Source: Gemmatimonadota bacterium (GTDB lineage: Bacteria; Gemmatimonadota; Gemmatimonadetes; Longimicrobiales; Gaopeijiaceae). Taken from it: 64,000 bases of DNA. Location of the stretch: NCBI GenBank assembly GCA_029879725.1, contig JAOUPR010000001.1, forward strand, positions 67,324-131,323. The letters run 5' to 3'. Of this stretch, positions 1 to 64,000 are shown piece by piece. The notes beneath the pieces are model-generated. The model searched no databases and had not been told where the DNA came from. It saw only the letters and a list, made by a program, of their open reading frames with translations. Both the position numbers and the translations under genes were made by a program. Positions within the stretch are counted from its first letter, which is position 1. Each line of letters begins with the position of its first letter.

Positions 1-2124
1 CCTCAACTCGATCTGTGAGTAGTCCACGCTCAGGAAGACCGTGCCCTCCCGGGCCACGAAACCCTTGCGGGTCTCCCGCCCCAACGCGGTGCGGATGGGG
101 ATGTTCTGGAGGTTCGGATCGCTGGAAGAGAGGCGTCCGGTGGCCGCGACCGTCTGGTTGAAGCTCGTGTGGATGCGGCCGGTACGCGGATTCACGAGCT
201 GCGGAAGAGCGTCGACGTACGTGCTCCGCAGCTTCTCCAGTTCGCGATACTCCATGAGGAGGCGGGGAAGCTCGTGGCCCTGCTCCGCGAGTTCCTCCAG
301 CACCGACGCGTCCGTGGAGGCACCCGTCTTGGTCTTCTTGAGCACCGGAAGACCGAGTCGCTCGAAGAGAACCTCTCTGAGCTGGGGGGTGGAGTTCAGG
401 TTGAATTCTCCCCCGGCGAGCTTGTAGACGTCTTCCTGGATGAGGTCGAGCTCCCTCCTGAGACGCCCGCTCATCTCCGTGAAGAAGTCCGCGTCGATGG
501 AGATGCCGGCCCGCTCGATCCGCGCGAGCACCGACACCAGGGGCATCTCCAGGCGCCGGAACAGGTCCTCCAGGCCGCCCTCCCGGAGCGCGGGGCGGAA
601 GAGTCCCTCCAGCTTCATGGCGATCTCGACGGTCTCGCACACCAGGTCGCGGGCCCGCTCCACGGCGACATCCGAAAAAGGGACCCGGTTCCGTCCGGTC
701 CCCACGACATCGCCGTACCCCGTGGCCTTCCTCGCCAGGAACTCCAGGGCGAGGAGATCCTGGGTGTGTCCCCGGCGTCCCGGATCCAGGACGTAACTCG
801 CCACCATGGTGTCGAATTCCATCCCGCGCAGTTCCACGCCCTGGAGCGAAAGGGCGAGCCACGTGCGCTTGAGATCGTGCCCCACCTTGGGGATCGCTTC
901 GTCGCCCAGGAGATCCGCGACGCCGGCCATCTCGGGCGCGGCGAGCGAGGGAAGGTTCCGCACCTCGCCCTGGCCCTCTCCTTCGAACGTCAGGGTGAAC
1001 GGCTGTCTGTGCCCGAGAGGGAGGTACCACACCTCCCTCCCGTCCGCCGCCAGCGACAACCCCACCAGTTCCCCCGCCAGGGGAGACTCCTGCGAGGCCT
1101 CCGCCGCCACCACGCACCGCCCGGCGGCCCGGCACGCCGCCACCACCCGCGCCACCGCGGCCGGGGTGTCCGCCACGCGGTACTCCACGGCCGCGCCACC
1201 CGCTTCCGGGTCGGGCTGCACGGCCGGTGCGGGCGAGGCGAACATCTCCGCCAATCTGCGGAAATCGAGCTCCACGAAGATCTCACGAAGGCGGTTCGCG
1301 TCGGGTGGGTGCACCCGGAACGCCTCGAGATCGAGATCGACCGGAAGGTCCGTGCGGATGGTGACCAGACGCTTCGAGAGGAGCACGCCGTCCAACCCCT
1401 CGGTGAGCGCCTTGCGGGCCCGCGGAGGGGTCACCTCGTCCACCCGTGCCAGCATCCCGTCCAGAGACCCGAATTCCTGGAGGAGCTTGACCGCGGTCTT
1501 CGGGCCGATCCCCTGTGCCCCGGGCACGTTGTCCGACGAGTCTCCCACCAGGGCGAGGTAGTCCACGATCTGCGACGGGGCGATCCCGAAGCGTTCGGGC
1601 GCGTTCTCCTCCTGCACCCACTCGGCGGCCACGCCGTTCGCGCCACCCCGCCCCGGGTTGAGAAGGTGCACACCGGGGCCGACCAGCTGGTAGAAGTCCT
1701 TGTCGCCCGAAACGATCACGGCCTCCAATCCGGCCTCTTCCGCCCGCCGGGCCAACGTCCCGATCACGTCGTCGGCCTCGTATCCATCCAACTCCACCAC
1801 CGCGTCGTTGAATCCGGCGATGATGTCCCGAACCCGGCCCAGGCTGGCTTCCAGATCGTCGGGCATCTTTTCGCGTGTCGCCTTGTAGGCGGGATACTCC
1901 TCCTCGCGGAAGCTGCTCCCCGCGTCGAAGACCACGGCCAGGTAGTCGGGCTCGTAGTTCTCCCGGATGTCGAGAAGGAACCGCGTGAAACCGAAGGGAG
2001 CCGAAGTATTCTCACCCTTCGAGTTGATGAGGGGCCGGTTGATGAACGCGAAGAACGCCCTGTAGATCAGCGCGTAGGCGTCGATGAGGAAGAGGCGGGG
2101 TGCGGTCTTCGGAGGAATGTCCAA
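1..2124 (-). CDS. polA: DNA polymerase I, 5' part (runs off the window edge)
   Basis: Replicative and repair DNA polymerase I; the C-terminal end lies outside the window. The reverse strand is open from about 2124 to position 1. It starts with the FEN-type 5'-3' nuclease (LFLIDAYALIYRAFFAF, later ADDVIGTLA, VSGDKDFYQL, GDSSDNVPG and GIGPKTA), then a 3'-5' exonuclease-like region, then the start of the polymerase domain (TGRLSSSDPNLQNIPIR, VDYSQIEL). The exonuclease region looks degenerate: the usual FDTET metal site reads VVAAEAS, while the later FDTMVASYVLDPG motif is kept, so proofreading is probably lost, as in Taq or Bst enzymes. No ATG fits the start. I chose TTG at 2124 because it directly precedes the nuclease domain; the start is uncertain. 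Confidence 0.9.
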   Translation of the reverse strand, partial: MDIPPKTAPRLFLIDAYALIYRAFFAFINRPLINSKGENTSAPFGFTRFLLDIRENYEPDYLAVVFDAGSSFREEEYPAYKATREKMPDDLEASLGRVRDIIAGFNDAVVELDGYEADDVIGTLARRAEEAGLEAVIVSGDKDFYQLVGPGVHLLNPGRGGANGVAAEWVQEENAPERFGIAPSQIVDYLALVGDSSDNVPGAQGIGPKTAVKLLQEFGSLDGMLARVDEVTPPRARKALTEGLDGVLLSKRLVTIRTDLPVDLDLEAFRVHPPDANRLREIFVELDFRRLAEMFASPAPAVQPDPEAGGAAVEYRVADTPAAVARVVAACRAAGRCVVAAEASQESPLAGELVGLSLAADGREVWYLPLGHRQPFTLTFEGEGQGEVRNLPSLAAPEMAGVADLLGDEAIPKVGHDLKRTWLALSLQGVELRGMEFDTMVASYVLDPGRRGHTQDLLALEFLARKATGYGDVVGTGRNRVPFSDVAVERARDLVCETVEIAMKLEGLFRPALREGGLEDLFRRLEMPLVSVLARIERAGISIDADFFTEMSGRLRRELDLIQEDVYKLAGGEFNLNSTPQLREVLFERLGLPVLKKTKTGASTDASVLEELAEQGHELPRLLMEYRELEKLRSTYVDALPQLVNPRTGRIHTSFNQTVAATGRLSSSDPNLQNIPIRTALGRETRKGFVAREGTVFLSVDYSQIELR

Positions 2125-2179
2125 CGGTGCGAACCGGTCCGGGGAAGCGGAGTGTGAACGGGAACAGCGGGAAGATACA

Positions 2180-2223
2180 AAAAGTGAGCGCTCCGCGGCC
2201 GCGACCGGCCGAAGGAGCGCTCA
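2180..2223 (-). terminator. Rho-independent terminator of the cold-shock gene
   Basis: A perfect 10 bp inverted repeat, TGAGCGCTCC / GGAGCGCTCA, flanks a 19 nt loop. On the minus strand it is followed by CTTTTTG. It lies just after the cold-shock gene stop and before polA, so it should insulate polA from the abundant csp transcript. Confidence 0.85.
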
Positions 2224-2246
2224 GGGATCCGTTGTCGACTCGGAAA

Positions 2247-2444
2247 TCAGGCCTTCATCACGTTGGCGGCCTGCTGCCCTCTTTCTCCGTCCATGATGTC
2301 GAACTCGACCTCCTCGCCCTCGGCCAGAGTCCTGAATCCGTCACCCGTGATGGCGGTGAAGTGCACGAAGACATCTTCTCCCTCGGGCTGCTTGATGAAT
2401 CCGTAACCCTTCGAGTCGTTGAACCACTTCACGGTCCCTCTCAT
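2247..2444 (-). CDS. CspA-family cold-shock protein
   Basis: Small single-domain RNA/ssDNA-binding protein of 65 residues, typical for the CspA family, acting as an RNA chaperone in the cytoplasm. The OB-fold motifs are intact: GTVKWFN at the start, RNP1 KGYGFI and RNP2 VFVHF. The start MRGTVKWFN is preceded by a strong GGAGGTG ribosome site. An upstream in-frame start nine codons earlier would place that site inside the gene, so it is rejected. The 5' leader back to the transglycosylase gene is about 150 bp, which is usual for csp genes whose long leaders help regulation. A strong terminator follows. Confidence 0.95.
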
Positions 2445-2594
2445 GCGCCCACCTCCGTAGCAAGAAAACACAGCCGAAGCTGATACGGCAGAGGCAGGTT
2501 AGGCACGTCCCGAACGACGACGCAAGAAAAATATTCGAGCGGCACGAATTGATGGGAAGTTCCCGGGACGGGCGCCGGCGGAGGCACCCATGGC

Positions 2595-4916
2595 TCACTG
2601 CGGCGAGGCGTAGAGCACCTGGTAGAGCTCCCGGTTGCGCCGAACGTTCTTCACGTATCCGCGGGTCTCCGTGAACGGGATCCTCTCCGTGAAACGGTTC
2701 GGATCGGACGCCTCCGGAAAGCGTCTCCAGCGATTCGCCCGCGTCGGCCCCGCGTTGTAGGCAGACAGGACCAGGGGAAGGTCCTGGTCGTAGCGGCGGC
2801 TCATGGCCACGAAGAAGGCGGCGCCGAGGTGCACGTTCACCTCCGGTGTGGTCAGAAGCCCCTCGTGGAAGTCACCCGGTCCGTGCACACGGGCGAGCCC
2901 CGATCCGGTCGTGGGCATGACCTGCATCAGCCCCACGGCCCCGGCGTGGCTCACGATCCCCGCGTCGAAGGCGGACTCCTGCCGGATCACCGCCGCGAGG
3001 ATGAAGGGATCCACGCCCCACTCCTCCGCCTCCCTCACCACCATTTCCCGGTAGGGGAAGGGATACACCACGCGGAGGATCCTCCGGTCCCATCCGTACC
3101 CGCCGCGCCTCAGCGCCCACCCGAGATTGATTCCCGCGATGGTCCGGCCGCGTCCGATGAGCTCGTCGGCCAGCGTGAGCGCCACCGTCGGCACCCGCTC
3201 CGCCAATCCCACCAGCCGCGCCTCCTCCGCCTCCACGCCCTCCTGCGCGCCCGCCGCGCCGAGGAGATCGATGCGCCTCAGCCCCTCCACCAGCCATCCC
3301 GGGTAGACGGGCTCGGGACCCGGAGCGGAGGGGAGATCGTACGGATCTCCCAGCAATTCGGACCCCACCACCGCGTAGTACGAAACCGGCTGCTCCGCGC
3401 GGAGGTCGGCGAGCAGCTCCCGCGCTCCCGCGGCGTCCCCCCGCTCCCACCGTACCCGGGCGGCCCAATACGAGGCCTCCTCCCATCGCGCGCCGCGTGG
3501 AAATTCCTCCAGATAGCCCTCGAACACGCCACCGGCCTCCTCCATGCGTCCGGCGTCGAGGTGCATGCGGCCCATCCGCATCCTCGCCTCCCCGGCCCGG
3601 AAGTGCGCCGGGGCGCTGCCGATGAGTGCCCGGTACTCCCGCACGGCCGCGGCGCGGTCACCACGGCTCTCGGCGGCATTCCCTCTCTCCCACCGAAGCT
3701 GCGCCGCCTCGTCGCTCCCGGGGTAGCGCTCCAGGAGCCACCCTCTCAACGTGGCCTCGTCACCCGTGCGACCCTGCCTGCGCCGCAGCGCCGCCCATGC
3801 CTCCAGGGTTCGCGCCCCGATGGCGGTGTCCGCACTCGTGGCCAGGCGTCGGAACTCCTCCACCGCGGCCGCCTGCCGAGGCCGTACCGTGCCCATGAGC
3901 CGCGCCCGGGAGACGCGGGCCGATTCAGGCATGGCCCATCCCGAAGCCGCCGGCACCTCAGCGAGACGATCATACGCCATCAGCGCCGAGGCGCCGTCGC
4001 CGCCGCGGTCCAGCGTGCGCGCGAGGCGGAGCGTGAACTCGGGATCGAACTCACCACTCCGCAGGAGGGCCGCGGCGCCCCGGGTGGCCACCTCGAGGTC
4101 CGCTTCCGGCACGAATCCCATCAGGAGGCCCTGACCCTGCCCCACGTATCCCCGCTTCAGGAGTACGAGACCGAGTTCCACCCCGGCCGCGGCCTGATCG
4201 GCTCCCTGCAGGTACTCCATCTCCGCGGCGTACGCTTCGGAGGCCCGCGCGGTGTCTCCGACCATCAGCCACATCCCCGGAATGACCCGCCACGCGGCCC
4301 TGCGCGCCTCGAGATCCACCACCAACGCCATGAGGGCAGCGGTGGCAGCCGTGTCCCCCTGCTCCGCCGAACGCGCCGCGAGCTCGCCGGCCGTCCAGCT
4401 CGTCACCACCATCTCCCCGGAGGGGATGGCGCGCAGCGCGGTCAACGCCTGTGCCACCTGCCCCGCGCGCGCCAGCACCCTGGCCCGCCGCGCGGCCACG
4501 GCCCAGGAATCGGACGCGCCTCTGGCGGCGGGGGAACCCAGATACCGGGTGTACGCCTCCGCCGAGGCATCCCACTCCCCGGCCTCTTCCCGAGCCCGCG
4601 CGAGGAAGCGCCACGGAAGCCCCTCCTCCGAATCGAGCCACGACGCGCCACCGAGGATATCCCGCACCGATGCCCAGTTTCCCCACCCCGCCTCGGCCCG
4701 TACCAGGAGGAAGGCGGTGGTGGAGTCACCGGAGCCGACCCCCAGCTCGTGGAGCCGGCGAGCCGTGTGCCAATACCGCCCCGCCGCCAGCTCCGACTCC
4801 AACGTGTCCCTCAGCGCCGAGGAGACCTCGGGAACGGCGTCGGACGCGGTCTCTTCCGCCTCTCCGGACGCGAAGAGCCACGGAAGCGCCAGGAAGAGGA
4901 GCACCGGAGCGTTCAT
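2595..4916 (-). CDS. Lytic murein transglycosylase (Slt-type) with TPR-like superhelix
   Basis: Periplasmic enzyme that cleaves the MurNAc-GlcNAc bond in peptidoglycan, 773 residues. It has an N-terminal signal peptide (MNAPVLLFLALPWLFASG) and about 550 residues of Ala/Arg-rich helical repeats of the TPR/Sel1 type (for example the segment near AVREYRALIGSAPAHFRAGEARMR). A C-terminal SLT domain carries RQESAF with catalytic Glu647, then GAVGLMQVMP and LSAYNAGP. The start was set at the Met opening the signal peptide; an in-frame Met 14 codons upstream would disrupt it. The architecture matches E. coli Slt70. The gene stands alone between terminators. Confidence 0.93.
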   Translation of the reverse strand: MNAPVLLFLALPWLFASGEAEETASDAVPEVSSALRDTLESELAAGRYWHTARRLHELGVGSGDSTTAFLLVRAEAGWGNWASVRDILGGASWLDSEEGLPWRFLARAREEAGEWDASAEAYTRYLGSPAARGASDSWAVAARRARVLARAGQVAQALTALRAIPSGEMVVTSWTAGELAARSAEQGDTAATAALMALVVDLEARRAAWRVIPGMWLMVGDTARASEAYAAEMEYLQGADQAAAGVELGLVLLKRGYVGQGQGLLMGFVPEADLEVATRGAAALLRSGEFDPEFTLRLARTLDRGGDGASALMAYDRLAEVPAASGWAMPESARVSRARLMGTVRPRQAAAVEEFRRLATSADTAIGARTLEAWAALRRRQGRTGDEATLRGWLLERYPGSDEAAQLRWERGNAAESRGDRAAAVREYRALIGSAPAHFRAGEARMRMGRMHLDAGRMEEAGGVFEGYLEEFPRGARWEEASYWAARVRWERGDAAGARELLADLRAEQPVSYYAVVGSELLGDPYDLPSAPGPEPVYPGWLVEGLRRIDLLGAAGAQEGVEAEEARLVGLAERVPTVALTLADELIGRGRTIAGINLGWALRRGGYGWDRRILRVVYPFPYREMVVREAEEWGVDPFILAAVIRQESAFDAGIVSHAGAVGLMQVMPTTGSGLARVHGPGDFHEGLLTTPEVNVHLGAAFFVAMSRRYDQDLPLVLSAYNAGPTRANRWRRFPEASDPNRFTERIPFTETRGYVKNVRRNRELYQVLYASPQ

Positions 4917-4961
4917 GGAAGGAGCCCACCCATGGGAAAACAAATGTTCTCCTTCCACGAT

Positions 4962-4997
4962 AAGAAAACGGGGCCACCCCCGGAAGGGTGGCCCCGT
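4962..4997 (-). terminator. Rho-independent terminator after the ExbB-like gene
   Basis: A perfect 12 bp stem, ACGGGGCCACCC / GGGTGGCCCCGT, with a 6 nt loop. On the minus strand it runs into TTTTCTTATC. It sits about 20 bp after the stop of the proton-channel gene. It indicates that this gene ends its transcript without an ExbD/TolR partner. Confidence 0.9.
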
Positions 4998-5019
4998 AGC
5001 CCTGGCGGGTCGAAGCGTA

Positions 5020-5763
5020 TCAGCCGGCGCGGCCTGCTTCGATGGCGTGGAGGGTGTCGACCATCTTCTGGGCGGACTCCTCCATGTCGACCACGAGGCT
5101 GTCGATACGAGCCACGAAGTAGTTGTGCCCGATGCTCACGGGGATGGCGATCATCAGACCGGCCGCCGTCGTGAGGAGGGCCACCTTGATGCCTCCGGCC
5201 ACCAGCGTGGCCTCCACCTCGCCCGCAGCCTCGATGGACTGGAAGGCGATGATCATTCCGATCACGGTTCCGAGGAAGCCGAGGAGCGGAGCGATGTTGG
5301 TCAGGGTGGCGAGGACCACGAGGCCCTTCTCGAGCTTGCTCATCTCGATGAGACCCTGGTTCTCGATGGCCTTCATCACCCGGTCGGCGCCCTCTTCGTA
5401 ACGCTCGAGGCCGGCGTACAGGATCTTGGCGGCGGGCGCGTTGGTGTCGCGCGTCAGCTCCAGAGCCTCACGGATCCGACGCTGCGTGAGGAGCTCGTCG
5501 ACCTCCTTGAGGATCTTCCGGGTCCGGCCGGACTTGGTCGTGAGGTCGATGAACTTCCAGATGATCACGATGATTCCGAGGATCAGACAGAAGGCCAGCG
5601 GCCAGCGCATGAAACCGGTGTCACCCCAGAGTTGCCTCAGTTGCTCCCCAAAAGTTGCGTCCGGGGCATCGAGCCCGGGAATCTGCAGAAGCGCACCGTA
5701 GAGTCGCGTCGCCAGCAAAAGAACCTCCAGCCAGGGTTTCTTTCCGTTCTCATTCGCACGCAT
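5020..5763 (-). CDS. MotA/TolQ/ExbB proton-channel family protein
   Basis: Inner-membrane protein of 247 residues that belongs to the ion-driven motor family, energising TonB or Tol/Mot-type systems. Three hydrophobic segments are visible: WPLAFCLILGIIVIIW, then LGFLGTVIGMIIAFQSIE with the family signature before the second helix pair, then IKVALLTTAAGLMIAIPVSI. Residues between helices one and two form the usual long cytoplasmic loop. A TTG nine codons upstream could also start it; I chose the ATG. No ExbD/TolR or TonB gene is next to it and a terminator follows directly, so its partner must be elsewhere. Assignment to TolQ or ExbB cannot be decided here. Confidence 0.85.
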   Translation of the reverse strand: MRANENGKKPWLEVLLLATRLYGALLQIPGLDAPDATFGEQLRQLWGDTGFMRWPLAFCLILGIIVIIWKFIDLTTKSGRTRKILKEVDELLTQRRIREALELTRDTNAPAAKILYAGLERYEEGADRVMKAIENQGLIEMSKLEKGLVVLATLTNIAPLLGFLGTVIGMIIAFQSIEAAGEVEATLVAGGIKVALLTTAAGLMIAIPVSIGHNYFVARIDSLVVDMEESAQKMVDTLHAIEAGRAG

Positions 5764-5835
5764 CCACCAGGAAAACGTGCCGGATTTCAAGAGGGTCGGA
5801 TTATGGCGCGGACCCGAAAAGGTGTCAACCCCTTC

Positions 5836-6843
5836 CTACCTCTCCCGCGGGACCTTGAAGCAGGCGACTCTGCAGTCGTCCGAAACACGCCTCAGCACCG
5901 GTTCCGCTCGCACACATGATGCGTCCCTTTCCGGGTGTGCGCAATACGCTACGTAGGCACACGCCGCACCCGCCTCATCCCACCGCTCTCCGGACCTCGG
6001 GGGAAGCCCGTCCGGCCCGTTCGATGGAAACGGGACATCGGTCGGCGCGGCGGGCGTGGAAAGGGGGTCACGGGTGGCCGCGACGAGAGCCTTCGTGTAG
6101 GGATGGATAGGCGTCCGGTAGAGTGCGGGAGACGGGCCGGTCTCCACGAACCGCCCGCGGTACATCACCGCCATCCGGTCGCACAGGCGGCGCACCAGGG
6201 GGAGATCGTGGCTGATGAAGATCCATCCCAACCCGAGGCGGTCGCGGAGATCGTCGAAGAGCTTGACCATCTGTGCCTGGATGGAAACGTCCAGGGCGCT
6301 CAAAGGCTCGTCGAGGATGAGGAACTCCGGCTCCACCGCCAGAGCCCGGGCCAGGCCCACGCGCTGACGCTGGCCTGCGCTCAACTCGTGGGGAAGACGC
6401 GAGAGATACGAGGTCCCCAGTCCGACGAGATCGAGGAGCTCCTCCACCCGGGCACTCGTACGATCCTCACCCGTACCGTGGACCCGCAGCACCTCGCGGA
6501 GCACCGAGGCCACCGGCATCCGGGGGTTCAGGGCGCCGAAGGGATTCTGGAACACCAACTGGACCCGCCGGCGAAGGGACATCCGAGCGCGCCGATCCAT
6601 CCCTTCGAGGGACTGCCCATCGTAACGGACGGACCCCGCGACCGGGCGGTGGAGCCCCACCAACGACCTGGCCAGAGACGACTTCCCACACCCCGACTCC
6701 CCCACCAACCCGAGCGCGCCGCCGGCCTCGACGGAGAAGGTGACCCGATCCACCGCTCGTACCACCCCACGCCGCGACCGCCCGCCGTCGCGGGAATGCT
6801 CCACCACGAGGCCATCCACCTCCAGGAACGCGGGAGCGCTCAT
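5836..6843 (-). CDS. Oligopeptide/dipeptide ABC transporter ATP-binding protein (OppF/DppF type)
   Basis: Second ATPase of a peptide-type ABC importer, 335 residues, cytoplasmic. It has Walker A GESGCGKSS, Q-loop VFQNPFGALNP, signature LSAGQRQRVGLARAL and Walker B FLILDEPLSALD, then the H-loop ISHD. A C-terminal extension (HPYTKALVAA, then a Cys-rich tail with CAYVAYCAHPERDASC) matches the oligo_HPY domain, which often binds an iron-sulfur cluster in this subfamily. It overlaps the upstream ATPase by ATGA, so translation is coupled. It is the last gene of the transporter operon. Confidence 0.92.
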   Translation of the reverse strand: MSAPAFLEVDGLVVEHSRDGGRSRRGVVRAVDRVTFSVEAGGALGLVGESGCGKSSLARSLVGLHRPVAGSVRYDGQSLEGMDRRARMSLRRRVQLVFQNPFGALNPRMPVASVLREVLRVHGTGEDRTSARVEELLDLVGLGTSYLSRLPHELSAGQRQRVGLARALAVEPEFLILDEPLSALDVSIQAQMVKLFDDLRDRLGLGWIFISHDLPLVRRLCDRMAVMYRGRFVETGPSPALYRTPIHPYTKALVAATRDPLSTPAAPTDVPFPSNGPDGLPPRSGERWDEAGAACAYVAYCAHPERDASCVRAEPVLRRVSDDCRVACFKVPRER

Positions 6844-7649
6844 CCGCCCGCCAGCGCGATGGAGCGCGAGTCGAGCAATTCCCTGGTGTAGGGATGCCGG
6901 GGAGAGCGGAGCACGTCCTCCACCGGGCCATCCTCCACCATCTGCCCTCGACGCATGACCAGGACCCGCCGGCACGACCCCGCCACCACCCCGAGATCGT
7001 GGGACACGAGGAGGAGGGCCAGATTCCGGCGCTCGCGGAGGTCGCGGAGGAGGCGGAGGATCTGACCCTGGACGGTGGGATCGAGCTGCGTGGTCGGTTC
7101 GTCGGCCACCAGGACCGCGGGATTCCGGGCCATGGCGATGGCCAGCGCCGCACGCTGTGCCATCCCCCCGGAGAACTCGTGGGGGTACGCGTCGAGCTGC
7201 CGGGCCGGGTGGGCGATGCCGAACTCCGCCAGCAGCTCGGAGGCCCGCTCCCGCGCGTCGGCCCACGAAAGGGGGCCATCGAGGCGAAGCGTCTCCACGA
7301 TCTGCGCCCCCACCGTGCGAACGGGATTGAGCGCCTGGGCCGGGTCCTGGAACACGATCCCCACCTCGCCGCCGCGCAGTCTCCGTAGACGGGCTTCGGA
7401 GGCGCCCACCATCTCCTCCCCGCGGTACCGGATGGACGAGCCCTCTCCCATGACCGCGGGAGGCGTGGGCACCAGGCCGACGACCGACAGCGCCGTGACG
7501 GTCTTTCCGGATCCCGACTCTCCCACGATCCCCAGGGCCTCTCCCTCGTGGAGTCGGAAGGATACCCCGTCCACCGCCGTCACCACCCCCCGGCGGCCAT
7601 GGAAGGCGACGCTCAGATCCGTCACGTCGAGAAGGGGCGGACCCGTCAC
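6840..7649 (-). CDS. Oligopeptide/dipeptide ABC transporter ATP-binding protein (OppD/DppD type)
   Basis: First ATPase of the peptide importer, 269 residues. It shows Walker A GESGSGKTV, Q-loop VFQDPAQALNP, signature FSGGMAQRAALAIAM, Walker B VLVADEPTTQLD and the end motif HPYTRELL. The start is GTG in a GTGA overlap with the stop of the permease upstream, and the end overlaps the next ATPase by ATGA. At 269 residues it is shorter than a full OppD (about 330) because the oligo_HPY tail is brief. It works as a heterodimer with the following ATPase beneath the two permeases. Confidence 0.9.
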   Translation of the reverse strand: MTGPPLLDVTDLSVAFHGRRGVVTAVDGVSFRLHEGEALGIVGESGSGKTVTALSVVGLVPTPPAVMGEGSSIRYRGEEMVGASEARLRRLRGGEVGIVFQDPAQALNPVRTVGAQIVETLRLDGPLSWADARERASELLAEFGIAHPARQLDAYPHEFSGGMAQRAALAIAMARNPAVLVADEPTTQLDPTVQGQILRLLRDLRERRNLALLLVSHDLGVVAGSCRRVLVMRRGQMVEDGPVEDVLRSPRHPYTRELLDSRSIALAGG

Positions 7650-8788
7650 CACGGCAACCTCGGGTCGAGGGCGTCCCGCAATCCGTCCGCCACCAGATTG
7701 AAGGACACCACGCTCACGGTGATGGCCAGCCCGGGAAAGGCCGCCACCCACCACGCGGTGAAGAGGACGCTGCGACCGTCCGCCACCATCCCGCCCCAGG
7801 TGGGCACGGGCGCCGGGAGCCCCAGCCCCAGGAAGCCCAACCCCGACTCGAGGAGGATCGTGTTTCCCATCCCCAGGGCCGCGGCCACGGTCAACGGAGC
7901 GAGGAGGTTGGGGATGACGTGCCGCAGGAGGATCCGGCGACGGGAGTACCCCAACGCCCGGGCCGCGAGAACGAACTCCCGTTCCCGCAGGCTCAGCACC
8001 TCGCCCCTGACCAGGCGTGCCACGCCCGGCCACTGCGTCAACCCGAGAACCGCCACGATGAGCACGAACGACGGCTCGTACATGGCGACCACGGCGATGA
8101 GGAGGACCAGGCGAGGAAAGGCGATGAACACGTCCACGATGCGCATCAGCACTCCGTCGACCCGGCCACCGACATATCCGGCCACCGCTCCCCAGAGGGT
8201 CCCCACCCCCACGCTGATCCCCATGGCGCCGAAGGCGACCGCCAGGGAGACCCGCCCGCCGTACAGGATCCTGGACAGGAGATCGCGGGCGTGACGGTCC
8301 GTGCCCAGAAGGTGCGTCCCCGAAGGCGGCCGGAAGCGGCCGGCGAGAAGGTCACCCTGCTCGGCCGGATGGAAGGAAGCCAACACCGGGGTGATGAGGG
8401 CCACCACCACGAGGGCGATGATGGTCAGGAGCCCCGCCACGGCCGCGGGACTCTCCACGAAGCGACCCACCACCTCTCCGGCCGATCCGGCCTCAGGGTG
8501 CTCCCGGGAGCCCCGTACGTCCCTCCACGACCAGATCCACGCGGCCAGGGGGCCGAAGACGATCACGGCCACCGCGATCCTCACGTCCCACCCTCCGGTG
8601 AGCACCGCGGGAAAGGTCCGCCACCGCGTCGTCGCGACCGCCAACAGGCCCACCCAGGAACCGGACAGGATCAACCCCGCGGCCCACCTTCCCGCCAGGA
8701 TCTGATGGACCCCGGGGCAGAGCGCGCCGAGAACCCTCCGACCCGTCTCCACCGCTCGCGCTCCGCTCACTTCATCCGTGACGGACAC
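7646..8788 (-). CDS. Oligopeptide/dipeptide ABC transporter permease (OppC/DppC type)
   Basis: Inner-membrane permease of 380 residues. It carries an N-terminal OppC_N-like part (VVGRFVESPAAVAGLLTIIALVVVALITP) and the BPD_transp_1 domain with GTDRHARDLLSRILYGGRVSL and the EAA-type loop (RALGYSRRRILLRHVIPN). It is about 80 residues longer at the N terminus than typical OppC: two extra hydrophobic segments (LILSGSWVGLLAVA and IAVAVIVFGPLAAWIWSW) come first, which is unusual. The start is GTG and overlaps the OppB-type gene by 17 bp. Confidence 0.9.
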   Translation of the reverse strand: MSVTDEVSGARAVETGRRVLGALCPGVHQILAGRWAAGLILSGSWVGLLAVATTRWRTFPAVLTGGWDVRIAVAVIVFGPLAAWIWSWRDVRGSREHPEAGSAGEVVGRFVESPAAVAGLLTIIALVVVALITPVLASFHPAEQGDLLAGRFRPPSGTHLLGTDRHARDLLSRILYGGRVSLAVAFGAMGISVGVGTLWGAVAGYVGGRVDGVLMRIVDVFIAFPRLVLLIAVVAMYEPSFVLIVAVLGLTQWPGVARLVRGEVLSLREREFVLAARALGYSRRRILLRHVIPNLLAPLTVAAALGMGNTILLESGLGFLGLGLPAPVPTWGGMVADGRSVLFTAWWVAAFPGLAITVSVVSFNLVADGLRDALDPRLPW

Positions 8789-9758
8789 GGGGATCCACGA
8801 CGGCGTAGAGCAGGTCGGCCAACAGGTTCCCGATCACCACCACCACCGCGAAGAGGATGCTGCCCGCCAGGATGAGAGGATAGTCCCGGGACGCGATGGA
8901 CTCGACCAGGACCCGCCCCATCCCCGGCCAGGCGAAGACGTACTCCACCAGAACCGCGCCGCTGAACAGCACCGGAAGGTACAGGCCGAGCAGCGTCACC
9001 ACGGGAATGAGGGCGTTGCGCATGACATGACCCAGCACCACCGCCCTCTCGGACAACCCCTTTGCCCGCGCCGCGCGTACATGCTCCTGATCCAGGACTT
9101 CGAGGACCCCGGCCCTCATGAAGCGGGCCACCGCGGCCATCATTCCGGCCGCCAGCGTAAGGACCGGGAGGACCAGGTGGGCGACGTGGTCCCCTATTCG
9201 ACCCGGGAACGACAGGGCTTCGTGGTCCGTGCTCACCATCCCCGACGAAGGGAGCCAGACCGGCCAGTCCCATGCGCCCCTCGCCATGACGCTGAACACC
9301 AGGATGAGCATGAGTCCCAACCAGAAGGCCGGAATGGAATAGACCGTGACCAGAGCGACGTTCAGCCCCACGTCCGTCCATGACGTCCGGCGCAGGGCCT
9401 GGTACGTGCCCAGGAGGATACCTCCCCCGAACGCGACCACCAGGGCCAGCCCGGACAGCAGGAGCGTATTGGGAAGGGAGGCCGCGATCACGGAGAGGAC
9501 AGGACGACGATGACTGAAGCTGTATCCCAACTCTCCCGTCGCCAGCGAGGAGATCCACTTCAGGTACCGGATGTGGAGCGGGGCGTCCAGCCCGAAATTG
9601 GAGCGCACCTGGGCGATGGTCTCACCGGACATCCCCGGCGTCACGAAATGGAGGCTCGGGTCGCCCGGCGCCAGGTTGATCACGAAGAACACCACCGTGG
9701 CCACCCCCAGGACCAGGGGGATCGCGCCGAGGAGTCGGGTGATTGCGTATCGGGTCAC
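8772..9758 (-). CDS. Oligopeptide/dipeptide ABC transporter permease (OppB/DppB type)
   Basis: Inner-membrane permease of 328 residues with the standard OppB pattern. There is an N-terminal helix (RLLGAIPLVLGVATVVFFVINLAPGDP), a periplasmic segment (NFGLDAPLHIRYLKWI), then the BPD_transp_1 core ending in the EAA-like loop RAAKAKGL-type sequence (RAARAKGLSERAVVLGHVMRNALIP) and the C-terminal DLLYAVVDPRVRHG. The start is GTG. It follows the substrate-binding gene by 37 bp and overlaps the OppC-type gene by 17 bp. Confidence 0.92.
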   Translation of the reverse strand: MTRYAITRLLGAIPLVLGVATVVFFVINLAPGDPSLHFVTPGMSGETIAQVRSNFGLDAPLHIRYLKWISSLATGELGYSFSHRRPVLSVIAASLPNTLLLSGLALVVAFGGGILLGTYQALRRTSWTDVGLNVALVTVYSIPAFWLGLMLILVFSVMARGAWDWPVWLPSSGMVSTDHEALSFPGRIGDHVAHLVLPVLTLAAGMMAAVARFMRAGVLEVLDQEHVRAARAKGLSERAVVLGHVMRNALIPVVTLLGLYLPVLFSGAVLVEYVFAWPGMGRVLVESIASRDYPLILAGSILFAVVVVIGNLLADLLYAVVDPRVRHG

Positions 9759-9795
9759 GGCCGCGGGGGGTGGAGGAACGCTACCAGTCGATACG

Positions 9796-11520
9796 CTATC
9801 GCATCTCGGGGTCGATCCACCAGTCCCGCACGGAGACGAGCTCGCCCCTCGCGTCCATCACCACCCCATGGAGACGGCGGTTCGCTCCGGCCAGCCGCTG
9901 GGGGAAGTACAGGAACATGTAGGGGTGGATTTCCTCCTGGAGCCGCTGATACTCCCGCCAGAGCGGGAGCGCCTCCTCGCGATCCAGGACCACCTGGAGC
10001 GTATCCAGGTAGCGGTCCAGCGCCGGCGAGCGGATCCCGGCGAAGCCCCAATCTCCATCCACGTTGCGGGAGTGCAGCAGGTCCGAGTCGTCCAACCGGA
10101 AGTCGTTGGCCCACGTGAGCATGAGCCCGTCGAAGTCGCGCGACCCGGGATTGGTGACGACCTCCATGAGGACGGCGGTCTCCGTGGGCCGGAGACCGAC
10201 CTCCACCCCGATCCTGGCCAACTGGGCCTGGATGATCTCGCCCGCGGACTGACGCAGGACGCTTCCCGGGGGGTACCGGATGCCGAGAGACAGACGGACC
10301 CCGTCCGCGTTCTCGCGCACGCCATCTCCATCACGGTCCACCCACCCGGCCTCCTCCAGCAGGAGCGCGGCCGCTGCGGGATCGTACGGCGTCTCCACCA
10401 ACCCCGGCTCGTATGCCCAGTGCCCGGGCCACACCGTGGTGTGCGCCACGCGCCCGTACCCCTCGAGGAGCGTGGCCACGATGGCCTCCCGGTCCGTGCC
10501 CAGCGTCAGCGCGTGGCGGACCCTGGGGTCGGCGAGCTGCGGCCTCCTCGAGTTCCACCCCACGAACTCGAAGTCCCTGGAATCCATGACCACCGGCTCC
10601 AGGTCGGGACTCGCCGACACCTGCTCGATCTGATCGGGCCGCACCTTGAGGTAGACGTCCACCCCACCGGTGAGGAGTGCGGCGAGACTCGTTTCCTGAT
10701 CCGGGACCACGCGATAGATCAGACGATCCAGGAAGGGGCGTCCACCCAGCGATGGAGAGAATCCCGGATTGGCCGTGAAGACCCAGCGATCCAGCGGAGA
10801 GTGTTCCTGGAACACGAAGGGTCCGTTCCCCACGGGACACTCGCTCCCGAAAGGGTGTCTGCCGAGATCCGCGGGGGCCACGTCACGCAGCAGGTGCTCC
10901 GGCATGATGGCCAGGGTCCGCCACGGGTCCAGGAATTCGGCATGGGGCTGGAGACGGAACCGGATCGTGTGGTCGTCGAGCACCTCCATCCCGGCTTCGC
11001 CCTTCTCGTACCGGCGCCAGAAACCCGGATTGGGGAACCCCGTCTCCGGATCGGTGACACGCCTATAGGTGAAGGCCACGTCGTGGGCGTCCGTGGGCAC
11101 TCCGTCGTGCCAGACCACGTCGCGCCGGATGTGGAAGGTGAGTTCCGTGCCGTCCGGGCTCACGTCCCAGGATTCCGCCAGGTAGGGCCGGGGGTTCAAC
11201 TCCTCGTCGAAGGCCACCAGGGTCATGAGGTTCACGAACTGGTGGTGCTGCACGGTCATGACCTCACCGGCGATGAACCCGTTCATCCCCCCGGGGAGAT
11301 CTGCCAGGCCGGCCACCACGGCGGTCCCCCCGTGCCGTGCGTCCTCCATCCCCCGGGTCCGGTCTCGAGCCACCGCCATGAAGGAGTCGACCCGGGCCCG
11401 GGTGTCACGACAGAACGGGTCTACCCACGAGGACTCGGACGGAGTGTCCGAATCGCACGCCACGAGGCCGAGGACGGCCACCAGTGAGATCGTTCCCGCC
11501 ACCACTCGCACCACCCGCAT
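9796..11520 (-). CDS. Peptide ABC transporter substrate-binding lipoprotein (SBP_bac_5)
   Basis: Extracytoplasmic binding protein of 574 residues for an Opp/Dpp/nickel-type importer. The N terminus is a lipoprotein signal with lipobox LVAC at Cys22, then the family-5 fold: YLAESWDVSPDGTELTFHIRRDVVWHDGVPTDAHDVAFTYRR-like segment and the later VRHALTLGTDREAIV motif. The start has a good SD, GGAGGAG, 6 bp upstream. Substrate cannot be read from sequence; the co-transcribed glycine cleavage genes make glycine-yielding peptides a reasonable guess only. Confidence 0.92.
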   Translation of the reverse strand: MRVVRVVAGTISLVAVLGLVACDSDTPSESSWVDPFCRDTRARVDSFMAVARDRTRGMEDARHGGTAVVAGLADLPGGMNGFIAGEVMTVQHHQFVNLMTLVAFDEELNPRPYLAESWDVSPDGTELTFHIRRDVVWHDGVPTDAHDVAFTYRRVTDPETGFPNPGFWRRYEKGEAGMEVLDDHTIRFRLQPHAEFLDPWRTLAIMPEHLLRDVAPADLGRHPFGSECPVGNGPFVFQEHSPLDRWVFTANPGFSPSLGGRPFLDRLIYRVVPDQETSLAALLTGGVDVYLKVRPDQIEQVSASPDLEPVVMDSRDFEFVGWNSRRPQLADPRVRHALTLGTDREAIVATLLEGYGRVAHTTVWPGHWAYEPGLVETPYDPAAAALLLEEAGWVDRDGDGVRENADGVRLSLGIRYPPGSVLRQSAGEIIQAQLARIGVEVGLRPTETAVLMEVVTNPGSRDFDGLMLTWANDFRLDDSDLLHSRNVDGDWGFAGIRSPALDRYLDTLQVVLDREEALPLWREYQRLQEEIHPYMFLYFPQRLAGANRRLHGVVMDARGELVSVRDWWIDPEMR

Positions 11521-11551
11521 GTCGCACTCCTCCAGGCAGCGGCGCGTTCCA

Positions 11552-12319
11552 TCAGCGCCGCCAGGTCCAGGTGTCCAGAGCGTATCGCTCCTCTTCCAGA
11601 ATTTCTGCCGTGTCCAACTCGTGGGGGGAGTATCCACCCTCGTACCAAGCGCCGCCGAGCGCAAGGTTCAGACCCGCTACCAGGGCCTCCCGTACCTCCC
11701 CCACGTCCAGGCGCCCCAGGAGCGCGGCCAGGGACGCAGGGGGTGGGGCGGGGGGCCCCTCCTCCACGGCCAGATCGTCCAGGATCGTCTGGTCTCCGGC
11801 CAGAATGACCGAACCGTGCTGCAGGAGCGCGCCGTCCACGCGGACCTGCGCGCTCCCCACCAGCTTTCGACCGTCCGCGACCACTTCACCGGGCGCGGGC
11901 GTCTGGAAGCAGGGGCCGGCGTCGGGCGTCACCACCACCCCGTCACGCACACTCTCCACGGCCACCCCCAGCGAACGCAGTCCCTCCACCAATCCCCGAT
12001 TGATCACCCCGTACGCTTCCCGGAGCCCCCCGAGCGCACCCAGCGCACACGTGACCGAGTACGTGATCTCCCGGTGATGGAACACGGCCCGACCCCCGGT
12101 GGGCCGGCGGACGAAACCGATGCCCCGGGCCTCGGCGAGGTCCCGTCGGTACCGTCCGGCGGTGGGCTCGTTCCTCCCGAAGGAGACCGTCGGTGGCTCC
12201 CACGAGTAGAAACGCACCACGCCCTCGCCTGGAGGCAACCCCCGGGCGAGGGCGTGATCCAGCGCCATGTTGCGGCTCCCCCTGGACCCGGGGTCGAGGA
12301 TCAGCCGCCAGCGGCGCAC
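11552..12319 (-). CDS. LipM/LplA-family lipoate (octanoyl) protein transferase
   Basis: Enzyme of 255 residues in the BPL/LplA/LipB family that puts octanoyl or lipoyl groups on the H protein or E2 subunits. The family motif RRPTGGRAVFHH (about 71-82) and the catalytic Lys152 in GRKLVGSAQ are clear. Cys137 in GPCFQTPAPGEVV matches the active-site Cys of LipM, the octanoyl-ACP:GcvH octanoyltransferase, so LipM activity is more likely than ATP-dependent LplA. The start is GTG. It lies 10 bp after the UPF0173 gene and in the same run as gcvH and gcvP, whose product needs it. Confidence 0.82.
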   Translation of the reverse strand: MRRWRLILDPGSRGSRNMALDHALARGLPPGEGVVRFYSWEPPTVSFGRNEPTAGRYRRDLAEARGIGFVRRPTGGRAVFHHREITYSVTCALGALGGLREAYGVINRGLVEGLRSLGVAVESVRDGVVVTPDAGPCFQTPAPGEVVADGRKLVGSAQVRVDGALLQHGSVILAGDQTILDDLAVEEGPPAPPPASLAALLGRLDVGEVREALVAGLNLALGGAWYEGGYSPHELDTAEILEEERYALDTWTWRR

Positions 12320-12329
12320 GGCGAAACGA

Positions 12330-13013
12330 TCAGACGTCGTAGGAGTCTCCCGGCGCCATCACCTCGACCCGCGCCCGCGCACCCACCGCCTCGCGGAAGG
12401 CCTGGGCGTCCTGGCGGATGATCTCCCACGTATCGTAGTGGATGGGCACCACCACCTCGGGCTCGATGAACTCCACCGCCCGCACGGCGTCCGCCGGTCC
12501 CATGGTGAAGTTGTCGCCGATGGGGAGGAGGGCCACGTCCACGGCTCCCTTGAGGAGTTGCATGTCCGTGAGGAGCGCCGTGTCTCCCGCGTGATAGACG
12601 GTCTTGCCGTCCACATGGACCAGGAACCCGCCCGGGACGGTCGTGAACGCCCCGGTGTCGTCACCGGCGACCTGACCACCGTGCAGCGCGGGGGTCATCT
12701 TCACCCGTCCGAAGGGGAAGTCGAAGCCGCCCCCGATGTGCATGGCGTGGGCGTTCTCCACTCCCCGTGTCTCGGCGAACGACACGATCTCGAAGGTGGA
12801 GATGAGCCGGGCGCCGGTGCGCCTGGCCAGCGGGATCGCGTCGGCGAAGTGGTCGGAATGTCCGTGGGTGCAGAGAATGTAGTCCGCCTCCACCTCCGCG
12901 ACGGTGAGGTCCGTGCGGGGGTTCTCGTCGAAGAAGGGGTCGATGACCAGCCGGGTCCCGTCGGCGGTCTCGAGGGTGAAGGTGGAGTGCCCGTGATAGA
13001 TCAGCCGTGCCAT
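12330..13013 (-). CDS. UPF0173-family metal-dependent hydrolase (metallo-beta-lactamase fold)
   Basis: Soluble protein of 227 residues with the compact UPF0173/YtkL form of the metallo-beta-lactamase fold. It has YHGHSTF at the start, the metal site THGHSDHFADAI, PALHGG, YHAGDTAL and PIHYDTW. The natural substrate of the family is not known. The start has an AGGAGA ribosome site directly upstream. It sits 73 bp after gcvP and 10 bp before the lipoate enzyme gene, so it probably belongs to the same transcript, but no functional link to glycine metabolism is established. Confidence 0.9.
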   Translation of the reverse strand: MARLIYHGHSTFTLETADGTRLVIDPFFDENPRTDLTVAEVEADYILCTHGHSDHFADAIPLARRTGARLISTFEIVSFAETRGVENAHAMHIGGGFDFPFGRVKMTPALHGGQVAGDDTGAFTTVPGGFLVHVDGKTVYHAGDTALLTDMQLLKGAVDVALLPIGDNFTMGPADAVRAVEFIEPEVVVPIHYDTWEIIRQDAQAFREAVGARARVEVMAPGDSYDV

Positions 13014-13086
13014 GTCTCCTCTCCTGCGTCGTCCCCGGGGAGAACGCCCCACGAGACCGTGATCGACGTGCCTCGACCACCTACGT

Positions 13087-15969
13087 TCAGGCGCTCTCCT
13101 CCGCGTAGGCTTCGATGGGCAGGCAGGCACACACAAGGTTCCTGTCGCCGTACGCATTGTCCACCCGGCGCACGGAGGGCCAGAACTTGTGCGCACGGGT
13201 CCAGGGCGCCGGGAAGGCCGCCTCGGTACGCGAATACCCGTGGTCCCAGCGGTCGGCGGTCACCATGGCCGCCGTGTGGGGGGCGTTCTTCAGGGCGTTG
13301 TCCTCCCGGTCGGATACCCCCTCCTCCACGCGACGGATCTCTTCCCGGATGGCCGCCAGGGCATCGCAGAACCGATCCAATTCGGCCTTGGACTCGCTCT
13401 CCGTCGGCTCGATCATGAGCGTCCCCGCCACGGGGAAGGACACCGTGGGCGCGTGGAACCCGTAATCCATCAGGCGCTTCGCCACATCCTCCTCGGTGAT
13501 CCCCGACGCCTTCTTGAGGGGACGCAGATCCACGATGAATTCGTGGGCGACGAGCCCCTGGTTGCCGGTGTAGAGGATCTCGAAGTGATCTCGCAGGCGC
13601 TTCGCCATGTAGTTGGCGTTCAGGATGGCCATCTGGGAGGCCCGGCGGACTCCCTCCGCCCCGAGCAGGGCGATGTAGGCCCAGGAGATGGGTAGGATGC
13701 TCGCGCTCCCCCAGGGGGCCGCGGACACCGGACCGATGGCCTTCTCACCCCCCACCGACTGCAGTGGATGACCCGGAAGGTACGGCGCCAGCGTGGAGTT
13801 CACGCAGATCGGGCCCATCCCCGGGCCGCCACCTCCGTGGGGGATGGCGAACGTCTTGTGGAGGTTGATGTGGCAGACGTCGGCTCCGTAGTCACCGGGA
13901 CGCGCCAGCCCCACCTGGGCGTTGAGGTTCGCCCCGTCCAGGTACACCAGGCCCCCGTGCTCGTGGACGATGCCGCACACCTTCCGCACGCCCTCCTCGA
14001 ACACCCCGTGCGTGGACGGATACGTGATCATGAGCGCCGCCAGCGAGTCACGGTGCTGTACCGCCTTCGCTTCCAGGTCGGATAGATCCACGTTCCCGTG
14101 TTCGTCGCACTTCACCACCACGACCTTCATCCCGGCCATGACCGCGCTGGCGGGATTGGTCCCGTGGGCCGACGACGGGATGAGGCAGACGTCCCGATGG
14201 TGGTCGCCGCGGTCTTCGTGGTACGCCTTGATGGTGAGAAGGCCCGCGTACTCTCCCTGAGCGCCCGAGTTGGGCTGGAGCGAGGCCGCCTCGAAGCCGC
14301 TGATCTCGGCGAGCCACCCTTCCAGCTCGCCGATGAGTTCCCCGTACCCCGCCGCCTGGTCCACGGGCGCGAAGGGATGCATCCCCCCGAACTCGGGCCA
14401 CGTCACTCCCAACATCTCGGTGGTGGCGTTGAGCTTCATCGTGCACGAACCCAGGGGGATCATGCTGGTGTTGAGGGAGAGGTCCTTCGCCTCCAGACGG
14501 TGGAGGTACCGCAGCATCTCCGTCTCGGAGTGGTATCGGTTGAAGACCTCGTGCTCCAGGTACGCGCTGGCGCGCCGGAACTCGGGAGGGAGTTCGGCCG
14601 CCTCCAGCTCCGCCGCCAGCCCCGCCGCACCCACGGTGGGGGTGCCCGTCCCCGCGAAGGCGGCGAACAGGTCATCGATGTCTCGCGGCCGCGTCGTCTC
14701 GTTCAGCGCGATCCCCACGGTGCCGTCACGGAAGTCCCTGAGGTTCATTCCAGCCGCGCGCGCGGCCCCGATGACCTCCTCGGCCGACCGGCCCCCGGGC
14801 CGGACCTTCAGGGTGTCGAAGAAGACCTCGGTGAGCACGGCGTGTCCCATGCGGGTCAGCCCCTCGGCCAGGACCCGGGTCAGGTCGTGGATCCGCAGGG
14901 CGATCCGCCGGATCCCCTCCGGTCCATGGTACACCGCGTACGCTCCCGCCATGATGGCCAGGAGCACCTGGGCCGTGCAGATGTTGGAGGTGGCCTTTTC
15001 CCGGCGGATGTGCTGCTCCCGGGTCTGCAGGGCCATGCGCAGGGCGGGGTTCCCGTCGGCGTCCACCGAGATTCCGATGATCCGGCCGGGCATCTTCCGC
15101 TTGAAATCGTCCCGGGCGGCCATGTAGGCCGCGTGCGGGCCGCCGAAACCCATGGGCACGCCGAAGCGCTGGGTGTTCCCCACCGCGATGTCCGCGCCCC
15201 ACTCACCCGGAGGCGTCAGAAGGGCCAGCGACATGAGGTCGGCGGCGGCCACCACCGTGATGCCCAGTGCGTGGGCCCGGTCCGCGAACGGACGATAGTC
15301 CAGGACGCTCCCGTCCGTGGCGGGATACTGGAGAAGCGCTCCGAAGACGCCCTCGTGCAACTCGAAGGTCGCGTGGTCTCCCACCACGACCTCGATCCCG
15401 AGAGGCCACGCCCGGGTCTTCACAACCTCGATGGTCTGGGGATGGCACAGTTCCGAGACGAAGAAGGTGTCGGCGCCACCCTTCGCTCCGTCGTGGGCCA
15501 GGTGCATGGCCTCGGCCGCGGCGGTCCCCTCGTCGAGGAGCGAGGCGTTGGCGATGGCCAGCCCGGTGAGGTCCATCACCGCGGTCTGATAGTTGAGGAG
15601 AGCCTCCAGACGGCCCTGGGCGATCTCCGCCTGGTACGGCGTGTACTGCGTGTACCATCCCGGATTCTCCAGGATGTTGCGCAGGATCACCGCCGGAACC
15701 TGGGTGTCGTGGTACCCCATCCCGATGAACGACCGGAACACGGTGTTCTTCCCGGCGATCTCCCGCAGGCGCTCGACCAGGTCGGCCTCGGAGAGCGGGG
15801 CGGGAAGGTCCAGGTCGCCCGACATGCGGATGGTGGAGGGAACCACCGCCGAGACCAGATCGTCGAGCCTCTCGAACCCCACGGTCCGGAGCATCTCCTG
15901 GACCTGGGCGCCCTGCGATCCCACGTGGCGATCCGCGAAAGCGGCCGGCGAATCTATGCGTACAGTCAT
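13087..15969 (-). CDS. gcvP: Glycine dehydrogenase (aminomethyl-transferring), P protein
   Basis: PLP enzyme of the glycine cleavage system, 960 residues, the fused full-length form. It decarboxylates glycine and passes the aminomethyl group to lipoylated H protein. The N-terminal half has [14 protein letters not shown] and [36 protein letters not shown]-type sequence. The C-terminal half has SCTMKLNAT and the PLP site [15 protein letters not shown] with Lys705. It lies 82 bp after gcvH with a terminator-like hairpin between. The T protein gene is not in this window. Confidence 0.97.
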
Positions 15970-15983
15970 CAGTATCTCACAAT

Positions 15984-16020
15984 AAAAGGGCCGCGCCGCC
16001 GTGGGGCGAGGACGCGGCCC
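15984..16020 (-). terminator. Terminator-like hairpin between gcvH and gcvP
   Basis: Arms GGGCCGCG / CGCGGCCC (8 bp) enclose a 17 nt GC-rich loop. On the minus strand the stem is followed by TTTTATTG. It lies after the gcvH stop and before gcvP, so it may end part of the transcripts and leave H protein in excess over P protein. Confidence 0.6.
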
Positions 16021-16051
16021 ATGGTCCTGCTACCGGAATGAGCGTCTGGGA

Positions 16052-16441
16052 TCAGGCGCCCACGTGGGCCTCGTATCCGGCCGCGTCCAGCAGCGCATCC
16101 AACTCCGAAGGATCGTCCACGCGGAGCTTGACCATCCACCCCGCTCCGTACGGGTCCGAATTGACCAGGGAGGGATCGTCGTCGAGGGCGGCGTTCACCG
16201 CCACGACCTCGCCGGTGACGGGACAGAAGAGGTCGCTGACGGCCTTCACCGCCTCGATGGTGCCGAAGGTCTCCATCCTGGCGAAGCTCGAGCCCACCTC
16301 GGGAAGTTCCACGAAGACCACGTCCCCCAGTTCCCCCTGGGCGTAGTCGGTGATCCCGACCACATATACCCCGTCCTCATCGGCGGCGCGGAGGTACTCG
16401 TGCTCTTCCGTGTACAGGAGATCTGAAGGATAATCGGACAT
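16052..16441 (-). CDS. gcvH: Glycine cleavage system H protein
   Basis: Small lipoyl-carrier protein of 129 residues that shuttles the aminomethyl intermediate between P, T and L proteins. It has YTEEHEYL at the start, then GITDYAQGELGDVVFVELPEVGS, and the lipoylation site ETFGTIEAVKAVSD with Lys66, then NSDPYGAGWMVKLR. The length is standard. It is the first gene of the minus-strand run that continues with gcvP and the lipoate enzyme. The upstream 230 bp contains no recognisable glycine riboswitch. Confidence 0.97.
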   Translation of the reverse strand: MSDYPSDLLYTEEHEYLRAADEDGVYVVGITDYAQGELGDVVFVELPEVGSSFARMETFGTIEAVKAVSDLFCPVTGEVVAVNAALDDDPSLVNSDPYGAGWMVKLRVDDPSELDALLDAAGYEAHVGA

Positions 16442-16585
16442 TCTCTGCGCTCTCCACCTGCGTGTGGCCCCTCGCCTCGCGAGCCCTCACGATGATCGCG
16501 ATTCCAGCCGCCGTCAAGCCTCCCCCGGGGGGGCTTCCGGCGCCGGGGCGACGAAGCGCCCGAATGGCCTTAGATTATGACGATC

Positions 16586-16604
16586 TGCCACGGTGGCCGT
16601 GGCA
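16586..16604. promoter_or_regulatory. Inverted repeat in the divergent gcvH / acyl-CoA dehydrogenase promoter region
   Basis: A perfect 8 bp inverted repeat, TGCCACGG-TGG-CCGTGGCA. It lies 145 bp before gcvH and 67 bp before the acyl-CoA dehydrogenase, next to an AT-rich TTAGATTATG stretch (16570-16579) that could serve as a -10 element. It may be an operator; no regulator is identified. Confidence 0.35.
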
Positions 16605-16671
16605 TGTTTCAGAGGAGGGACGGGCGTTCCTCGGTCCCCCCCCCGACAAATCAGAACAGCCCTGTCCAGCC

Positions 16672-17838
16672 ATGGCCTCAATACTCGCTCAACCACCCCG
16701 AGCCCTCACACATCTCACCGACGACGAGGTGATGTTCCAGGAAGCCGTCCGGGACTTCGCCGCCGCGGAAGTGGCACCTCGCGCCGGTCCCATGGACGAG
16801 AAGGAGGAGATGGACCCCGGTCTGGTCTCCCAACTGTTCGAGCTCGGCCTCATGGGCGTGGAGATCCCGGAGGATCTCGGGGGGACCGGGGCGAGCTTCT
16901 TCACGTCGGTTCTGGTGGTGGAGGAATTGTCCCGCGTCGATCCGTCCGTTGGCGTGCTCGTGGACGTGCAGAACACCCTCGTCATCAACGCGTTCCTGCG
17001 CTGGGCCTCCGACGAACAACGGGCGCGCTACCTCCCACGCCTGGCCTCCGACATGGTGGGCGCCTACGCGCTGTCCGAGGCGGGGAGCGGTTCCGACGCC
17101 TTCGCCCTGGCCACCCGGGCCACGCGCGACGGAGACGACTGGCTTCTCACCGGCCAGAAGCTCTGGATCACCAATGGAAACGAGGCGGGCCTCTACATCG
17201 TCTTCGCCACGGCCGATCCGGACGCGGGATACCGGGGGATCACGGCCTTCCTGGTGGAGAAGGGATTCGACGGCTTCTCCGTCGGGAAGAAGGAATCGAA
17301 GCTCGGAATCCGGGCCTCCTCCACCACCGAGTTGATTCTGGAGGACGTGCGGGTGCCTGCGGAGAACGTGCTCGGTGAGGTGGGGATGGGCTACAAGGTG
17401 GCCATCGAAACGTTGAACGAGGGGCGCATCGGGATCGGCGCGCAGATGATCGGGTTGGCCCAGGGCGCCCTCGACCACACGGTCCGCTACGTGAAGGAGC
17501 GCGAGCAGTTCGGCCGGACGATCGGCAGCTTCCAGGGCGTTCAGTTCCAGCTCGCCGAAATGGCCACCGAGATCGAGGCGGCCCGTCTTCTCGTGTACAA
17601 CTCGGCGCGCCTCAAGGATGCCGGCCGTCCCTTCCTCACCCAGGCGGCCATGGCGAAGCTCTACGCTTCGGAGATGGCGCAACGGGTGGCGTCGCGATGC
17701 ATCGACCTCCATGGTGGATACGGTTTCACCCGGGAGTACCCGGTGGAAAAGCTCTACCGCGACGCCAAGATCGGTACGATCTACGAAGGCACTTCCAACA
17801 TGCAGAAGCAGACCATCGCCAAGGTCCTCCTCAAGTAG
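16672..17838 (+). CDS. Acyl-CoA dehydrogenase (short/branched-chain type)
   Basis: FAD enzyme of 388 residues that oxidises acyl-CoA to enoyl-CoA and hands electrons to ETF. It has the FAD/substrate motif AYALSEAGSGSDAFAL, WITNG, the helical segment REQFGRTIGSFQGVQFQLAEMA, and the end motif DLHGGYGFTREYPVEKLYRDAKIGTIYEGTSN-type with catalytic base Glu372. The position of the Glu in YEGTS points to the short or short/branched-chain class, not isovaleryl-CoA dehydrogenase. I placed the start at MASILAQPP, where family similarity begins; the open frame extends further upstream. Substrate specificity is not certain. Confidence 0.93.
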   Translation: MASILAQPPRALTHLTDDEVMFQEAVRDFAAAEVAPRAGPMDEKEEMDPGLVSQLFELGLMGVEIPEDLGGTGASFFTSVLVVEELSRVDPSVGVLVDVQNTLVINAFLRWASDEQRARYLPRLASDMVGAYALSEAGSGSDAFALATRATRDGDDWLLTGQKLWITNGNEAGLYIVFATADPDAGYRGITAFLVEKGFDGFSVGKKESKLGIRASSTTELILEDVRVPAENVLGEVGMGYKVAIETLNEGRIGIGAQMIGLAQGALDHTVRYVKEREQFGRTIGSFQGVQFQLAEMATEIEAARLLVYNSARLKDAGRPFLTQAAMAKLYASEMAQRVASRCIDLHGGYGFTREYPVEKLYRDAKIGTIYEGTSNMQKQTIAKVLLK

Positions 17839-17844
17839 GCCGTC

Positions 17845-18039
17845 ATGACCCTCATGCCAACACTCGCGCTCGTCACCTTCGGATTGTCGGAGACCCTCCT
17901 GATGATCGGGGTGCTGATGCTCCTCTTCGGGGCGAAGAAGCTTCCCATGCTCGCCAGAGGGTTCGGCCAGGGCATCCGGAACTTCAAGGGAGAGTTGAAG
18001 GCCCCGCCGGACGAGGAAGACGACGGAGCCGACCGATAG
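17845..18039 (+). CDS. tatA: Twin-arginine translocase subunit TatA
   Basis: Pore-forming subunit of the TAT pathway, 64 residues. One N-terminal membrane helix (ETLLMIGVLMLLF), then the hinge FGAKKLPMLARGFGQGIRNFKGEL, matching the conserved FGxxKLPxLARxxG of TatA/TatE, then an acidic tail. It begins 6 bp after the acyl-CoA dehydrogenase. TatB and TatC are not in this window. Several TAT-type leaders in the window (ActB, the SoxC-like enzyme, the amidohydrolase, the M19 protein) would use it. Confidence 0.92.
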   Translation: MTLMPTLALVTFGLSETLLMIGVLMLLFGAKKLPMLARGFGQGIRNFKGELKAPPDEEDDGADR

Positions 18040-18053
18040 GAGTGTCCGGTAGC

Positions 18054-18872
18054 GTGCGCTCGGAGGGTCCCCCCCCGACCCCGGGTATCCTGGACCGGGT
18101 CGTCATCGTTCTGGACCACCCTCAGAACGTGGTGAACATCGCCGGGGTCATCCGGGTGATGATGAACTTCGGTCTGGGCCGGTTGCGGCTGGTCAATCCC
18201 GACGATTTCGATCGCTACAGGATCGAGGGGATCGCCCACCGCAGCGAGCCTCTCATCGACGCGGCCACGATCCACGACTCCCTCGAAGACGCGGTGGCGG
18301 ACGCGTCGTTCATCGTCGGGACCACGGCGCGGGCCCGCACGGCCGGACGCTCCTACTCGCGTCCCAGGGAGATCGCGTCCACCGTGCTCGCCCGGGCCGG
18401 AGAAGGGGACGTGGCGGTACTGTTCGGCCGCGAGGACCGAGGCCTCACCAACGAGGCGCTGGACCTGTGCCACGCCCTGGCCATCATCCCCACGCACCCG
18501 GACTACTCCAGCCTCAACCTCGCCCAGGCGTCCCTGGTGCTCGCCTACGAGATCTTCCTCGCGAGCGAGGCGGGCGCCGAGCCGCTTCCCCTGGGCCGGC
18601 GAGCGTCCCGCCCGCCCACCCAGGCCGAGTTGGAGCAAACGTTCGAAGCACTGGAGGGCGGCCTCCACACCATCGAGTTCTTCAAGGCCCGCAAGCCGTC
18701 CGCCATCATGAGGACCCTGCGCACCATCATCACCCGCGCGGCACCCGATCTTCGCGAAACCCGGCTTCTGGGCGCCATCGGATTCGAGATCGGACACTAC
18801 CTGCGGCGCACCACGCCGAGAGACGGGGATGCTCCCGAGCCGTCGAAAAGTGCCTCCGAAGACGAGGTCTGA
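18054..18872 (+). CDS. SpoU/TrmH-family RNA 2'-O-methyltransferase (TrmJ-like)
   Basis: SPOUT-fold methyltransferase of 272 residues. Motif 1 is DHPQNVVNIAGVIRVMMNFGLGRLRLVNP, motif 2 ALLFGRED-type (VAVLFGREDRGLTNEAL) and motif 3 IPTHPDYSSLNLAQASLVLAYEIF. This arrangement, with a C-terminal helical extension (FFKARKPSAIMRTLRTIITRA), is that of TrmJ, which 2'-O-methylates tRNA position 32. The start is GTG at 18054, 11 bp after an AGGAG; an in-frame GTG at 18042 overlaps that site. It follows tatA by 14 bp. Confidence 0.85.
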   Translation: MRSEGPPPTPGILDRVVIVLDHPQNVVNIAGVIRVMMNFGLGRLRLVNPDDFDRYRIEGIAHRSEPLIDAATIHDSLEDAVADASFIVGTTARARTAGRSYSRPREIASTVLARAGEGDVAVLFGREDRGLTNEALDLCHALAIIPTHPDYSSLNLAQASLVLAYEIFLASEAGAEPLPLGRRASRPPTQAELEQTFEALEGGLHTIEFFKARKPSAIMRTLRTIITRAAPDLRETRLLGAIGFEIGHYLRRTTPRDGDAPEPSKSASEDEV

Positions 18873-18890
18873 GGTGCCGGAAGATTATCG

Positions 18891-18919
18891 TTGTGGCCCT
18901 CCGACACACGACATAGGTT
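18891..18919 (+). promoter_or_regulatory. Sigma-70-like promoter of the diguanylate cyclase gene
   Basis: TTGTGG, 17 bp spacer, TAGGTT. The predicted transcript would begin near 18926, about 14 nt before the chosen ATG. The -10 hexamer is the same as in the actA promoter in this window, and the region is clearly less GC-rich than its surroundings. Confidence 0.5.
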
Positions 18920-18939
18920 TGAATAATGTAGGGAATCAA

Positions 18940-20514
18940 ATGTTTGTCGCGCTTCCAGGCATGTCGGCGCAGGACTACAGGAACAGCGTATCCCCCATGC
19001 AGGGTAACTCGTCGGTTTCTCCACGATCGAGCGTGGCCGATCGCTACCGTGTGCTCCTCGAGATCGCACGGACGCTTTCGGCTACGCTCAGTCTGGACGA
19101 GCTCTACGCGGCCATCTATCACGAGACGGCGCGGGTGCTCGAAGCCGGAGGCTTCTACGTTTCCCTGTACGACGCGGATAACGACCGTGCCCGGGTGGTC
19201 TTCTATGCCGACCGCGGTCAGATCCAGCACGCGGAGATCGAGTATCCCGGTGCCGGGAGCGCGGTCATCCAGTCGAGGCGGGCGACGCTCCTCAACAACG
19301 GCCTGGATGGGCGGTCGGTGCTCCTCATCGGCGAGGAGGGCTCCGACCTCACCCGGTCGGCGATCTCCGCTCCCCTGGTCCACAAGGGGAGGGTCCTCGG
19401 CGTCATCAGCGCGCAGAGCTATGAGGCCGAAGCCTACGGATACGACGACCTGGACCTCCTGCAGGCCATCGCGGACCTCGCCGCCGTGGCGGTGGCCAAC
19501 GCCCAACACGTCGCCGAGCTCTCCCGCCGGCAACGCGAAGCCGAGAAGGTGGAGGAGATCGGTCGGCTCCTCACCGGGTCCCTCGATCCCAAGGTCGTCC
19601 TCGAGACGGTGATTCGTGCGGTCCAGGAGGTCATCGACGTGGACGGCGCCTCGGTCTGGCTGCGGGAGGGGGCCGGTGGACTGTCCGTCCGGGTTTCCCA
19701 CTCGGGAGGCACCGTCACCCTTCCGATAGGTCTCACCTGGCAGCTTCCTCCAGAGCTGACGCACCGTCTGTTCGCCGAGAAGGAGGTCGCCATCATCGAC
19801 GACCTGGGAAGCTCCCAGCTTCTTCCGGAGAGCATCCGCGAGCACCTCCGGTACGGATCCGGAATCGGGGCGCCGCTCCTGGTGAATGGACACGTGGCTG
19901 GTGTGCTCACCGCGGGGAGCAGGCACGCTCGCCACTTCAACTCCGATGATCAGGCCGTCCTGAAGCGGTTGGCACGTCAGGCGTCGGTGGCGCTCGAAAA
20001 CGCCCGCCTGCACTCCAACCTCCAGGCCGCCTCGCTCACGGACCCGCTCACGGGCCTTCCCAACCGAAGACACCTCCAGATCCATCTCGAGCGGGAGATC
20101 GCCGCCGCCCAGCGTGGCCGGTACCTGGTGGTGGCCCTGTTCGATCTCAACGATTTCAAGCGCTACAACGACGCTCACGGACACCTGGCGGGAGACGACA
20201 TCCTGCGGGCCTTCGCCCAGATACTGGACGAAGAGAACCGGGCCATGAATCTGGTGGCACGCTTCGGAGGGGACGAGTTCGTTTCCGTGCTCTCCGACAC
20301 CCACCTGGCCGGGGCGGAGAACTACGTGAGTCGGGTGTCGAAACGGGTGCTGGCCGACCCCATTCTCGGGGCCCACGGGATTTCGGTAAGTTGTGGGATG
20401 GCGGAGTTCGATCCGCAGACCCTGAACACGTCCCACGAGCTTCTCAAGGCGGCGGACCGCGATATGTACCGCGCGAAGTCCCGGAAACTGGAGCGGGCGG
20501 CCACCTCCGAGTAG
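18940..20514 (+). CDS. GAF-GAF-GGDEF diguanylate cyclase
   Basis: Cytosolic signalling enzyme of 524 residues that makes c-di-GMP from two GTP. Two tandem GAF sensor domains (roughly 25-185 and 195-350) precede a GGDEF domain that starts LTDPLTGLPNRR. The catalytic GGDEF is at 443-447, and FDLNDFKRYND and GHLAGDD are intact. The inhibitory I-site (RxxD a few residues before GGDEF) reads RAMN, so product inhibition is probably lost. There are no membrane segments. The start at 18940 has GTAGGGA upstream; a Met seven codons later is possible. Confidence 0.92.
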   Translation: MFVALPGMSAQDYRNSVSPMQGNSSVSPRSSVADRYRVLLEIARTLSATLSLDELYAAIYHETARVLEAGGFYVSLYDADNDRARVVFYADRGQIQHAEIEYPGAGSAVIQSRRATLLNNGLDGRSVLLIGEEGSDLTRSAISAPLVHKGRVLGVISAQSYEAEAYGYDDLDLLQAIADLAAVAVANAQHVAELSRRQREAEKVEEIGRLLTGSLDPKVVLETVIRAVQEVIDVDGASVWLREGAGGLSVRVSHSGGTVTLPIGLTWQLPPELTHRLFAEKEVAIIDDLGSSQLLPESIREHLRYGSGIGAPLLVNGHVAGVLTAGSRHARHFNSDDQAVLKRLARQASVALENARLHSNLQAASLTDPLTGLPNRRHLQIHLEREIAAAQRGRYLVVALFDLNDFKRYNDAHGHLAGDDILRAFAQILDEENRAMNLVARFGGDEFVSVLSDTHLAGAENYVSRVSKRVLADPILGAHGISVSCGMAEFDPQTLNTSHELLKAADRDMYRAKSRKLERAATSE

Positions 20515-20529
20515 GAATACCGAAAGCCC

Positions 20530-21309
20530 ATGAGTTCCATCGATGAGGTCCGGGAGATCCTGGACTTCGCCACGGACATCGCCCGTGAAGCAGGCGACCT
20601 GACACTTCGTCACTTCGGGGCCGTGGTGGCCCACGATTCCAAGGGAGACGGCACCCCGGTCACCATCGCCGACCGCGAGGCGGAGCAGCACCTGCGCCGG
20701 CGCATCGCAGAACGCTTCCCCGACCACGGGATCCTCGGCGAGGAATTCGGCGACGCCAACTCCGACGCCCGGGTGCGGTGGGTCCTGGACCCCATCGACG
20801 CCACGCGCTCCTTCATGCGCGGGGTCCCCCTGTACGGCGTGCTCATCGGAGTGGAGGTGGAGGGTGCCCCCACGGTGGGGGTCGCGCACTTTCCGCCGCT
20901 GCGGGAGACCGTAGCCGCCGGCGTGGGCCTCGGGTGCACGCTGAACGGGGAACCGTGCCGCGTATCCGAAACCTCCTCCATCGAGGAATCCCTCGTCCTC
21001 ACCACCGACGTGGAGCGGATCCTCTCGGGCGCGTCGGGCGACGGCTGGCGGAAGCTCCAGCAGCGCGCCGCCTTCTCCCGCACCTGGGGAGACTGCTACG
21101 GCCACGCCCTGGTAGCCACCGGGCGGGCGGAGGTGATGGTGGATCCCATCCAGGCCCCCTGGGACGCCGGCCCCTTCCCGGTCCTCATCTCCGAGGCGGG
21201 CGGGCGCTTCTCCTCCCTGGAGGGCGAGTGGACCATGCACGGCGGGTCCGGGATCAGCACCAACGGGGTGCTCCACGACGAGGTGTTGGCGGCGCTGACG
21301 GCGAGGTAG
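20530..21309 (+). CDS. Inositol-monophosphatase-family phosphatase, HisN-like
   Basis: Magnesium-dependent sugar/alcohol phosphatase of 259 residues. The metal motifs are GTPVTIADREAE, GILGEEFG, WVLDPIDATRSF (Ala replaces the usual Gly) and PWDAGPFPVLISEAGG. The WGDCYGHALVATGRAEVMVDP segment is characteristic of the HisN type of histidinol-phosphate phosphatase, so histidine biosynthesis is likely. 3'-phosphoadenosine phosphatase or inositol phosphatase remain possible. It is 15 bp after the diguanylate cyclase. No his genes are adjacent. Confidence 0.85.
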   Translation: MSSIDEVREILDFATDIAREAGDLTLRHFGAVVAHDSKGDGTPVTIADREAEQHLRRRIAERFPDHGILGEEFGDANSDARVRWVLDPIDATRSFMRGVPLYGVLIGVEVEGAPTVGVAHFPPLRETVAAGVGLGCTLNGEPCRVSETSSIEESLVLTTDVERILSGASGDGWRKLQQRAAFSRTWGDCYGHALVATGRAEVMVDPIQAPWDAGPFPVLISEAGGRFSSLEGEWTMHGGSGISTNGVLHDEVLAALTAR

Positions 21310-21329
21310 CTGCACGGCGGGTTGATATC

Positions 21330-21411
21330 GTGACTCCCCGCCCCGGTCGTCGCCGCTCCGCGAGGCGGGTCCAGAGCGATCCGCCCCTCGGGGGGCGGGC
21401 GACCCAGTCAC
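21330..21411. other. GC-rich structured stretch after the HisN-like gene
   Basis: Outer arms GTGACT / AGTCAC (21330-21335 and 21406-21411) enclose further complementary pieces such as GGTCG / CGACC and CCGCCCC-TCGG-GGGGCGG (21381-21398). It may form the 3' end structure of the plus-strand transcript. No T-run follows, so a classical terminator is not proven. Confidence 0.3.
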
Positions 21412-21453
21412 CCCGCCACACGGCCCGGAGGAAGCGGTGCCGCCCTCTCGGCC

Positions 21454-21574
21454 TCTGACGCTCCGATCATGGTGAAACGGCCAGGGGGCCTCTCCCGGAG
21501 CCGCCTCGTGAAGCGCAAGCGGCCGTAGGGAGAGGCCCCCTGGCCCCTTCCGTCACCGATGGTCGAGCGTCAGA
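21454..21574. terminator. Very long hairpin between convergent hisN-like gene and actF
   Basis: The core is a perfect 18 bp inverted repeat, GGCCAGGGGGCCTCTCCC at 21479-21496 against its complement at 21528-21545. Outside it the flanks also pair: TCTGACGCTC at 21454-21463 against GAGCGTCAGA at 21565-21574, with an imperfect middle part. The whole fold is about 120 bp and begins 6 bp after the actF stop. It probably ends transcription from both sides and protects the act mRNA 3' end. Confidence 0.65.
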
Positions 21575-21580
21575 CGCCGC

Positions 21581-22867
21581 TCAGGCGCGCTCCGCTTCCG
21601 TGCTCTCCGGATCCGGCTTCGGCTGCCACAGCTGAATCGCCGGGAACGTGGAGAGGAACCATCGCACCGCGAGGATATACAGCCCCAGGAAAAGGCACCC
21701 GATGAGGGGCTGCCAGATCGTGAAGATCGGGTCTCCCTCGTGGTGGAGGGACGGCGCGACGAGCGCGTAGCGCTCGAGCCAGAGCCCCGTGAGGATCACC
21801 GAAGTGAAGGTCGCCAGAAGGGCGGGCTTGAGCTTCGCCTTCCGTCCGATGAGCCCGGCGAACGGCACCACGAAGCAGAGCGACACCACGAGCGCGGAAA
21901 ATCCGCCCCACGGCTCCGCCGAACGCCGGATGATCCAGGCCTGCTCCCAGGGAAGCTTTCCGTACCAGATCACGATGTACTGGGAGAAGAAGAGGTAGGT
22001 CCAGAACACCGTGAAGGCGAAGGCCAGCTTGCCCAGGTCATGGCGCTGCTGAAGGCCGATCTCGTGGTGGAACACCCGGTCCTTCGTGCGCAGATACAGG
22101 CTCCAGAGCGCGGTGGAGGCGATTCCGCCCCAGAAGGCGCCCATGAAGAACCACGGACCGAACATGGTGCTGAACCAATGGGGCTCCAGCGACATGGCCC
22201 AGTCGTACACGAAGATGCTCATCCCCACCGCGTAGAAGATCACGAAAGCCGGCGCCATCGTGGTCATGCGCTTGTAGCTGTTGGCCTCCTCCGCGTCCTG
22301 ACCCATCCAGTTCTGGCTCAACTTCTCCCGCCAACCGGCGCGTACCTCGTCCTCGCCCTCGGCGCCCTTGGCGTACCCCATGTCGGGGCGCAGCGCCAGG
22401 TACACGAAGTAGAGCGCGAGCCCCGTAAGGAGAGCCATGGCCACGACGTTCCTGGTGATCAGGAACGGCACGTTGAGATACGCGGCCTTCCTCTGGAGGA
22501 TCGGGTCGTGGGCCATCTCCTCGATCCAGGGGAAGTACCCCTCCCTCAACCCGAGCATGGGGAGGAGGAGGACGAACGCCACGGGGAGGAAGGCCACGAA
22601 GGACTGGCTGACCCGCCGCAGCGACCAGTTCCACTTCGCCTTCGTGATCCACGTAGCCACGGACAGGAGCACCCCGCCCATGGCGATCCCGGTGAAGAAC
22701 AGCCAGTTGGTCACGTAGGAGATCCAGGCCGACTGGGCGTCCTGGCCCAGGCGGACGACGAAGGCCACGAGCCCCACGACGACGAGAGTCCCCGCCACGG
22801 TGGACGCACCTTTCGACCGGTCCAGATAGCGAACCGGGATCTCGCCGGGGAGATGGATATGCGCCAT
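21581..22867 (-). CDS. actF: Alternative complex III subunit F (NrfD-like quinol-binding subunit 2)
   Basis: Integral membrane protein of 428 residues, the second NrfD/PsrC-like subunit of the quinol:cytochrome c (or quinol:oxidase) reductase alternative complex III. About ten hydrophobic segments are seen, from ASTVAGTLVVVGLVAFVVRL to LIGCLFLGLYILAVRWFL, with the typical NWLFFTGIAMGGVLLS and FSQYIVIWYGKLPWEQAW motifs. It starts 3 bp after actE and is the last act gene; no cytochrome oxidase gene follows. A long hairpin lies directly behind. Confidence 0.93.
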   Translation of the reverse strand: MAHIHLPGEIPVRYLDRSKGASTVAGTLVVVGLVAFVVRLGQDAQSAWISYVTNWLFFTGIAMGGVLLSVATWITKAKWNWSLRRVSQSFVAFLPVAFVLLLPMLGLREGYFPWIEEMAHDPILQRKAAYLNVPFLITRNVVAMALLTGLALYFVYLALRPDMGYAKGAEGEDEVRAGWREKLSQNWMGQDAEEANSYKRMTTMAPAFVIFYAVGMSIFVYDWAMSLEPHWFSTMFGPWFFMGAFWGGIASTALWSLYLRTKDRVFHHEIGLQQRHDLGKLAFAFTVFWTYLFFSQYIVIWYGKLPWEQAWIIRRSAEPWGGFSALVVSLCFVVPFAGLIGRKAKLKPALLATFTSVILTGLWLERYALVAPSLHHEGDPIFTIWQPLIGCLFLGLYILAVRWFLSTFPAIQLWQPKPDPESTEAERA

Positions 22868-22870
22868 GGA

Positions 22871-23500
22871 TCAGTTTCCGTCCGCGGTTGACTCGTTTGC
22901 GCGCCGCTGGAGTTCGCGGACATAGTTGACCACGTTCCAACGATCGAAGTGGGTGATCCGGCTGCCGTACTCCGGCATCAGCCCGCGCCCCACGCGGATC
23001 ATCCCATAGATGTACTGGTCGGTGTATCCCGCCACCTGGGTCCCCGAGAGATCGTACAAGCCCACGGTGGGATGCTTCGCCGCGATGTACGCCTGGGTGC
23101 CAACCCCCGCCTCGCCGTGACACACCGCACAGAAGCGGTTGAACATCTCCTGGCCCCTCGCCAGCGCCGCCTCGTCGGCCCCGGGATTGACGAGGCTGGC
23201 CACCACCTCGTTCCCTTCGCCCAGGGGTGTCATGTCCGCCTGGGTGAAGAAGGGTACGTCGGCACCGGCTTCCGGCTGTCCGACGTTCACGACTCCCGGA
23301 GCGGAGGGATAGTTCCCCGAAGCGAAGGAAACGGAGTGAGTGGGTGCCGGCCGCGGGTTCTCGTACGGATCGAAGGACCGCTGGTCCCGCATGCTCCGCC
23401 CGAACACCATCACCATCGTATCGTCCAGGGGCTTGCACCCGGAGACGACGGCGAGCACGAGGCCCGCCGCGAGAAGCCGGATCGTCCGGGCGTTACGCAT
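22871..23500 (-). CDS. actE: Alternative complex III subunit E (monoheme cytochrome c lipoprotein)
   Basis: Membrane-anchored cytochrome c of 209 residues on the periplasmic side. It has a lipoprotein signal (VLAVVSGC) and one heme site, CAVCH, in FNRFCAVCHGEAGVG, with a later Met ligand candidate in RGLMPEYGSRI. In the complex it carries electrons between ActA and the acceptor. The start ATG overlaps the end of actD by 8 bp. In-frame starts further upstream would lie deep in actD and break the signal peptide. Confidence 0.92.
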   Translation of the reverse strand: MRNARTIRLLAAGLVLAVVSGCKPLDDTMVMVFGRSMRDQRSFDPYENPRPAPTHSVSFASGNYPSAPGVVNVGQPEAGADVPFFTQADMTPLGEGNEVVASLVNPGADEAALARGQEMFNRFCAVCHGEAGVGTQAYIAAKHPTVGLYDLSGTQVAGYTDQYIYGMIRVGRGLMPEYGSRITHFDRWNVVNYVRELQRRANESTADGN

Positions 23501-24019
23501 GGGCCGCCTCCGTACCCTCACGGAGCTCGGCGGGCTCCTGGGCATTCAGGATCCGGCGAGCCTCGTCGACACGCTCGGACGGTGCCTGCACGTACACGCC
23601 GTACCGTCCGGACGAGAATTCGGGATCGTAGATCACGCTGGGCTTCAGGTTGGGGATCCTGCTGTTGATGAAGAGACCGATCACCGTGGCCAGAGCGCCG
23701 AACAGGACGGTCAACTCGAAGGCGATGATCACGTAGGCCGGCATGGAGAGCATGGGCTTACCACCCACCACCAACGGCCAATCCAGCGAGGTCCAGGCGG
23801 GGAAGGCGAACCCCGCGGCCGTCCCGGTGAGTCCTCCCACCAGGGTGAACACCCGCACCGGGCTCTGGTCGTATCCCAGGGCATGCTCGATGTGGTGCTC
23901 CGGATAGGGAGCGTACGCCGTGATCTCCTTGAACCCGGCCCTCCTCAGTTCCTCGATGGCGTCCACCGTGGAGTCGAGGTACTCGTACGAGGCCAGGAGA
24001 CCGGTACCCGTGGTGCTCA

Positions 24020-24020
<1 letters not shown>
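23493..24020 (-). CDS. actD: Alternative complex III subunit D (DUF3341)
   Basis: Small membrane subunit of 175 residues with two transmembrane helices (VFTLVGGLTGTAAGFAFPAW and MPAYVIIAFELTVLFGALATVIGLF). The cytoplasmic N-terminal part has the DUF3341 pattern, ASYEYLDSTVDAIEELRRAGFKEITAYAPYP. The C terminus has RYGVYVQAPSERVDEARRIL. It is needed for complex structure; no cofactor is bound. Start and the actC stop overlap as TGATG, so they are translationally coupled. Confidence 0.93.
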
Positions 24021-25383
<1,363 letters not shown>

Positions 25384-25384
<1 letters not shown>

Positions 25385-28300
25385 TACGCGTGCTCCCCGG
25401 ATGCAACCTCGTGGAACGTGACCTTCTTGAGGTAGTTCACGGATGGCTGTGTGTTGATGAGGTCATCGAGGACCCGGTACGTCCTCTCGTTGGCCACGAC
25501 GTGGGCCACGCGGGACTCCGGATCGCGAAGGTTGCCGAAGACGATGGCTTCGGCCGGGCAGCTCTGCTGACACGCCGTGACGATCTCCCCGTCGCGGAGA
25601 TCTCGTCCGCCCTCCAGGGCCGCGCGGTTCTCCGCCTCGCGAACCCGCTGCATGCAGAAGCTGCACTTCTCCATGACGCCGTTCTCGCGGACCGTCACGT
25701 CGGGGTTCCACTGCCAGTTCATGGGCTCCGGCACGGCGTCCGTGTAGGAGTACCAGTTGAACACGCGGACCTTGTACGGGCAGTTGTTGGCGCAGTAGCG
25801 GGTTCCCACGCACCGGTTGTAGACCTGGGCGTTCACACCCTCCGGCGTGTGGTATGTGGCGTACACCGGGCAGACCGGCTCACAGGGAGCGTTGCCGCAG
25901 TGCTGGCACAGCATGGGGAGGAAGCGGACATCGAGGGGCGCGGCATGGGTGGCGTCCACCGACTCGTAGTACCGCTCGATGCGCATCCACTGCATTTCGC
26001 GGCCCATGACCACCTGTTGCTCACCGACCCAGGGGACGTTGTTCTCCGCCTGGCAGGCGGTGACGCAGGCGCTGCACCCGGTGCACTTGTCCAGGTCGAT
26101 GGCCATGACCCAGCGGGCCGTGTTCTCCCGATCACCATACTCGCCGTGACGGGACCCTTCCATGGGGAAGCGGTCGGAGACCTCCTCCTCGGGCGCCGCC
26201 ATGGGGACGAAACCACCGACCCCCTGGAGTTCCATGTGCTGTCCCGATCCATGGCCGCCTTCGGTCGCATGTTCTCCGCCATGACCGAGGGCCGCCAGTG
26301 CCACCGCGGGGGCGATGGGGCGGTCGTGCTGGTCGTCGGAACCGGCCACGGTGGCCATCCGGCGATGCTCCCCGGTGGGCGTGATGGTCACCCGGGTAGC
26401 CACGGTGACCAGCGCCCCGGAAGGCTGTTCCGTCTCGGCGGGGAGAAGCGCCAGGGCGTTCACCCCGTTCCCGTCGGCATAGCGTCCGAAACCGGTGTGG
26501 CCGCCACCGAGAGCGAGGCCGACGGCCTCCTCCCGGATTCCGGGATACGTCCAGACCGGCACGTCCACGGAGCCGTGCGGCGACGTCACGGTGACGATGT
26601 CTCCGTCACGCAGGGCCATCGCTTCGGCCGTGTGGGGGTTCATCTCCAGCCAGGAATGCCACGTGATCTTGGAGACCGGGTCGGGGAGTTCCTGAAGCCA
26701 GGGGCTGTTGCTGAACTCGCCGGCTCCGAAGCGCGACGACGGATAGACCAGGAGCGTGAGGTCTCCGTCTCCATCCAGGGTCGGTGCGCCGAATGCCAGG
26801 GCCGTGTCCGGGGCCCGCAGGGCCGGCACGGCACCCTGTCCGCCCCCATCGTGCACGACCACGCCCTTCTTGAGGGCATGCCGCCAGGCGGTCTCGAACT
26901 CGGCGTCGGACCCGTGCATGCGCCGGTGCCCGTTCCGCAGGTAGTCGTAGAAGGTGGCGGCGCCCATGCCCCGGCCCATGCGGCCGGCCACGGACAGGAG
27001 GACGTCACCCGTCTGCTTGGAATTGAAGTGCGGCACCGGCTGCATCACCGGCTGCCGGATGGCCATCACGCCGGATACGGGCGAGGTGTCGCCCCAGGAC
27101 TCCAGGAAGTGGCGGTCCGGGAGAACGAGGTCCGCCATGGCGGAGGTCTCGTCCATGGACGACGCGAAGGAGACCTTGAAGCCCACCGACGCGAAGGCGT
27201 CCGCGAAGCCGGACGCCGCGGGGAGCGAGTAGGCGGGATTCACCCCGTGGACCATCGCCACGCCCACGCCGCCGCTCGCCATGGCACGGATGGCGGATTC
27301 GATGTCTCCGTATGGGCGGGAGGCGCTCCCTCCGCGGGCCGCATCGAAGTGGATCGTCCGACCCACGTTCCCGGCCACGGCGTTGAGGATCATCACGGCC
27401 ACGTTGGCCGCGGTGGCGTTCCTGTGGTGACCCGCCGCTCCCGGCCCCAGGGCCAGGCTCGGGCCCTCGGACGCGAACCGGTGCGCCATCTCGCGGATGG
27501 CGTCCTCGGACACACCGGACACCTCGGCGGCGCGACGCACGTCGTACTCCGCCAGCATCGCGGCATACGGGCCGGCATCCCCGAAGTCCTCGGCGATGAT
27601 CCCCGCCATCGCCAGCGCGACCACGGCTTCGGATCCGGCCCGGATGGGCACCCACTCGTCGGCGTTCAGTCCCGTCAACGAGAGCCGGGGGCCGGCGAAC
27701 ACGAACCGGCCCTTCGACCCGTGATCGTCCACGGCGGACATCTTGGCGAAGCTCTTCCCGTACTCCACGGGAGAAAGCCACGTCTCCAGGAAGTCCGCAC
27801 CGAAGGAGAGCACGAAGCGGGCCTCGCCGATGTCGAAGCGGGGCACCGAGTCCACACCGAACACGATGCGCGCCGCCTCACGCAGGGGCGCGTCGGCCAG
27901 AGGCTCGTACTCCACCCGGCTTCCGCCCACGGACTCCATGAAATCGTCCACGAGGCCGGCCATGGACGGTCCGAGCGGACCACCGATGAAGAGGGAGCGG
28001 CCTCCCGCCTCGTCGAGCTTCTGGGCCAGGAGGGCTTCGGCCTCCTCCCAGGTGATCGAACGGAAGTCCGCTCCTTCGCGCACCATGGGAGAAGCGATCC
28101 GGTCGGGATCGTACAGTCCCTGGAGGGACGCGTGCCCGCGAGAACAGAGCGCGCCACCGGAGATGGGATGGTCCGGATTCCCCTCCACCTTCACCGCCCG
28201 GCCCTCGCGGGTGCGGACCCACATCCCGCACTGGGCGGAGCAGCCATCGCAGACCGTGGTGTACCAGGTGGCCACGCCGGGAGTGATGTCCTCCGGCATG

Positions 28301-28416
28301 GTCACGTAGGGGAGGAGACGCTCGACCTTCTCCGTGGAGCAAGCCGTGAGGGTAGCCCCGGCGCCGCTGACGCCCAGGACCTTCAGGAAGTCACGCCGCT
28401 TGATGCCGTCAGTCAT
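25384..28416 (-). CDS. actB: Alternative complex III subunit B (molybdopterin-fold plus iron-sulfur protein)
   Basis: Large periplasmic-side subunit of 1010 residues that fuses a molybdopterin-oxidoreductase-like part (about 1-720) with a four-cluster ferredoxin part (about 770-1010). The leader is TAT type, KRRDFLKVLGVSGAGA. The first part keeps a CxxCxxxC site (CDGCSAQCGMW, then CSRGH). The second has DKCTGCSACVTACQAENN, CQHCGNAPCEPVCP, CVGTRYCANNCPYKVRVFNW and CSFCMQR, as in the [4Fe-4S]/[3Fe-4S] wire of the family. It follows actA by 18 bp and couples to actC. Confidence 0.96.
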
Positions 28417-28434
28417 TTGATCCGTCTCCCGCGC

Positions 28435-28992
28435 CTAGTAGTGGCACACGGAGCAGTCCGTGGATGCCTCGCTCTGCCTGTGGCAATCCACGCACCATCC
28501 CATGTTGTCGCCGCCCCACTCGGGAGCACGTGAGTTGAGAACTGTCATCTCCTGCACCTGACCGTGGCACTGCTGGCACTGGAGGCCGGCGTTGACGTGT
28601 CGCATGTGCGGGAAGTGGACGTGGTCGGAAACCTTGTAGACGCGCACCCATGGGATGGGCTCCTGGGTGGTCGCGTAGTTGCGGAGCTTGTCGATCTCCT
28701 GGGGATTCTGCGTCCCGGGAATCACCGCGTGACACCCCATGCACGTGGACACCGGCGGGATCCCCGCGTCCACGGACCGTTCGGCCGAGAAGTGACAGAA
28801 CATGCAATCCATGTTGTTCTGTCCCGGCTCGGACCCGGCGTGCTGGTTGTGCGGGAACGCGATCGGCTGCCCCGATGGGTAGGCCGCAGGAGAATCGCCG
28901 CCCGCTACGGGGGCGTCCTGTTCCTGGACGAAGGCGGCGGCGGCCAGCGCGATGACGCCGACAAATCCACCCATCAGCCAGTGCTTTTTCAT
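28435..28992 (-). CDS. actA: Alternative complex III subunit A (pentaheme cytochrome c)
   Basis: Membrane-anchored pentaheme cytochrome c of 185 residues, first gene of the act operon. The N-terminal helix (MGGFVGVIALAAAAF) acts as anchor. Five CxxCH sites are seen: CMFCH, CMGCH, CQQCH, CVDCH and CSVCH, the exact number known for ActA. It takes electrons from the iron-sulfur wire of ActB. I chose MKKHWLMGG as the start; an in-frame Met 16 codons upstream adds a sequence without family likeness. Confidence 0.95.
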   Translation of the reverse strand: MKKHWLMGGFVGVIALAAAAFVQEQDAPVAGGDSPAAYPSGQPIAFPHNQHAGSEPGQNNMDCMFCHFSAERSVDAGIPPVSTCMGCHAVIPGTQNPQEIDKLRNYATTQEPIPWVRVYKVSDHVHFPHMRHVNAGLQCQQCHGQVQEMTVLNSRAPEWGGDNMGWCVDCHRQSEASTDCSVCHY

Positions 28993-29070
28993 GGACCCTG
29001 TGCTCCTCGGCGAGCAGACGTCCGGGAACAGACGCCACATCGGGAAATGATCTCCACGGAAAACGGCCTG

Positions 29071-29099
29071 AACCTAGATCCGACGGGATGGTGGGTCAA
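29071..29099 (-). promoter_or_regulatory. actA: Sigma-70-like promoter of the act operon
   Basis: On the minus strand, TTGACC (29099-29094), a 17 bp spacer and TAGGTT (29076-29071). A transcript would start near 29064 and give a leader of about 70 nt before the actA ATG. This is the best promoter match in the window, and it sits exactly between the divergent actA and MoxR genes. Confidence 0.65.
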
Positions 29100-29182
29100 G
29101 GTGATCGACCCCTCTCACAGAACCTTCGGAGGCGCCGAGTGTTGTATAGATTTCTCCCTCGACCAGCCCTTCGCAGAGGCCC

Positions 29183-30157
29183 ATGACCCACCCATCCGCC
29201 ACAGTGTCGCAAGCACCGGATCTCCAGCTCCTCGAACGACTCATGCAAGAGGTGGAGACGGTCTTCCACGGACGGAGATCCGTGGTACGCCTGGCCCTTG
29301 CCGCCCTCCTGGCCGGCGGACACGTCCTCTTCGAGGACGTTCCCGGCGTCGGGAAGACCACGCTCGCGCACGCCCTCGCCAAGGCCCTGGGGCTCACCTT
29401 CCGGCGAATCCAGTTCACCTCGGACCTCCTCCCGTCCGACGTGCTGGGCGTGTCGGTCTACAACCCCACCACCGCCGGATTCGAGGTACGACGGGGCCCG
29501 ATCTTCACCAACGTGGTCCTCACGGACGAGATCAACCGTGCGCCCCCCCGTACCCAGAGCGGGCTCCTGGAGGCGATGGAGGAGGGCCAGGTCACCATCG
29601 ACGACCAGACGCTCGAGCTCCCTCGCCCGTTCCTGGTGATGGCCACGCAGAACCCCCTCGAGCACCACGGGACCTACCCCCTCCCCGAGAGTCAGCTCGA
29701 CCGGTTCCTCATGCGCATCACCATCGGGTATCCCACGCCCGAGGCGGAACGGAGGATCCTCATGGAGTCCGTATCCATGGAGGCGGTGGTCGACCGACTG
29801 GAAGCGGTCCTCTCCCCTCCCCAGGTTCTCGCGCTCCAGGGAGAGGTGGAGAACGTGGAGGCCGACCCCTCCATCATCGATTACCTCATGGAGATCGTGC
29901 GGCGTACACGGGAGAACACGCGTCTGCGCATGGGCGTCAGCCCCCGGGGCGCGGTGGGGCTCTTCCGTGCCTCGCGCAGCTACGCCCTCACCCACGGGCG
30001 GACGTATCTGGTGCCGGACGACGTCCGCGACCTGGTCGTGCCCTGCCTGGCCCACCGCCTCCTCCCCGCGGGCGCCACCAACGCCACGGTGGAAGCCCAC
30101 GAGCAAGCCGCCGTGGTGCTGGAAGGCATCCTGGACGAGGTGGAGGCGCCGGTGTGA
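29183..30157 (+). CDS. MoxR-family AAA+ ATPase
   Basis: Cytosolic AAA+ chaperone-like ATPase of 324 residues. Walker A is EDVPGVGKTT, Walker B VVLTDEINRAPPRTQSGLLEAMEE, followed by sensor 1 MATQNPLEHHGTYPLPESQLDRF and the C-terminal lid with GVSPRGAVGLFRASRSYAL. MoxR proteins with DUF58 and transglutaminase partners are thought to assist maturation or assembly of cell-surface complexes; the actual client is unknown. The ATG follows an AGAGG, and an AT-rich TATAGATT (29145-29152) lies 30 bp upstream. Confidence 0.94.
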   Translation: MTHPSATVSQAPDLQLLERLMQEVETVFHGRRSVVRLALAALLAGGHVLFEDVPGVGKTTLAHALAKALGLTFRRIQFTSDLLPSDVLGVSVYNPTTAGFEVRRGPIFTNVVLTDEINRAPPRTQSGLLEAMEEGQVTIDDQTLELPRPFLVMATQNPLEHHGTYPLPESQLDRFLMRITIGYPTPEAERRILMESVSMEAVVDRLEAVLSPPQVLALQGEVENVEADPSIIDYLMEIVRRTRENTRLRMGVSPRGAVGLFRASRSYALTHGRTYLVPDDVRDLVVPCLAHRLLPAGATNATVEAHEQAAVVLEGILDEVEAPV

Positions 30158-31245
30158 ATCGGCTCCTCGCCCGGCTGCGGAGGACTACGACGGAGGTCGG
30201 ACGTGTCTGGCGGAAGATCCGAGGGTGGCGGAGGATTCGATTCACCTCCGGGGGTCTCGTCTTCACCCTGGGTACGGTGGCGGTGGGGTTCGCCGCCATG
30301 AACACGGGGAACAACCTCCTCCACCTCCTTGTCGGGTCCATGCTGGGGTTCATGACGGTGAGCGGCTGGCTTTCGGAGCAGGTGATCCGAAGCCTCGCCA
30401 TCACGCGGCGTGCGCCGCGCGCCGTGATGGTGGGACAGGACATGCGCATCCGGTACGAAGTGCGGAATCGGAAGCGATACCTTCCCACCCTGGCCGTGGA
30501 GCTCATCGAGGAAGGCCTGTCGGAGCCCGCCTTCCTGCACCACGTGCCCCCCGGCCAGGAGGTGCGCGCCCAGTCGGTGAACGGCTTCGTGCGACGCGGC
30601 ATCCACCCCCTGGGAACGCTGACCCTCTCGACGGCCTTTCCCTTCGGCCTGTTCCGCAAGGAGCGCGACATCCGGCTGCCGGGGGAGATCATCGTCCGCC
30701 CGCGCACCGACCGGGCCATTCCCGTGACCGCCCCCGCCGGCGGGAGAACGGCCGTGGGAGGCCCATCCGCCGGCGGAGGCCGAGGCGTGCGGGGGGAGTA
30801 CCGTGGACTGCGGAGCTACCGGGCCGGAGACGATCCGAAGGACATCCACTGGCGCTCGTCCGCCCGCCTCCGCGAGCCCGTGGTGCGAGAGTACCAGGCC
30901 GAGGCCGCCGAGACCTGCTGGATCTGCCTCGACGCCAGAGGAGAACCGGACGACCGGGCCGAGATCGCCGTGGAGATCGCGGCCGCGCTGGCGGCACGCG
31001 CGGTGGTGGAGCAGAGGCCGTTCGGCCTGATCGCTCCGGGCGTGCACATCGAACCGGAATCGGGACCGGCGCAACTGGACCGGGTCCTCGACGCCCTGGC
31101 GCTGGTGGACTTCAGCCCCGGAGCCCCACCCCCCGCGCCCGCCGTGGATCCGGGGCGCTGCACGTTGGTGACCACCACGAACGGAGGGGCCGGATTCGGG
31201 GCGACCATCCCGGTTCCCGCGGACGCCGTCTGGGAGGGGCCTTGA
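30154..31245 (+). CDS. DUF58 domain protein (MoxR partner)
   Basis: Membrane-anchored protein of 363 residues. Two adjacent hydrophobic segments (GLVFTLGTVAVGFAAMNTG and LLHLLVGSMLGFMTVSGWL) are followed by an extracytoplasmic-looking beta region. The DUF58 core has GEYRGLRSYRAGDDPKDIHWRSSARLREPVVREYQAE-type sequence, then a degenerate VWA-like end. The start is GTG in a GTGA overlap with MoxR, and the end overlaps the next gene as TTGA. The partnership with MoxR is standard; molecular function is unknown. Confidence 0.9.
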   Translation: MNRLLARLRRTTTEVGRVWRKIRGWRRIRFTSGGLVFTLGTVAVGFAAMNTGNNLLHLLVGSMLGFMTVSGWLSEQVIRSLAITRRAPRAVMVGQDMRIRYEVRNRKRYLPTLAVELIEEGLSEPAFLHHVPPGQEVRAQSVNGFVRRGIHPLGTLTLSTAFPFGLFRKERDIRLPGEIIVRPRTDRAIPVTAPAGGRTAVGGPSAGGGRGVRGEYRGLRSYRAGDDPKDIHWRSSARLREPVVREYQAEAAETCWICLDARGEPDDRAEIAVEIAAALAARAVVEQRPFGLIAPGVHIEPESGPAQLDRVLDALALVDFSPGAPPPAPAVDPGRCTLVTTTNGGAGFGATIPVPADAVWEGP

Positions 31246-33266
31246 ACCTCCGCCTCCTTCACCGGCGTCTTTCCGTCCTCATGGGACTCACGGGACTCGT
31301 GGCCTTTTCCGGAGGGGCGGGATTCGAGCCGCTTTCCACCATCCTGGTCGGAGTGGCCCTGATCACCGCGCTGTTCCGGCATCCCGGCCCGGAGACGGCG
31401 TTGAAGCTGGATCGCATCTGGCTCCCCCTGGCGACCCTCCTGGTGGTCCGGGCTCTGGTCCACGTCTTCGTCATCCGGGACGACGTGGTCATCCCGGTGG
31501 TGCATCTCCTCTTCCTGCTCATGGCGGTGGAGGCGCTGCGTCCCCTCGACGCGGTCAACGACATCCGGCTTTACGCGCTCTCCTTCGCCCTGGTGCTCGC
31601 GTCCACCGCCTACCGTCCCGGGGTCCTCTTCCTGGTCGCGTTCATCGGCTACGTGGGGGTGGGCACCATGGCGCTCATGGTGGGGCACGTACGGCGGGCC
31701 GCCGAGGCGCACGGTGTGCGGGAAGTGGCGCTCGGCCGTCGGCTGGTGGGGACGACGCTGGCGCTCTCCGTGGTCACCCTCACCGTGGCGGGGGCCTTGT
31801 TCCTCGCTCTCCCCCGGGTGTCGCGGGGCTTCGCGGGACGGGGAGAAACGGCCGCCACCTCCATCGTCGGCTTCAGCGACGAGGTGTCCATCGGACAGCA
31901 TGGATCCCGCATCGTGGGGAACCCCCAGATCGTCCTGCGGGTGGAGTTTCCCGACTCCCAACCCTCCAACCTGCAGGGACTCCACTGGAGGGGGAGATCG
32001 TATGATCGCTTCGACGGGATCCGATGGACGCGGAGCCGGGACCTCCCGCCCTCCTCGGCGCCGGCCTCCTGGTACCAGGAGCGATGGGACGGAAGGGTGA
32101 TCGCGCAGCGGATCTACGGCGCGGCGCTCGACACCCGGGTCCTCTTCAGCCTCCATCCCACGCTTCGCATCGAGTCGGAGAACGGAATCCAGCCCCTCTT
32201 CGACAACGCCGGGGACTTCGTGTATTGGGGCGCGGGGGCTCCGGCGTACAGGTCCATCTCCCGGGAGGGGAGCCCGCCACCCGATCGTCTCCGGGCTGCG
32301 TCCGACGGATTCCGTCCGTCGCGCCGGCACTACCTCCAGCTCCCCGACCTGGATCCGCGCGTGGCCGCGCTCGCCGACTCCCTCACCGCGGGATGGACCA
32401 GCCGATACGACAAGACCACGGCCATCCAGTCGTGGCTCCGTGGACTCACCTACACCCTGGACCTCCCGGCCACGGCCCGTGAGGCCACCCTCGCCCACTT
32501 CCTGTTCGAACGGAAGGCCGGGCATTGCGAGTACTTCTCCACGGCCATGGTCGTTCTCCTCCGCGCGGCGGGGATCGAGGCGCGCAACGTCAACGGTTTC
32601 CTCGGCGGCGAGTGGAGCGCGTTCGGAAACTACCTGGCGGTGACCCAGAACCAGGCCCACTCGTGGGTGGAGGTGTGGTTCCCGCGGATCGGTTGGGTCA
32701 CCTTCGACCCCACGCCCACCGGAGGAAGCGGAGAGCGGCTGGCGTCGTGGTACTGGCCGGGACGCTTCCTCTTCGACGGCCTGCAGCATCGTTGGAACAA
32801 GTGGGTGCTGGACTACGACGCCGACTCCCAACTCGGGATCATCCAGAGATGGGCCGAGTTCCTGGAGCCGGTGGCCGAGACCGGCCCCACCGACGAACCG
32901 GATGGTCGCTCGGGGCCGTGGGCGGCCTGGCTCATGGTCCTGGCGGCGGCGGCGGCACTGTGGGGCGCGATCCGGATCCTTCGCGAGCGCGATTCGATTC
33001 CCACACACACGAAGCTCTACCTCGCCCTCCGCAGGACCGGGATGAGCGCCGGGCTGGAGATCGGACCCGGCACGACTCCGGCGGGCCTGGTATCCCGGGT
33101 CGTGGAGCGGACTCCGGCGGCGGGAGTTGACGCCTCCCGGCTGGTAGCGTTGTATACGGCAGCCCGGTTCGGGCGTCGTCCGCTCGATCCCACCGACATC
33201 GAAGAGATGCGGAGTGCCCTGCGCCGGATCGGGCAGGCCCTGAGAAACGTTCGCTCCGCCGGGTGA
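31242..33266 (+). CDS. TgpA-like membrane transglutaminase (DUF3488 + transglutaminase core + DUF4129-like end)
   Basis: Inner-membrane protein of 674 residues. About six N-terminal helices (1-190) are followed by a periplasmic transglutaminase-like domain and a last helix (PWAAWLMVLAAAAALWGAI) with a short cytoplasmic tail. The catalytic triad is Cys429 (KAGHCEYFSTAMVVLLR), His473 (NQAHSWVEVW) and Asp489 (WVTFDPTP), all present. TgpA of Pseudomonas is the best-known relative. The start is TTG, overlapping the DUF58 stop as TTGA, with GGAGGGG upstream. It completes the MoxR-DUF58-TgpA set. Confidence 0.92.
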   Translation: MNLRLLHRRLSVLMGLTGLVAFSGGAGFEPLSTILVGVALITALFRHPGPETALKLDRIWLPLATLLVVRALVHVFVIRDDVVIPVVHLLFLLMAVEALRPLDAVNDIRLYALSFALVLASTAYRPGVLFLVAFIGYVGVGTMALMVGHVRRAAEAHGVREVALGRRLVGTTLALSVVTLTVAGALFLALPRVSRGFAGRGETAATSIVGFSDEVSIGQHGSRIVGNPQIVLRVEFPDSQPSNLQGLHWRGRSYDRFDGIRWTRSRDLPPSSAPASWYQERWDGRVIAQRIYGAALDTRVLFSLHPTLRIESENGIQPLFDNAGDFVYWGAGAPAYRSISREGSPPPDRLRAASDGFRPSRRHYLQLPDLDPRVAALADSLTAGWTSRYDKTTAIQSWLRGLTYTLDLPATAREATLAHFLFERKAGHCEYFSTAMVVLLRAAGIEARNVNGFLGGEWSAFGNYLAVTQNQAHSWVEVWFPRIGWVTFDPTPTGGSGERLASWYWPGRFLFDGLQHRWNKWVLDYDADSQLGIIQRWAEFLEPVAETGPTDEPDGRSGPWAAWLMVLAAAAALWGAIRILRERDSIPTHTKLYLALRRTGMSAGLEIGPGTTPAGLVSRVVERTPAAGVDASRLVALYTAARFGRRPLDPTDIEEMRSALRRIGQALRNVRSAG

Positions 33267-33279
33267 CCGGCAGGAAACC

Positions 33280-34092
33280 ATGACCTCCGTCCCGCTCTCC
33301 TCCACCGGCCTCTGGGGTGACCGCCCCTTCCCTCCCGACGGCGAGACCGACCGGGTGCGGGTGGGCCCTCTCACGCTGTGGTACAAGGTGGTCGACAACG
33401 AGGTCTGGTTGGCGCATCGACACGAGACCGACGCCTCCGGAGTGATCCCCGCCGGCCCTCCTCCGGACGTGGAGTGGAGCCGGTGGGCCATGCGGGACCA
33501 CGTCCACCACCTCCACATTGCGCCCGTCTTCCCCGAAGAGATCCTGGTCGTGAGGCCGGAGCACTCCTTCACGCTCCTCCGCCGGGCACGGGCACGGGTG
33601 TACATGCGGGTGCCCATCTGGGTCAGGGTGGAGGCGGTGGAGGGATCGGACGCCCGGTTCATGCCCGCTACCCTGGTGGAACTCCCCACGGCCACGCTCT
33701 CGCACACATGGTGGGGAGACTTCCGCGACGGAGAGATGGGATACGGACTGACGACCCGGGCACGGAGGGAACTGTCTCCCGAGCTCTTCGAGCCCCATCT
33801 CGCGGTATCCACGCTCCAGCTCGTCAACCGTTCCCAGGACAACCTCGCGGTGGAGAAGATCGCCGTGCGCTCGGCCCACCTGAGCCTGTACCAGCGAGGG
33901 GGAGAGCTCTGGACGGAGGAGATGCAGGTGGAGTACCGCGGGGAGGCCGAGGGGAGCGACGTGCTCATGCTGGGTCGGGCGCCCGACGAAGCCGAGGGGA
34001 GCGTGCTCCTCACGCCCCCGCGCCGGCCCACCAAAGGCCTGCACGCGCGCACCTTCGCGCGCCTCAAGGCGCTTTCCGGATTCGGCCTGTGA
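33280..34092 (+). CDS. DUF432-like protein of unknown function
   Basis: Soluble protein of 270 residues with no signal peptide or membrane helix. The order of motifs (LWYKVVDNEVWLAH, then PVFPEEILVVRPEHSFTLLRRARARVYMRVPIWVRV, then LSHTWWGDFRDGEMGYGLTTRARREL, then LQLVNRSQDNLAVEKIAVRSAHLSLY) reminds me of DUF432, a family seen in archaea and some bacteria next to mechanosensitive channels. That match is from memory and not certain. The stop overlaps the MscS gene start by GTGA, so the two are probably made together. Confidence 0.7.
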   Translation: MTSVPLSSTGLWGDRPFPPDGETDRVRVGPLTLWYKVVDNEVWLAHRHETDASGVIPAGPPPDVEWSRWAMRDHVHHLHIAPVFPEEILVVRPEHSFTLLRRARARVYMRVPIWVRVEAVEGSDARFMPATLVELPTATLSHTWWGDFRDGEMGYGLTTRARRELSPELFEPHLAVSTLQLVNRSQDNLAVEKIAVRSAHLSLYQRGGELWTEEMQVEYRGEAEGSDVLMLGRAPDEAEGSVLLTPPRRPTKGLHARTFARLKALSGFGL

Positions 34093-34964
34093 TCCCGGTT
34101 CTCGCCGCCGTCCAGGCGGATACGGCCCAGGTATTGAACCTGGAGAGCTTCCTGGCCACCAAGGAGTTGAACGACGTCGTCCGGGGGATATTCCTGCTGG
34201 TGGTGGGGATTCCAGGGGTGTGGATGGTATCCGGCTGGGTCCGCAGATGGGCGAGCCGTGCATACTCGCCACAGCGGGGGCTCGTGCTCGAGAAGGTGCT
34301 CTTCTATCCGAGCTTCCTCGTCATCGTGATCACGGCCCTCTCACACCTGGGATTCCAACTGGCGCCCCTCATGGGAGCCGCGGGGATCATGGGGATCGCC
34401 ATCGGCTTCGCGTCGCAGACTTCGGTCTCCAACATCATCAGCGGATTCTTCCTCATCGCCGAGGAACCGTTCGCGGTGAACGACGTGATCCAGGTGGGGG
34501 ACCTGACCGGCCAGGTGCTCACCATCGACATGCTCTCGGTGAAGCTCCGCACCTTCGACAACAAGCTGGTCCGCATCCCCAACGAGACCCTGGTGAAGAG
34601 CCAGGTCACCAACGCGACCCGCTTCCCCATCCGGCGCATGGACATCCCGGTGTCCATCGCCTACAAGGAGAATCTGGGGAGGGTACGGGACGTCCTTCTC
34701 GAAGTAGCGGAGCGAAACCCCCGGATCCTCCTCGAGCCGGAGCCCCTGGTCATCTTCCAGGGATACGGCGATTCTTCAGTCGATCTCCTCTTCACGGCCT
34801 GGACCCGCACCCAGGGGTGGCTGGAGGTGAAGAATCTCGCCTACGAGGAGATCAAGGAGCGTTTGGACGCGGAAGGCATCGAGATCCCCTTCCCCCATGT
34901 GACGATCTACACCGGTACCGTCACGGACCCCTTCCCCATCCGTGTCGTGAAGGACGATCAATGA
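34089..34964 (+). CDS. MscS-family mechanosensitive ion channel
   Basis: Small-conductance mechanosensitive channel of 291 residues. Three membrane helices are seen: IFLLVVGIPGVWMVSGWV, VLFYPSFLVIVITALSHL and the pore helix LMGAAGIMGIAIGFASQTSVSNIISGFFLIAEEPFAVNDVIQVG. The pore helix is followed by the beta domain (GQVLTIDMLSVKLRTFDNKLVRIPNE) and the cytoplasmic cage. The start is GTG, overlapping the DUF432-like stop. The end overlaps the next small gene by ATGA. It likely releases solutes at hypo-osmotic shock. Confidence 0.92.
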   Translation: MIPVLAAVQADTAQVLNLESFLATKELNDVVRGIFLLVVGIPGVWMVSGWVRRWASRAYSPQRGLVLEKVLFYPSFLVIVITALSHLGFQLAPLMGAAGIMGIAIGFASQTSVSNIISGFFLIAEEPFAVNDVIQVGDLTGQVLTIDMLSVKLRTFDNKLVRIPNETLVKSQVTNATRFPIRRMDIPVSIAYKENLGRVRDVLLEVAERNPRILLEPEPLVIFQGYGDSSVDLLFTAWTRTQGWLEVKNLAYEEIKERLDAEGIEIPFPHVTIYTGTVTDPFPIRVVKDDQ

Positions 34965-35227
34965 GCTCAGCCCCCGGGTTCCATCTCGCGACGGTCGCCC
35001 ACGACGGGCGCCTGTGGGTGGTCTACCTGGAGACGGTGGACGACCCGAAGCGCCCCGACCTCTGCCGGGCCCGGCTTCGCTTCGATCCGGCGGACGCCTC
35101 CGGCGACTTCGCCCCCACTCAGACCGCGGCCATCATCATCGAGGATTCCTTCGACGAAGCGGTGGCCAGGGCCCGCACGTTCGACGAGCAGCAACTCGCC
35201 GGCCTCCTCCGCTCCACCCTCCCCTAG
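34961..35227 (+). CDS. Small protein of unknown function coupled to MscS
   Basis: An 88-residue soluble protein that I do not recognise. It has an N-terminal beta-rich part (GFHLATVAHDGRLWVVYLETVDDPKRPDLCRARLRFD) and a C-terminal helical stretch (SFDEAVARARTFDEQQLAGLLRS). There is no signal, metal motif or membrane helix. The ATG overlaps the MscS stop as ATGA, the third such coupling in this run, which argues that it is a real gene. It is 12 bp from the convergent ABC permease end. Confidence 0.75.
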   Translation: MSSAPGFHLATVAHDGRLWVVYLETVDDPKRPDLCRARLRFDPADASGDFAPTQTAAIIIEDSFDEAVARARTFDEQQLAGLLRSTLP

Positions 35228-35239
35228 AAGCGGTTTCCG

Positions 35240-36487
35240 TCACGCCTCCCGGACCCACCTCCAAAGCTCCGGAAGGGTCGGCCGCTTTCCGGACATGAGC
35301 ATCCCGACCCGGTAGATCCGACCCGCCACCCAGGCCACCGCCACCACCGTCACGGCCATCAGGCACACCGACAGGGCGATCTCCCACCACACGGCGGCCC
35401 CGCCCGCCACTCGCGCGAACATCAGCACGGGGCTGAAGAACGGTACCAGGGAGAGTGCCTGGAAGAGGGGTTCGTGCGGGTTCTCGATGGTGGGTCCCAG
35501 GAGGATCATGGGCACGATGATGAGGATCGTCACCGGAAGTTGGGCGTGCTGGGCCTCCTCGTCGCTGTTGCAAATGGCGCCCACGGCGGCGTAGAGACCC
35601 GCGAAGATGAAGTAGCCCAGGAGAAAGCAGGCCAGGAAGAACGCGACCACCTGCATGGACGGGAGGGCCGCGGAGATCGCTTCCAGGCTCACCCCGTCGG
35701 ACCCGGCGGCCACCACGGCGGGGAGTCCCGCCGACGACACCAGCACCCCCACGACCACCCACACCAGCAACTGGGTCAAGCCCACCGCGCCCACTCCCAG
35801 GATCTTCCCGAGCATGAGGTGCCACGGGGGCATGGCCGAGACGATGACCTCGGCGATGCGACTCGTCTTCTCCTCGAGGGTGGACCGCATCACGGCCACC
35901 GCGTACAGGAGGATCACCATGTACAGGATGAACGCTCCGACGAACCCCGCCATGAACGAAGCCTCCCGGCTTCCCGCGTCGCTCCGGCCAGGGACCCTCA
36001 CGTCGAGGTCTCCGCCGCGGAGGAGGGCTCCGACGTCGGCGCTCCGTCCCTCCAATTCGTGCTCCAGCACCGTCTGGACCACCGCCTGCCGCAGCGCCAC
36101 CCCACGGATGACGGACGGTCGGGAGGTGGCGTACAGAAGCGCCCGCCCCGACGCGAGGGTCTCCTCGTCCACGACCATGAAGCTCCGGAACGATCCGGAG
36201 AGGGTGTCTCGCAGCAATTCCTCCACCAGTCCGGACCGCCACACACGCGGCTCCACCTCGTACCCCGCGTCCTCCAGGCGGAACTCGAGTCCCTCACCCA
36301 ACACGCCGGTGGCATCAACCAGGACCAGACGTTGCTCCGCGCCGGCGTTCCGGTTGGCGAAGTAGATGGGAAGAAGAACCATTCCCATCATGAGAAGGGG
36401 CGCGACCACCGTGGCGAAGATGAACCACTTCGACCGGACCCGCTGCAGATACTCCCTGCGGACCACCGCCCTCACGTTGTTCATCAT
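35240..36487 (-). CDS. ABC-2 type export permease (NatB-like)
   Basis: Membrane permease of 415 residues. One N-terminal helix (WFIFATVVAPLLMMGMVLLPIYF) is followed by a large extracytoplasmic domain of about 150 residues and then five or six C-terminal helices (FVGAFILYMVILLYAVAVM to IALSVCLMAVTVVAVAWVAG). This is the layout of the ABC-2/NatB sodium-export type. The motif RIAEVIVSAMPPWHLMLGKILGVGAVGLTQL is typical of the family. It overlaps the ATPase gene by 4 bp (ATGA). Substrate is unknown. Confidence 0.9.
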   Translation of the reverse strand: MMNNVRAVVRREYLQRVRSKWFIFATVVAPLLMMGMVLLPIYFANRNAGAEQRLVLVDATGVLGEGLEFRLEDAGYEVEPRVWRSGLVEELLRDTLSGSFRSFMVVDEETLASGRALLYATSRPSVIRGVALRQAVVQTVLEHELEGRSADVGALLRGGDLDVRVPGRSDAGSREASFMAGFVGAFILYMVILLYAVAVMRSTLEEKTSRIAEVIVSAMPPWHLMLGKILGVGAVGLTQLLVWVVVGVLVSSAGLPAVVAAGSDGVSLEAISAALPSMQVVAFFLACFLLGYFIFAGLYAAVGAICNSDEEAQHAQLPVTILIIVPMILLGPTIENPHEPLFQALSLVPFFSPVLMFARVAGGAAVWWEIALSVCLMAVTVVAVAWVAGRIYRVGMLMSGKRPTLPELWRWVREA

Positions 36488-37455
36488 GCCGCACCTCCCG
36501 TGGTGAGCGTGGACGCGTATCCCCGGGGCACTCCGGCGCCCTCGGCGGCCTCGACGCCCACGTGCCGGACGAAGATCTCGTGGAGACGCGGCTCCACCAG
36601 GTCGAACCGGTAGACCGTGGCGCCGGAGTCCACCGCGCGGCGGAGCAATTTCTGGTGGTCGACCCCCTCGGCCAGGCGGACCCGTACACCGCCCTCGATG
36701 GGATCCACGGCCGCCACTCCGTCCCCGGCGAGCCAGCCGTCCACCCCGTCGAACTCGATCTCCACGACTCCCTTTCGCTCCGCCGCCTTCAACTCCCTGA
36801 GGTCGCCGTCGAGCACCTTTCGGGACCGGGAGATGAGACAGACGCGCTCACACATCCTCTCCGCCTGATCCATGAGGTGCGTGGAGAAGAGGATGGTGGC
36901 GCCCTTGCGGTGGAACTCCCTCACGATCTCTTCGAGGACGTCCTGGTTGATGGGGTCGAGGCCGCTGAACGGCTCGTCCAGCACCAGGAGCTCGGGCTCG
37001 TGGATCACGGTGCCGATGAACTGAACCTTCTGCTGCATTCCCTTGGAGAGGTCCTGCACCTTCTTCGCCCCCCACGCATCCAACCCCATGCGGTCCAGCC
37101 ACGAGCGGGCCCTTCGGCGCCCCTCATCCCTCCGCACTCCCCTGATCTCCGCCAGGAAGGTCAGGAGGTCCACGACGGACATCTTCTGGTAGACCCCCCG
37201 TTCCTCCGGGAGATATCCGACCCGCCTGCCCCGAACCCCGTCGGGATCTTCGTCGAAGAGATGGACCCGTCCCTCGTCCGGCCTGAGGATCCCCATGACC
37301 ATGCGGATGGACGTGGTCTTTCCCGACCCGTTCGGGCCCAGGAGCCCGTAGATGGATCCTCGGGGAACGGTCAGGTCGAACCCTTCGACGGCCGTGTGGG
37401 CGCCGAAGCGTTTGGTCACGCCCTCCAGGCGGATGGCCGGCGTGGAATCGTTCAT
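36484..37455 (-). CDS. ABC transporter ATP-binding protein (NatA-like exporter)
   Basis: ATPase of 323 residues for the following ABC-2 permease. Walker A GPNGSGKTT, Q-loop YLPEERGVYQKM, signature LSKGMQQKVQFIGTV, Walker B LLVLDEPFSGLDP and the H-loop STHLM are present. It has the C-terminal DUF4162-like extension found in NatA-type exporters. I chose MNDSTPAIRLEGVTKRFG as the start because the ABC fold begins there; the frame is open further upstream without family similarity. Transported solute cannot be told. Confidence 0.92.
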   Translation of the reverse strand: MNDSTPAIRLEGVTKRFGAHTAVEGFDLTVPRGSIYGLLGPNGSGKTTSIRMVMGILRPDEGRVHLFDEDPDGVRGRRVGYLPEERGVYQKMSVVDLLTFLAEIRGVRRDEGRRRARSWLDRMGLDAWGAKKVQDLSKGMQQKVQFIGTVIHEPELLVLDEPFSGLDPINQDVLEEIVREFHRKGATILFSTHLMDQAERMCERVCLISRSRKVLDGDLRELKAAERKGVVEIEFDGVDGWLAGDGVAAVDPIEGGVRVRLAEGVDHQKLLRRAVDSGATVYRFDLVEPRLHEIFVRHVGVEAAEGAGVPRGYASTLTTGGAA

Positions 37456-37678
37456 GGCAGCGCCTCTGTGAACGGAAGTGGAACTGGCGGGGTGCCGCGG
37501 GCGAAGCGTTCGGGCGCACACGGTCGAGCATCCTGTGCGCGAGCCCTCATGCACGTACCGACTTCCCCCCGGGTACGCAGGGAATGGCCAAGTTGTTCAA
37601 CGATTCCCGTATTCGTCGCGCAAAGGGGGGCAGGCTGTTAGATTGTGCCGGCTCATTCGCAAAACGAGAGGAGGCTGG

Positions 37679-37870
37679 ATGGCCATCTACCGTACGCTGT
37701 ACTACGGTGACGTTTCTGTCGGGGTCGGTGGTCGGATCACGATCCCACAGGAAATGCGTGACGACATGGGAATCGACGAAGGGGACACCCTGACCGTCCG
37801 GGTCGAGGAAAACCCCAACGGCGGCCGCCAGATGGTGGTCTGGCGCGCGGAACAACAGTCCGAAGAGTAG
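37679..37870 (+). CDS. AbrB/SpoVT-type DNA-binding protein
   Basis: Small swapped-hairpin transcription factor of 63 residues. The pattern VSVGVGGRITIPQEMRDDMGIDEGDTLTVRVEE is the AbrB/MazE signature. It could regulate its own operon or act as an antitoxin. The start has a very strong ribosome site, AGAGGAGG, 4 bp upstream, and an AT-rich TTAGATTG element 35 bp before. The macrodomain gene begins 15 bp after its stop, so both are probably on one mRNA. It is too short for more. Confidence 0.85.
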   Translation: MAIYRTLYYGDVSVGVGGRITIPQEMRDDMGIDEGDTLTVRVEENPNGGRQMVVWRAEQQSEE

Positions 37871-37885
37871 GCCGGACGCTTGCCC

Positions 37886-38392
37886 ATGACGGTTCTGATC
37901 CGTGTCGAGCAGGGCGACATCACCTCCTTCGAAGGGGATGGGGTGGTGAACGCAGCCAACAACCACCTCCAGCTCGGCGCTGGGGTGGCCGGAGCCATCC
38001 GCGAGAAGGGTGGCCACCAGATCCAGGAGGAGTGCGATCTGTACGTGCGCACCCACGGACCACTCCGGCTCGGCGAAGCGGCCGTTACCGGCGCGGGGAA
38101 CCTCCGCGCACGATGGGTCATCCACGCGGCCGCCATGGGAGACGAACGTCCCAGCGAAGACTCCATAAGGAGGTCCGCGCGACGTGCCTTGTTCCTGGCC
38201 GCCGAGCACCAGATGAACTCCATCGCCTTCCCGGTGCTGGGGTCGGGCGTGGGCGGGTTTCCCTTCGAATCCGCCGCTCGGTACATCATCGAGGAGATCC
38301 GTGAGCACTCACGGGAACACCCCCTCCCCGAGATCGTGGTTCTCTACGGATACACCGAGACGGACGCCCAGACCCTCCGCCGACTGATCTGA
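37886..38392 (+). CDS. Macrodomain protein (ADP-ribose binding or deacetylase type)
   Basis: Single macrodomain of 168 residues, cytosolic. It has the ADP-ribose binding pieces VNAANNHLQLGAGVAGAIREKGG, RWVIHAAAMG and IAFPVLGSGVGGFPFESAARYIIEEI. It may hydrolyse O-acetyl-ADP-ribose or ADP-ribosylated groups. A TTG two codons upstream is an alternative start. It follows the AbrB-type gene, but no ART toxin such as DarT is next to it, so a toxin-antitoxin role is not shown. The convergent LuxC-like gene ends on the adjacent base. Confidence 0.85.
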   Translation: MTVLIRVEQGDITSFEGDGVVNAANNHLQLGAGVAGAIREKGGHQIQEECDLYVRTHGPLRLGEAAVTGAGNLRARWVIHAAAMGDERPSEDSIRRSARRALFLAAEHQMNSIAFPVLGSGVGGFPFESAARYIIEEIREHSREHPLPEIVVLYGYTETDAQTLRRLI

Positions 38393-39811
38393 CTACACGT
38401 CCGACTCCGTCCACCTGAGGAGCGCGCGCAGGGGACCCTCCCCGTCGTGAAGCCACCAGGGGGGAGGGAACGCGACACCTCCGAAGTCGGTCACCCGGGT
38501 CACACCCACCCGGGCCAGCGCTTCGGCCAGCCCCGCCGTGCGCGTCCCGCACCCCGCGACGCCCGCCGTCTGGAGGTACGCGCCACGGGGCGCGACGAGT
38601 GCCGGAACCTCTCCGGCGTCCGCCACCGGGCGTACCAGCACGACCCGCCCCACGCACGCGTCGTTCAGGTCGTGTCCGGGATCCAGAACCACGGTCCACG
38701 AAGCGGCCCGCCCTGTATGGAGTTCCACGCCCTTCCCCGCCGCCGATAGCATCTCCGCGGTGCCGCGGAGCTGTTGGACCGCCGAAACCTCGATCTCGTC
38801 CATGTCACCGATGGGGAGCGCTCTCCCCACGGCGTCCAGAGCCCCCGCCACGAGCGCGGCAAACCGCGACGGCGACGTGGATCCACCGTCTTCCACGTAG
38901 ACCACGTGGGGGGACACGCACCCCCTCTGGTCGAAGAAGGCGACCGATCCCGCAACCTCGGTCACGACACGACCCACCTCGTCGGCGCCCAGGCCTTCGC
39001 GGCCCACGATGCCGAAGCCGACCCGATGATGGTATGCCACCAGCCGCGAACTCGGGGGCATCCGGTCGCGGAGGGCCTTCACGGTCTCGTCTCCGCCGTA
39101 GACCACGGTCAGGTCGGCCGCCCCGAGCACGGCGTCCTCCAGGGCCCGGTCGCCTCCCGTCCAATAGAGCACCGCCGCGGCGTCGGCCAGAGCCGGCGCC
39201 TCCTCACGCAACGCCCGCAGGAAGAGCACCGGGAGGGCGACGTCACCCAGGCCGGGTTTGACCAGGGTGGGACTCTTGACCAGGAGACTCCGGATGAGCG
39301 CCGTGGTCCCCACGCCCGGCACGCTACCCGCCACGACCTGGAAGCAGAATCGTGGGCCCATCGCCCGCAGGCTCGACAGGCGCGGCGCCGAGGACGGAAG
39401 GAAGCGGTCCAGCACGGACGGGTCCCGGAATTCCGCGTCGAGAAGAGCGCTCAGAGCGGCCACCGTCCAACCGGAGGCCATCCCGTCCAGCACCGCTGCC
39501 GCCATGTCGGGAGAGAGACCCGAAAAGGGCGAGATCCACGAAAGCGCGTCGGCGCGGAGATCGCCGCCGGGATCGAGAAACCGCTCGCCGACCCTGCCGA
39601 GATGTCTCGCGATCTCCCTCACGGGCGCGGAGTGAAGCGCGTCTCGCGCCGCCGCCAGGCGATCCACGATCTCGCGGACGGAGGCAGGATCCAGCGCCGG
39701 CACCAGAACGCCGGGCACTCCGTCGAAGGCGGCGTGCCCCGCGAGCCGGTCCCGAGCCCCCGGAGGGACCTCCCACGCCCGGAACGGCTCCGGCTCCTTC
39801 CTCCCGCTCAT
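38393..39811 (-). CDS. LuxC-like acyl-CoA/acyl-protein reductase
   Basis: NADPH-dependent fatty acyl reductase of 472 residues in the LuxC family; it turns an activated acyl group to an aldehyde. The N-terminal half holds VVAGSVPGVGTTALIRSLLVKSPTLVKPG, and the catalytic Cys298 is in SVAFFDQRGCVSPHVVYVE, the canonical LuxC site. In luminous bacteria it works with LuxE and LuxD to supply aldehyde to luciferase. Here no luxAB or luxD is present. The start overlaps the LuxE-like stop as ATGA, so the pair is translationally coupled. Confidence 0.88.
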   Translation of the reverse strand: MSGRKEPEPFRAWEVPPGARDRLAGHAAFDGVPGVLVPALDPASVREIVDRLAAARDALHSAPVREIARHLGRVGERFLDPGGDLRADALSWISPFSGLSPDMAAAVLDGMASGWTVAALSALLDAEFRDPSVLDRFLPSSAPRLSSLRAMGPRFCFQVVAGSVPGVGTTALIRSLLVKSPTLVKPGLGDVALPVLFLRALREEAPALADAAAVLYWTGGDRALEDAVLGAADLTVVYGGDETVKALRDRMPPSSRLVAYHHRVGFGIVGREGLGADEVGRVVTEVAGSVAFFDQRGCVSPHVVYVEDGGSTSPSRFAALVAGALDAVGRALPIGDMDEIEVSAVQQLRGTAEMLSAAGKGVELHTGRAASWTVVLDPGHDLNDACVGRVVLVRPVADAGEVPALVAPRGAYLQTAGVAGCGTRTAGLAEALARVGVTRVTDFGGVAFPPPWWLHDGEGPLRALLRWTESDV

Positions 39812-40899
39812 GAAGACGCCGCCAGAAGCTCGTCCATGGCCCGGGAGCACCCGCGCGGCTCCGCCCCCGGGAGTCGCCCCGTGAGCCGGACGCCTTCAGG
39901 GGTGACGCTCCCGACGTCCTGCGTCAGCAGATGGCTGATGGAACCCAGATTGGCGAGATCGAAGAACGCGAGCAGGCCCACGGACCCCTCGGGCACGGGA
40001 TCCAGCGAAACGGGATCCAGGGCCCGCACGGCGAGCCAGGGTGGCGGGCGGTGGAGGCCGCGACCTGCCTCGCCCATGGTCAGCACCGGTTCGTACAACT
40101 GGGAGAGCAGCTCCGTCATCCCATATTCGTTCACGACGCGTACCGGAGGCACGCCCAGAAGGGTGTGGACCATCCCGTAGAGGTCATCCCGGGACACCTC
40201 GCGGGATCGGCCCTTGAACCCTCCGGTCTCCATGACGCGGCTTCCCGAAGGGAGGACCACGCCCCCGCCCCGGGCCGACAAGGCGTCCAGGAGGTGGACG
40301 AAGGAGAAGGCCGTTCCCGCCACGACCACGGGAGCCTCCGCGCGGTCCGCGGCCTCCACGAACCCTTCCACGTCCAACGATCCGGTGCCGTCGACGTACC
40401 ATCCCGACGCCGAGCAGAGTTCCTCCGCCACCATCCCCATCATGTGCGAGAGCGAGGAGTGGGGAGCATCGCCCGGGGAGGGGACGAGGGAGAGGAGGTG
40501 TGGTCGCACGCCGTCGGGGAGAAGGTGACTCCGGAAGGCCGTCACACACGCGGCCCGGTACAGTCCGGCCCGCGACACGTAATGGCGGCCCCTCCCCCCG
40601 GGGCCCGCCGTCGTCCCGCTGGTCCGGAAGACCAACTCCGCCGCCTCCGGCGCTCCCACCACCAGATCGAGATGCTTGAAGGCGGTGGCGGGGACGGCGG
40701 GCACGTCCTCCCATCGGTCCACGTTGGCGGGCGTCACTCCCCGGGCATCGCACAGCGCCCTGTACGGGTCGCATCCGTCATACTGGACGGCGAAGCAACG
40801 CAGAGCCCATGCGTCGAAGGCGTCGGGCGAGGACACGGCGACGCCCCCCGCCCGGAAGAGCGCCTCCAACTCGCGAACCGCCTCGTCGAATCGTTCCAT
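39808..40899 (-). CDS. LuxE-like acyl-protein synthetase
   Basis: ATP-dependent acyl-activating enzyme of 363 residues, LuxE family. It has the phosphate-loop-like stretch ELVFRTSGTTAGPGGRGRHYVSRAG, the segment RVVNEYGMTELLSQLY typical of adenylating enzymes, and Cys351 in EPRGCSRAMDELL near the C terminus. This Cys corresponds in position to the acyl-accepting Cys of LuxE. It should activate a carboxylic acid as AMP ester and pass it through its Cys to the LuxC-like partner. It starts 9 bp after the FAD oxidoreductase. Confidence 0.87.
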   Translation of the reverse strand: MERFDEAVRELEALFRAGGVAVSSPDAFDAWALRCFAVQYDGCDPYRALCDARGVTPANVDRWEDVPAVPATAFKHLDLVVGAPEAAELVFRTSGTTAGPGGRGRHYVSRAGLYRAACVTAFRSHLLPDGVRPHLLSLVPSPGDAPHSSLSHMMGMVAEELCSASGWYVDGTGSLDVEGFVEAADRAEAPVVVAGTAFSFVHLLDALSARGGGVVLPSGSRVMETGGFKGRSREVSRDDLYGMVHTLLGVPPVRVVNEYGMTELLSQLYEPVLTMGEAGRGLHRPPPWLAVRALDPVSLDPVPEGSVGLLAFFDLANLGSISHLLTQDVGSVTPEGVRLTGRLPGAEPRGCSRAMDELLAASS

Positions 40900-40908
40900 G
40901 GACCCCGC

Positions 40909-42090
40909 TCAGGTAAACCGTCTCGGGTCCAGCAGCTTCGCCCCGGGCACCGGGTCACCCTCGGCGACGATGCTCGCGATGACACGCCCGGCCTCGAAGG
41001 CGAAGGGAAGCCCCCCTCCACTGAAACCCGAGATGACCAACTCCCCCGTCCTTCCCGGCAGTGGACCGACCAGGGGCAGATAGTCCGCCGTCCATCCGAA
41101 GATACCGCTCCAGCGCTCTTCCACCGCGAGAGGCGCCGCCGACGGGAAGGCTCGCTCGAACCAGCCTTGCAGATCACCCTGCAAACCGGGATCGAGGTCG
41201 GGCTTCATCTTCCAGTAGGAGCGGTCCCAGGCGTCGTGACGCCAGCCACCCAGCGCGATCCGCCCATCCGGAACGCTTCGCCAGACGTTGAGCTTCCAAT
41301 GCGTGGAACAACCACCCGGAAACGACAGCCCCCCGGAGTCGGCGATCAGAGCCTGACCCCGGATGGGCACGATCTCGTCTCCCAGATACGAGGAGAAGCG
41401 CCGGGAATCCACGTGCGTCGCGTACACGACCATTTCGGCGCGGACCTCGCCCCGGTCGGTGTCACAGACCAGACCCCCACGCTCCCGGCGCACCTCCGTC
41501 ACCTCCACACCCTCGGAGATCCCGGCGCCTTCGGCCTCGGCGGCGCGGGCCAATGCCACGGCCGTGGGTCCTGGACTCAGACACCCGCCCCCATCGACGA
41601 AATACCCACCGGAAAATCCTCGTCCACCCACCTTCCCCCGCGCGTCCTCGGCGGTGAGCCAGCTCACGGGAAGCCCGGCACGCTCCAACGCGGCGTGGGC
41701 GCGCTGCACGCGGACCAGCGTATGAGGCTCCGCCAGGACGAACCCGCCGGTGAGATCCAGCGCGACCCGCTCCGATTCCCCCCTTTCGCGGAGAAGCGTC
41801 CCCAGTGATGCCACCGAGCGTAGGGCGAACTCCCAGATGGCTCGCGCTTCGTCCGCGCCCCTGAAATGGACGGTCTCGTCGAACGGTTGGCGGAGAGGGG
41901 GCGCGAGCACACCCACGGCGGCCGAGGTAGTCCCGCCGCCCACCACTCCACGCTCGAGGAGCGCCACGTCCACGCCGGCGGCGGCCAGATGATAGGCGGC
42001 CGAAGTTCCGGATATCCCTCCCCCGACCACGACCACATCCACTGAGGACGCCATCTCCCGCCTGAACCCTCCCGCCTCCGGGTCGTCCAT
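40909..42090 (-). CDS. FAD-dependent oxidoreductase, DAO (D-amino-acid/glycine oxidase) family
   Basis: Flavoprotein of 393 residues. The N-terminal Rossmann motif is DVVVVGGGISGTSAAYHLAAAGVDVALLERG, then GGTTSAAVGVLAPP. The C terminus has IFGWTADYLPLVGPLPGRTGELVISGFSGGGLPFAFEAGRVIA, typical of DAO oxidases and related sarcosine/glycine oxidases. The actual substrate is unknown. The chosen ATG has GAGGAG 8 bp upstream. It is first in the operon with the LuxE-like and LuxC-like genes, so it may prepare or oxidise the compound that they handle. Confidence 0.87.
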   Translation of the reverse strand: MDDPEAGGFRREMASSVDVVVVGGGISGTSAAYHLAAAGVDVALLERGVVGGGTTSAAVGVLAPPLRQPFDETVHFRGADEARAIWEFALRSVASLGTLLRERGESERVALDLTGGFVLAEPHTLVRVQRAHAALERAGLPVSWLTAEDARGKVGGRGFSGGYFVDGGGCLSPGPTAVALARAAEAEGAGISEGVEVTEVRRERGGLVCDTDRGEVRAEMVVYATHVDSRRFSSYLGDEIVPIRGQALIADSGGLSFPGGCSTHWKLNVWRSVPDGRIALGGWRHDAWDRSYWKMKPDLDPGLQGDLQGWFERAFPSAAPLAVEERWSGIFGWTADYLPLVGPLPGRTGELVISGFSGGGLPFAFEAGRVIASIVAEGDPVPGAKLLDPRRFT

Positions 42091-42238
42091 CGGCCGATCT
42101 CCTCGATAGGGCGCGCGCGCCGGACACTCTATAGATTGGAGGAACTTAAGATCTTATTCTCGATCCGACGACGTGGGCACTCTGCCCGTCGCCCGACCGG
42201 ACCCGCCGCCCGTTTCATTCCGGCCCACCCCCACCCCC

Positions 42239-45088
42239 ATGCCGCTTCGCCACCCGACCCTCGCGCTGATCGCGTCGCTCCTCGCACCGACGGGCACGTC
42301 GGCCCAGGCCACGCCGGCGTCGAACGCGTTCCTGCCGGACACCCTCGTCATCGCCACGTCCAACAACTTCCCGCCGGTGAACCTCCTGGGGAACGGCGGC
42401 GAGCTTACCGGCTTCGCGCGGGACCTCTCCACCGCGGTCCTCGAAGCGGTGGGAAAGACACCCCGATACGTCCATTCATCGAGCTGGACCCGGGTCCTCG
42501 ACCTCCTGATGTCGGACTCGGCGGACTTCATCGACGACACGGGGTACACGCCGGGTCGTGACGCGTACCTCGACTTCACCGACCCCATCCTCGAGATGGA
42601 CGAGGTGATCTTCGTCCAACGGGACCGACAAGACGTCATCGATCTGGAAAGTCTGCGGGGGAGGCCGGTGGCGTGTGTCGACCAGCACATCAGCCATCTG
42701 TACCTCGACAGTCTGGGAATCGTGGAATGTGTGGTGGTGCCCGTCCCCGCGGACGGGATGATGGGGCTCGTGAGCGGAGAGGTGGACGCGTTCGTCTACC
42801 CCCGGGAGATCGGCCTCTACTACATCCAGCAGATGGAACTCGATTCCGATATCAAGCTGGCGGGCGACCCCCTCCGCACCCTCACATGGTCCATGACGGT
42901 CCGCGAGGGCGACGGGCATCTTCGGGACCTCCTCAATCGGGGAATTCGCGACGTCCGAGCCACGGGCAGGTACGACCGGATCCGGAGACGCTGGTTCGGC
43001 ACCGCGGTGAGTCCGGGAAGATCCCCGTGGCGGTTGCTCCTTCTGGTCGGAGGGCCGTTGGTGTTGGGAGTCATCCTCGTCGGTTCGATGATCCTCCTGG
43101 TCATGAACCTCCGCCTGCGAAAGGCACGCCTCGGACTGGCGGCCAGCGAGGCCCGCCTCCGCGCCATCGTGGACAGTTCCCTGGACATCGTCACGCTCGT
43201 GTCTCCGGATGGCATCGTCCTCACCGAGAACCCCTCGATGCAGGAGACGCTGGGGTATCCGCCCGAGGAGATGGTCGGGACCAACGTGCTGCACATCATC
43301 CACCCCGACGACGCGGAGACGGTGGCGATGGGGCTCCGTAGCCTGGGGGAAGATCCAGGAGGCGTGGCCAGCGTGGTCACGCGAGTGCGGGCGCAATCCG
43401 GGGAGTGGAGGGTCATCGAGGCCATCGCCCGGAACATGGAGCCGGTGGGGGCCGTCGAAGGCATCCTCGTGAACGCCCGCGACATCACGTCACGGAGGGA
43501 GGCCGAGCTACTGAGCACACGGATGGGGCGGATCCTGGACGAGTCCCTGAACGAAATCTACCTCCTGGATCAGACGTCCCTTCGCGTGCTTCAGTTGAGC
43601 CGGGCCGCCGCAGAGAACCTGGGCCACCACGACGCGGAACCCGGGACGCTGGACTTCGCGGATTTCTTCCTGCTCGATTCGGGCGCTCCCCTCGGCCCCA
43701 CGCTCGCCGAGATGGCCGCCGGACACGAGCACCACATGGAACTCCGTGGGCGCATGCGCCGAAAGGACGGTACCACCTACGAGGCCGAAGCCCGGGTGTC
43801 CACGACCCAGGAAGGGGACCCGCCCGTTCTCCTCGTGGTTGCCCAGGACGTGTCCGAACGCGTTTCGGCGGAAGAGAAGGTCCGCCAGATGCAGAAGATG
43901 GAAGCGGTGGGAAGCCTGGCCAGCGGAGTCGCGCACGACTTCAACAACCTGTTGCAGATCATCCTGTCGAGTTGCCGACTCATTCGACACGAAGAACTCG
44001 ACCCACGAACGCTCAAAAGACTTTCCGTCATCGAGGACGCCGGAAAGAAGGCCAGCGGCCTCACCAACCAACTTCTCACGTTCAGCCGCCGGACCACGGG
44101 GGAGAGCCGACCTCTGGACCTCAATGCGGTGGTATCGGGCACCCGGGACATGTTGCACCGACTCCTGAGAGCCGACGTGAAGCTGGTTCTCGACCTGGAT
44201 CCCGACCCGATCATGGTCATGGCCGACGAAACGAATCTCAACCAGGTGATCCTGAACCTGTCGGTGAACTCCCATCACGCCATGACGTCCGGAGGAACCC
44301 TGACGATCATGACGGGTCGGGCCACCTCCATCGCCCCGGAAGCGGACGGCGCGACCGCCATGCCGACCGCCGCTGGACCCGGGCGCCCCCAGGAGTGGGC
44401 GTTGCTCCGTGTATCGGACACCGGAACGGGGATGGATCCGGAGACACTCTCGCGGGTGTTCGAGCCGTTCTTCACCACCAAGCCCGCGGGGACGGGCACG
44501 GGCCTGGGGCTGTCCATGGTCCACAGCATCGTGGAGAAGTGTGGGGGATATATCGACGTCACGACCGAGCGCGGGGTGGGCACCGAGGTGAGCATCTATT
44601 TCCCGGTGCCGGAGTCCCTGGACGGGGTGGCGCCGGAGGCTCCCGTGCATGCCCCGTCGTCACACGAACCCGACCAGGAACCTCCGGCGACGGGGAGGTC
44701 CCGCACCGTCCTCATCGCGGAAGACAATCCGCTGGTGAGGGAATCGGTGGTGGAGTTTCTCGTCGTCCTGGGGTTCGAGGTCATCGAAACCACCACGCCG
44801 GAAGAGGCGCTCGCCGTCGCACAGGACCGGGAGCGACGGGTGGACATCCTCCTCACCGACGTGGTCATGCCGGAAACCAGCGGTCCGGTCCTCGCCCGTC
44901 AGGTGCGGGCTGTCCGCCCCGACGTCCGGGTGGTGTTCATGTCGGGATATGCCCACGACACCTTCGCCCGCGAGAACATGGCCGCGGAGGATGTGGTTCT
45001 CCTCCCGAAGCCGTTCGGGCTCCACGACCTCGCGCGGGTGATGGACGAAGTGCTCACGAAAGGTCGCGGACCGGCTAACCCGGCCTGA
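42239..45088 (+). CDS. Hybrid sensor histidine kinase with periplasmic SBP_bac_3 sensor, PAS and receiver domains
   Basis: Membrane signalling protein of 949 residues. Signal peptide (PLRHPTLALIASLLAPTGTSAQA), a periplasmic family-3 solute-binding sensor (about 30-255), one TM helix (LLLLVGGPLVLGVILVGSMILLVMNL), two PAS-type domains, then HisKA with His566 in GVAHDFNNLLQ, HATPase (DTGTGMD, FTTKPAGTGTGLGLS) and a C-terminal receiver with Asp874 in LLTDVVMPETSG. The sensor type often binds amino acids. A GTG at 42173 is an alternative start but gives no signal peptide at the N terminus. It is divergent from the DAO-LuxE-LuxC operon, so that operon may be a target. The end overlaps the amidohydrolase by 14 bp. 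Confidence 0.92.
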   Translation: MPLRHPTLALIASLLAPTGTSAQATPASNAFLPDTLVIATSNNFPPVNLLGNGGELTGFARDLSTAVLEAVGKTPRYVHSSSWTRVLDLLMSDSADFIDDTGYTPGRDAYLDFTDPILEMDEVIFVQRDRQDVIDLESLRGRPVACVDQHISHLYLDSLGIVECVVVPVPADGMMGLVSGEVDAFVYPREIGLYYIQQMELDSDIKLAGDPLRTLTWSMTVREGDGHLRDLLNRGIRDVRATGRYDRIRRRWFGTAVSPGRSPWRLLLLVGGPLVLGVILVGSMILLVMNLRLRKARLGLAASEARLRAIVDSSLDIVTLVSPDGIVLTENPSMQETLGYPPEEMVGTNVLHIIHPDDAETVAMGLRSLGEDPGGVASVVTRVRAQSGEWRVIEAIARNMEPVGAVEGILVNARDITSRREAELLSTRMGRILDESLNEIYLLDQTSLRVLQLSRAAAENLGHHDAEPGTLDFADFFLLDSGAPLGPTLAEMAAGHEHHMELRGRMRRKDGTTYEAEARVSTTQEGDPPVLLVVAQDVSERVSAEEKVRQMQKMEAVGSLASGVAHDFNNLLQIILSSCRLIRHEELDPRTLKRLSVIEDAGKKASGLTNQLLTFSRRTTGESRPLDLNAVVSGTRDMLHRLLRADVKLVLDLDPDPIMVMADETNLNQVILNLSVNSHHAMTSGGTLTIMTGRATSIAPEADGATAMPTAAGPGRPQEWALLRVSDTGTGMDPETLSRVFEPFFTTKPAGTGTGLGLSMVHSIVEKCGGYIDVTTERGVGTEVSIYFPVPESLDGVAPEAPVHAPSSHEPDQEPPATGRSRTVLIAEDNPLVRESVVEFLVVLGFEVIETTTPEEALAVAQDRERRVDILLTDVVMPETSGPVLARQVRAVRPDVRVVFMSGYAHDTFARENMAAEDVVLLPKPFGLHDLARVMDEVLTKGRGPANPA

Positions 45089-46736
45089 CCCCTCGTCCGG
45101 CGCGGAGGCCGGTGTGCTCGCCATCCCGGATGGTCACGGTCCCGTTCACGACCACCAACGGCACCCCCGAAGGGTATCGGTGCGGGTCTTCGAACGTCGC
45201 GTTGTCCCCGATCCCGGCCGGATCGAACGCCACCAGGTCGGCGAACGCGCCCGCGCGGATCTCGCCCCGGTCGAGGAGACCCAGCTTCTTCGCGGGCATC
45301 CCCGTGATCTTGTGGAGGGCCGACTCCAGGGTGAGCGCTCCCGTGTCCCTGACGTAGTGGCCGAGGAGGCGCGGGAAGGTTCCGTACGACCGGGGGTGCG
45401 GAGAGCCCACCGAGAGCGGGCCGTACGGTGCGTAGGCCCCACCGTCGGAGCACACCATCCCGAGGGGGTGGGCGAGGACCTTCGCGGTGTTCTCCTCGGA
45501 CATCCCATGCCCGATCATCCCCACCGAGCCGCCGTTGGCTTCGAGGAGCTCCACGGCGAGCCGGTACGGGTCCGATCCCCGCTCCATGGCCAATGCGCCC
45601 AGCCGCCGGCCCCGGGCCCATGCCGTACCCTCGTTGGCGCTGGTGATCTGTACGCTGTCCCAGTCACCCAGGAGGGCCACCTTGTCTCGCGCGGCCCGCT
45701 CCAGGACGGCCGCGGTGTCCGGGGCGCGGAGCCGTCGCAGGAAGGCCTGGCTCCCTCCCGCCCGGAACTCGCCGGGGAACAGGTTGGAGAGGCCCGTCTG
45801 ATAGGCCGTGTAGGGGTAGCGATCGAAGTGGACGTCCACGCCGTCGGCGCGAGCGGCCTCGATGGCGTCCAGCGCCGCGCCGGCCTTCCAGTAGTTGCGA
45901 GCCCCCTGTGCCTTGAGGTGGGACACGATCACCGGGACGCCGGCCATGCGTCCCACGTGGATCGTCTCCTCCACCGCCGCGAGGACGCGGTCGTCTTCAT
46001 TGCGCATGTGGGACGCGTAGGGGAGACCCGTTCCGCGCAGGACCGAGGCGAGCTCCACGAGCTCCGAGGTCGGGGCGAACGCACCCGGCGTGTACTCGAG
46101 CCCGGTGGACAACCCCACCGCCCCACCCGTCAGCGCCCGGCGCACCTCGCCCTTCATCCTCTCCAGCTCGGCATCCGTCGCCGGCCGGTTCTCGTACCCC
46201 ACCACCAGGCCCCGGATGGTGCCGTGCCCCACCATGGTGGCCACGTTCACCGCCGGGCGCTCCCGGTCGATGCGAGCCAGGAACTCCGTGGTGTCGCGGA
46301 AGTCGATCTCCACGCCGTAGGAGCGATCGTACCTCTCGCGAGTCTCCCGGAATCCCTCCTCGGACCACGGGCCCACCGAGCCGCCGTCCTGGCCGACGAC
46401 CTCCACCGTGACCCCCTGGCGGATGCGGCTCTCCGCGCGGGGCTCCACGAGAAGGGAGAGCTCGGCGTGGGAGTGGACGTCTACGAAGCCGGGCGCGAGC
46501 GCCATCCCCCGGAGGTCGAGCTCCTCGGCAGCGGCCGGCAGGGCGGGGCCCACGGCGGTGATACGGTCGCCCGTCACCGCGACGTCCACCTCCCGCCCGG
46601 GAGCACCCGTTCCGTCGAAGACCATGGCGCCCCGCAACACGAGATCGGCCCGATCCCGGGGGAACACGGCCCCGGGGGACATCAGGGCTCCGGCACCGGC
46701 CACCGTGGTTGCGCGAACGAACGTGCGACGCTTCAT
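45075..46736 (-). CDS. N-acyl-D-amino-acid deacylase-like amidohydrolase (TAT-exported)
   Basis: Secreted amidohydrolase of 553 residues with a TAT leader, KRRTFVRATTVAGAGAL. D-aminoacylase motifs are GFVDVHSHAELSLL (HxH), MVGHGTIRG, YASHMRNEDDRV, VIVSHLKAQG and the Asp in MVCSDGGAYAP. The C-terminal composite domain is present. The usual metal-bridging Cys of the VVVGNCG motif is replaced here (VEVVGQDGGS), so metal binding differs from the Alcaligenes enzyme and the substrate could be another N-acylated or cyclic compound. It overlaps the convergent kinase gene by 14 bp. Confidence 0.88.
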   Translation of the reverse strand: MKRRTFVRATTVAGAGALMSPGAVFPRDRADLVLRGAMVFDGTGAPGREVDVAVTGDRITAVGPALPAAAEELDLRGMALAPGFVDVHSHAELSLLVEPRAESRIRQGVTVEVVGQDGGSVGPWSEEGFRETRERYDRSYGVEIDFRDTTEFLARIDRERPAVNVATMVGHGTIRGLVVGYENRPATDAELERMKGEVRRALTGGAVGLSTGLEYTPGAFAPTSELVELASVLRGTGLPYASHMRNEDDRVLAAVEETIHVGRMAGVPVIVSHLKAQGARNYWKAGAALDAIEAARADGVDVHFDRYPYTAYQTGLSNLFPGEFRAGGSQAFLRRLRAPDTAAVLERAARDKVALLGDWDSVQITSANEGTAWARGRRLGALAMERGSDPYRLAVELLEANGGSVGMIGHGMSEENTAKVLAHPLGMVCSDGGAYAPYGPLSVGSPHPRSYGTFPRLLGHYVRDTGALTLESALHKITGMPAKKLGLLDRGEIRAGAFADLVAFDPAGIGDNATFEDPHRYPSGVPLVVVNGTVTIRDGEHTGLRAGRGVRPG

Positions 46737-46765
46737 GGATCGATCTCCTGCGACTATGGACCCCG

Positions 46766-47026
46766 TCAACCGCCCCGGCGAACCCGGCCCGGCTCGAGTC
46801 CCCCGGCGTGCAGGATCTTCTCCTGAAGCCGTTGGGACTCCTCGTCGGTGAAATCCAGAACGGCAGTCAGACACTTCCGGACGCCCTCGTACGTCTCCAC
46901 CGGGAAGTCGGATCCCTCGGCGTGCCGGAGCGCACCCTCCAACGCCTCCAGTTCGCGCTCCACCTTCTCCGCCGCCCGTCTCAGGCGACTCAGCGCTTTC
47001 CTGGCTTCCCCTTCCGCTGACGACAT
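46766..47026 (-). CDS. Small coiled-coil protein of unknown function
   Basis: An 86-residue, highly charged protein that I do not recognise. Residues 3-35 (EARKALSRLRRAAEKVERELEALEG part) and 45-72 look like two helices of a coiled coil. There is no signal or membrane segment. It lies 29 bp upstream of the amidohydrolase on the same strand and could share its transcript. The start has only a weak ribosome site, so the gene is probable but not certain. Confidence 0.55.
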   Translation of the reverse strand: MSSAEGEARKALSRLRRAAEKVERELEALEGALRHAEGSDFPVETYEGVRKCLTAVLDFTDEESQRLQEKILHAGGLEPGRVRRGG

Positions 47027-47066
47027 TCCCGGGTCCGGTTGGGTGTGACTGGGTCTGGACGACACG

Positions 47067-47082
47067 GATACTGCCGTATCCC
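47067..47082. promoter_or_regulatory. Short inverted repeat between the coiled-coil gene and the SoxC-like gene
   Basis: GGATAC-TGCC-GTATCC, a perfect 6 bp repeat with a 4 nt centre. It is 40 bp before the minus-strand start and 97 bp before the plus-strand start, in the 152 bp divergent gap. A small operator or hairpin; evidence is limited to symmetry. Confidence 0.25.
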
Positions 47083-47178
47083 CCGGGCCCCGGCAATGCC
47101 ACGCCGAGCCTCGCGCGGACCGCCTCGACCCACTACTTGTGTAGCGTACTTCCGGAACCCTGTCCACCGGACCCATTC

Positions 47179-48432
47179 ATGATCCCTCCCGAATCAGACT
47201 CCATCTCCCGGCGCGCCTGGATCGGCACCACCGCCGGGCTCGCCGCCGGAATCCTCGTCCATCACCAGGTCGACGCCCAGGTCTCGGACGGATCGTCGAG
47301 CCCCGGCGGGCCGGAGCCGACCTCCCTCGGGCGGCTCCCCTCCGAGTTGGGATCGCGCGCGCCGCGCGAGCAACCCCGGCGGCGTGTCTACCGGAACGCC
47401 CACTCGGGAGGATCGGGCACGCCTCTCCAGGACCTCCACGGGATCATCACGCCCGCGGACCTCCACTTCGAGCGGCACCACGGCGGCGTCCCCGACATCG
47501 ATCCGGACACGTACTCCCTGACCATCCACGGGTTGGTGCGACGCCCCACCACGTTCTCCCTGGCGGACCTGAAGCGCTTCCCGGCGCGATCCCGGATCTG
47601 CTTCCTGGAGTGCTCGGGCAACGGGAACGGCACCTACCGGACGGAGGGGGTGCGCAGAGAGACCACGGTCCAGTCCGCCGATGGGCTCTTCAGCACCAGC
47701 GAGTGGACGGGCGTGCCCCTCTCGACCCTCTTCCGGGAGGTCGGGGTGGATTCCGGTGCCACCTGGTTCCTCGCCGAAGGCGCCGACGCCGCCCACCTGG
47801 CCAGGAGCATCCCGGTGGAGAAGGCGTGGGACGACGCCATGATCGTGTACGCCCAGAACGGCGAGGCCATCCGCCCGGAGCAGGGGTACCCCGCCCGCCT
47901 CCTCCTCCCCGGCTGGGAGGGCAACGCGAACGTGAAGTGGATCCGCCGGATCGAACTGTCCGACGCGCCCTTCATGACCCGGGAGGAGACTTCGAAGTAC
48001 ACGGACCCGCTCCAGGACGGCACCGCCCGGCAGTTCTCCTTCGTCATGGACGCCAAGTCGGTCATCACCTTCCCGTCGTATCCCTACGTCCTGCCGGAGC
48101 CGGGGTGGTGGGAGGTGAGCGGGCTGGCCTGGTCCGGCCGCGGCCGGATCACCGGAGTGGAGGTGAGTTCGGACGGGGGAGCCAGTTGGCACGACGCGGA
48201 GCTCGAGGAACCCGTGCTCCCCAAGTGCGCCACCCGGTTCAGGGCGCTGTGGAACTGGACGGGAGAGCCCGCCGTGCTCATGAGCCGGGCCCGGGACGAG
48301 ACGGGATACGTACAGCCCACCCTGGCCCGACTGGTCGAGGCCCGGGGAGCGGGCTCCAGCTACCACGCCAACCAGATCCGGGCATGGTCGGTGGAGCCGG
48401 ACGGGCGCGTGTTCTTCGGAGACGGAAAGTGA
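47179..48432 (+). CDS. soxC: SoxC-like sulfite/sulfane dehydrogenase molybdenum subunit
   Basis: Periplasmic molybdenum-cofactor enzyme of 417 residues in the sulfite oxidase family. It has a TAT leader (SRRAWIGTTAGLAAG) and the Mo-ligand Cys145 in ICFLECSGNGNG. PARLLLPGWEGNANVKWIRRIELSDAPFMTREETSKY-type sequence and the dimer domain (ITGVEVSSDGGASWHDAEL) follow. These are the marks of SoxC, which with SoxD oxidises sulfane sulfur. No other sox genes are present, so a stand-alone sulfite dehydrogenase (SorA-like) role is equally possible. The cytochrome gene overlaps its stop by GTGA. Confidence 0.9.
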   Translation: MIPPESDSISRRAWIGTTAGLAAGILVHHQVDAQVSDGSSSPGGPEPTSLGRLPSELGSRAPREQPRRRVYRNAHSGGSGTPLQDLHGIITPADLHFERHHGGVPDIDPDTYSLTIHGLVRRPTTFSLADLKRFPARSRICFLECSGNGNGTYRTEGVRRETTVQSADGLFSTSEWTGVPLSTLFREVGVDSGATWFLAEGADAAHLARSIPVEKAWDDAMIVYAQNGEAIRPEQGYPARLLLPGWEGNANVKWIRRIELSDAPFMTREETSKYTDPLQDGTARQFSFVMDAKSVITFPSYPYVLPEPGWWEVSGLAWSGRGRITGVEVSSDGGASWHDAELEEPVLPKCATRFRALWNWTGEPAVLMSRARDETGYVQPTLARLVEARGAGSSYHANQIRAWSVEPDGRVFFGDGK

Positions 48433-49013
48433 GGCGCCGCCGAGAGGGCGGACCGGGGGTTCTCGCCGCCGTGCTCGTCGTGGCGGCGTGTACCGGAAGC
48501 GGCCGGGAGGGCGAGACACCCCGCTTCGGGTTCGGCCGCGAGCCCTCACCCGAGTTGCTCGCCGCCATGGACATCGACGTCCGCCCGGACGGGAAGGGGC
48601 TTCCGGAGGGGTCGGGCACCGTCGCCCGGGGGCGGGAGGTCTTCGCGCTCCACTGCGTGGCCTGCCATGGTCCCACCGGAACGGAGGGTCCCTTCGATCG
48701 CCTGGTGGGGCGCGACCCGCGCGAGGGATTTCCCTTCGGAGAGAAGGCCGAGTACCTGGGAACGCGGACCGTTGGGAACTACTGGCCCTACGCCACCACG
48801 CTCTTCGACTACATCCGCCGGGCCATGCCCCAGACGGCTCCCGGCTCCCTGGGCGCTGACGATACCTACGCGGTGATCGCCTACATCCTCCATCTCAACG
48901 AGATCGTACCGGAGGATGCCGTGCTGGACGCACGCTCACTCCCGGACATCGAAATGCCCGCCCGCGACCGGTTCGTACCCGATGACCGCGCGGGCGGGCA
49001 GGACGTACGCTGA
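48429..49013 (+). CDS. Monoheme cytochrome c lipoprotein, partner of the SoxC-like enzyme
   Basis: Periplasmic lipoprotein of 194 residues with signal ending VVAACTGS and one heme site, CVACH, in REVFALHCVACHGPTGTEGPFDRL. AMPQTAPGSLGADDTYAVIAYILHLN carries the axial Met candidate and is typical of SoxD and other class I cytochromes. With only one heme it is shorter than Paracoccus SoxD. The start is GTG in the GTGA overlap with the molybdoenzyme gene, so the two are made together and likely form an electron-transfer pair. Confidence 0.88.
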   Translation: MRRRREGGPGVLAAVLVVAACTGSGREGETPRFGFGREPSPELLAAMDIDVRPDGKGLPEGSGTVARGREVFALHCVACHGPTGTEGPFDRLVGRDPREGFPFGEKAEYLGTRTVGNYWPYATTLFDYIRRAMPQTAPGSLGADDTYAVIAYILHLNEIVPEDAVLDARSLPDIEMPARDRFVPDDRAGGQDVR

Positions 49014-49034
49014 CGTCCTTCCGATCAGCCCCGG

Positions 49035-49835
49035 TCAGCTTCCCAGGCGAGGAAAGAAGAAGCCGATCTCCCTCCTGTATGCCGCGTACGTGTCGCCGAA
49101 GCGTGCCGCCAGATCGCGTTCCTCCATGAACACCCCGAAGAGGACGTACAGGGTGAACAGCCCCGCCATGGAGAGCCGCGTCACCGACATGTCGGGCGCG
49201 GCCCACAGACCGACCAGAACGCCCACCATCATGGGGTGGCGGCTGTAGCGGTACATCCATCTGCGGGTGAAGGGGAGGGGAGTGTACTCGACCCCCCGGA
49301 AGTGCAGCCAGGCCTGGCGAAGCCCGAACAACTCGAAGTGGTTGGTCACGAAGGTGCTGGCCACCAGATATCCCCATCCCAACGCGTACAACGCCCACAA
49401 CGCCGTGCGTGCAGCCGGCGCGCCCACGGACCAGACCTCACCCGCGATGGGCTGCCAGAGCCAGGTGGCGAGGGCCACGGCCAGGCCGGACATCAGCACG
49501 AAGGTGGACCGTTCCGACGCGCCCGGAATGACCCGGGTCAACCAGTCCTTGAACGAAGAACGGGCCATGATCGTGTGCTGGAGCGTGAAGATCGCGCCCA
49601 GGGTCAGGTTCACCGCCATCGCCCCGGCCACGCCGCTGGTCTCGATGGGACCGAATCCGAAGGGTACCAGGTTCCCCACGGCGAGGATGGTCCAGACCAG
49701 GCCCGCCATCCCGACGGCATAGGCGAGGACGGCGTATACGAGGACGCCCGTGCGCGACAGGACACCCGCGGAGCTGCTCGCGGAGGCCGCGGGGACAGTG
49801 GTGGCGGAGGAATCCGCCGGTCCGCTCGACATCAT
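49035..49835 (-). CDS. mddA: MddA-like methanethiol S-methyltransferase (ICMT/NnrU-fold membrane protein)
   Basis: Integral membrane methyltransferase of 266 residues with about five helices. LQHTIMARSSFKDWLTRVIPGASERSTFVLMSGLA, FVTNHFELFGLRQAWLHFRG, YRYSRHPMMVGVLVGLWAAPDM and EERDLAARFGDTYAAYRREI follow the MddA pattern that I remember well from Pseudomonas. MddA uses S-adenosylmethionine to methylate methanethiol to dimethyl sulfide. The closely related NnrU/isoprenylcysteine-type enzymes cannot be excluded. Two adjacent ATGs (49835, 49832) and a GTG at 49841 can start it; an AGGTG is near. Confidence 0.82.
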   Translation of the reverse strand: MMSSGPADSSATTVPAASASSSAGVLSRTGVLVYAVLAYAVGMAGLVWTILAVGNLVPFGFGPIETSGVAGAMAVNLTLGAIFTLQHTIMARSSFKDWLTRVIPGASERSTFVLMSGLAVALATWLWQPIAGEVWSVGAPAARTALWALYALGWGYLVASTFVTNHFELFGLRQAWLHFRGVEYTPLPFTRRWMYRYSRHPMMVGVLVGLWAAPDMSVTRLSMAGLFTLYVLFGVFMEERDLAARFGDTYAAYRREIGFFFPRLGS

Positions 49836-49859
49836 ATGCACCTACCAGGCTAGAGGGTC

Positions 49860-49889
49860 GCGCGCCGAACGACACACCTCTCGGCGCGC
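49860..49889. promoter_or_regulatory. Inverted repeat in the divergent mddA / ypdA promoter region
   Basis: A perfect 9 bp repeat, GCGCGCCGA, with its complement TCGGCGCGC after a 12 nt centre. It lies 25 bp before the MddA start and 83 bp before the YpdA start. A TATACT (49899-49904) is beside it on the plus-strand side. It could be an operator for both genes or a hairpin in the 5' leader. Confidence 0.35.
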
Positions 49890-49972
49890 TGGTGGCCGTA
49901 TACTACGCGCCACTCATCCTTTCCGCCACGGCCGCGCCGGAACTCAACTCACATGCGGGGTAAGCACCCCCC

Positions 49973-50971
49973 ATGACCGAACGATTCGAGATCCTGGTGG
50001 TGGGCGCGGGTCCCTGCGGCATCGCCGTGGGCGCCGCCGCGGCGAAGGCCGGTGTGTCCTGTGCGCTCTTCGATCGGGGATGCATCACCAACTCCCTGGT
50101 GAACTACCCCTACTACATGACCTTCTTCAGCACCGCGAGGATGCTGGAGATCGGAGACGTTCCCTTCACCATCCCCGAGAGCAAGCCTACGCGCCGGGAG
50201 GCTCTGGCGTACTACAGATTCGTGGCTTCGCACTGGAAGATGGACGTGCGGCAGTACGAGTCGGTGGAGGAGATCTCCGGAGGGGAGGGAAGGTTCACCG
50301 TGCGCACGCGGAAGGCCGACGGGACCGGCGCGACGTACGAGGCCGGAGCCGTCGTGATGGCCACCGGCGGATTCCACCGGCCCAACTACCTGGACGTCCC
50401 CGGAGAGGACCTCCCCAAGGTCCATCACTACTACCACGAGCCCTACCCCTACTTCGACCAGGACGTGCTGGTGGTGGGGGCCGGCAACTCGGCGGTGGAA
50501 TCGGCGCTGGAGATGTTCCGCAACGGGGCGCGGGTCACCCTGGTCCACTTCCTGGACACCATCGACCGGGGAGTGAAGCCCTGGGTGGTTCCCGACATCA
50601 CCAACCGCGTCGAGAACGGGGAGATCCCGGTGTACTGGAAGCACCGGGTGGCCCGCATCGAACCGGGCACGGTGGTTCTGGTGGACGTGGAGTCGGGCGC
50701 CGAGACGGAGATCCCCAACGACTTCGTGGTGGCCATGACGGGGTGGCGGGCGGACCACGCGCCCCTCCGGGCCCTGGGCGTGGAGATCGACGAGGAGACG
50801 GGGATCCCCGCCCACGACCCCACCACCATGCAGACCAACGTCCCGGGACTCTACATCGCGGGCGTGATCGCCGCCGGCCACAACGCCAACAAGATCTTCA
50901 TCGAGAACGGACGCGAGCACGGCGGGCTCATCGTGGAGCACCGCCGCGCCGCCACGGGCCGGGCGGGCTGA
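49973..50971 (+). CDS. ypdA: YpdA-family FAD/NAD(P) oxidoreductase (putative bacillithiol disulfide reductase)
   Basis: Soluble flavoprotein of 332 residues. FAD motif ILVVGAGPCGIAVGAAAAKAG, then the highly specific NYPYYMTFFSTARMLEIGDVPF of YpdA/Bdr, the NADPH motif VLVVGAGNSAVESALEMFRNG and the final GLYIAGVIAAGHNANKIFIENGREHG. YpdA reduces bacillithiol disulfide in Firmicutes. It has no CxxC of thioredoxin reductase. Whether this host has bacillithiol is not shown by the window. It is a single gene, divergent from the MddA-like gene. Confidence 0.9.
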   Translation: MTERFEILVVGAGPCGIAVGAAAAKAGVSCALFDRGCITNSLVNYPYYMTFFSTARMLEIGDVPFTIPESKPTRREALAYYRFVASHWKMDVRQYESVEEISGGEGRFTVRTRKADGTGATYEAGAVVMATGGFHRPNYLDVPGEDLPKVHHYYHEPYPYFDQDVLVVGAGNSAVESALEMFRNGARVTLVHFLDTIDRGVKPWVVPDITNRVENGEIPVYWKHRVARIEPGTVVLVDVESGAETEIPNDFVVAMTGWRADHAPLRALGVEIDEETGIPAHDPTTMQTNVPGLYIAGVIAAGHNANKIFIENGREHGGLIVEHRRAATGRAG

Positions 50972-51009
50972 GGCGCGGGTGGCGGCGCGTCAGCCCCCGC
51001 CCTCCCCCC

Positions 51010-52143
51010 TCAGAACGTCCAGCGGAACAGGTTCAACTTCACCGCGGGCTCCCAGGCGGTTCGGTCGGGGCGGTCCACGGGGAGGAGCGCCGGCATGGGC
51101 ATGGGGCTTCCCGCGCTCCAACGGCCTCCGACACGGTTCAGGAGGGCGTAGTCACCCCGGGACCCGGTCGCTTCCCCGCCGACCGCATCCATGTCCTTGG
51201 TGGCCGCTCCGCCGATGACCAGCCCCAGGATGCTCATGGCCAGGGGAGCGACCATGATCGATTGATCACCGTTGACGTCCGCGAGGATGTCGACGCCCCA
51301 ACCACCCATGAGCCCGGCGACGCCCGCCACGCTCGTCATGCGGATGCGGCTCCGGCTCCACCCGGCGCGGGGAGCCGCGATGGCTCCGATGATCAATCCG
51401 GCGTTCCCGGCGATCAGCGTGGTGCTCAGGACCGCGTCGCCGTCGTTCACGTCCGCCAGAACCGCCAGGGCGACTCCGAACCACGAGCCCCACAGGCTCC
51501 CGTAGTTGGCGCCCGTGGCGGCACTCTCCGAGACCGGATCGTGGGCGAGTGCGTAGCCGATACCGGACCCCACCAGCCCGCCGACCAGGGTCATGGCCAC
51601 GGCCCCCGGGTACTCCATATCCGCCACCCCCGCCCATCCCGCGCCCTGCCACGTTCCCCACGTACCACCCCACGTGATGGCACGTGCCTGTCCCATACTG
51701 GGATTGAGCGAGTTGGCCATCCCCCGGCCGATGAAGAATCCCGCGGGTCCGCCCAGGAGGAGGCCGGCCCCGTAGGGCTCATCGTCCTGGACGTCGAGGG
51801 CCGAGGGAATCGCCACTCCCACCCACAGGCCGTAGAGCGTGCTCCACACCATCAACTCCACCCGGCCACTCCCGGGCGTACCCTGCACCTGCTGCACCCG
51901 TATCCTCCCCCTGGCCACCTCCGCGGCGGGGGTGGCTCCGAAGTGCTCCAGGATGAAGCGGTAGAGGGCGGAGGCGACGTCGGGCTGGCCCTGGCCGTCG
52001 AAGGTCTCGGCGGTGGCCAGGAGCACGGCGGCGGAATCGGCCCGCGTGAGCTGAGCACGCGCGGGGTGGGCGACGAGGAGCGAGAAGGCGAAAGCGAGGA
52101 CGGAGACGGCACGCAGCCGGCACCGGGGGGATGAGCGTCTCAT
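51010..52143 (-). CDS. Secreted glycine-rich protein of unknown function
   Basis: A 377-residue protein with a clear signal peptide (RRSSPRCRLRAVSVLAFAFSLLVAHPARAQ). A short TPR-like helical part comes after it (SAAVLLATAETFDGQGQPDVASALYRFILEHFG). The rest is rich in Gly/Ala, with repeated hydrophobic pieces around GLYVGVAIPS-, GGPAGFFIGRGMA-, VGGLVGSGIGYALAH- and AGNAGLIIGAIAA-like sequence. I do not recognise a named family; the pattern suggests membrane-inserting or outer-membrane segments. It stands alone. Confidence 0.75.
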   Translation of the reverse strand: MRRSSPRCRLRAVSVLAFAFSLLVAHPARAQLTRADSAAVLLATAETFDGQGQPDVASALYRFILEHFGATPAAEVARGRIRVQQVQGTPGSGRVELMVWSTLYGLWVGVAIPSALDVQDDEPYGAGLLLGGPAGFFIGRGMANSLNPSMGQARAITWGGTWGTWQGAGWAGVADMEYPGAVAMTLVGGLVGSGIGYALAHDPVSESAATGANYGSLWGSWFGVALAVLADVNDGDAVLSTTLIAGNAGLIIGAIAAPRAGWSRSRIRMTSVAGVAGLMGGWGVDILADVNGDQSIMVAPLAMSILGLVIGGAATKDMDAVGGEATGSRGDYALLNRVGGRWSAGSPMPMPALLPVDRPDRTAWEPAVKLNLFRWTF

Positions 52144-52202
52144 GTTCGGCAGCGGATGAGGGTAGGACGGGAAGCCGCACACCCCGTCCTACCCTTCCCC
52201 CA

Positions 52203-54335
52203 TCACTCCAGGTTCCCCTCTCCCGGATTCAACCCCAGCTGTTGCGCCATGAAGGTGAGCTCCCTGGCGGTGTCTTCCACCCGGAGGGTGAGGGACCGGC
52301 CCCGACCGGCGGCGTGACCTCCCATCTCGTCGTACCAGAGGATCACCGGGAGGCCCGAGCCCGACGCGGCCTGGAGGCGCGCGGTCATCCTCCGCGCCTG
52401 GAGGGGGGGCACGCGGGTATCCAGATCACCCGTGGCCAACATCACCGCCGGATAGTCCACCCCGTCCCGGACCGCCTGGTACGGCGAGTACTCCAGCATG
52501 GCCCGGAAGTGCTCGGGGTTCGCAGCGTCGCCGTATTCGAGGAGCGCCGGCATGTTGTTGGTGGCGGTGAATGTGTTGAAGCGGAGCATGTCCAGATCCG
52601 GATAGGTGCAGAGCACCGCCCGGAACAGGTCGGGCCGCAACGCCATGGAGCTGGCGACCAGGAGGCCTCCGTTGCTCCCGCCGCTGATCCCCAGGTGTTC
52701 CGGGCTGGTGTACCCCCGTTCCACCAGCGCCTCGGCGGCCCCGATGAAGTCCTCGAACACGCGCTTCTTGTTCACCAACATCCCGCCCCGGTGCCACTCC
52801 TCGCCGAACTCGCTCCCGCCCCGGAGCGTGGCCACGGCGTACACGCCGCCCATCTCCATCCACACGGCCGCCGTGGTGGAGAACCCGGGCTTGATGCTCA
52901 CGTTGAAGCCGCCGTATCCGTTCAGGATGGTGGGGTGGGACCCGTCCAGGGTGATCCCCTCACGGTGCATCACGTAGAGGGGCGCCCGCGTTCCGTCCGC
53001 CGAGGTGTACTCGATCTGGCGGACCACGAAGCCGGAAGCATCGAAGGGGACGTCCGAGGTGTCGCTGAGCGTTCGCGCCCCCGTGGCCAGATCGACCTCC
53101 CACTCCTCACCGGGCTCCAGGTGGCTCCTCAGGGAGAGCGCCGCCGAGCCGTCCGACGACGCGCGGATGCCGGCCGTCGTGTACGCGGGCACCTCCACGT
53201 CCCCCGCCGGCGTCCCATCCATCTCGAACACGCGGATCCGGTCACCCACGTCGTGGAGATAGGTGGCATAGATCCGCCCCTCGATGAAGGCGAACGCCTG
53301 GAGCACGTCCTCCCCCTCGGGAATCAATTCTTCCCACGCTTCGATGGCGGGACGGGCCGGGTCCGCCACCATGAGGCGGTATTTCGGCGCTCCGTGGTCC
53401 GTGAGCACGTAGATACGCCCGTCGTGGTACCGGGTCTGGAAGTGGGCGGGCACGCCCTCGGCCATGACGCGGATCTCTCCGTCGCGGGTGTCCTGGATGA
53501 AGACGTCGGCGCGGGCCCAACCATGCTGCGCGCTGAAGATGCGGTACCTGCCGCCCTCCACCTCGTCCATACCGGCGAAAGCGGTGGGTCCGTACCCCTC
53601 CCCCCAGACGAGCTCGTCCGATTCGGAGGGCGTCCCCAGACGGTGGTGGCGGATACGGGGTCCGTCGGTGCGGGAGCGGTGGGTATACGTGTACCCCTCC
53701 CCGGAGCGGTCGAAGGAGACGCCGCCGTAGAGCGCCCGCGGGAGGCGGTCGGGAAGATCCTCCCCCGTGGTCACGTCGCGCACGCGAATCTCGATCTCGT
53801 CGGCCCCACCTTCCCGGACGGAATACATCATGAGGCGCCCATCGGGAGAGAAGTCCACCATATCCAGGAGAATCCGGTACCCGGGATCGAACGCGGAAGG
53901 ATCGAGAACCACCTCGTACTCCACGTCGACCGAGGGCTCTTCGGACTCCCCACCCTCGTCCCCCTGAATCGGCCGCCGGTAGATCACCGGCGCTTCCTCC
54001 CCGGGACGGCGCATGGAGAAGTACTCGTAGTCGCCCTCCTTACGCGTACGGCCCACGTCCGGTGTGTCCATGAGCTCGCGCAAGCGGGTGCGGATATGAT
54101 CCCGCAGCGGCGACTCCCCCACCACCGTCTCCGCGTACGCGTTCTGTGCCGCGATCCAGGCGCGGGTCTCGGGGGCGTCCTGCTCCTCCAGCCAGCGGTA
54201 GTCGTCGGCGATCTCCACTCCATGGATCACATCCACCACCGTCTCGACCCGCGTCTCTGGGGGAGGCGGATAGGCGCTTCCCGAACACCCCGCGACGAAC
54301 AGGAGAACGGGAATCCCACGAAGCCACTTGCTCAT
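52203..54335 (-). CDS. Prolyl oligopeptidase, S9 family lipoprotein
   Basis: Serine peptidase of 710 residues that cleaves short peptides after proline, anchored outside the cytoplasm by a lipobox (LLFVAGC). N-terminal seven-bladed propeller (about 70-420, starting VEIADDYRWLEE) and C-terminal alpha/beta hydrolase. The triad is Ser554 (GISGGSNGG), Asp639 (GDLDTRVPP) and His674 (GGHAAGRG), with LNGYGGFN upstream. All is complete. The start overlaps the DUF885 stop by ATGA, so two peptidases are translated together. Confidence 0.94.
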   Translation of the reverse strand: MSKWLRGIPVLLFVAGCSGSAYPPPPETRVETVVDVIHGVEIADDYRWLEEQDAPETRAWIAAQNAYAETVVGESPLRDHIRTRLRELMDTPDVGRTRKEGDYEYFSMRRPGEEAPVIYRRPIQGDEGGESEEPSVDVEYEVVLDPSAFDPGYRILLDMVDFSPDGRLMMYSVREGGADEIEIRVRDVTTGEDLPDRLPRALYGGVSFDRSGEGYTYTHRSRTDGPRIRHHRLGTPSESDELVWGEGYGPTAFAGMDEVEGGRYRIFSAQHGWARADVFIQDTRDGEIRVMAEGVPAHFQTRYHDGRIYVLTDHGAPKYRLMVADPARPAIEAWEELIPEGEDVLQAFAFIEGRIYATYLHDVGDRIRVFEMDGTPAGDVEVPAYTTAGIRASSDGSAALSLRSHLEPGEEWEVDLATGARTLSDTSDVPFDASGFVVRQIEYTSADGTRAPLYVMHREGITLDGSHPTILNGYGGFNVSIKPGFSTTAAVWMEMGGVYAVATLRGGSEFGEEWHRGGMLVNKKRVFEDFIGAAEALVERGYTSPEHLGISGGSNGGLLVASSMALRPDLFRAVLCTYPDLDMLRFNTFTATNNMPALLEYGDAANPEHFRAMLEYSPYQAVRDGVDYPAVMLATGDLDTRVPPLQARRMTARLQAASGSGLPVILWYDEMGGHAAGRGRSLTLRVEDTARELTFMAQQLGLNPGEGNLE

Positions 54336-56110
54336 CGGTCATCTCCCTTGCGCTCGTCGGCGATCCACGCCGCGACCTGGTCGTCCAGTACGGTGAGGGG
54401 CACCGCGCCGTTGCGCAGAATCACGTCGTGGAACTCACGGATGTCGAAGTCCTCTCCCAACGCCTCCTCCGCGCCACGGCGGAGTTCCTTGATCTTCAGT
54501 TCTCCCAGCTTGTACGCCAGCGCCTGCCCCGGCCAGGAGATGTAGCGGTCCGTTTCGGTCCTGATCTCGTGGAGCGAGAGGGCGGTGTTCTCCCGCATGA
54601 ACGCCATGGCCTCTTCCCGGCTCCACCCCAGCGCGTGCATCCCCGTGTCCACCACCAGACGGCAAGCGCGCCACATCTCATAGGTGAGACGTCCGAAGTG
54701 GTCGTAGGGCGTCTTGTAGATCCCCGCCTCCACACCCAGGTACTCCGAGTACAGCCCCCACCCCTCGCCGAAGGCGGAGTTGCTGGAGAAACGCCGGAAC
54801 TCGGGGAGGCCCGCCAATTCCTGACGGAGCGCGTTCTGGAGGTGATGGCCCGGCACCGCCTCGTGGAGCGTGAGGGACCGGAGCACGTAGAGCGGCCGGC
54901 TCTCGAGAGCGTAGGTGTTCACCCAGTAGGTACCCGCGCGCGTGCCGCCCGCCGACGCCCCCACGTACCGGCCACCCGTGTATTTGGGGGCCAGATGATC
55001 CGGCACCGGCTCGACCCCGTACGGCTGGCGCGGAAGCGTCCGGAAGAGGGAGGGGAGCTTCCCGTCCACCTCCTTGGCGATGAAGGCGGCTTCCCTGAGC
55101 AACTCCTCCGGCGTCTTCGCGTAGAACCGGGGATCGGTGCGCAGGAAGGTGAGGAACTCCGCGAAGCTCCCCCGGAAGCCCACCTCCCGGATGATCCCCT
55201 CCATCTCGGTGCGGATGCGGGCCACCTCGTCCAGTCCGATCCGGTGGATGTCCTCGGCCGTGAGGTCGTCGAGCGTGGTGTATACGCGGATCTGCTGGTC
55301 GTAGTACGCGCGGCCGTTCGGCATGTCCGAAGCGCCGATGGTGGTACGCGCGCCGGGTACGTACTCCTCCAGCATGAAGTCGAGGAACGCCTGGTACCCC
55401 GGGACCACCGCTTCGCGGATGGCGGCCTCGCCCTCCTCGCGGAGCCGCTCCCGTTCGGACTCGGCCACCGCGGTGGGGAACCGCTCGAAGGGTGCGTGGA
55501 ACACGCTCTCCGACACGTCGTCCACGATGTGGGTCTCGATGGTGACCTCGTACCCGTCCAGGATCACGCGCGGGAGGCTCATCCCGGTGGCCAGGCCGTC
55601 CCGGAGGAGGGCGACGTTCTGCTCCACGTATCCCGGGAAACCCCTCAGCCGGGCGATGTAGGCCCTGTAGTCGGCGGCCGTGGTGAACGGATGGTTCGAC
55701 GGCAACCGGGCGAAGGCGATGTGGAATCCGTCGTCCACGGTCAGGGGGAAGCGGTACTCGCCCAACTCGACGCCACGGAGCTGGTTCTCGAGCTCCCGCT
55801 CGAGCATGGCGTGGCTGATCCGGTCCTGCTCACCGAGGGTCTCCGGATCGACGTCCCGCAGACGGGCCAGGAACTCCCGGGACCGTTCCGCCCGACGTTC
55901 CTCGTCCGCCACGGTGACGGACTCCAGGAGGCCGTCCTCCTCCTCACCGGATCCCATTGCCAGGAGAGGGTTCTCCCTCACGCGGAAGTCCCAGTACTCG
56001 TCGAAGATCGCGTGGAGATCTCCCGACGGGTCGGCGCACCCGCCGGACCCCACGACGAGCCCGAGGGACAGGCACGAAAGAACCACGCGCGAAAAGCGGA
56101 GAGATGCCAT
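54332..56110 (-). CDS. DUF885 zinc-type peptidase lipoprotein
   Basis: Secreted protein of 592 residues of DUF885, a family related in fold to M32 carboxypeptidases. Lipobox VVGSGGC is at the N terminus. The metal site HEAVPGHH is at 416-423, and a later Glu is in FGEGWGLYSEYLG, matching the HExxxGH...E form of the family. The last part has the typical ISWPGQALAYKLGELKI. The likely role is digestion of external peptides together with the prolyl oligopeptidase overlapping it by ATGA. I placed the start at MASLRFSRVV, which opens the signal. Confidence 0.9.
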   Translation of the reverse strand: MASLRFSRVVLSCLSLGLVVGSGGCADPSGDLHAIFDEYWDFRVRENPLLAMGSGEEEDGLLESVTVADEERRAERSREFLARLRDVDPETLGEQDRISHAMLERELENQLRGVELGEYRFPLTVDDGFHIAFARLPSNHPFTTAADYRAYIARLRGFPGYVEQNVALLRDGLATGMSLPRVILDGYEVTIETHIVDDVSESVFHAPFERFPTAVAESERERLREEGEAAIREAVVPGYQAFLDFMLEEYVPGARTTIGASDMPNGRAYYDQQIRVYTTLDDLTAEDIHRIGLDEVARIRTEMEGIIREVGFRGSFAEFLTFLRTDPRFYAKTPEELLREAAFIAKEVDGKLPSLFRTLPRQPYGVEPVPDHLAPKYTGGRYVGASAGGTRAGTYWVNTYALESRPLYVLRSLTLHEAVPGHHLQNALRQELAGLPEFRRFSSNSAFGEGWGLYSEYLGVEAGIYKTPYDHFGRLTYEMWRACRLVVDTGMHALGWSREEAMAFMRENTALSLHEIRTETDRYISWPGQALAYKLGELKIKELRRGAEEALGEDFDIREFHDVILRNGAVPLTVLDDQVAAWIADERKGDDR

Positions 56111-56248
56111 GGGAACTCCGGGAACCACGGGGAAGCGACAGGGATTCGCCCCACAGAGTCCGACGCCGCCGCCTCGGCGTCAAGCGATTGGCACTCCGGA
56201 AGCCCGATGCGTATCGTGGTCCCCGCCACCTCAACGGACGGAAGACCC

Positions 56249-57400
56249 ATGCCCGAGAAGATGAACCGACGCGACTTCGTGCGGACCGCCTCCGCGGCCG
56301 CCGTGATCCCCCCGACCCTCGCTTCCCTGGGGGCGGCCACGCCGAGACCCACGGGGCACACCCCGGACGGAAGCCGCTGGCCCGGGTACGCGGGCGCGGT
56401 GGTGATCGACTGCCTGGCATCCCCCGGCCTCTTCAACGTCCCGGTGAACCCGCCCCTCACGCCGGAGATGATCCGGTACGCCGTGGAGTCGGGGATCACC
56501 GCGGTGAACGTGACCGTGAGCGGCGGTGACTTCGAGTCCACCATGCGCAGGATGTCTCCCCGGGTGGCGGACGTGCACCGGTATCCGGAAGCCTTCCGCC
56601 AGGTCCGCGACGTGGCGGGCCTCCTGGCCGCGAAGGAAGAGGGTCGACTGGGGCTCATCTTCGGATTCCAGGACACCATGCCCATCGAACGCGACCTGTC
56701 CAAGCTCGACGTCTTCCACGACCTGGGGGTGAAGATCATCCAGCTCACCTACAACGTGAGGAACTTCGTGGGCGACGGATGCCTCGAGCCCGGAAACGCC
56801 GGGCTCAGCACCTTCGGGCGCCAGGTGGTGGAGCGCATGGACGAGTTGGGGATCCTGGTGGACCTGGGGCACTGCGGGCAGCGCACCACCGCCGAAGGGA
56901 TCGCCGCCTCGAAGAATCCGGTGGCCATCACCCACTCGGGGTGCTCGGCGGTGGAGCCCCACCCGCGCAGCAAGCGCGACGAGGAGCTCCGCGCCATGGC
57001 CGACGGCGGCGGAGTCGTGGGGATCTACCTCATGCCCTTCCTCACTCCCGGGCGTGTCCCCACCGCCGCCGATGTCCTCGACCACATCGAGCACGCCATC
57101 CAGGTGTGCGGCGAGGATCACGTGGGGATCGGAAGCGATCTCTCCACCACCCCCATCGACGGGTCGGACGAATACTGGAAGATGCATCGGACGTTCGTGG
57201 CCGGACGCATCGAAGCGGGGATCGCCGCGCCCAACGAACACCCGGACATCCTCTTCACCGTGCCCGAGCTCAACTCTCATCGCCGTATGGACCTCCTGGC
57301 CGACGCCATGGCCGCCCGGGGCCACACGTCCGCCCGCATCGAGAAGGTGTTGGGCGGCAACTTCCTGAGACTCTTCCGCGACGTATGGGGAGCCGCATGA
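56249..57400 (+). CDS. M19 (membrane dipeptidase) family protein, TAT-exported
   Basis: A 383-residue TIM-barrel protein with a TAT leader (NRRDFVRTASAAAVI). Family motifs are GFQDTMPIERDL, IQLTYNVRNFVGDGC, GILVDLGHCG, ITHSGCSAVEPHPR and HVGIGSDLSTTP. The first metal pair of the family, HxD in DGHNDLP, is not there: the region reads VIDCLASPGLF. A complete two-zinc centre is thus doubtful and the substrate may not be a dipeptide. The stop overlaps the next gene by ATGA, so it is coupled to the redoxin with an in-frame TGA. Confidence 0.87.
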   Translation: MPEKMNRRDFVRTASAAAVIPPTLASLGAATPRPTGHTPDGSRWPGYAGAVVIDCLASPGLFNVPVNPPLTPEMIRYAVESGITAVNVTVSGGDFESTMRRMSPRVADVHRYPEAFRQVRDVAGLLAAKEEGRLGLIFGFQDTMPIERDLSKLDVFHDLGVKIIQLTYNVRNFVGDGCLEPGNAGLSTFGRQVVERMDELGILVDLGHCGQRTTAEGIAASKNPVAITHSGCSAVEPHPRSKRDEELRAMADGGGVVGIYLMPFLTPGRVPTAADVLDHIEHAIQVCGEDHVGIGSDLSTTPIDGSDEYWKMHRTFVAGRIEAGIAAPNEHPDILFTVPELNSHRRMDLLADAMAARGHTSARIEKVLGGNFLRLFRDVWGAA

Positions 57401-58065
57401 TCCGACACCTGCCCGCGCTCGTCTTCCCCGCCTTCCTGGCCGCCCTCGTGTCCGGCTGCGTGGCGGAGTCGCATCCCGACGCTCCGGCGGACGGCACGCC
57501 CCTGGAGACCCGCATCGCCCTGGGCCCCGTCGACGGGCACGACCTTCCCGGGGTGGACCTGGACCGCGTCGCCGTGGGAGACACCGCCCCCGATTTCTCC
57601 CTGGTCTCGTATCGGGGACCCGTGGTGACGCTCTCCGACTTCCGCGGTGAGAAGGACGTGGTCCTGGTCTTCTACCGGGGACACTGGTGACCCTGGTGCG
57701 CCCGTCAGCTCGGGGAGCTGAGAGACCTGCTGGACGAGGAGACGAGCGCCACCACGCAGATCGTGGCCGTCTCGGCGGAGACCCGCGAGAAGCAGCAGAT
57801 GATGATCGACCGGATCGCGGCGGAGGGAGGTGACCCCCCCACCTTCATCATGCTCCAGGACGAGGCGCACCGGGTCATCGACCGGTACGGGATCTTCAAC
57901 GAGGCCAGCGCCGAGGACCGCCCGATCCCCCACCCCACCACCCTGGTCATCGACAGGAACGGCATCGTCCGTTGGCGCATGACCGAGGTGAACTACAAGA
58001 TCCGCCCCGAGAACGCCGACATCCTGGCCGCGCTGAGGGCGCTGGAGGGGCCGGCCCGCCCCTGA
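57397..58065 (+). CDS. Probable selenocysteine-containing redoxin (AhpC/TSA-type) lipoprotein, TGA at codon 98
   Basis: Thioredoxin-fold lipoprotein of 222 residues if TGA at 57688-57690 is read as selenocysteine. Lipobox LVSGC at Cys21, then the peroxiredoxin-like fold (GDTAPDFSLVSYRGPVVTLSDFRGEKDVVLVFYRGHW). Relatives have CP[WYF]C here; this gene has TGA then PWC, giving a UxxC site. The frame continues intact for 124 codons (ARQLGELRDLL, VAVSAETREKQ, YGIFNEAS, HPTTLVIDRNGIVRW), so it is not a decayed gene. A hairpin of SECIS type follows the TGA. It starts by ATGA overlap with the M19 gene. The alternative is a nonsense mutation; selABCD genes are not in the window. Confidence 0.85.
57688..57721 (+). 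promoter_or_regulatory. Candidate bacterial SECIS element after the in-frame TGA
   Basis: TGA at 57688-57690 is followed by a perfect 7 bp stem, TCAGCTC / GAGCTGA (57705-57711 and 57715-57721), with a GGG loop. The loop is 22-24 nt after the TGA and starts with G, which fits the known model (apical loop with an early G, about 16-37 nt from the UGA). The hairpin is inside the coding region, as in bacteria. Confidence 0.7.
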
Positions 58066-58205
58066 TCCGGCGAGTCGGCCGCGGCGAGGTGGATTTCGCC
58101 GCCGGGGAGGTGCACAACCCGGCGGGTGGTGCTACCGTTGGAGGTTTCGTTTCCGTACCCTCCGTCCCCCGGCCGGGGACCGCCCTCCGGCCGCCACTGG
58201 TCGCC

Positions 58206-60464
58206 ATGTTCGCCTTCCGTTTCGGAGCTGCCCTCGCGGCGGCCACCCTCGTCGCCGCGGTACACCCCCATCCCGGCTCGGCCCAGTCCGCCCAGCCACG
58301 CCCCACCGCCACGGTCACCCGCATCTCCACGCCCCCGGTCATCGACGGCCATCTCGACGACGACGTCTGGGCGCAGGGCCCCGCCATCACCCGCTTCATC
58401 CAGCGCGAGCCGGTGGAAGGAGAGGCGGTCTCCGAGGCCACCGAGGTACGCATCCTCTCCGACGGAGAGGCGTTGTACGTGGGGGCGTGGCTCCACGACC
58501 GCGAGCCCGACGCCATCACCATGGGCGAGCGGATGCGCGACGCGGACCTGGAGCGCGGGGACTTCTTCGGTATCATCCTGGACACGTACCGCGACCGCCA
58601 GAACGGCTTCATCTTCTCCACGACCCCGGCATCCATCGAGTACGATGCCCAGGTGGTGAAGGAGGGTCAGGGGGGAGGCGTGTACCAGCGGGGCCAGAGC
58701 CGCCAGCAGTCCGGCTCCATGGGCGGGCTGAACGTGAACTGGGACGGGAGCTGGGAGGTGGCCACCTCCCGCGACGATCGGGGATGGTACGCCGAGTTCC
58801 GCATCCCCTTCTCCACGCTGCGCTACGGAAGCGGGGACGTGCAGACGTGGGGGATGAACCTGGTGCGCCGCATCCGCCGCAAGAACGAGGAGTCCTTCTG
58901 GTCTCCCGTGGCACGCCAGTTCGACCTCATGCGCCTCTCCATGGCCGGCGACCTGGAGGGTGTGGACGTGCCCACGCAGCGGGCGGGCACGGTGACCCCC
59001 TTCGTCCTGGGCGCGGCGAATCGGAACTACTCCGCCGACCCCGCCACCACGGACTATCCCAAGGAGGCCGGCTTCGACGCCAAGTTCAGCATGAACAGCC
59101 TCACGCTGGACCTCACGGCCAACACCGACTTCGCCCAGGTGGAGGTGGACGAGCAGCGCACCAACCTCACCCGCTTCCCCCTCTTCTTCCCGGAGAAGCG
59201 CCCCTTCTTCCTGGAGAACGCGGGGCTATTCAGCGCGGGCACGCCCCAGGCGGCGGACCTGTTCTTCACACGGCGCATCGGGATCACGCCGCGGGGCACG
59301 CAGGTGCCCATCCTGGGAGGGGGCCGACTCACCGGAAAGGTGGGCGGAACCGGCGTCGGGTTCATGCAGATCTTCACCGACGAGGTTTCCGGCGAGGTCG
59401 CGGAGAACTCCTTCACCGTGGGGCGCGTGACCCGCGAACTTCCCAGCCGGTCACGGGTGGGAGCCATCTTCGTGCAGCGCCGGGCCACCCAGGACGGCTC
59501 GGACTTCAACCGCACCTGGGGCGTGGACGGAAGGATGGGCGTGGGCGAAGCGCTCACCCTGGACGTCTGGGCGGCGCGTACCGAGACCTCCCCCGTCTAT
59601 CTCGCGCCCGGCGAAGAGACCGGCCGCGAAGACGGATACGCCTTTCTCGCCCAGTATTCCTCCCGGGAGTGGAGCGGACGCCTGCGCCTCATGCAGATCG
59701 GCGAGGACTTCAACCCCGAGGTGGGCTTCGTGGACCGGGTGGGGTATCGGCACGTGGAGGCGAGCCTGGAGCGGATCTTCCGCTTCCCCGGGATCTCGTG
59801 GTGGCGGGAGTCCAATCCCCACGTCACCTATCGCAGCTACTGGGACTTCGAGGGATTCCAGGAGACGGGGTACCTGCACATCGACGGCGAGATCAAGTTC
59901 GAGGGCGGGGGACGCTTCGGTCCCGAGCTCAACATCGCCACCGAGGGGCTGAAGGAGCCGTACCGCGTCCACCAGACCAGCACCGACACCATCTTCATCC
60001 CCGCCGGCACGTACACCAGTTACATCAACTCGTGGGACTACGGCTCGGATCCCAGCAAGCCCTTCTCCTTCCTGGGGCGCGCCGACTTCGGTGGCTTCTA
60101 CACGGGAAACCGGTATGGCGGGAACGTGACCGTCAGCTACCGGAAGGGAGAGACCCTCTCCACCTCGCTCCTGGTGGACCACAACGTGGTGCGCCTGCCC
60201 GAGGGCGATTTCGACGTCACGCTCCTGGGAGCCCGCGTGGGGTACTTCTTCACGCCGCGCATCTTCGTCCAGTCTCTGATCCAGTACAGCGATCAGGCGG
60301 AGGTCTGGTCGGCCAACGTGCGCTTCGGTTGGTTGAGCACCGCGGGCACGGGCCTGTACGTGGTGTACAACGGCGCGCAGCACACGACCTCGCTGGGCGA
60401 GTACGGCGAGCCCGTGGCCCGGGGGTTGATCATCAAGTACGCGCGGCAGGTACGGCTGTTCTGA
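58206..60464 (+). CDS. CBM9-like / DUF5916 secreted, beta-barrel-type protein
   Basis: Secreted protein of 752 residues with a signal peptide (FRFGAALAAATLVAAVHPHPGSAQ). The N-terminal domain is a family-9-like carbohydrate-binding module (VIDGHLDDDVWAQGPAITRFIQREPVEGEAVSEATEVRILSDGEALYVG). The rest is DUF5916 (DFAQVEVDEQRTNLTRFPLFFPEKRPFFLENAGLF), ending in many alternating strands and a final aromatic residue (ARQVRLF), as for outer-membrane barrels. Common in Bacteroidota and Gemmatimonadota, often near peptidases; biochemical role unknown. Confidence 0.9.
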   Translation: MFAFRFGAALAAATLVAAVHPHPGSAQSAQPRPTATVTRISTPPVIDGHLDDDVWAQGPAITRFIQREPVEGEAVSEATEVRILSDGEALYVGAWLHDREPDAITMGERMRDADLERGDFFGIILDTYRDRQNGFIFSTTPASIEYDAQVVKEGQGGGVYQRGQSRQQSGSMGGLNVNWDGSWEVATSRDDRGWYAEFRIPFSTLRYGSGDVQTWGMNLVRRIRRKNEESFWSPVARQFDLMRLSMAGDLEGVDVPTQRAGTVTPFVLGAANRNYSADPATTDYPKEAGFDAKFSMNSLTLDLTANTDFAQVEVDEQRTNLTRFPLFFPEKRPFFLENAGLFSAGTPQAADLFFTRRIGITPRGTQVPILGGGRLTGKVGGTGVGFMQIFTDEVSGEVAENSFTVGRVTRELPSRSRVGAIFVQRRATQDGSDFNRTWGVDGRMGVGEALTLDVWAARTETSPVYLAPGEETGREDGYAFLAQYSSREWSGRLRLMQIGEDFNPEVGFVDRVGYRHVEASLERIFRFPGISWWRESNPHVTYRSYWDFEGFQETGYLHIDGEIKFEGGGRFGPELNIATEGLKEPYRVHQTSTDTIFIPAGTYTSYINSWDYGSDPSKPFSFLGRADFGGFYTGNRYGGNVTVSYRKGETLSTSLLVDHNVVRLPEGDFDVTLLGARVGYFFTPRIFVQSLIQYSDQAEVWSANVRFGWLSTAGTGLYVVYNGAQHTTSLGEYGEPVARGLIIKYARQVRLF

Positions 60465-60475
60465 GGCAGACGGGG

Positions 60476-60802
60476 ATGCACGTGAACGCGGACGAGGACG
60501 TCCTGGCCCAGGCGGCCGCATGGCGCGGCGGTGGACACGCCGTGGCCCTGGCCACCGTCATCGGCACGTGGGGCTCGGCCCCCCGGGCCGCCGGGAGCCA
60601 CATGGCCATCTGCGACACGGGAGCCTTCGTGGGCTCGGTGTCCGGAGGGTGCGTGGAGGGCGCCGTGGTCCACGAGGCGAGGGAAATCATGGAGTCGGGT
60701 GAGCCGAAGGTCCTCGAGTACGGGGTGACCGACGACATGGCATGGGAGGTCGGGCTGGCCTGCGGCGGGCGGGTCTCGATCTACGTGGAGCCGGTCTCGT
60801 GA
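60476..60802 (+). CDS. XdhC/CoxI-like protein, N-terminal half as a separate gene
   Basis: A 108-residue protein equal to the XdhC_CoxI domain. It has VALATVIGTWGSAPRAAGSHMAICDTGAFVGSVSGGCVEGAVVHEA and ends at GLACGGRVSIYVEPV. In XdhC the same sequence is joined to a Rossmann domain; here a stop falls between them and the second half starts with a GTGA overlap. XdhC loads sulfurated molybdenum cofactor into xanthine dehydrogenase or CO dehydrogenase-type enzymes. No such target gene is near. Confidence 0.88.
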   Translation: MHVNADEDVLAQAAAWRGGGHAVALATVIGTWGSAPRAAGSHMAICDTGAFVGSVSGGCVEGAVVHEAREIMESGEPKVLEYGVTDDMAWEVGLACGGRVSIYVEPVS

Positions 60803-61518
60803 ATCCCGCCCTCCTGGCCGAGCTGCTCGAGGCCCGCCGGGGGAAGGAGACGGTGGTTCTGGCCACCCGGCTGGGCGACGGTGCGCAGGTGCTCCTCCGG
60901 CCGTACGGCGAACACGATGGAGCAGGCAGCGCCGCGGACGGCGGCTGGCCCGTGGCCGAGGCCCGCCGTGCCCTCGAGGAGGATCGCTCCTTCGTGGTGG
61001 AGACGGAGGCCGGCGACGTGTTCCTGCGGGCCTACAATCCTCCGGTGCGGCTGGTCCTGGTGGGGGCGGTTCACATCGCGCAGCCCCTGGCCCGCCTGGC
61101 CACCGAAGCGGGGATGGACGTGCTCGTGGTGGACCCCCGTTCGGCGTGGGCGACCCCGGAGCGCTTCCCCGGCGTCCACCTGGTTCACGCGTGGCCCCAG
61201 GACGCGATTCCGGGACTCGGGCCCGACCGGCGCACAGGGGTGGTCACGCTCACCCACGACCCCAAGGTGGACGACCCGGCCCTGGTGGCGGCCCTGAACA
61301 CCCCCGCCTTCTACATCGGCGCGCTGGGGAGCCGGGGGACCCACGGGAAACGGCTGGCGCGCCTCCGGGAGGAGGGTTTCGGGGACGAAGCGCTGGCGCG
61401 CATCCACGGCCCGGTGGGGCTGGACATCGACGCGCGCACCCCCGCGGAGATCGCCGTGTCGATCCTGGCGGAAGTGGTGGCGGAGTCGAGGAAGCCCGCG
61501 CGGCGCGAACGCGCGTAA
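60799..61518 (+). CDS. XdhC-like protein, C-terminal Rossmann half as a separate gene
   Basis: A 239-residue protein with the XdhC_C Rossmann domain. LVLVGAVHIAQPLARLATEAGMDVLVVDPR is the nucleotide motif, then VVTLTHDPKVDDPALVAALNTPAFYIGALGSRGTHGKRLARL and HGPVGLDIDARTPAEIAVSILAEV. The start is GTG, overlapping the first half by 4 bp. The first 100 residues form a separate poorly conserved part (GDGAQVLLRPYGEHDGAG). The two-gene form also occurs in other phyla, so it is a natural split rather than a frameshift. Confidence 0.9.
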   Translation: MNPALLAELLEARRGKETVVLATRLGDGAQVLLRPYGEHDGAGSAADGGWPVAEARRALEEDRSFVVETEAGDVFLRAYNPPVRLVLVGAVHIAQPLARLATEAGMDVLVVDPRSAWATPERFPGVHLVHAWPQDAIPGLGPDRRTGVVTLTHDPKVDDPALVAALNTPAFYIGALGSRGTHGKRLARLREEGFGDEALARIHGPVGLDIDARTPAEIAVSILAEVVAESRKPARRERA

Positions 61519-61653
61519 GGCGAATTCCCTCACCCCGGTGGGGCGATTCCCCACTCCACGAGGCGGCACTCCCCCGGTTTCGACGCACGGGTATAAAGCG
61601 TAATCATGCAGAGGTACCGTGGGTTTCCACCCCACCCTCTCGCCGAGCACCGG

Positions 61654-62430
61654 ATGATCGCGCGCATCACCAGCACTGTCTGCCCCGGAACGCACGGGCG
61701 CTCGGCGCGCCCCGCCTGCTTCACGTTGGCCGTCCTGGGCGCGCTGGTCGTGGGACCCGGCAACGTCGCCGGCATGGACGCGGTACGCCCCAGCCTGAGC
61801 TGGCTACACGTGGCGCCGGACCCCGCGACGCAGGTCGCCAAACCCTTCGACCACAATCGTCACACCTCCGTCGCGTGCGCCACCTGCCACACGAGCGGGA
61901 CTTCGGTGGTCCGCAACAACCCCGCGTGGTGCGCGAACTGCCACCATGGGAACAGGCCCGAAGGGCAGTGCGTGCGCTGCCATCGGTCCGGGGAGCTGCA
62001 GGGCCTGAAGGTGGAGACGCCCTTCAACCTCCCGGGCGGCCTGGCGGAGCGCTCTCTCGACTTTCCCCACGAAGCGCACGCACCCGTGGGTTGCTCGGCG
62101 TGCCACGGTCGTCCCCCGCGGGCGGTATCCGACGACTTCGCGTGTGCGTCGTGCCACGAGGAACACCACGGATCCGCCGAGGTGAACTGCCTCGGATGCC
62201 ACAACGGACCTCCCTCGTGGGCCCACGAAGAGAGCCTCGTGCACAATACGTGTGCCGGCGGACTGTGCCACAAGAACTTCGATCCCGGCGACGTGGGGCG
62301 GTGGGCCCGGCCCGTGTGCACGGCCTGCCACCAGGCGTTCTCCCAGGAGGATTCCCTCCCCCCGATACCGGGGATGTCGCCACGCGACACGCTCCCCGTG
62401 TCGGGAAATCCCCCACGAACCCATCCGTAA
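61654..62430 (+). CDS. Multiheme cytochrome c (seven CxxCH plus one Cx4CH)
   Basis: Periplasmic or surface cytochrome of 258 residues. After a signal-type segment (ACFTLAVLGALVVGPGNVAG) seven CxxCH sites follow: CATCH, CANCH, CVRCH, CSACH, CASCH, CLGCH and CTACH. One wider CAGGLCH makes eight heme sites possible. FPHEAHAPVGCSACHG is of the class III / cytochrome c7 type. An earlier ATG at 61606 is in frame, but a TATAAAG element (61592-61598) lies directly before it, so the later ATG is more likely. The exact partner is not known. Confidence 0.85.
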   Translation: MIARITSTVCPGTHGRSARPACFTLAVLGALVVGPGNVAGMDAVRPSLSWLHVAPDPATQVAKPFDHNRHTSVACATCHTSGTSVVRNNPAWCANCHHGNRPEGQCVRCHRSGELQGLKVETPFNLPGGLAERSLDFPHEAHAPVGCSACHGRPPRAVSDDFACASCHEEHHGSAEVNCLGCHNGPPSWAHEESLVHNTCAGGLCHKNFDPGDVGRWARPVCTACHQAFSQEDSLPPIPGMSPRDTLPVSGNPPRTHP

Positions 62431-62494
62431 CCATTCCCACGAGCCCATGGGAACAATTCCTGCGGCAAAGCCCGTACCCTGCAGTGAATATTAT

Positions 62495-62512
62495 TTGTGA
62501 CACTTTTCACAA
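62495..62512. promoter_or_regulatory. CRP/FNR-type palindromic operator upstream of the tetraheme cytochrome
   Basis: TTGTGACACTTTTCACAA has the exact half-sites TTGTGA and TCACAA with a 6 bp centre, which is the classic CRP consensus TGTGA-N6-TCACA. It lies 96 bp before the cytochrome GTG, inside an AT-rich patch (GAATATTATTTGTGAC) unlike the surrounding GC-rich DNA. Confidence 0.65.
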
Positions 62513-62607
62513 GCGCTTCCGAGGATCTGACAATGACACGGACCACCTGCCCCAAGACGCGAAGCGCGACTCACCCATTCCGCCATATGTGCGGGGAGGT
62601 ACTTCCA

Positions 62608-63306
62608 GTGAAACGCCTTTTGTCATTCGCGGCCGGCTCTGCCCTGCTGCTCGTGCTGACCACGCCTGCCTGGGCACAGGTGCCTACCGGGATCGTCGGG
62701 TCAGCCCACGATTTCTCGGACGAGACCACGTGGAACCCGTCCGGAGAGGTCTGCATCGTGTGCCACACCCCCCACTCCGCTGGGGGAGCCGCCGATGGTC
62801 CACTCTGGAACCATACGTCGACCACGACCGAGTACACGCCTTATTCCAGCCCCTTCGGCACACTGCAGGGCACGATCGGAACTACCGCCGCCGTCCCCAC
62901 CGGCGTGTCGAAGATGTGCCTGAGCTGCCATGACGGCTCCATTGCACTCAACGATTTCGCGGGAGCCGCTGGAACTCCCGTGATCATCGATGCTGCAACC
63001 GGGTACAACGACATTTCCACCATCACCGGACTGCTCGATACGGATGGTAGCGACGACCACCCGATCTCCATCACCTTTACGACGGCGACGGCCTCCGCCG
63101 ACGGGTTCTTGCATAATCCGTCCTCGCGAACGTTCACCTGGGGTTCGGCAACGCCCACCATCCAGGTCGGAATGCTCCGCCAGGACAAGGTCGAGTGCTC
63201 GTCGTGCCACGACGTTCACAATGAGCGCGGACTCGCGGTGGGCTCGGCGCTTCTCAAGGTAACGAACGCCGGCAGCGCCCTCTGCCTGACGTGCCACAAC
63301 AAGTAA
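62608..63306 (+). CDS. Tetraheme cytochrome c (doubled-CxxCH type)
   Basis: Secreted cytochrome of 232 residues with signal peptide (KRLLSFAAGSALLLVLTTPAWAQ). Four heme sites: CIVCH in GEVCIVCHTPHS, CLSCH in KMCLSCHDGSIALNDF, CSSCH in VECSSCHDVHNE, and CLTCH in ALCLTCHNK at the very end. The CxxCHDVH...CLxCH pair is the doubled-CxxCH motif. The middle is Thr/Ser-rich beta sequence. The start is GTG at 62608 with a strong GGGGAGGT 8 bp upstream; an earlier ATG at 62497 would place the operator start inside the gene. A CRP-like site lies upstream. Confidence 0.9.
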   Translation: MKRLLSFAAGSALLLVLTTPAWAQVPTGIVGSAHDFSDETTWNPSGEVCIVCHTPHSAGGAADGPLWNHTSTTTEYTPYSSPFGTLQGTIGTTAAVPTGVSKMCLSCHDGSIALNDFAGAAGTPVIIDAATGYNDISTITGLLDTDGSDDHPISITFTTATASADGFLHNPSSRTFTWGSATPTIQVGMLRQDKVECSSCHDVHNERGLAVGSALLKVTNAGSALCLTCHNK

Positions 63307-63360
63307 CCTCGGGGCCGGCTCTTTCAGGATGAAAGTGCCCATCGTACTGATAGGTTCCCA

Positions 63361-63390
63361 GGGTGGGCCGGCAAGGATGCCGACCCACCC
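63361..63390 (+). terminator. Hairpin after the tetraheme cytochrome gene
   Basis: GGGTGGGCCGGCA / TGCCGACCCACCC pairs over 12 of 13 positions with a 4 nt loop. No T-run follows, so it may serve as an mRNA end or a processing site between the cytochrome and the NHL gene. A smaller CTTTCA-GGA-TGAAAG hairpin is at 63321-63335. Confidence 0.5.
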
Positions 63391-63453
63391 TACAGCACCA
63401 AGCGGATAGAATTCTTCGGTACCTGCCCTAGTTTTCAGGGAGTTCAGTCCACA

Positions 63454-64000
63454 ATGAAGACCCTCTCGATGATCGCCCTCGCCGGACTGGCCCTCGGCCT
63501 GGGGGCCTGCAGCCGCGCACTCGGGCCCATGGGCCGCACACTCCCTCCCGGTGATGTGCTGTACTATCCCGAACCGCCCCAAGAGCCTCGGGTCCAGTTT
63601 CTGGCCACGCTCTCCGACATCGGTGACCTGAAGGGCTGGGAGTCCGGCGGACCCGGGATCGGGAAGCCCTACGGGCTGAGCATCCACAAGGGATCCCTGT
63701 ACGTGTGTGACACCGTCCTGCGTGGGGTCCAGGTTTTCGACCTGGTCAGGCAAGAGTTGAGTCAGATCCGTCCCCGAGGCGAGGGGCGGTTGCCTCGACC
63801 CATCAATTGCACGGTGGATACGGCCACGGGACACCTCTACGTGACGGACTCCGACCGCCGGCAGATCGTCGAGTTCGACAGCACGCATAGCTACGTCGCC
63901 GCTTTCGGCGAAGAGGGCGGAACACCCGCCGACGTATTCGTCGATGGTGACACGCTCTGGGTTGCCGACCTCGCCACCAGGTCCGTCCGTGTGTACGACA
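63454..64000 (+). CDS. NHL-repeat lipoprotein, 5' part (runs off the window edge)
   Basis: Start of a lipoprotein with lipobox LGLGAC (MKTLSMIALAGLALGLGACS). Then RVQFLATLSDIGDLKG and at least three NHL-type blade motifs: GIGKPYGLSIHKGSLYVCDT, RGVQVFDL..LPRPINCTVDTATGHLYVTDSD and RQIVEF..GTPADVFVDGDTLWVADL. It should form a beta-propeller at the cell surface. NHL-propeller lipoproteins are regularly found beside doubled-CxxCH cytochromes, as here. The reading frame is still open at the window edge, so total length is unknown. Confidence 0.88.
   Translation, partial: MKTLSMIALAGLALGLGACSRALGPMGRTLPPGDVLYYPEPPQEPRVQFLATLSDIGDLKGWESGGPGIGKPYGLSIHKGSLYVCDTVLRGVQVFDLVRQELSQIRPRGEGRLPRPINCTVDTATGHLYVTDSDRRQIVEFDSTHSYVAAFGEEGGTPADVFVDGDTLWVADLATRSVRVYD

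Follow-up and report, generated by a model that had tools for sequence, protein, structure and literature searches.

A LuxE-LuxC gene pair of non-luminous Longimicrobiales as a candidate substitute for QueC and QueF on the way to queuosine

In the order Longimicrobiales, a gene pair usually annotated after luminous bacteria, LuxE-LuxC, may well by-pass QueC and QueF in queuosine synthesis; from sequence comparisons, we put the probability of this reading at roughly 0.6 for the locus examined here. Three results suggest a role in the 7-deazaguanine pathway: the mutual exclusion of the pair with QueC and QueF, its operons with QueE or QueD, and a clade of aminotransferases linked to it. The evidence that LuxE-LuxC relatives function in deazaguanine or pyrimidine metabolism in at least some lineages is stronger than that for a queuosine role in the lineage of the window, i.e. 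the 64,000-nucleotide stretch of a Gemmatimonadota genome that was analysed here.

The locus and its enzymes

Direct reading of the sequence gives the gene order DAO, LuxE, LuxC, all on the minus strand (Table 1). A spacer of only 9 bp (40900-40908) separates DAO from LuxE, and the LuxE stop codon overlaps the LuxC ATG start in a common ATGA (39811-39808), as the initial annotation had described. An amidohydrolase gene lies further upstream, separated from DAO by a kinase gene; in some relatives it is found directly upstream of DAO or LuxE, which we regard as synteny. All three products of the unit exceed the curated Pfam thresholds (24.9 bits for PF04443 and 21 bits for PF05893). Together with the invariant C-terminal acyl-Cys of the one and the invariant catalytic Cys of the other, these scores place the two proteins in the LuxE and LuxC families.

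Table 1. Features of the locus (window coordinates)
Feature	Position	Strand	Evidence and remarks
DAO-family FAD oxidoreductase, 393 aa	40909..42090	-	PF01266 172.7 bits, 2e-50; accessory gene, minority of genomes
LuxE-like acyl-AMP ligase / acyl-protein synthetase, 363 aa	39808..40899	-	PF04443 71.3 bits, 9.5e-20; 7xc6_E 7e-15, by profile 1e-30
LuxC-like NAD(P)H-dependent acyl-thioester reductase, 472 aa	38393..39811	-	PF05893 219.9 bits, 7e-65; 7xc6_A 2e-18, by profile 9e-46
LuxE acyl-accepting Cys351 codon (PRGCSRAM)	39847..39849	-	aligned with the C-terminal GCS motif of 7xc6_E; invariant in 46/46 homologues
LuxC catalytic Cys298 codon (FDQRGCVSP)	38918..38920	-	aligned with the equivalent Cys of 7xc6_A; invariant in 52/52 homologues
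Tat-signal amidohydrolase, D-aminoacylase type	45075..46733 (start codon approximate)	-	PF07969 1e-24; synteny

The sole convincing match of LuxE and LuxC among solved structures is the LuxC-LuxE complex 7xc6. The two cysteines that had been singled out earlier, Cys351 and Cys298, coincide with those of this complex and are identical in every homologue aligned from related genomes. Acid-to-aldehyde chemistry is thus probable for LuxE-LuxC on homology grounds, and the earlier proposal that an aldehyde could be made from a free acid is supported for the two proteins as a luciferase-free module, but not for a joint pathway with DAO. A luciferase operon is not implied by the locus. The luminescence equivalogs NF052244 and NF052251 give scores of 58.3 against a cut-off of 550 (LuxE) and 58.9 against 750 (LuxC), and neither luxAB nor luxD, whose absence had already been noted, occurs among the ORFs around the locus. 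The single Bac_luciferase-family protein of the genome is encoded on a different contig; this superfamily is frequent in non-luminous bacteria. The predicted LuxE structure (mean pLDDT 92.7) has PaaK-type phenylacetate and aminohydroxybenzoate ligases as its nearest solved folds. Such a fold would fit an aromatic or heteroaromatic acid but is no proof of one, because LuxE of luminous bacteria presumably has a related fold.

In this non-luminous order, LuxE and LuxC form a core pair. LuxC was found in 56 of 59 relatives, and LuxE directly precedes it in nearly every genome of two families of the order; in the third family, LuxE is located a few kilobases downstream. Across many phyla, 133 of 141 LuxE-LuxC loci have both genes on the same strand and no more than 200 bp apart. 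A scan of named genomes detected the pair in Gemmatimonadota, Verrucomicrobiota, Myxococcota, Binatota, Eremiobacterota, Omnitrophota, Nitrospirota, Chloroflexota, Bacillota and Proteobacteria. The usual neighbours in Longimicrobiales (YpdA, YgfZ, an ABC exporter, a transglutaminase, a respiratory complex and an amidohydrolase) look like housekeeping synteny and were discarded as a guide to function, as was a YpdA link in Omnitrophota, where the gene encodes a thioredoxin reductase.

The DAO gene, on the other hand, is an old yet dispensable neighbour. It occurs in 14 of 154 Longimicrobiales genomes, all within the family of the window, and adjoins LuxE in nine genomes from five genera. The six remaining copies form one clade distant from LuxE, several of them beside a universal-stress-type gene. 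Neighbourhood comparison therefore contradicts the notion of a conserved LuxE/LuxC/DAO unit, and we rejected DAO as an essential partner because of its distribution. One might still follow the initial annotation and assign the three genes to a single dedicated pathway that yields an amine or aldehyde; their tight spacing and the scatter of the LuxE-adjacent DAOs over the DAO tree speak for it. We consider this improbable, since more than 90% of the genomes of the order keep LuxE-LuxC without DAO and DAO orthologues are maintained elsewhere in the genome. The protein scores 82 against the cut-off of 250.8 for the ThiO equivalog (TIGR02352). DAO is not needed for the route proposed below.

Exclusion of QueC and QueF, and the neighbours of the pair

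Among 149 genomes of the class, 75 encode LuxC and 57 QueF, but only two encode both; 73 have LuxC only, 55 QueF only and 19 neither (Fisher p about 1e-21, kinship ignored). QueC, present in 58 of the same genomes, behaves alike (both, 2; LuxC only, 73; QueC only, 56; neither, 18). QueF matches of about 25 bits were excluded as FolE-type paralogues, because such a match in the same-family relative G014 is a FolE-like gene beside a pterin synthase. The two genomes with LuxC and QueF are G161, in which LuxC is distant, and G281, where contamination is possible because QueC and QueF sit together on one contig edge. The swap can be seen within a single family (f7): genus g82 has QueF without LuxC, and the other genera have LuxC without QueF. 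The genome of the window (G000) contains LuxC and gave no match to QueC or QueF. A point against the by-pass is that f8 genomes still encode a QueC-like protein, although a divergent one (about 105 bits). As kinship is ignored and there may have been only two to four independent switches between LuxC and QueF, the exclusion statistic alone is not decisive.

A survey of 80 loci revealed that the neighbours of the pair depend on the clade. Within the class, family f8 has the order QueE-LuxE-LuxC (L199, L200). In Verrucomicrobia, one genome (L129) shows QueE-aminotransferase-LuxE-LuxC, with QueE at 303.6 bits (cut-off 300), and 12 loci show LuxE-LuxC-QueD, one of them (L186) with an aminotransferase in front; in L184, QueD reaches equivalog level (105 versus 89 bits). 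A class-III aminotransferase adjoins the pair in many phyla. Most of these pair-linked enzymes, including those from Myxococcota, Eremiobacterota, Omnitrophota, Verrucomicrobiota and Chlamydiota, fall into a single clade (SH-aLRT 99) that is separate from E. coli ArgD, GabT and BioA and includes a gene of G014 (L218) located away from LuxE-LuxC. Within Longimicrobiales, no que gene was ever observed next to the pair, which counts against the by-pass. The earlier statement that no known pathway lies nearby thus holds for the window but not for homologues, which elsewhere adjoin QueE, QueD and the aminotransferase; moreover, hardly any genome of the class that has the pair also has QueC or QueF.

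These neighbours also bear on the possibility that the pair, like its counterpart in luminous bacteria, makes fatty aldehydes, here for lipid or alcohol synthesis. Fatty acids are indeed the substrates of the only relatives characterised so far (7xc6), and in one sub-lineage (L139, L165, L113, L114) the pair is near AOS, GNAT and epimerase genes of the ceramide-synthesis type. A fatty-acid substrate is nevertheless unlikely: the equivalog scores given above are far under the cut-offs, most clades of the survey lack a recurrent lipid gene, the partners found act on pterin, deazaguanine or pyrimidine, and the exclusion of QueC and QueF would not be predicted.

A sister clade with members in Bacillus, Paenibacillus, Ramlibacter, Pantoea and others has a different setting. 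Here an SDR or alcohol dehydrogenase accompanies the pair, several loci contain ThiD, ThiE and a permease or THI5-type (pyrimidine-type) transporter, and a TPP riboswitch precedes the operon in seven of 11 loci scanned; none was detected in the scanned loci of other clades. ThiC is absent from eight of 12 genomes. Sequence context thus indicates that this clade probably reduces a thiamine-pyrimidine carboxylate. Since one sister clade clearly serves thiamine, substrates vary among clades. That the window pair likewise reduces a pyrimidine carboxylate to HMP would follow the precedent of these riboswitches, thi genes and the frequent lack of ThiC, but it is very improbable, and we rejected this role: ThiC is present in the genome of the window and in nearly all LuxE-LuxC-containing relatives, there is no thi gene near the locus, no riboswitch was found at 25-55 kb of the window or in the scanned Longimicrobiales loci, and the window falls outside the sister clade.

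A proposed route from CDG to preQ1

7-Carboxy-7-deazaguanine (CDG) is the product of QueE, and QueC plus QueF yield 7-aminomethyl-7-deazaguanine (preQ1). Conversion of the QueE product from acid to aldehyde to amine gives exactly preQ1, i.e. the same compound as QueC and QueF. We propose that the two enzymes LuxE and LuxC would jointly reduce a carboxylic acid at the expense of ATP and NADPH. To judge from homology and the invariant cysteines, LuxE would adenylate the acid and load it onto Cys351, from where the acyl group would pass to Cys298 of LuxC for reduction to the aldehyde. In this lineage the acid would most likely be CDG, and the aldehyde would be converted into preQ1 by a class-III aminotransferase, presumably of the type that is pair-linked in other phyla and encoded away from the pair in G014. 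LuxE-LuxC and the aminotransferase would thus replace QueC and QueF. The domains, the key residues, the adjacency of the genes and the exclusion are observed, whereas the substrate, the product and the part played by the aminotransferase are inferred.

The queuosine genes of G014, of which 1.59 of 2.02 Mb (79%) were read, fit this route only in part. Adjacent tgt and queA genes (L225) reach equivalog level and queG is also present, and the pterin synthase beside FolE scores 61.9 bits, which is below the QueD cut-off of 89.25. No match to QueC, QueF or YhhQ was obtained in these 1.59 Mb. Nor did a search of this 79% turn up QueE, the only hits being weak ones to MoaA and other radical-SAM proteins; this gap is the weakest link of the queuosine reading. 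With QueE not found and the pterin synthase under the cut-off, the lack of QueC and QueF could also mean that de novo synthesis was lost and preQ1 is salvaged. The pair would then do another job, and the exclusion would be a phylogenetic coincidence, which the small number of independent switches would permit. We regard such a loss as rather unlikely in view of the direct links between QueE or QueD and the pair in f8, L129 and the Verrucomicrobia, and of the unmatched YhhQ in the part of G014 that was read.

The by-pass may be part of a wider picture, for which we see about even chances: a second, non-orthologous route from CDG to preQ1 via 7-formyl-7-deazaguanine in several phyla, together with synthesis of the thiamine pyrimidine along the same chemical lines in a sister clade, there with the help of an SDR or ADH. 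We found no link of LuxE/LuxC to queuosine or thiamine in the open-access literature that we searched, and a LuxE-LuxC route to queuosine is apparently undescribed. If true, it would fill the QueC/QueF holes in many genomes now scored as queuosine-incapable, give a function to a widespread pair, and change the prediction of queuosine and thiamine producers in metagenomes. In the wider picture, light production would be a specialised application of a reductase module that occurs in primary cofactor and tRNA-base metabolism.

Comparison with known systems

The window proteins belong to the same two families as the LuxC-LuxE complex 7xc6 of luminous bacteria. The acyl-Cys of LuxE and the catalytic Cys of LuxC can be aligned, and the shared chemistry is expected to run from acid via acyl-AMP and thioester to aldehyde. 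Unlike the luminous fatty acid reductase, the locus lacks luxAB and luxD, its proteins stay far under the equivalog cut-offs for LuxE and LuxC, and the genomic partners in other lineages are que or thiamine genes. Furthermore, the window LuxE has a canonical NEYGMTE motif, whereas the version in the 7xc6 protein is degenerate. Compared with the PaaK-type aryl-acid AMP ligases, the closest solved folds to its model, LuxE is shorter and would use a C-terminal acyl-accepting Cys in place of CoA. The third gene shares the DAO fold and the FAD motif with ThiO, NikD and MnmC; however, GLRPGT of glycine oxidase is replaced by GIFGWT, and the Arg of the motif is therefore absent.

Where the canonical QueD-QueE-QueC-QueF pathway takes the carboxylate through a nitrile to the amine, the proposed route would pass through an aldehyde; QueC and QueF are absent. 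QueD and QueE, however, are operon partners of the pair in other lineages, and the proposed start (CDG) and end (preQ1) are the same in both routes.

Que genes and the distant pair of family f5

L129, L186, L199 and L200 carry QueE or QueD in an operon with LuxE-LuxC, and an aminotransferase is also part of two of these four operons.

Location of que-containing operons and of genes adjacent to the window locus
Feature	Location	Remark
LuxE-LuxC operon containing QueE or QueD	L129:5762-10492	
LuxE-LuxC operon containing QueE or QueD	L186:3-3529	
LuxE-LuxC operon containing QueE or QueD	L199:5734-8823	
LuxE-LuxC operon containing QueE or QueD	L200:6098-9248	
Macro-domain (ADP-ribose-binding) gene	window 37880-38392	convergent with LuxC
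Hybrid sensor kinase (SBP_bac_3, PAS, HisKA, HATPase, receiver) gene	window 42173-45088	

Family f5 (L111, L112) has a distant LuxE-LuxC pair, whose LuxE fits the Pfam LuxE profile better, at 145-163 bits, than does the window LuxE. Since at least one f5 genome with this pair (G161) also carries both QueF and QueC, the pair probably has a different function.

Neighbours of LuxC and DAO

The macro-domain gene is retained at the same place in several relatives, e.g. L099, L100, L107, L042, L043, L048 and L057. The sensor kinase gene separates the amidohydrolase gene from that of the FAD oxidoreductase DAO in the window; the latter two adjoin in L101, L103 and L109. DAO orthologues also occur away from LuxE (L102, L104, L105, L106, L108), and their adjacency to a universal-stress-protein-like gene in L102, L105 and L108 is a second conserved context.

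Thiamine- and ceramide-type surroundings

TPP riboswitches lie upstream of LuxE-LuxC operons from Bacillota, Proteobacteria, Chloroflexota and Methylomirabilota (L124, L138, L144, L148, L154, L163, L170), which include an SDR, ADH, ThiD, ThiE or pyrimidine-type transporter gene. ThiC is absent from 8 of the 12 genomes with thiamine-type operons. These riboswitch-preceded operons look like an undescribed salvage route for the thiamine pyrimidine (HMP). At L113, L114, L139 and L165, AOS (SPT-like), GNAT and epimerase genes a few kb upstream of LuxE-LuxC resemble a bacterial ceramide-synthesis cluster.
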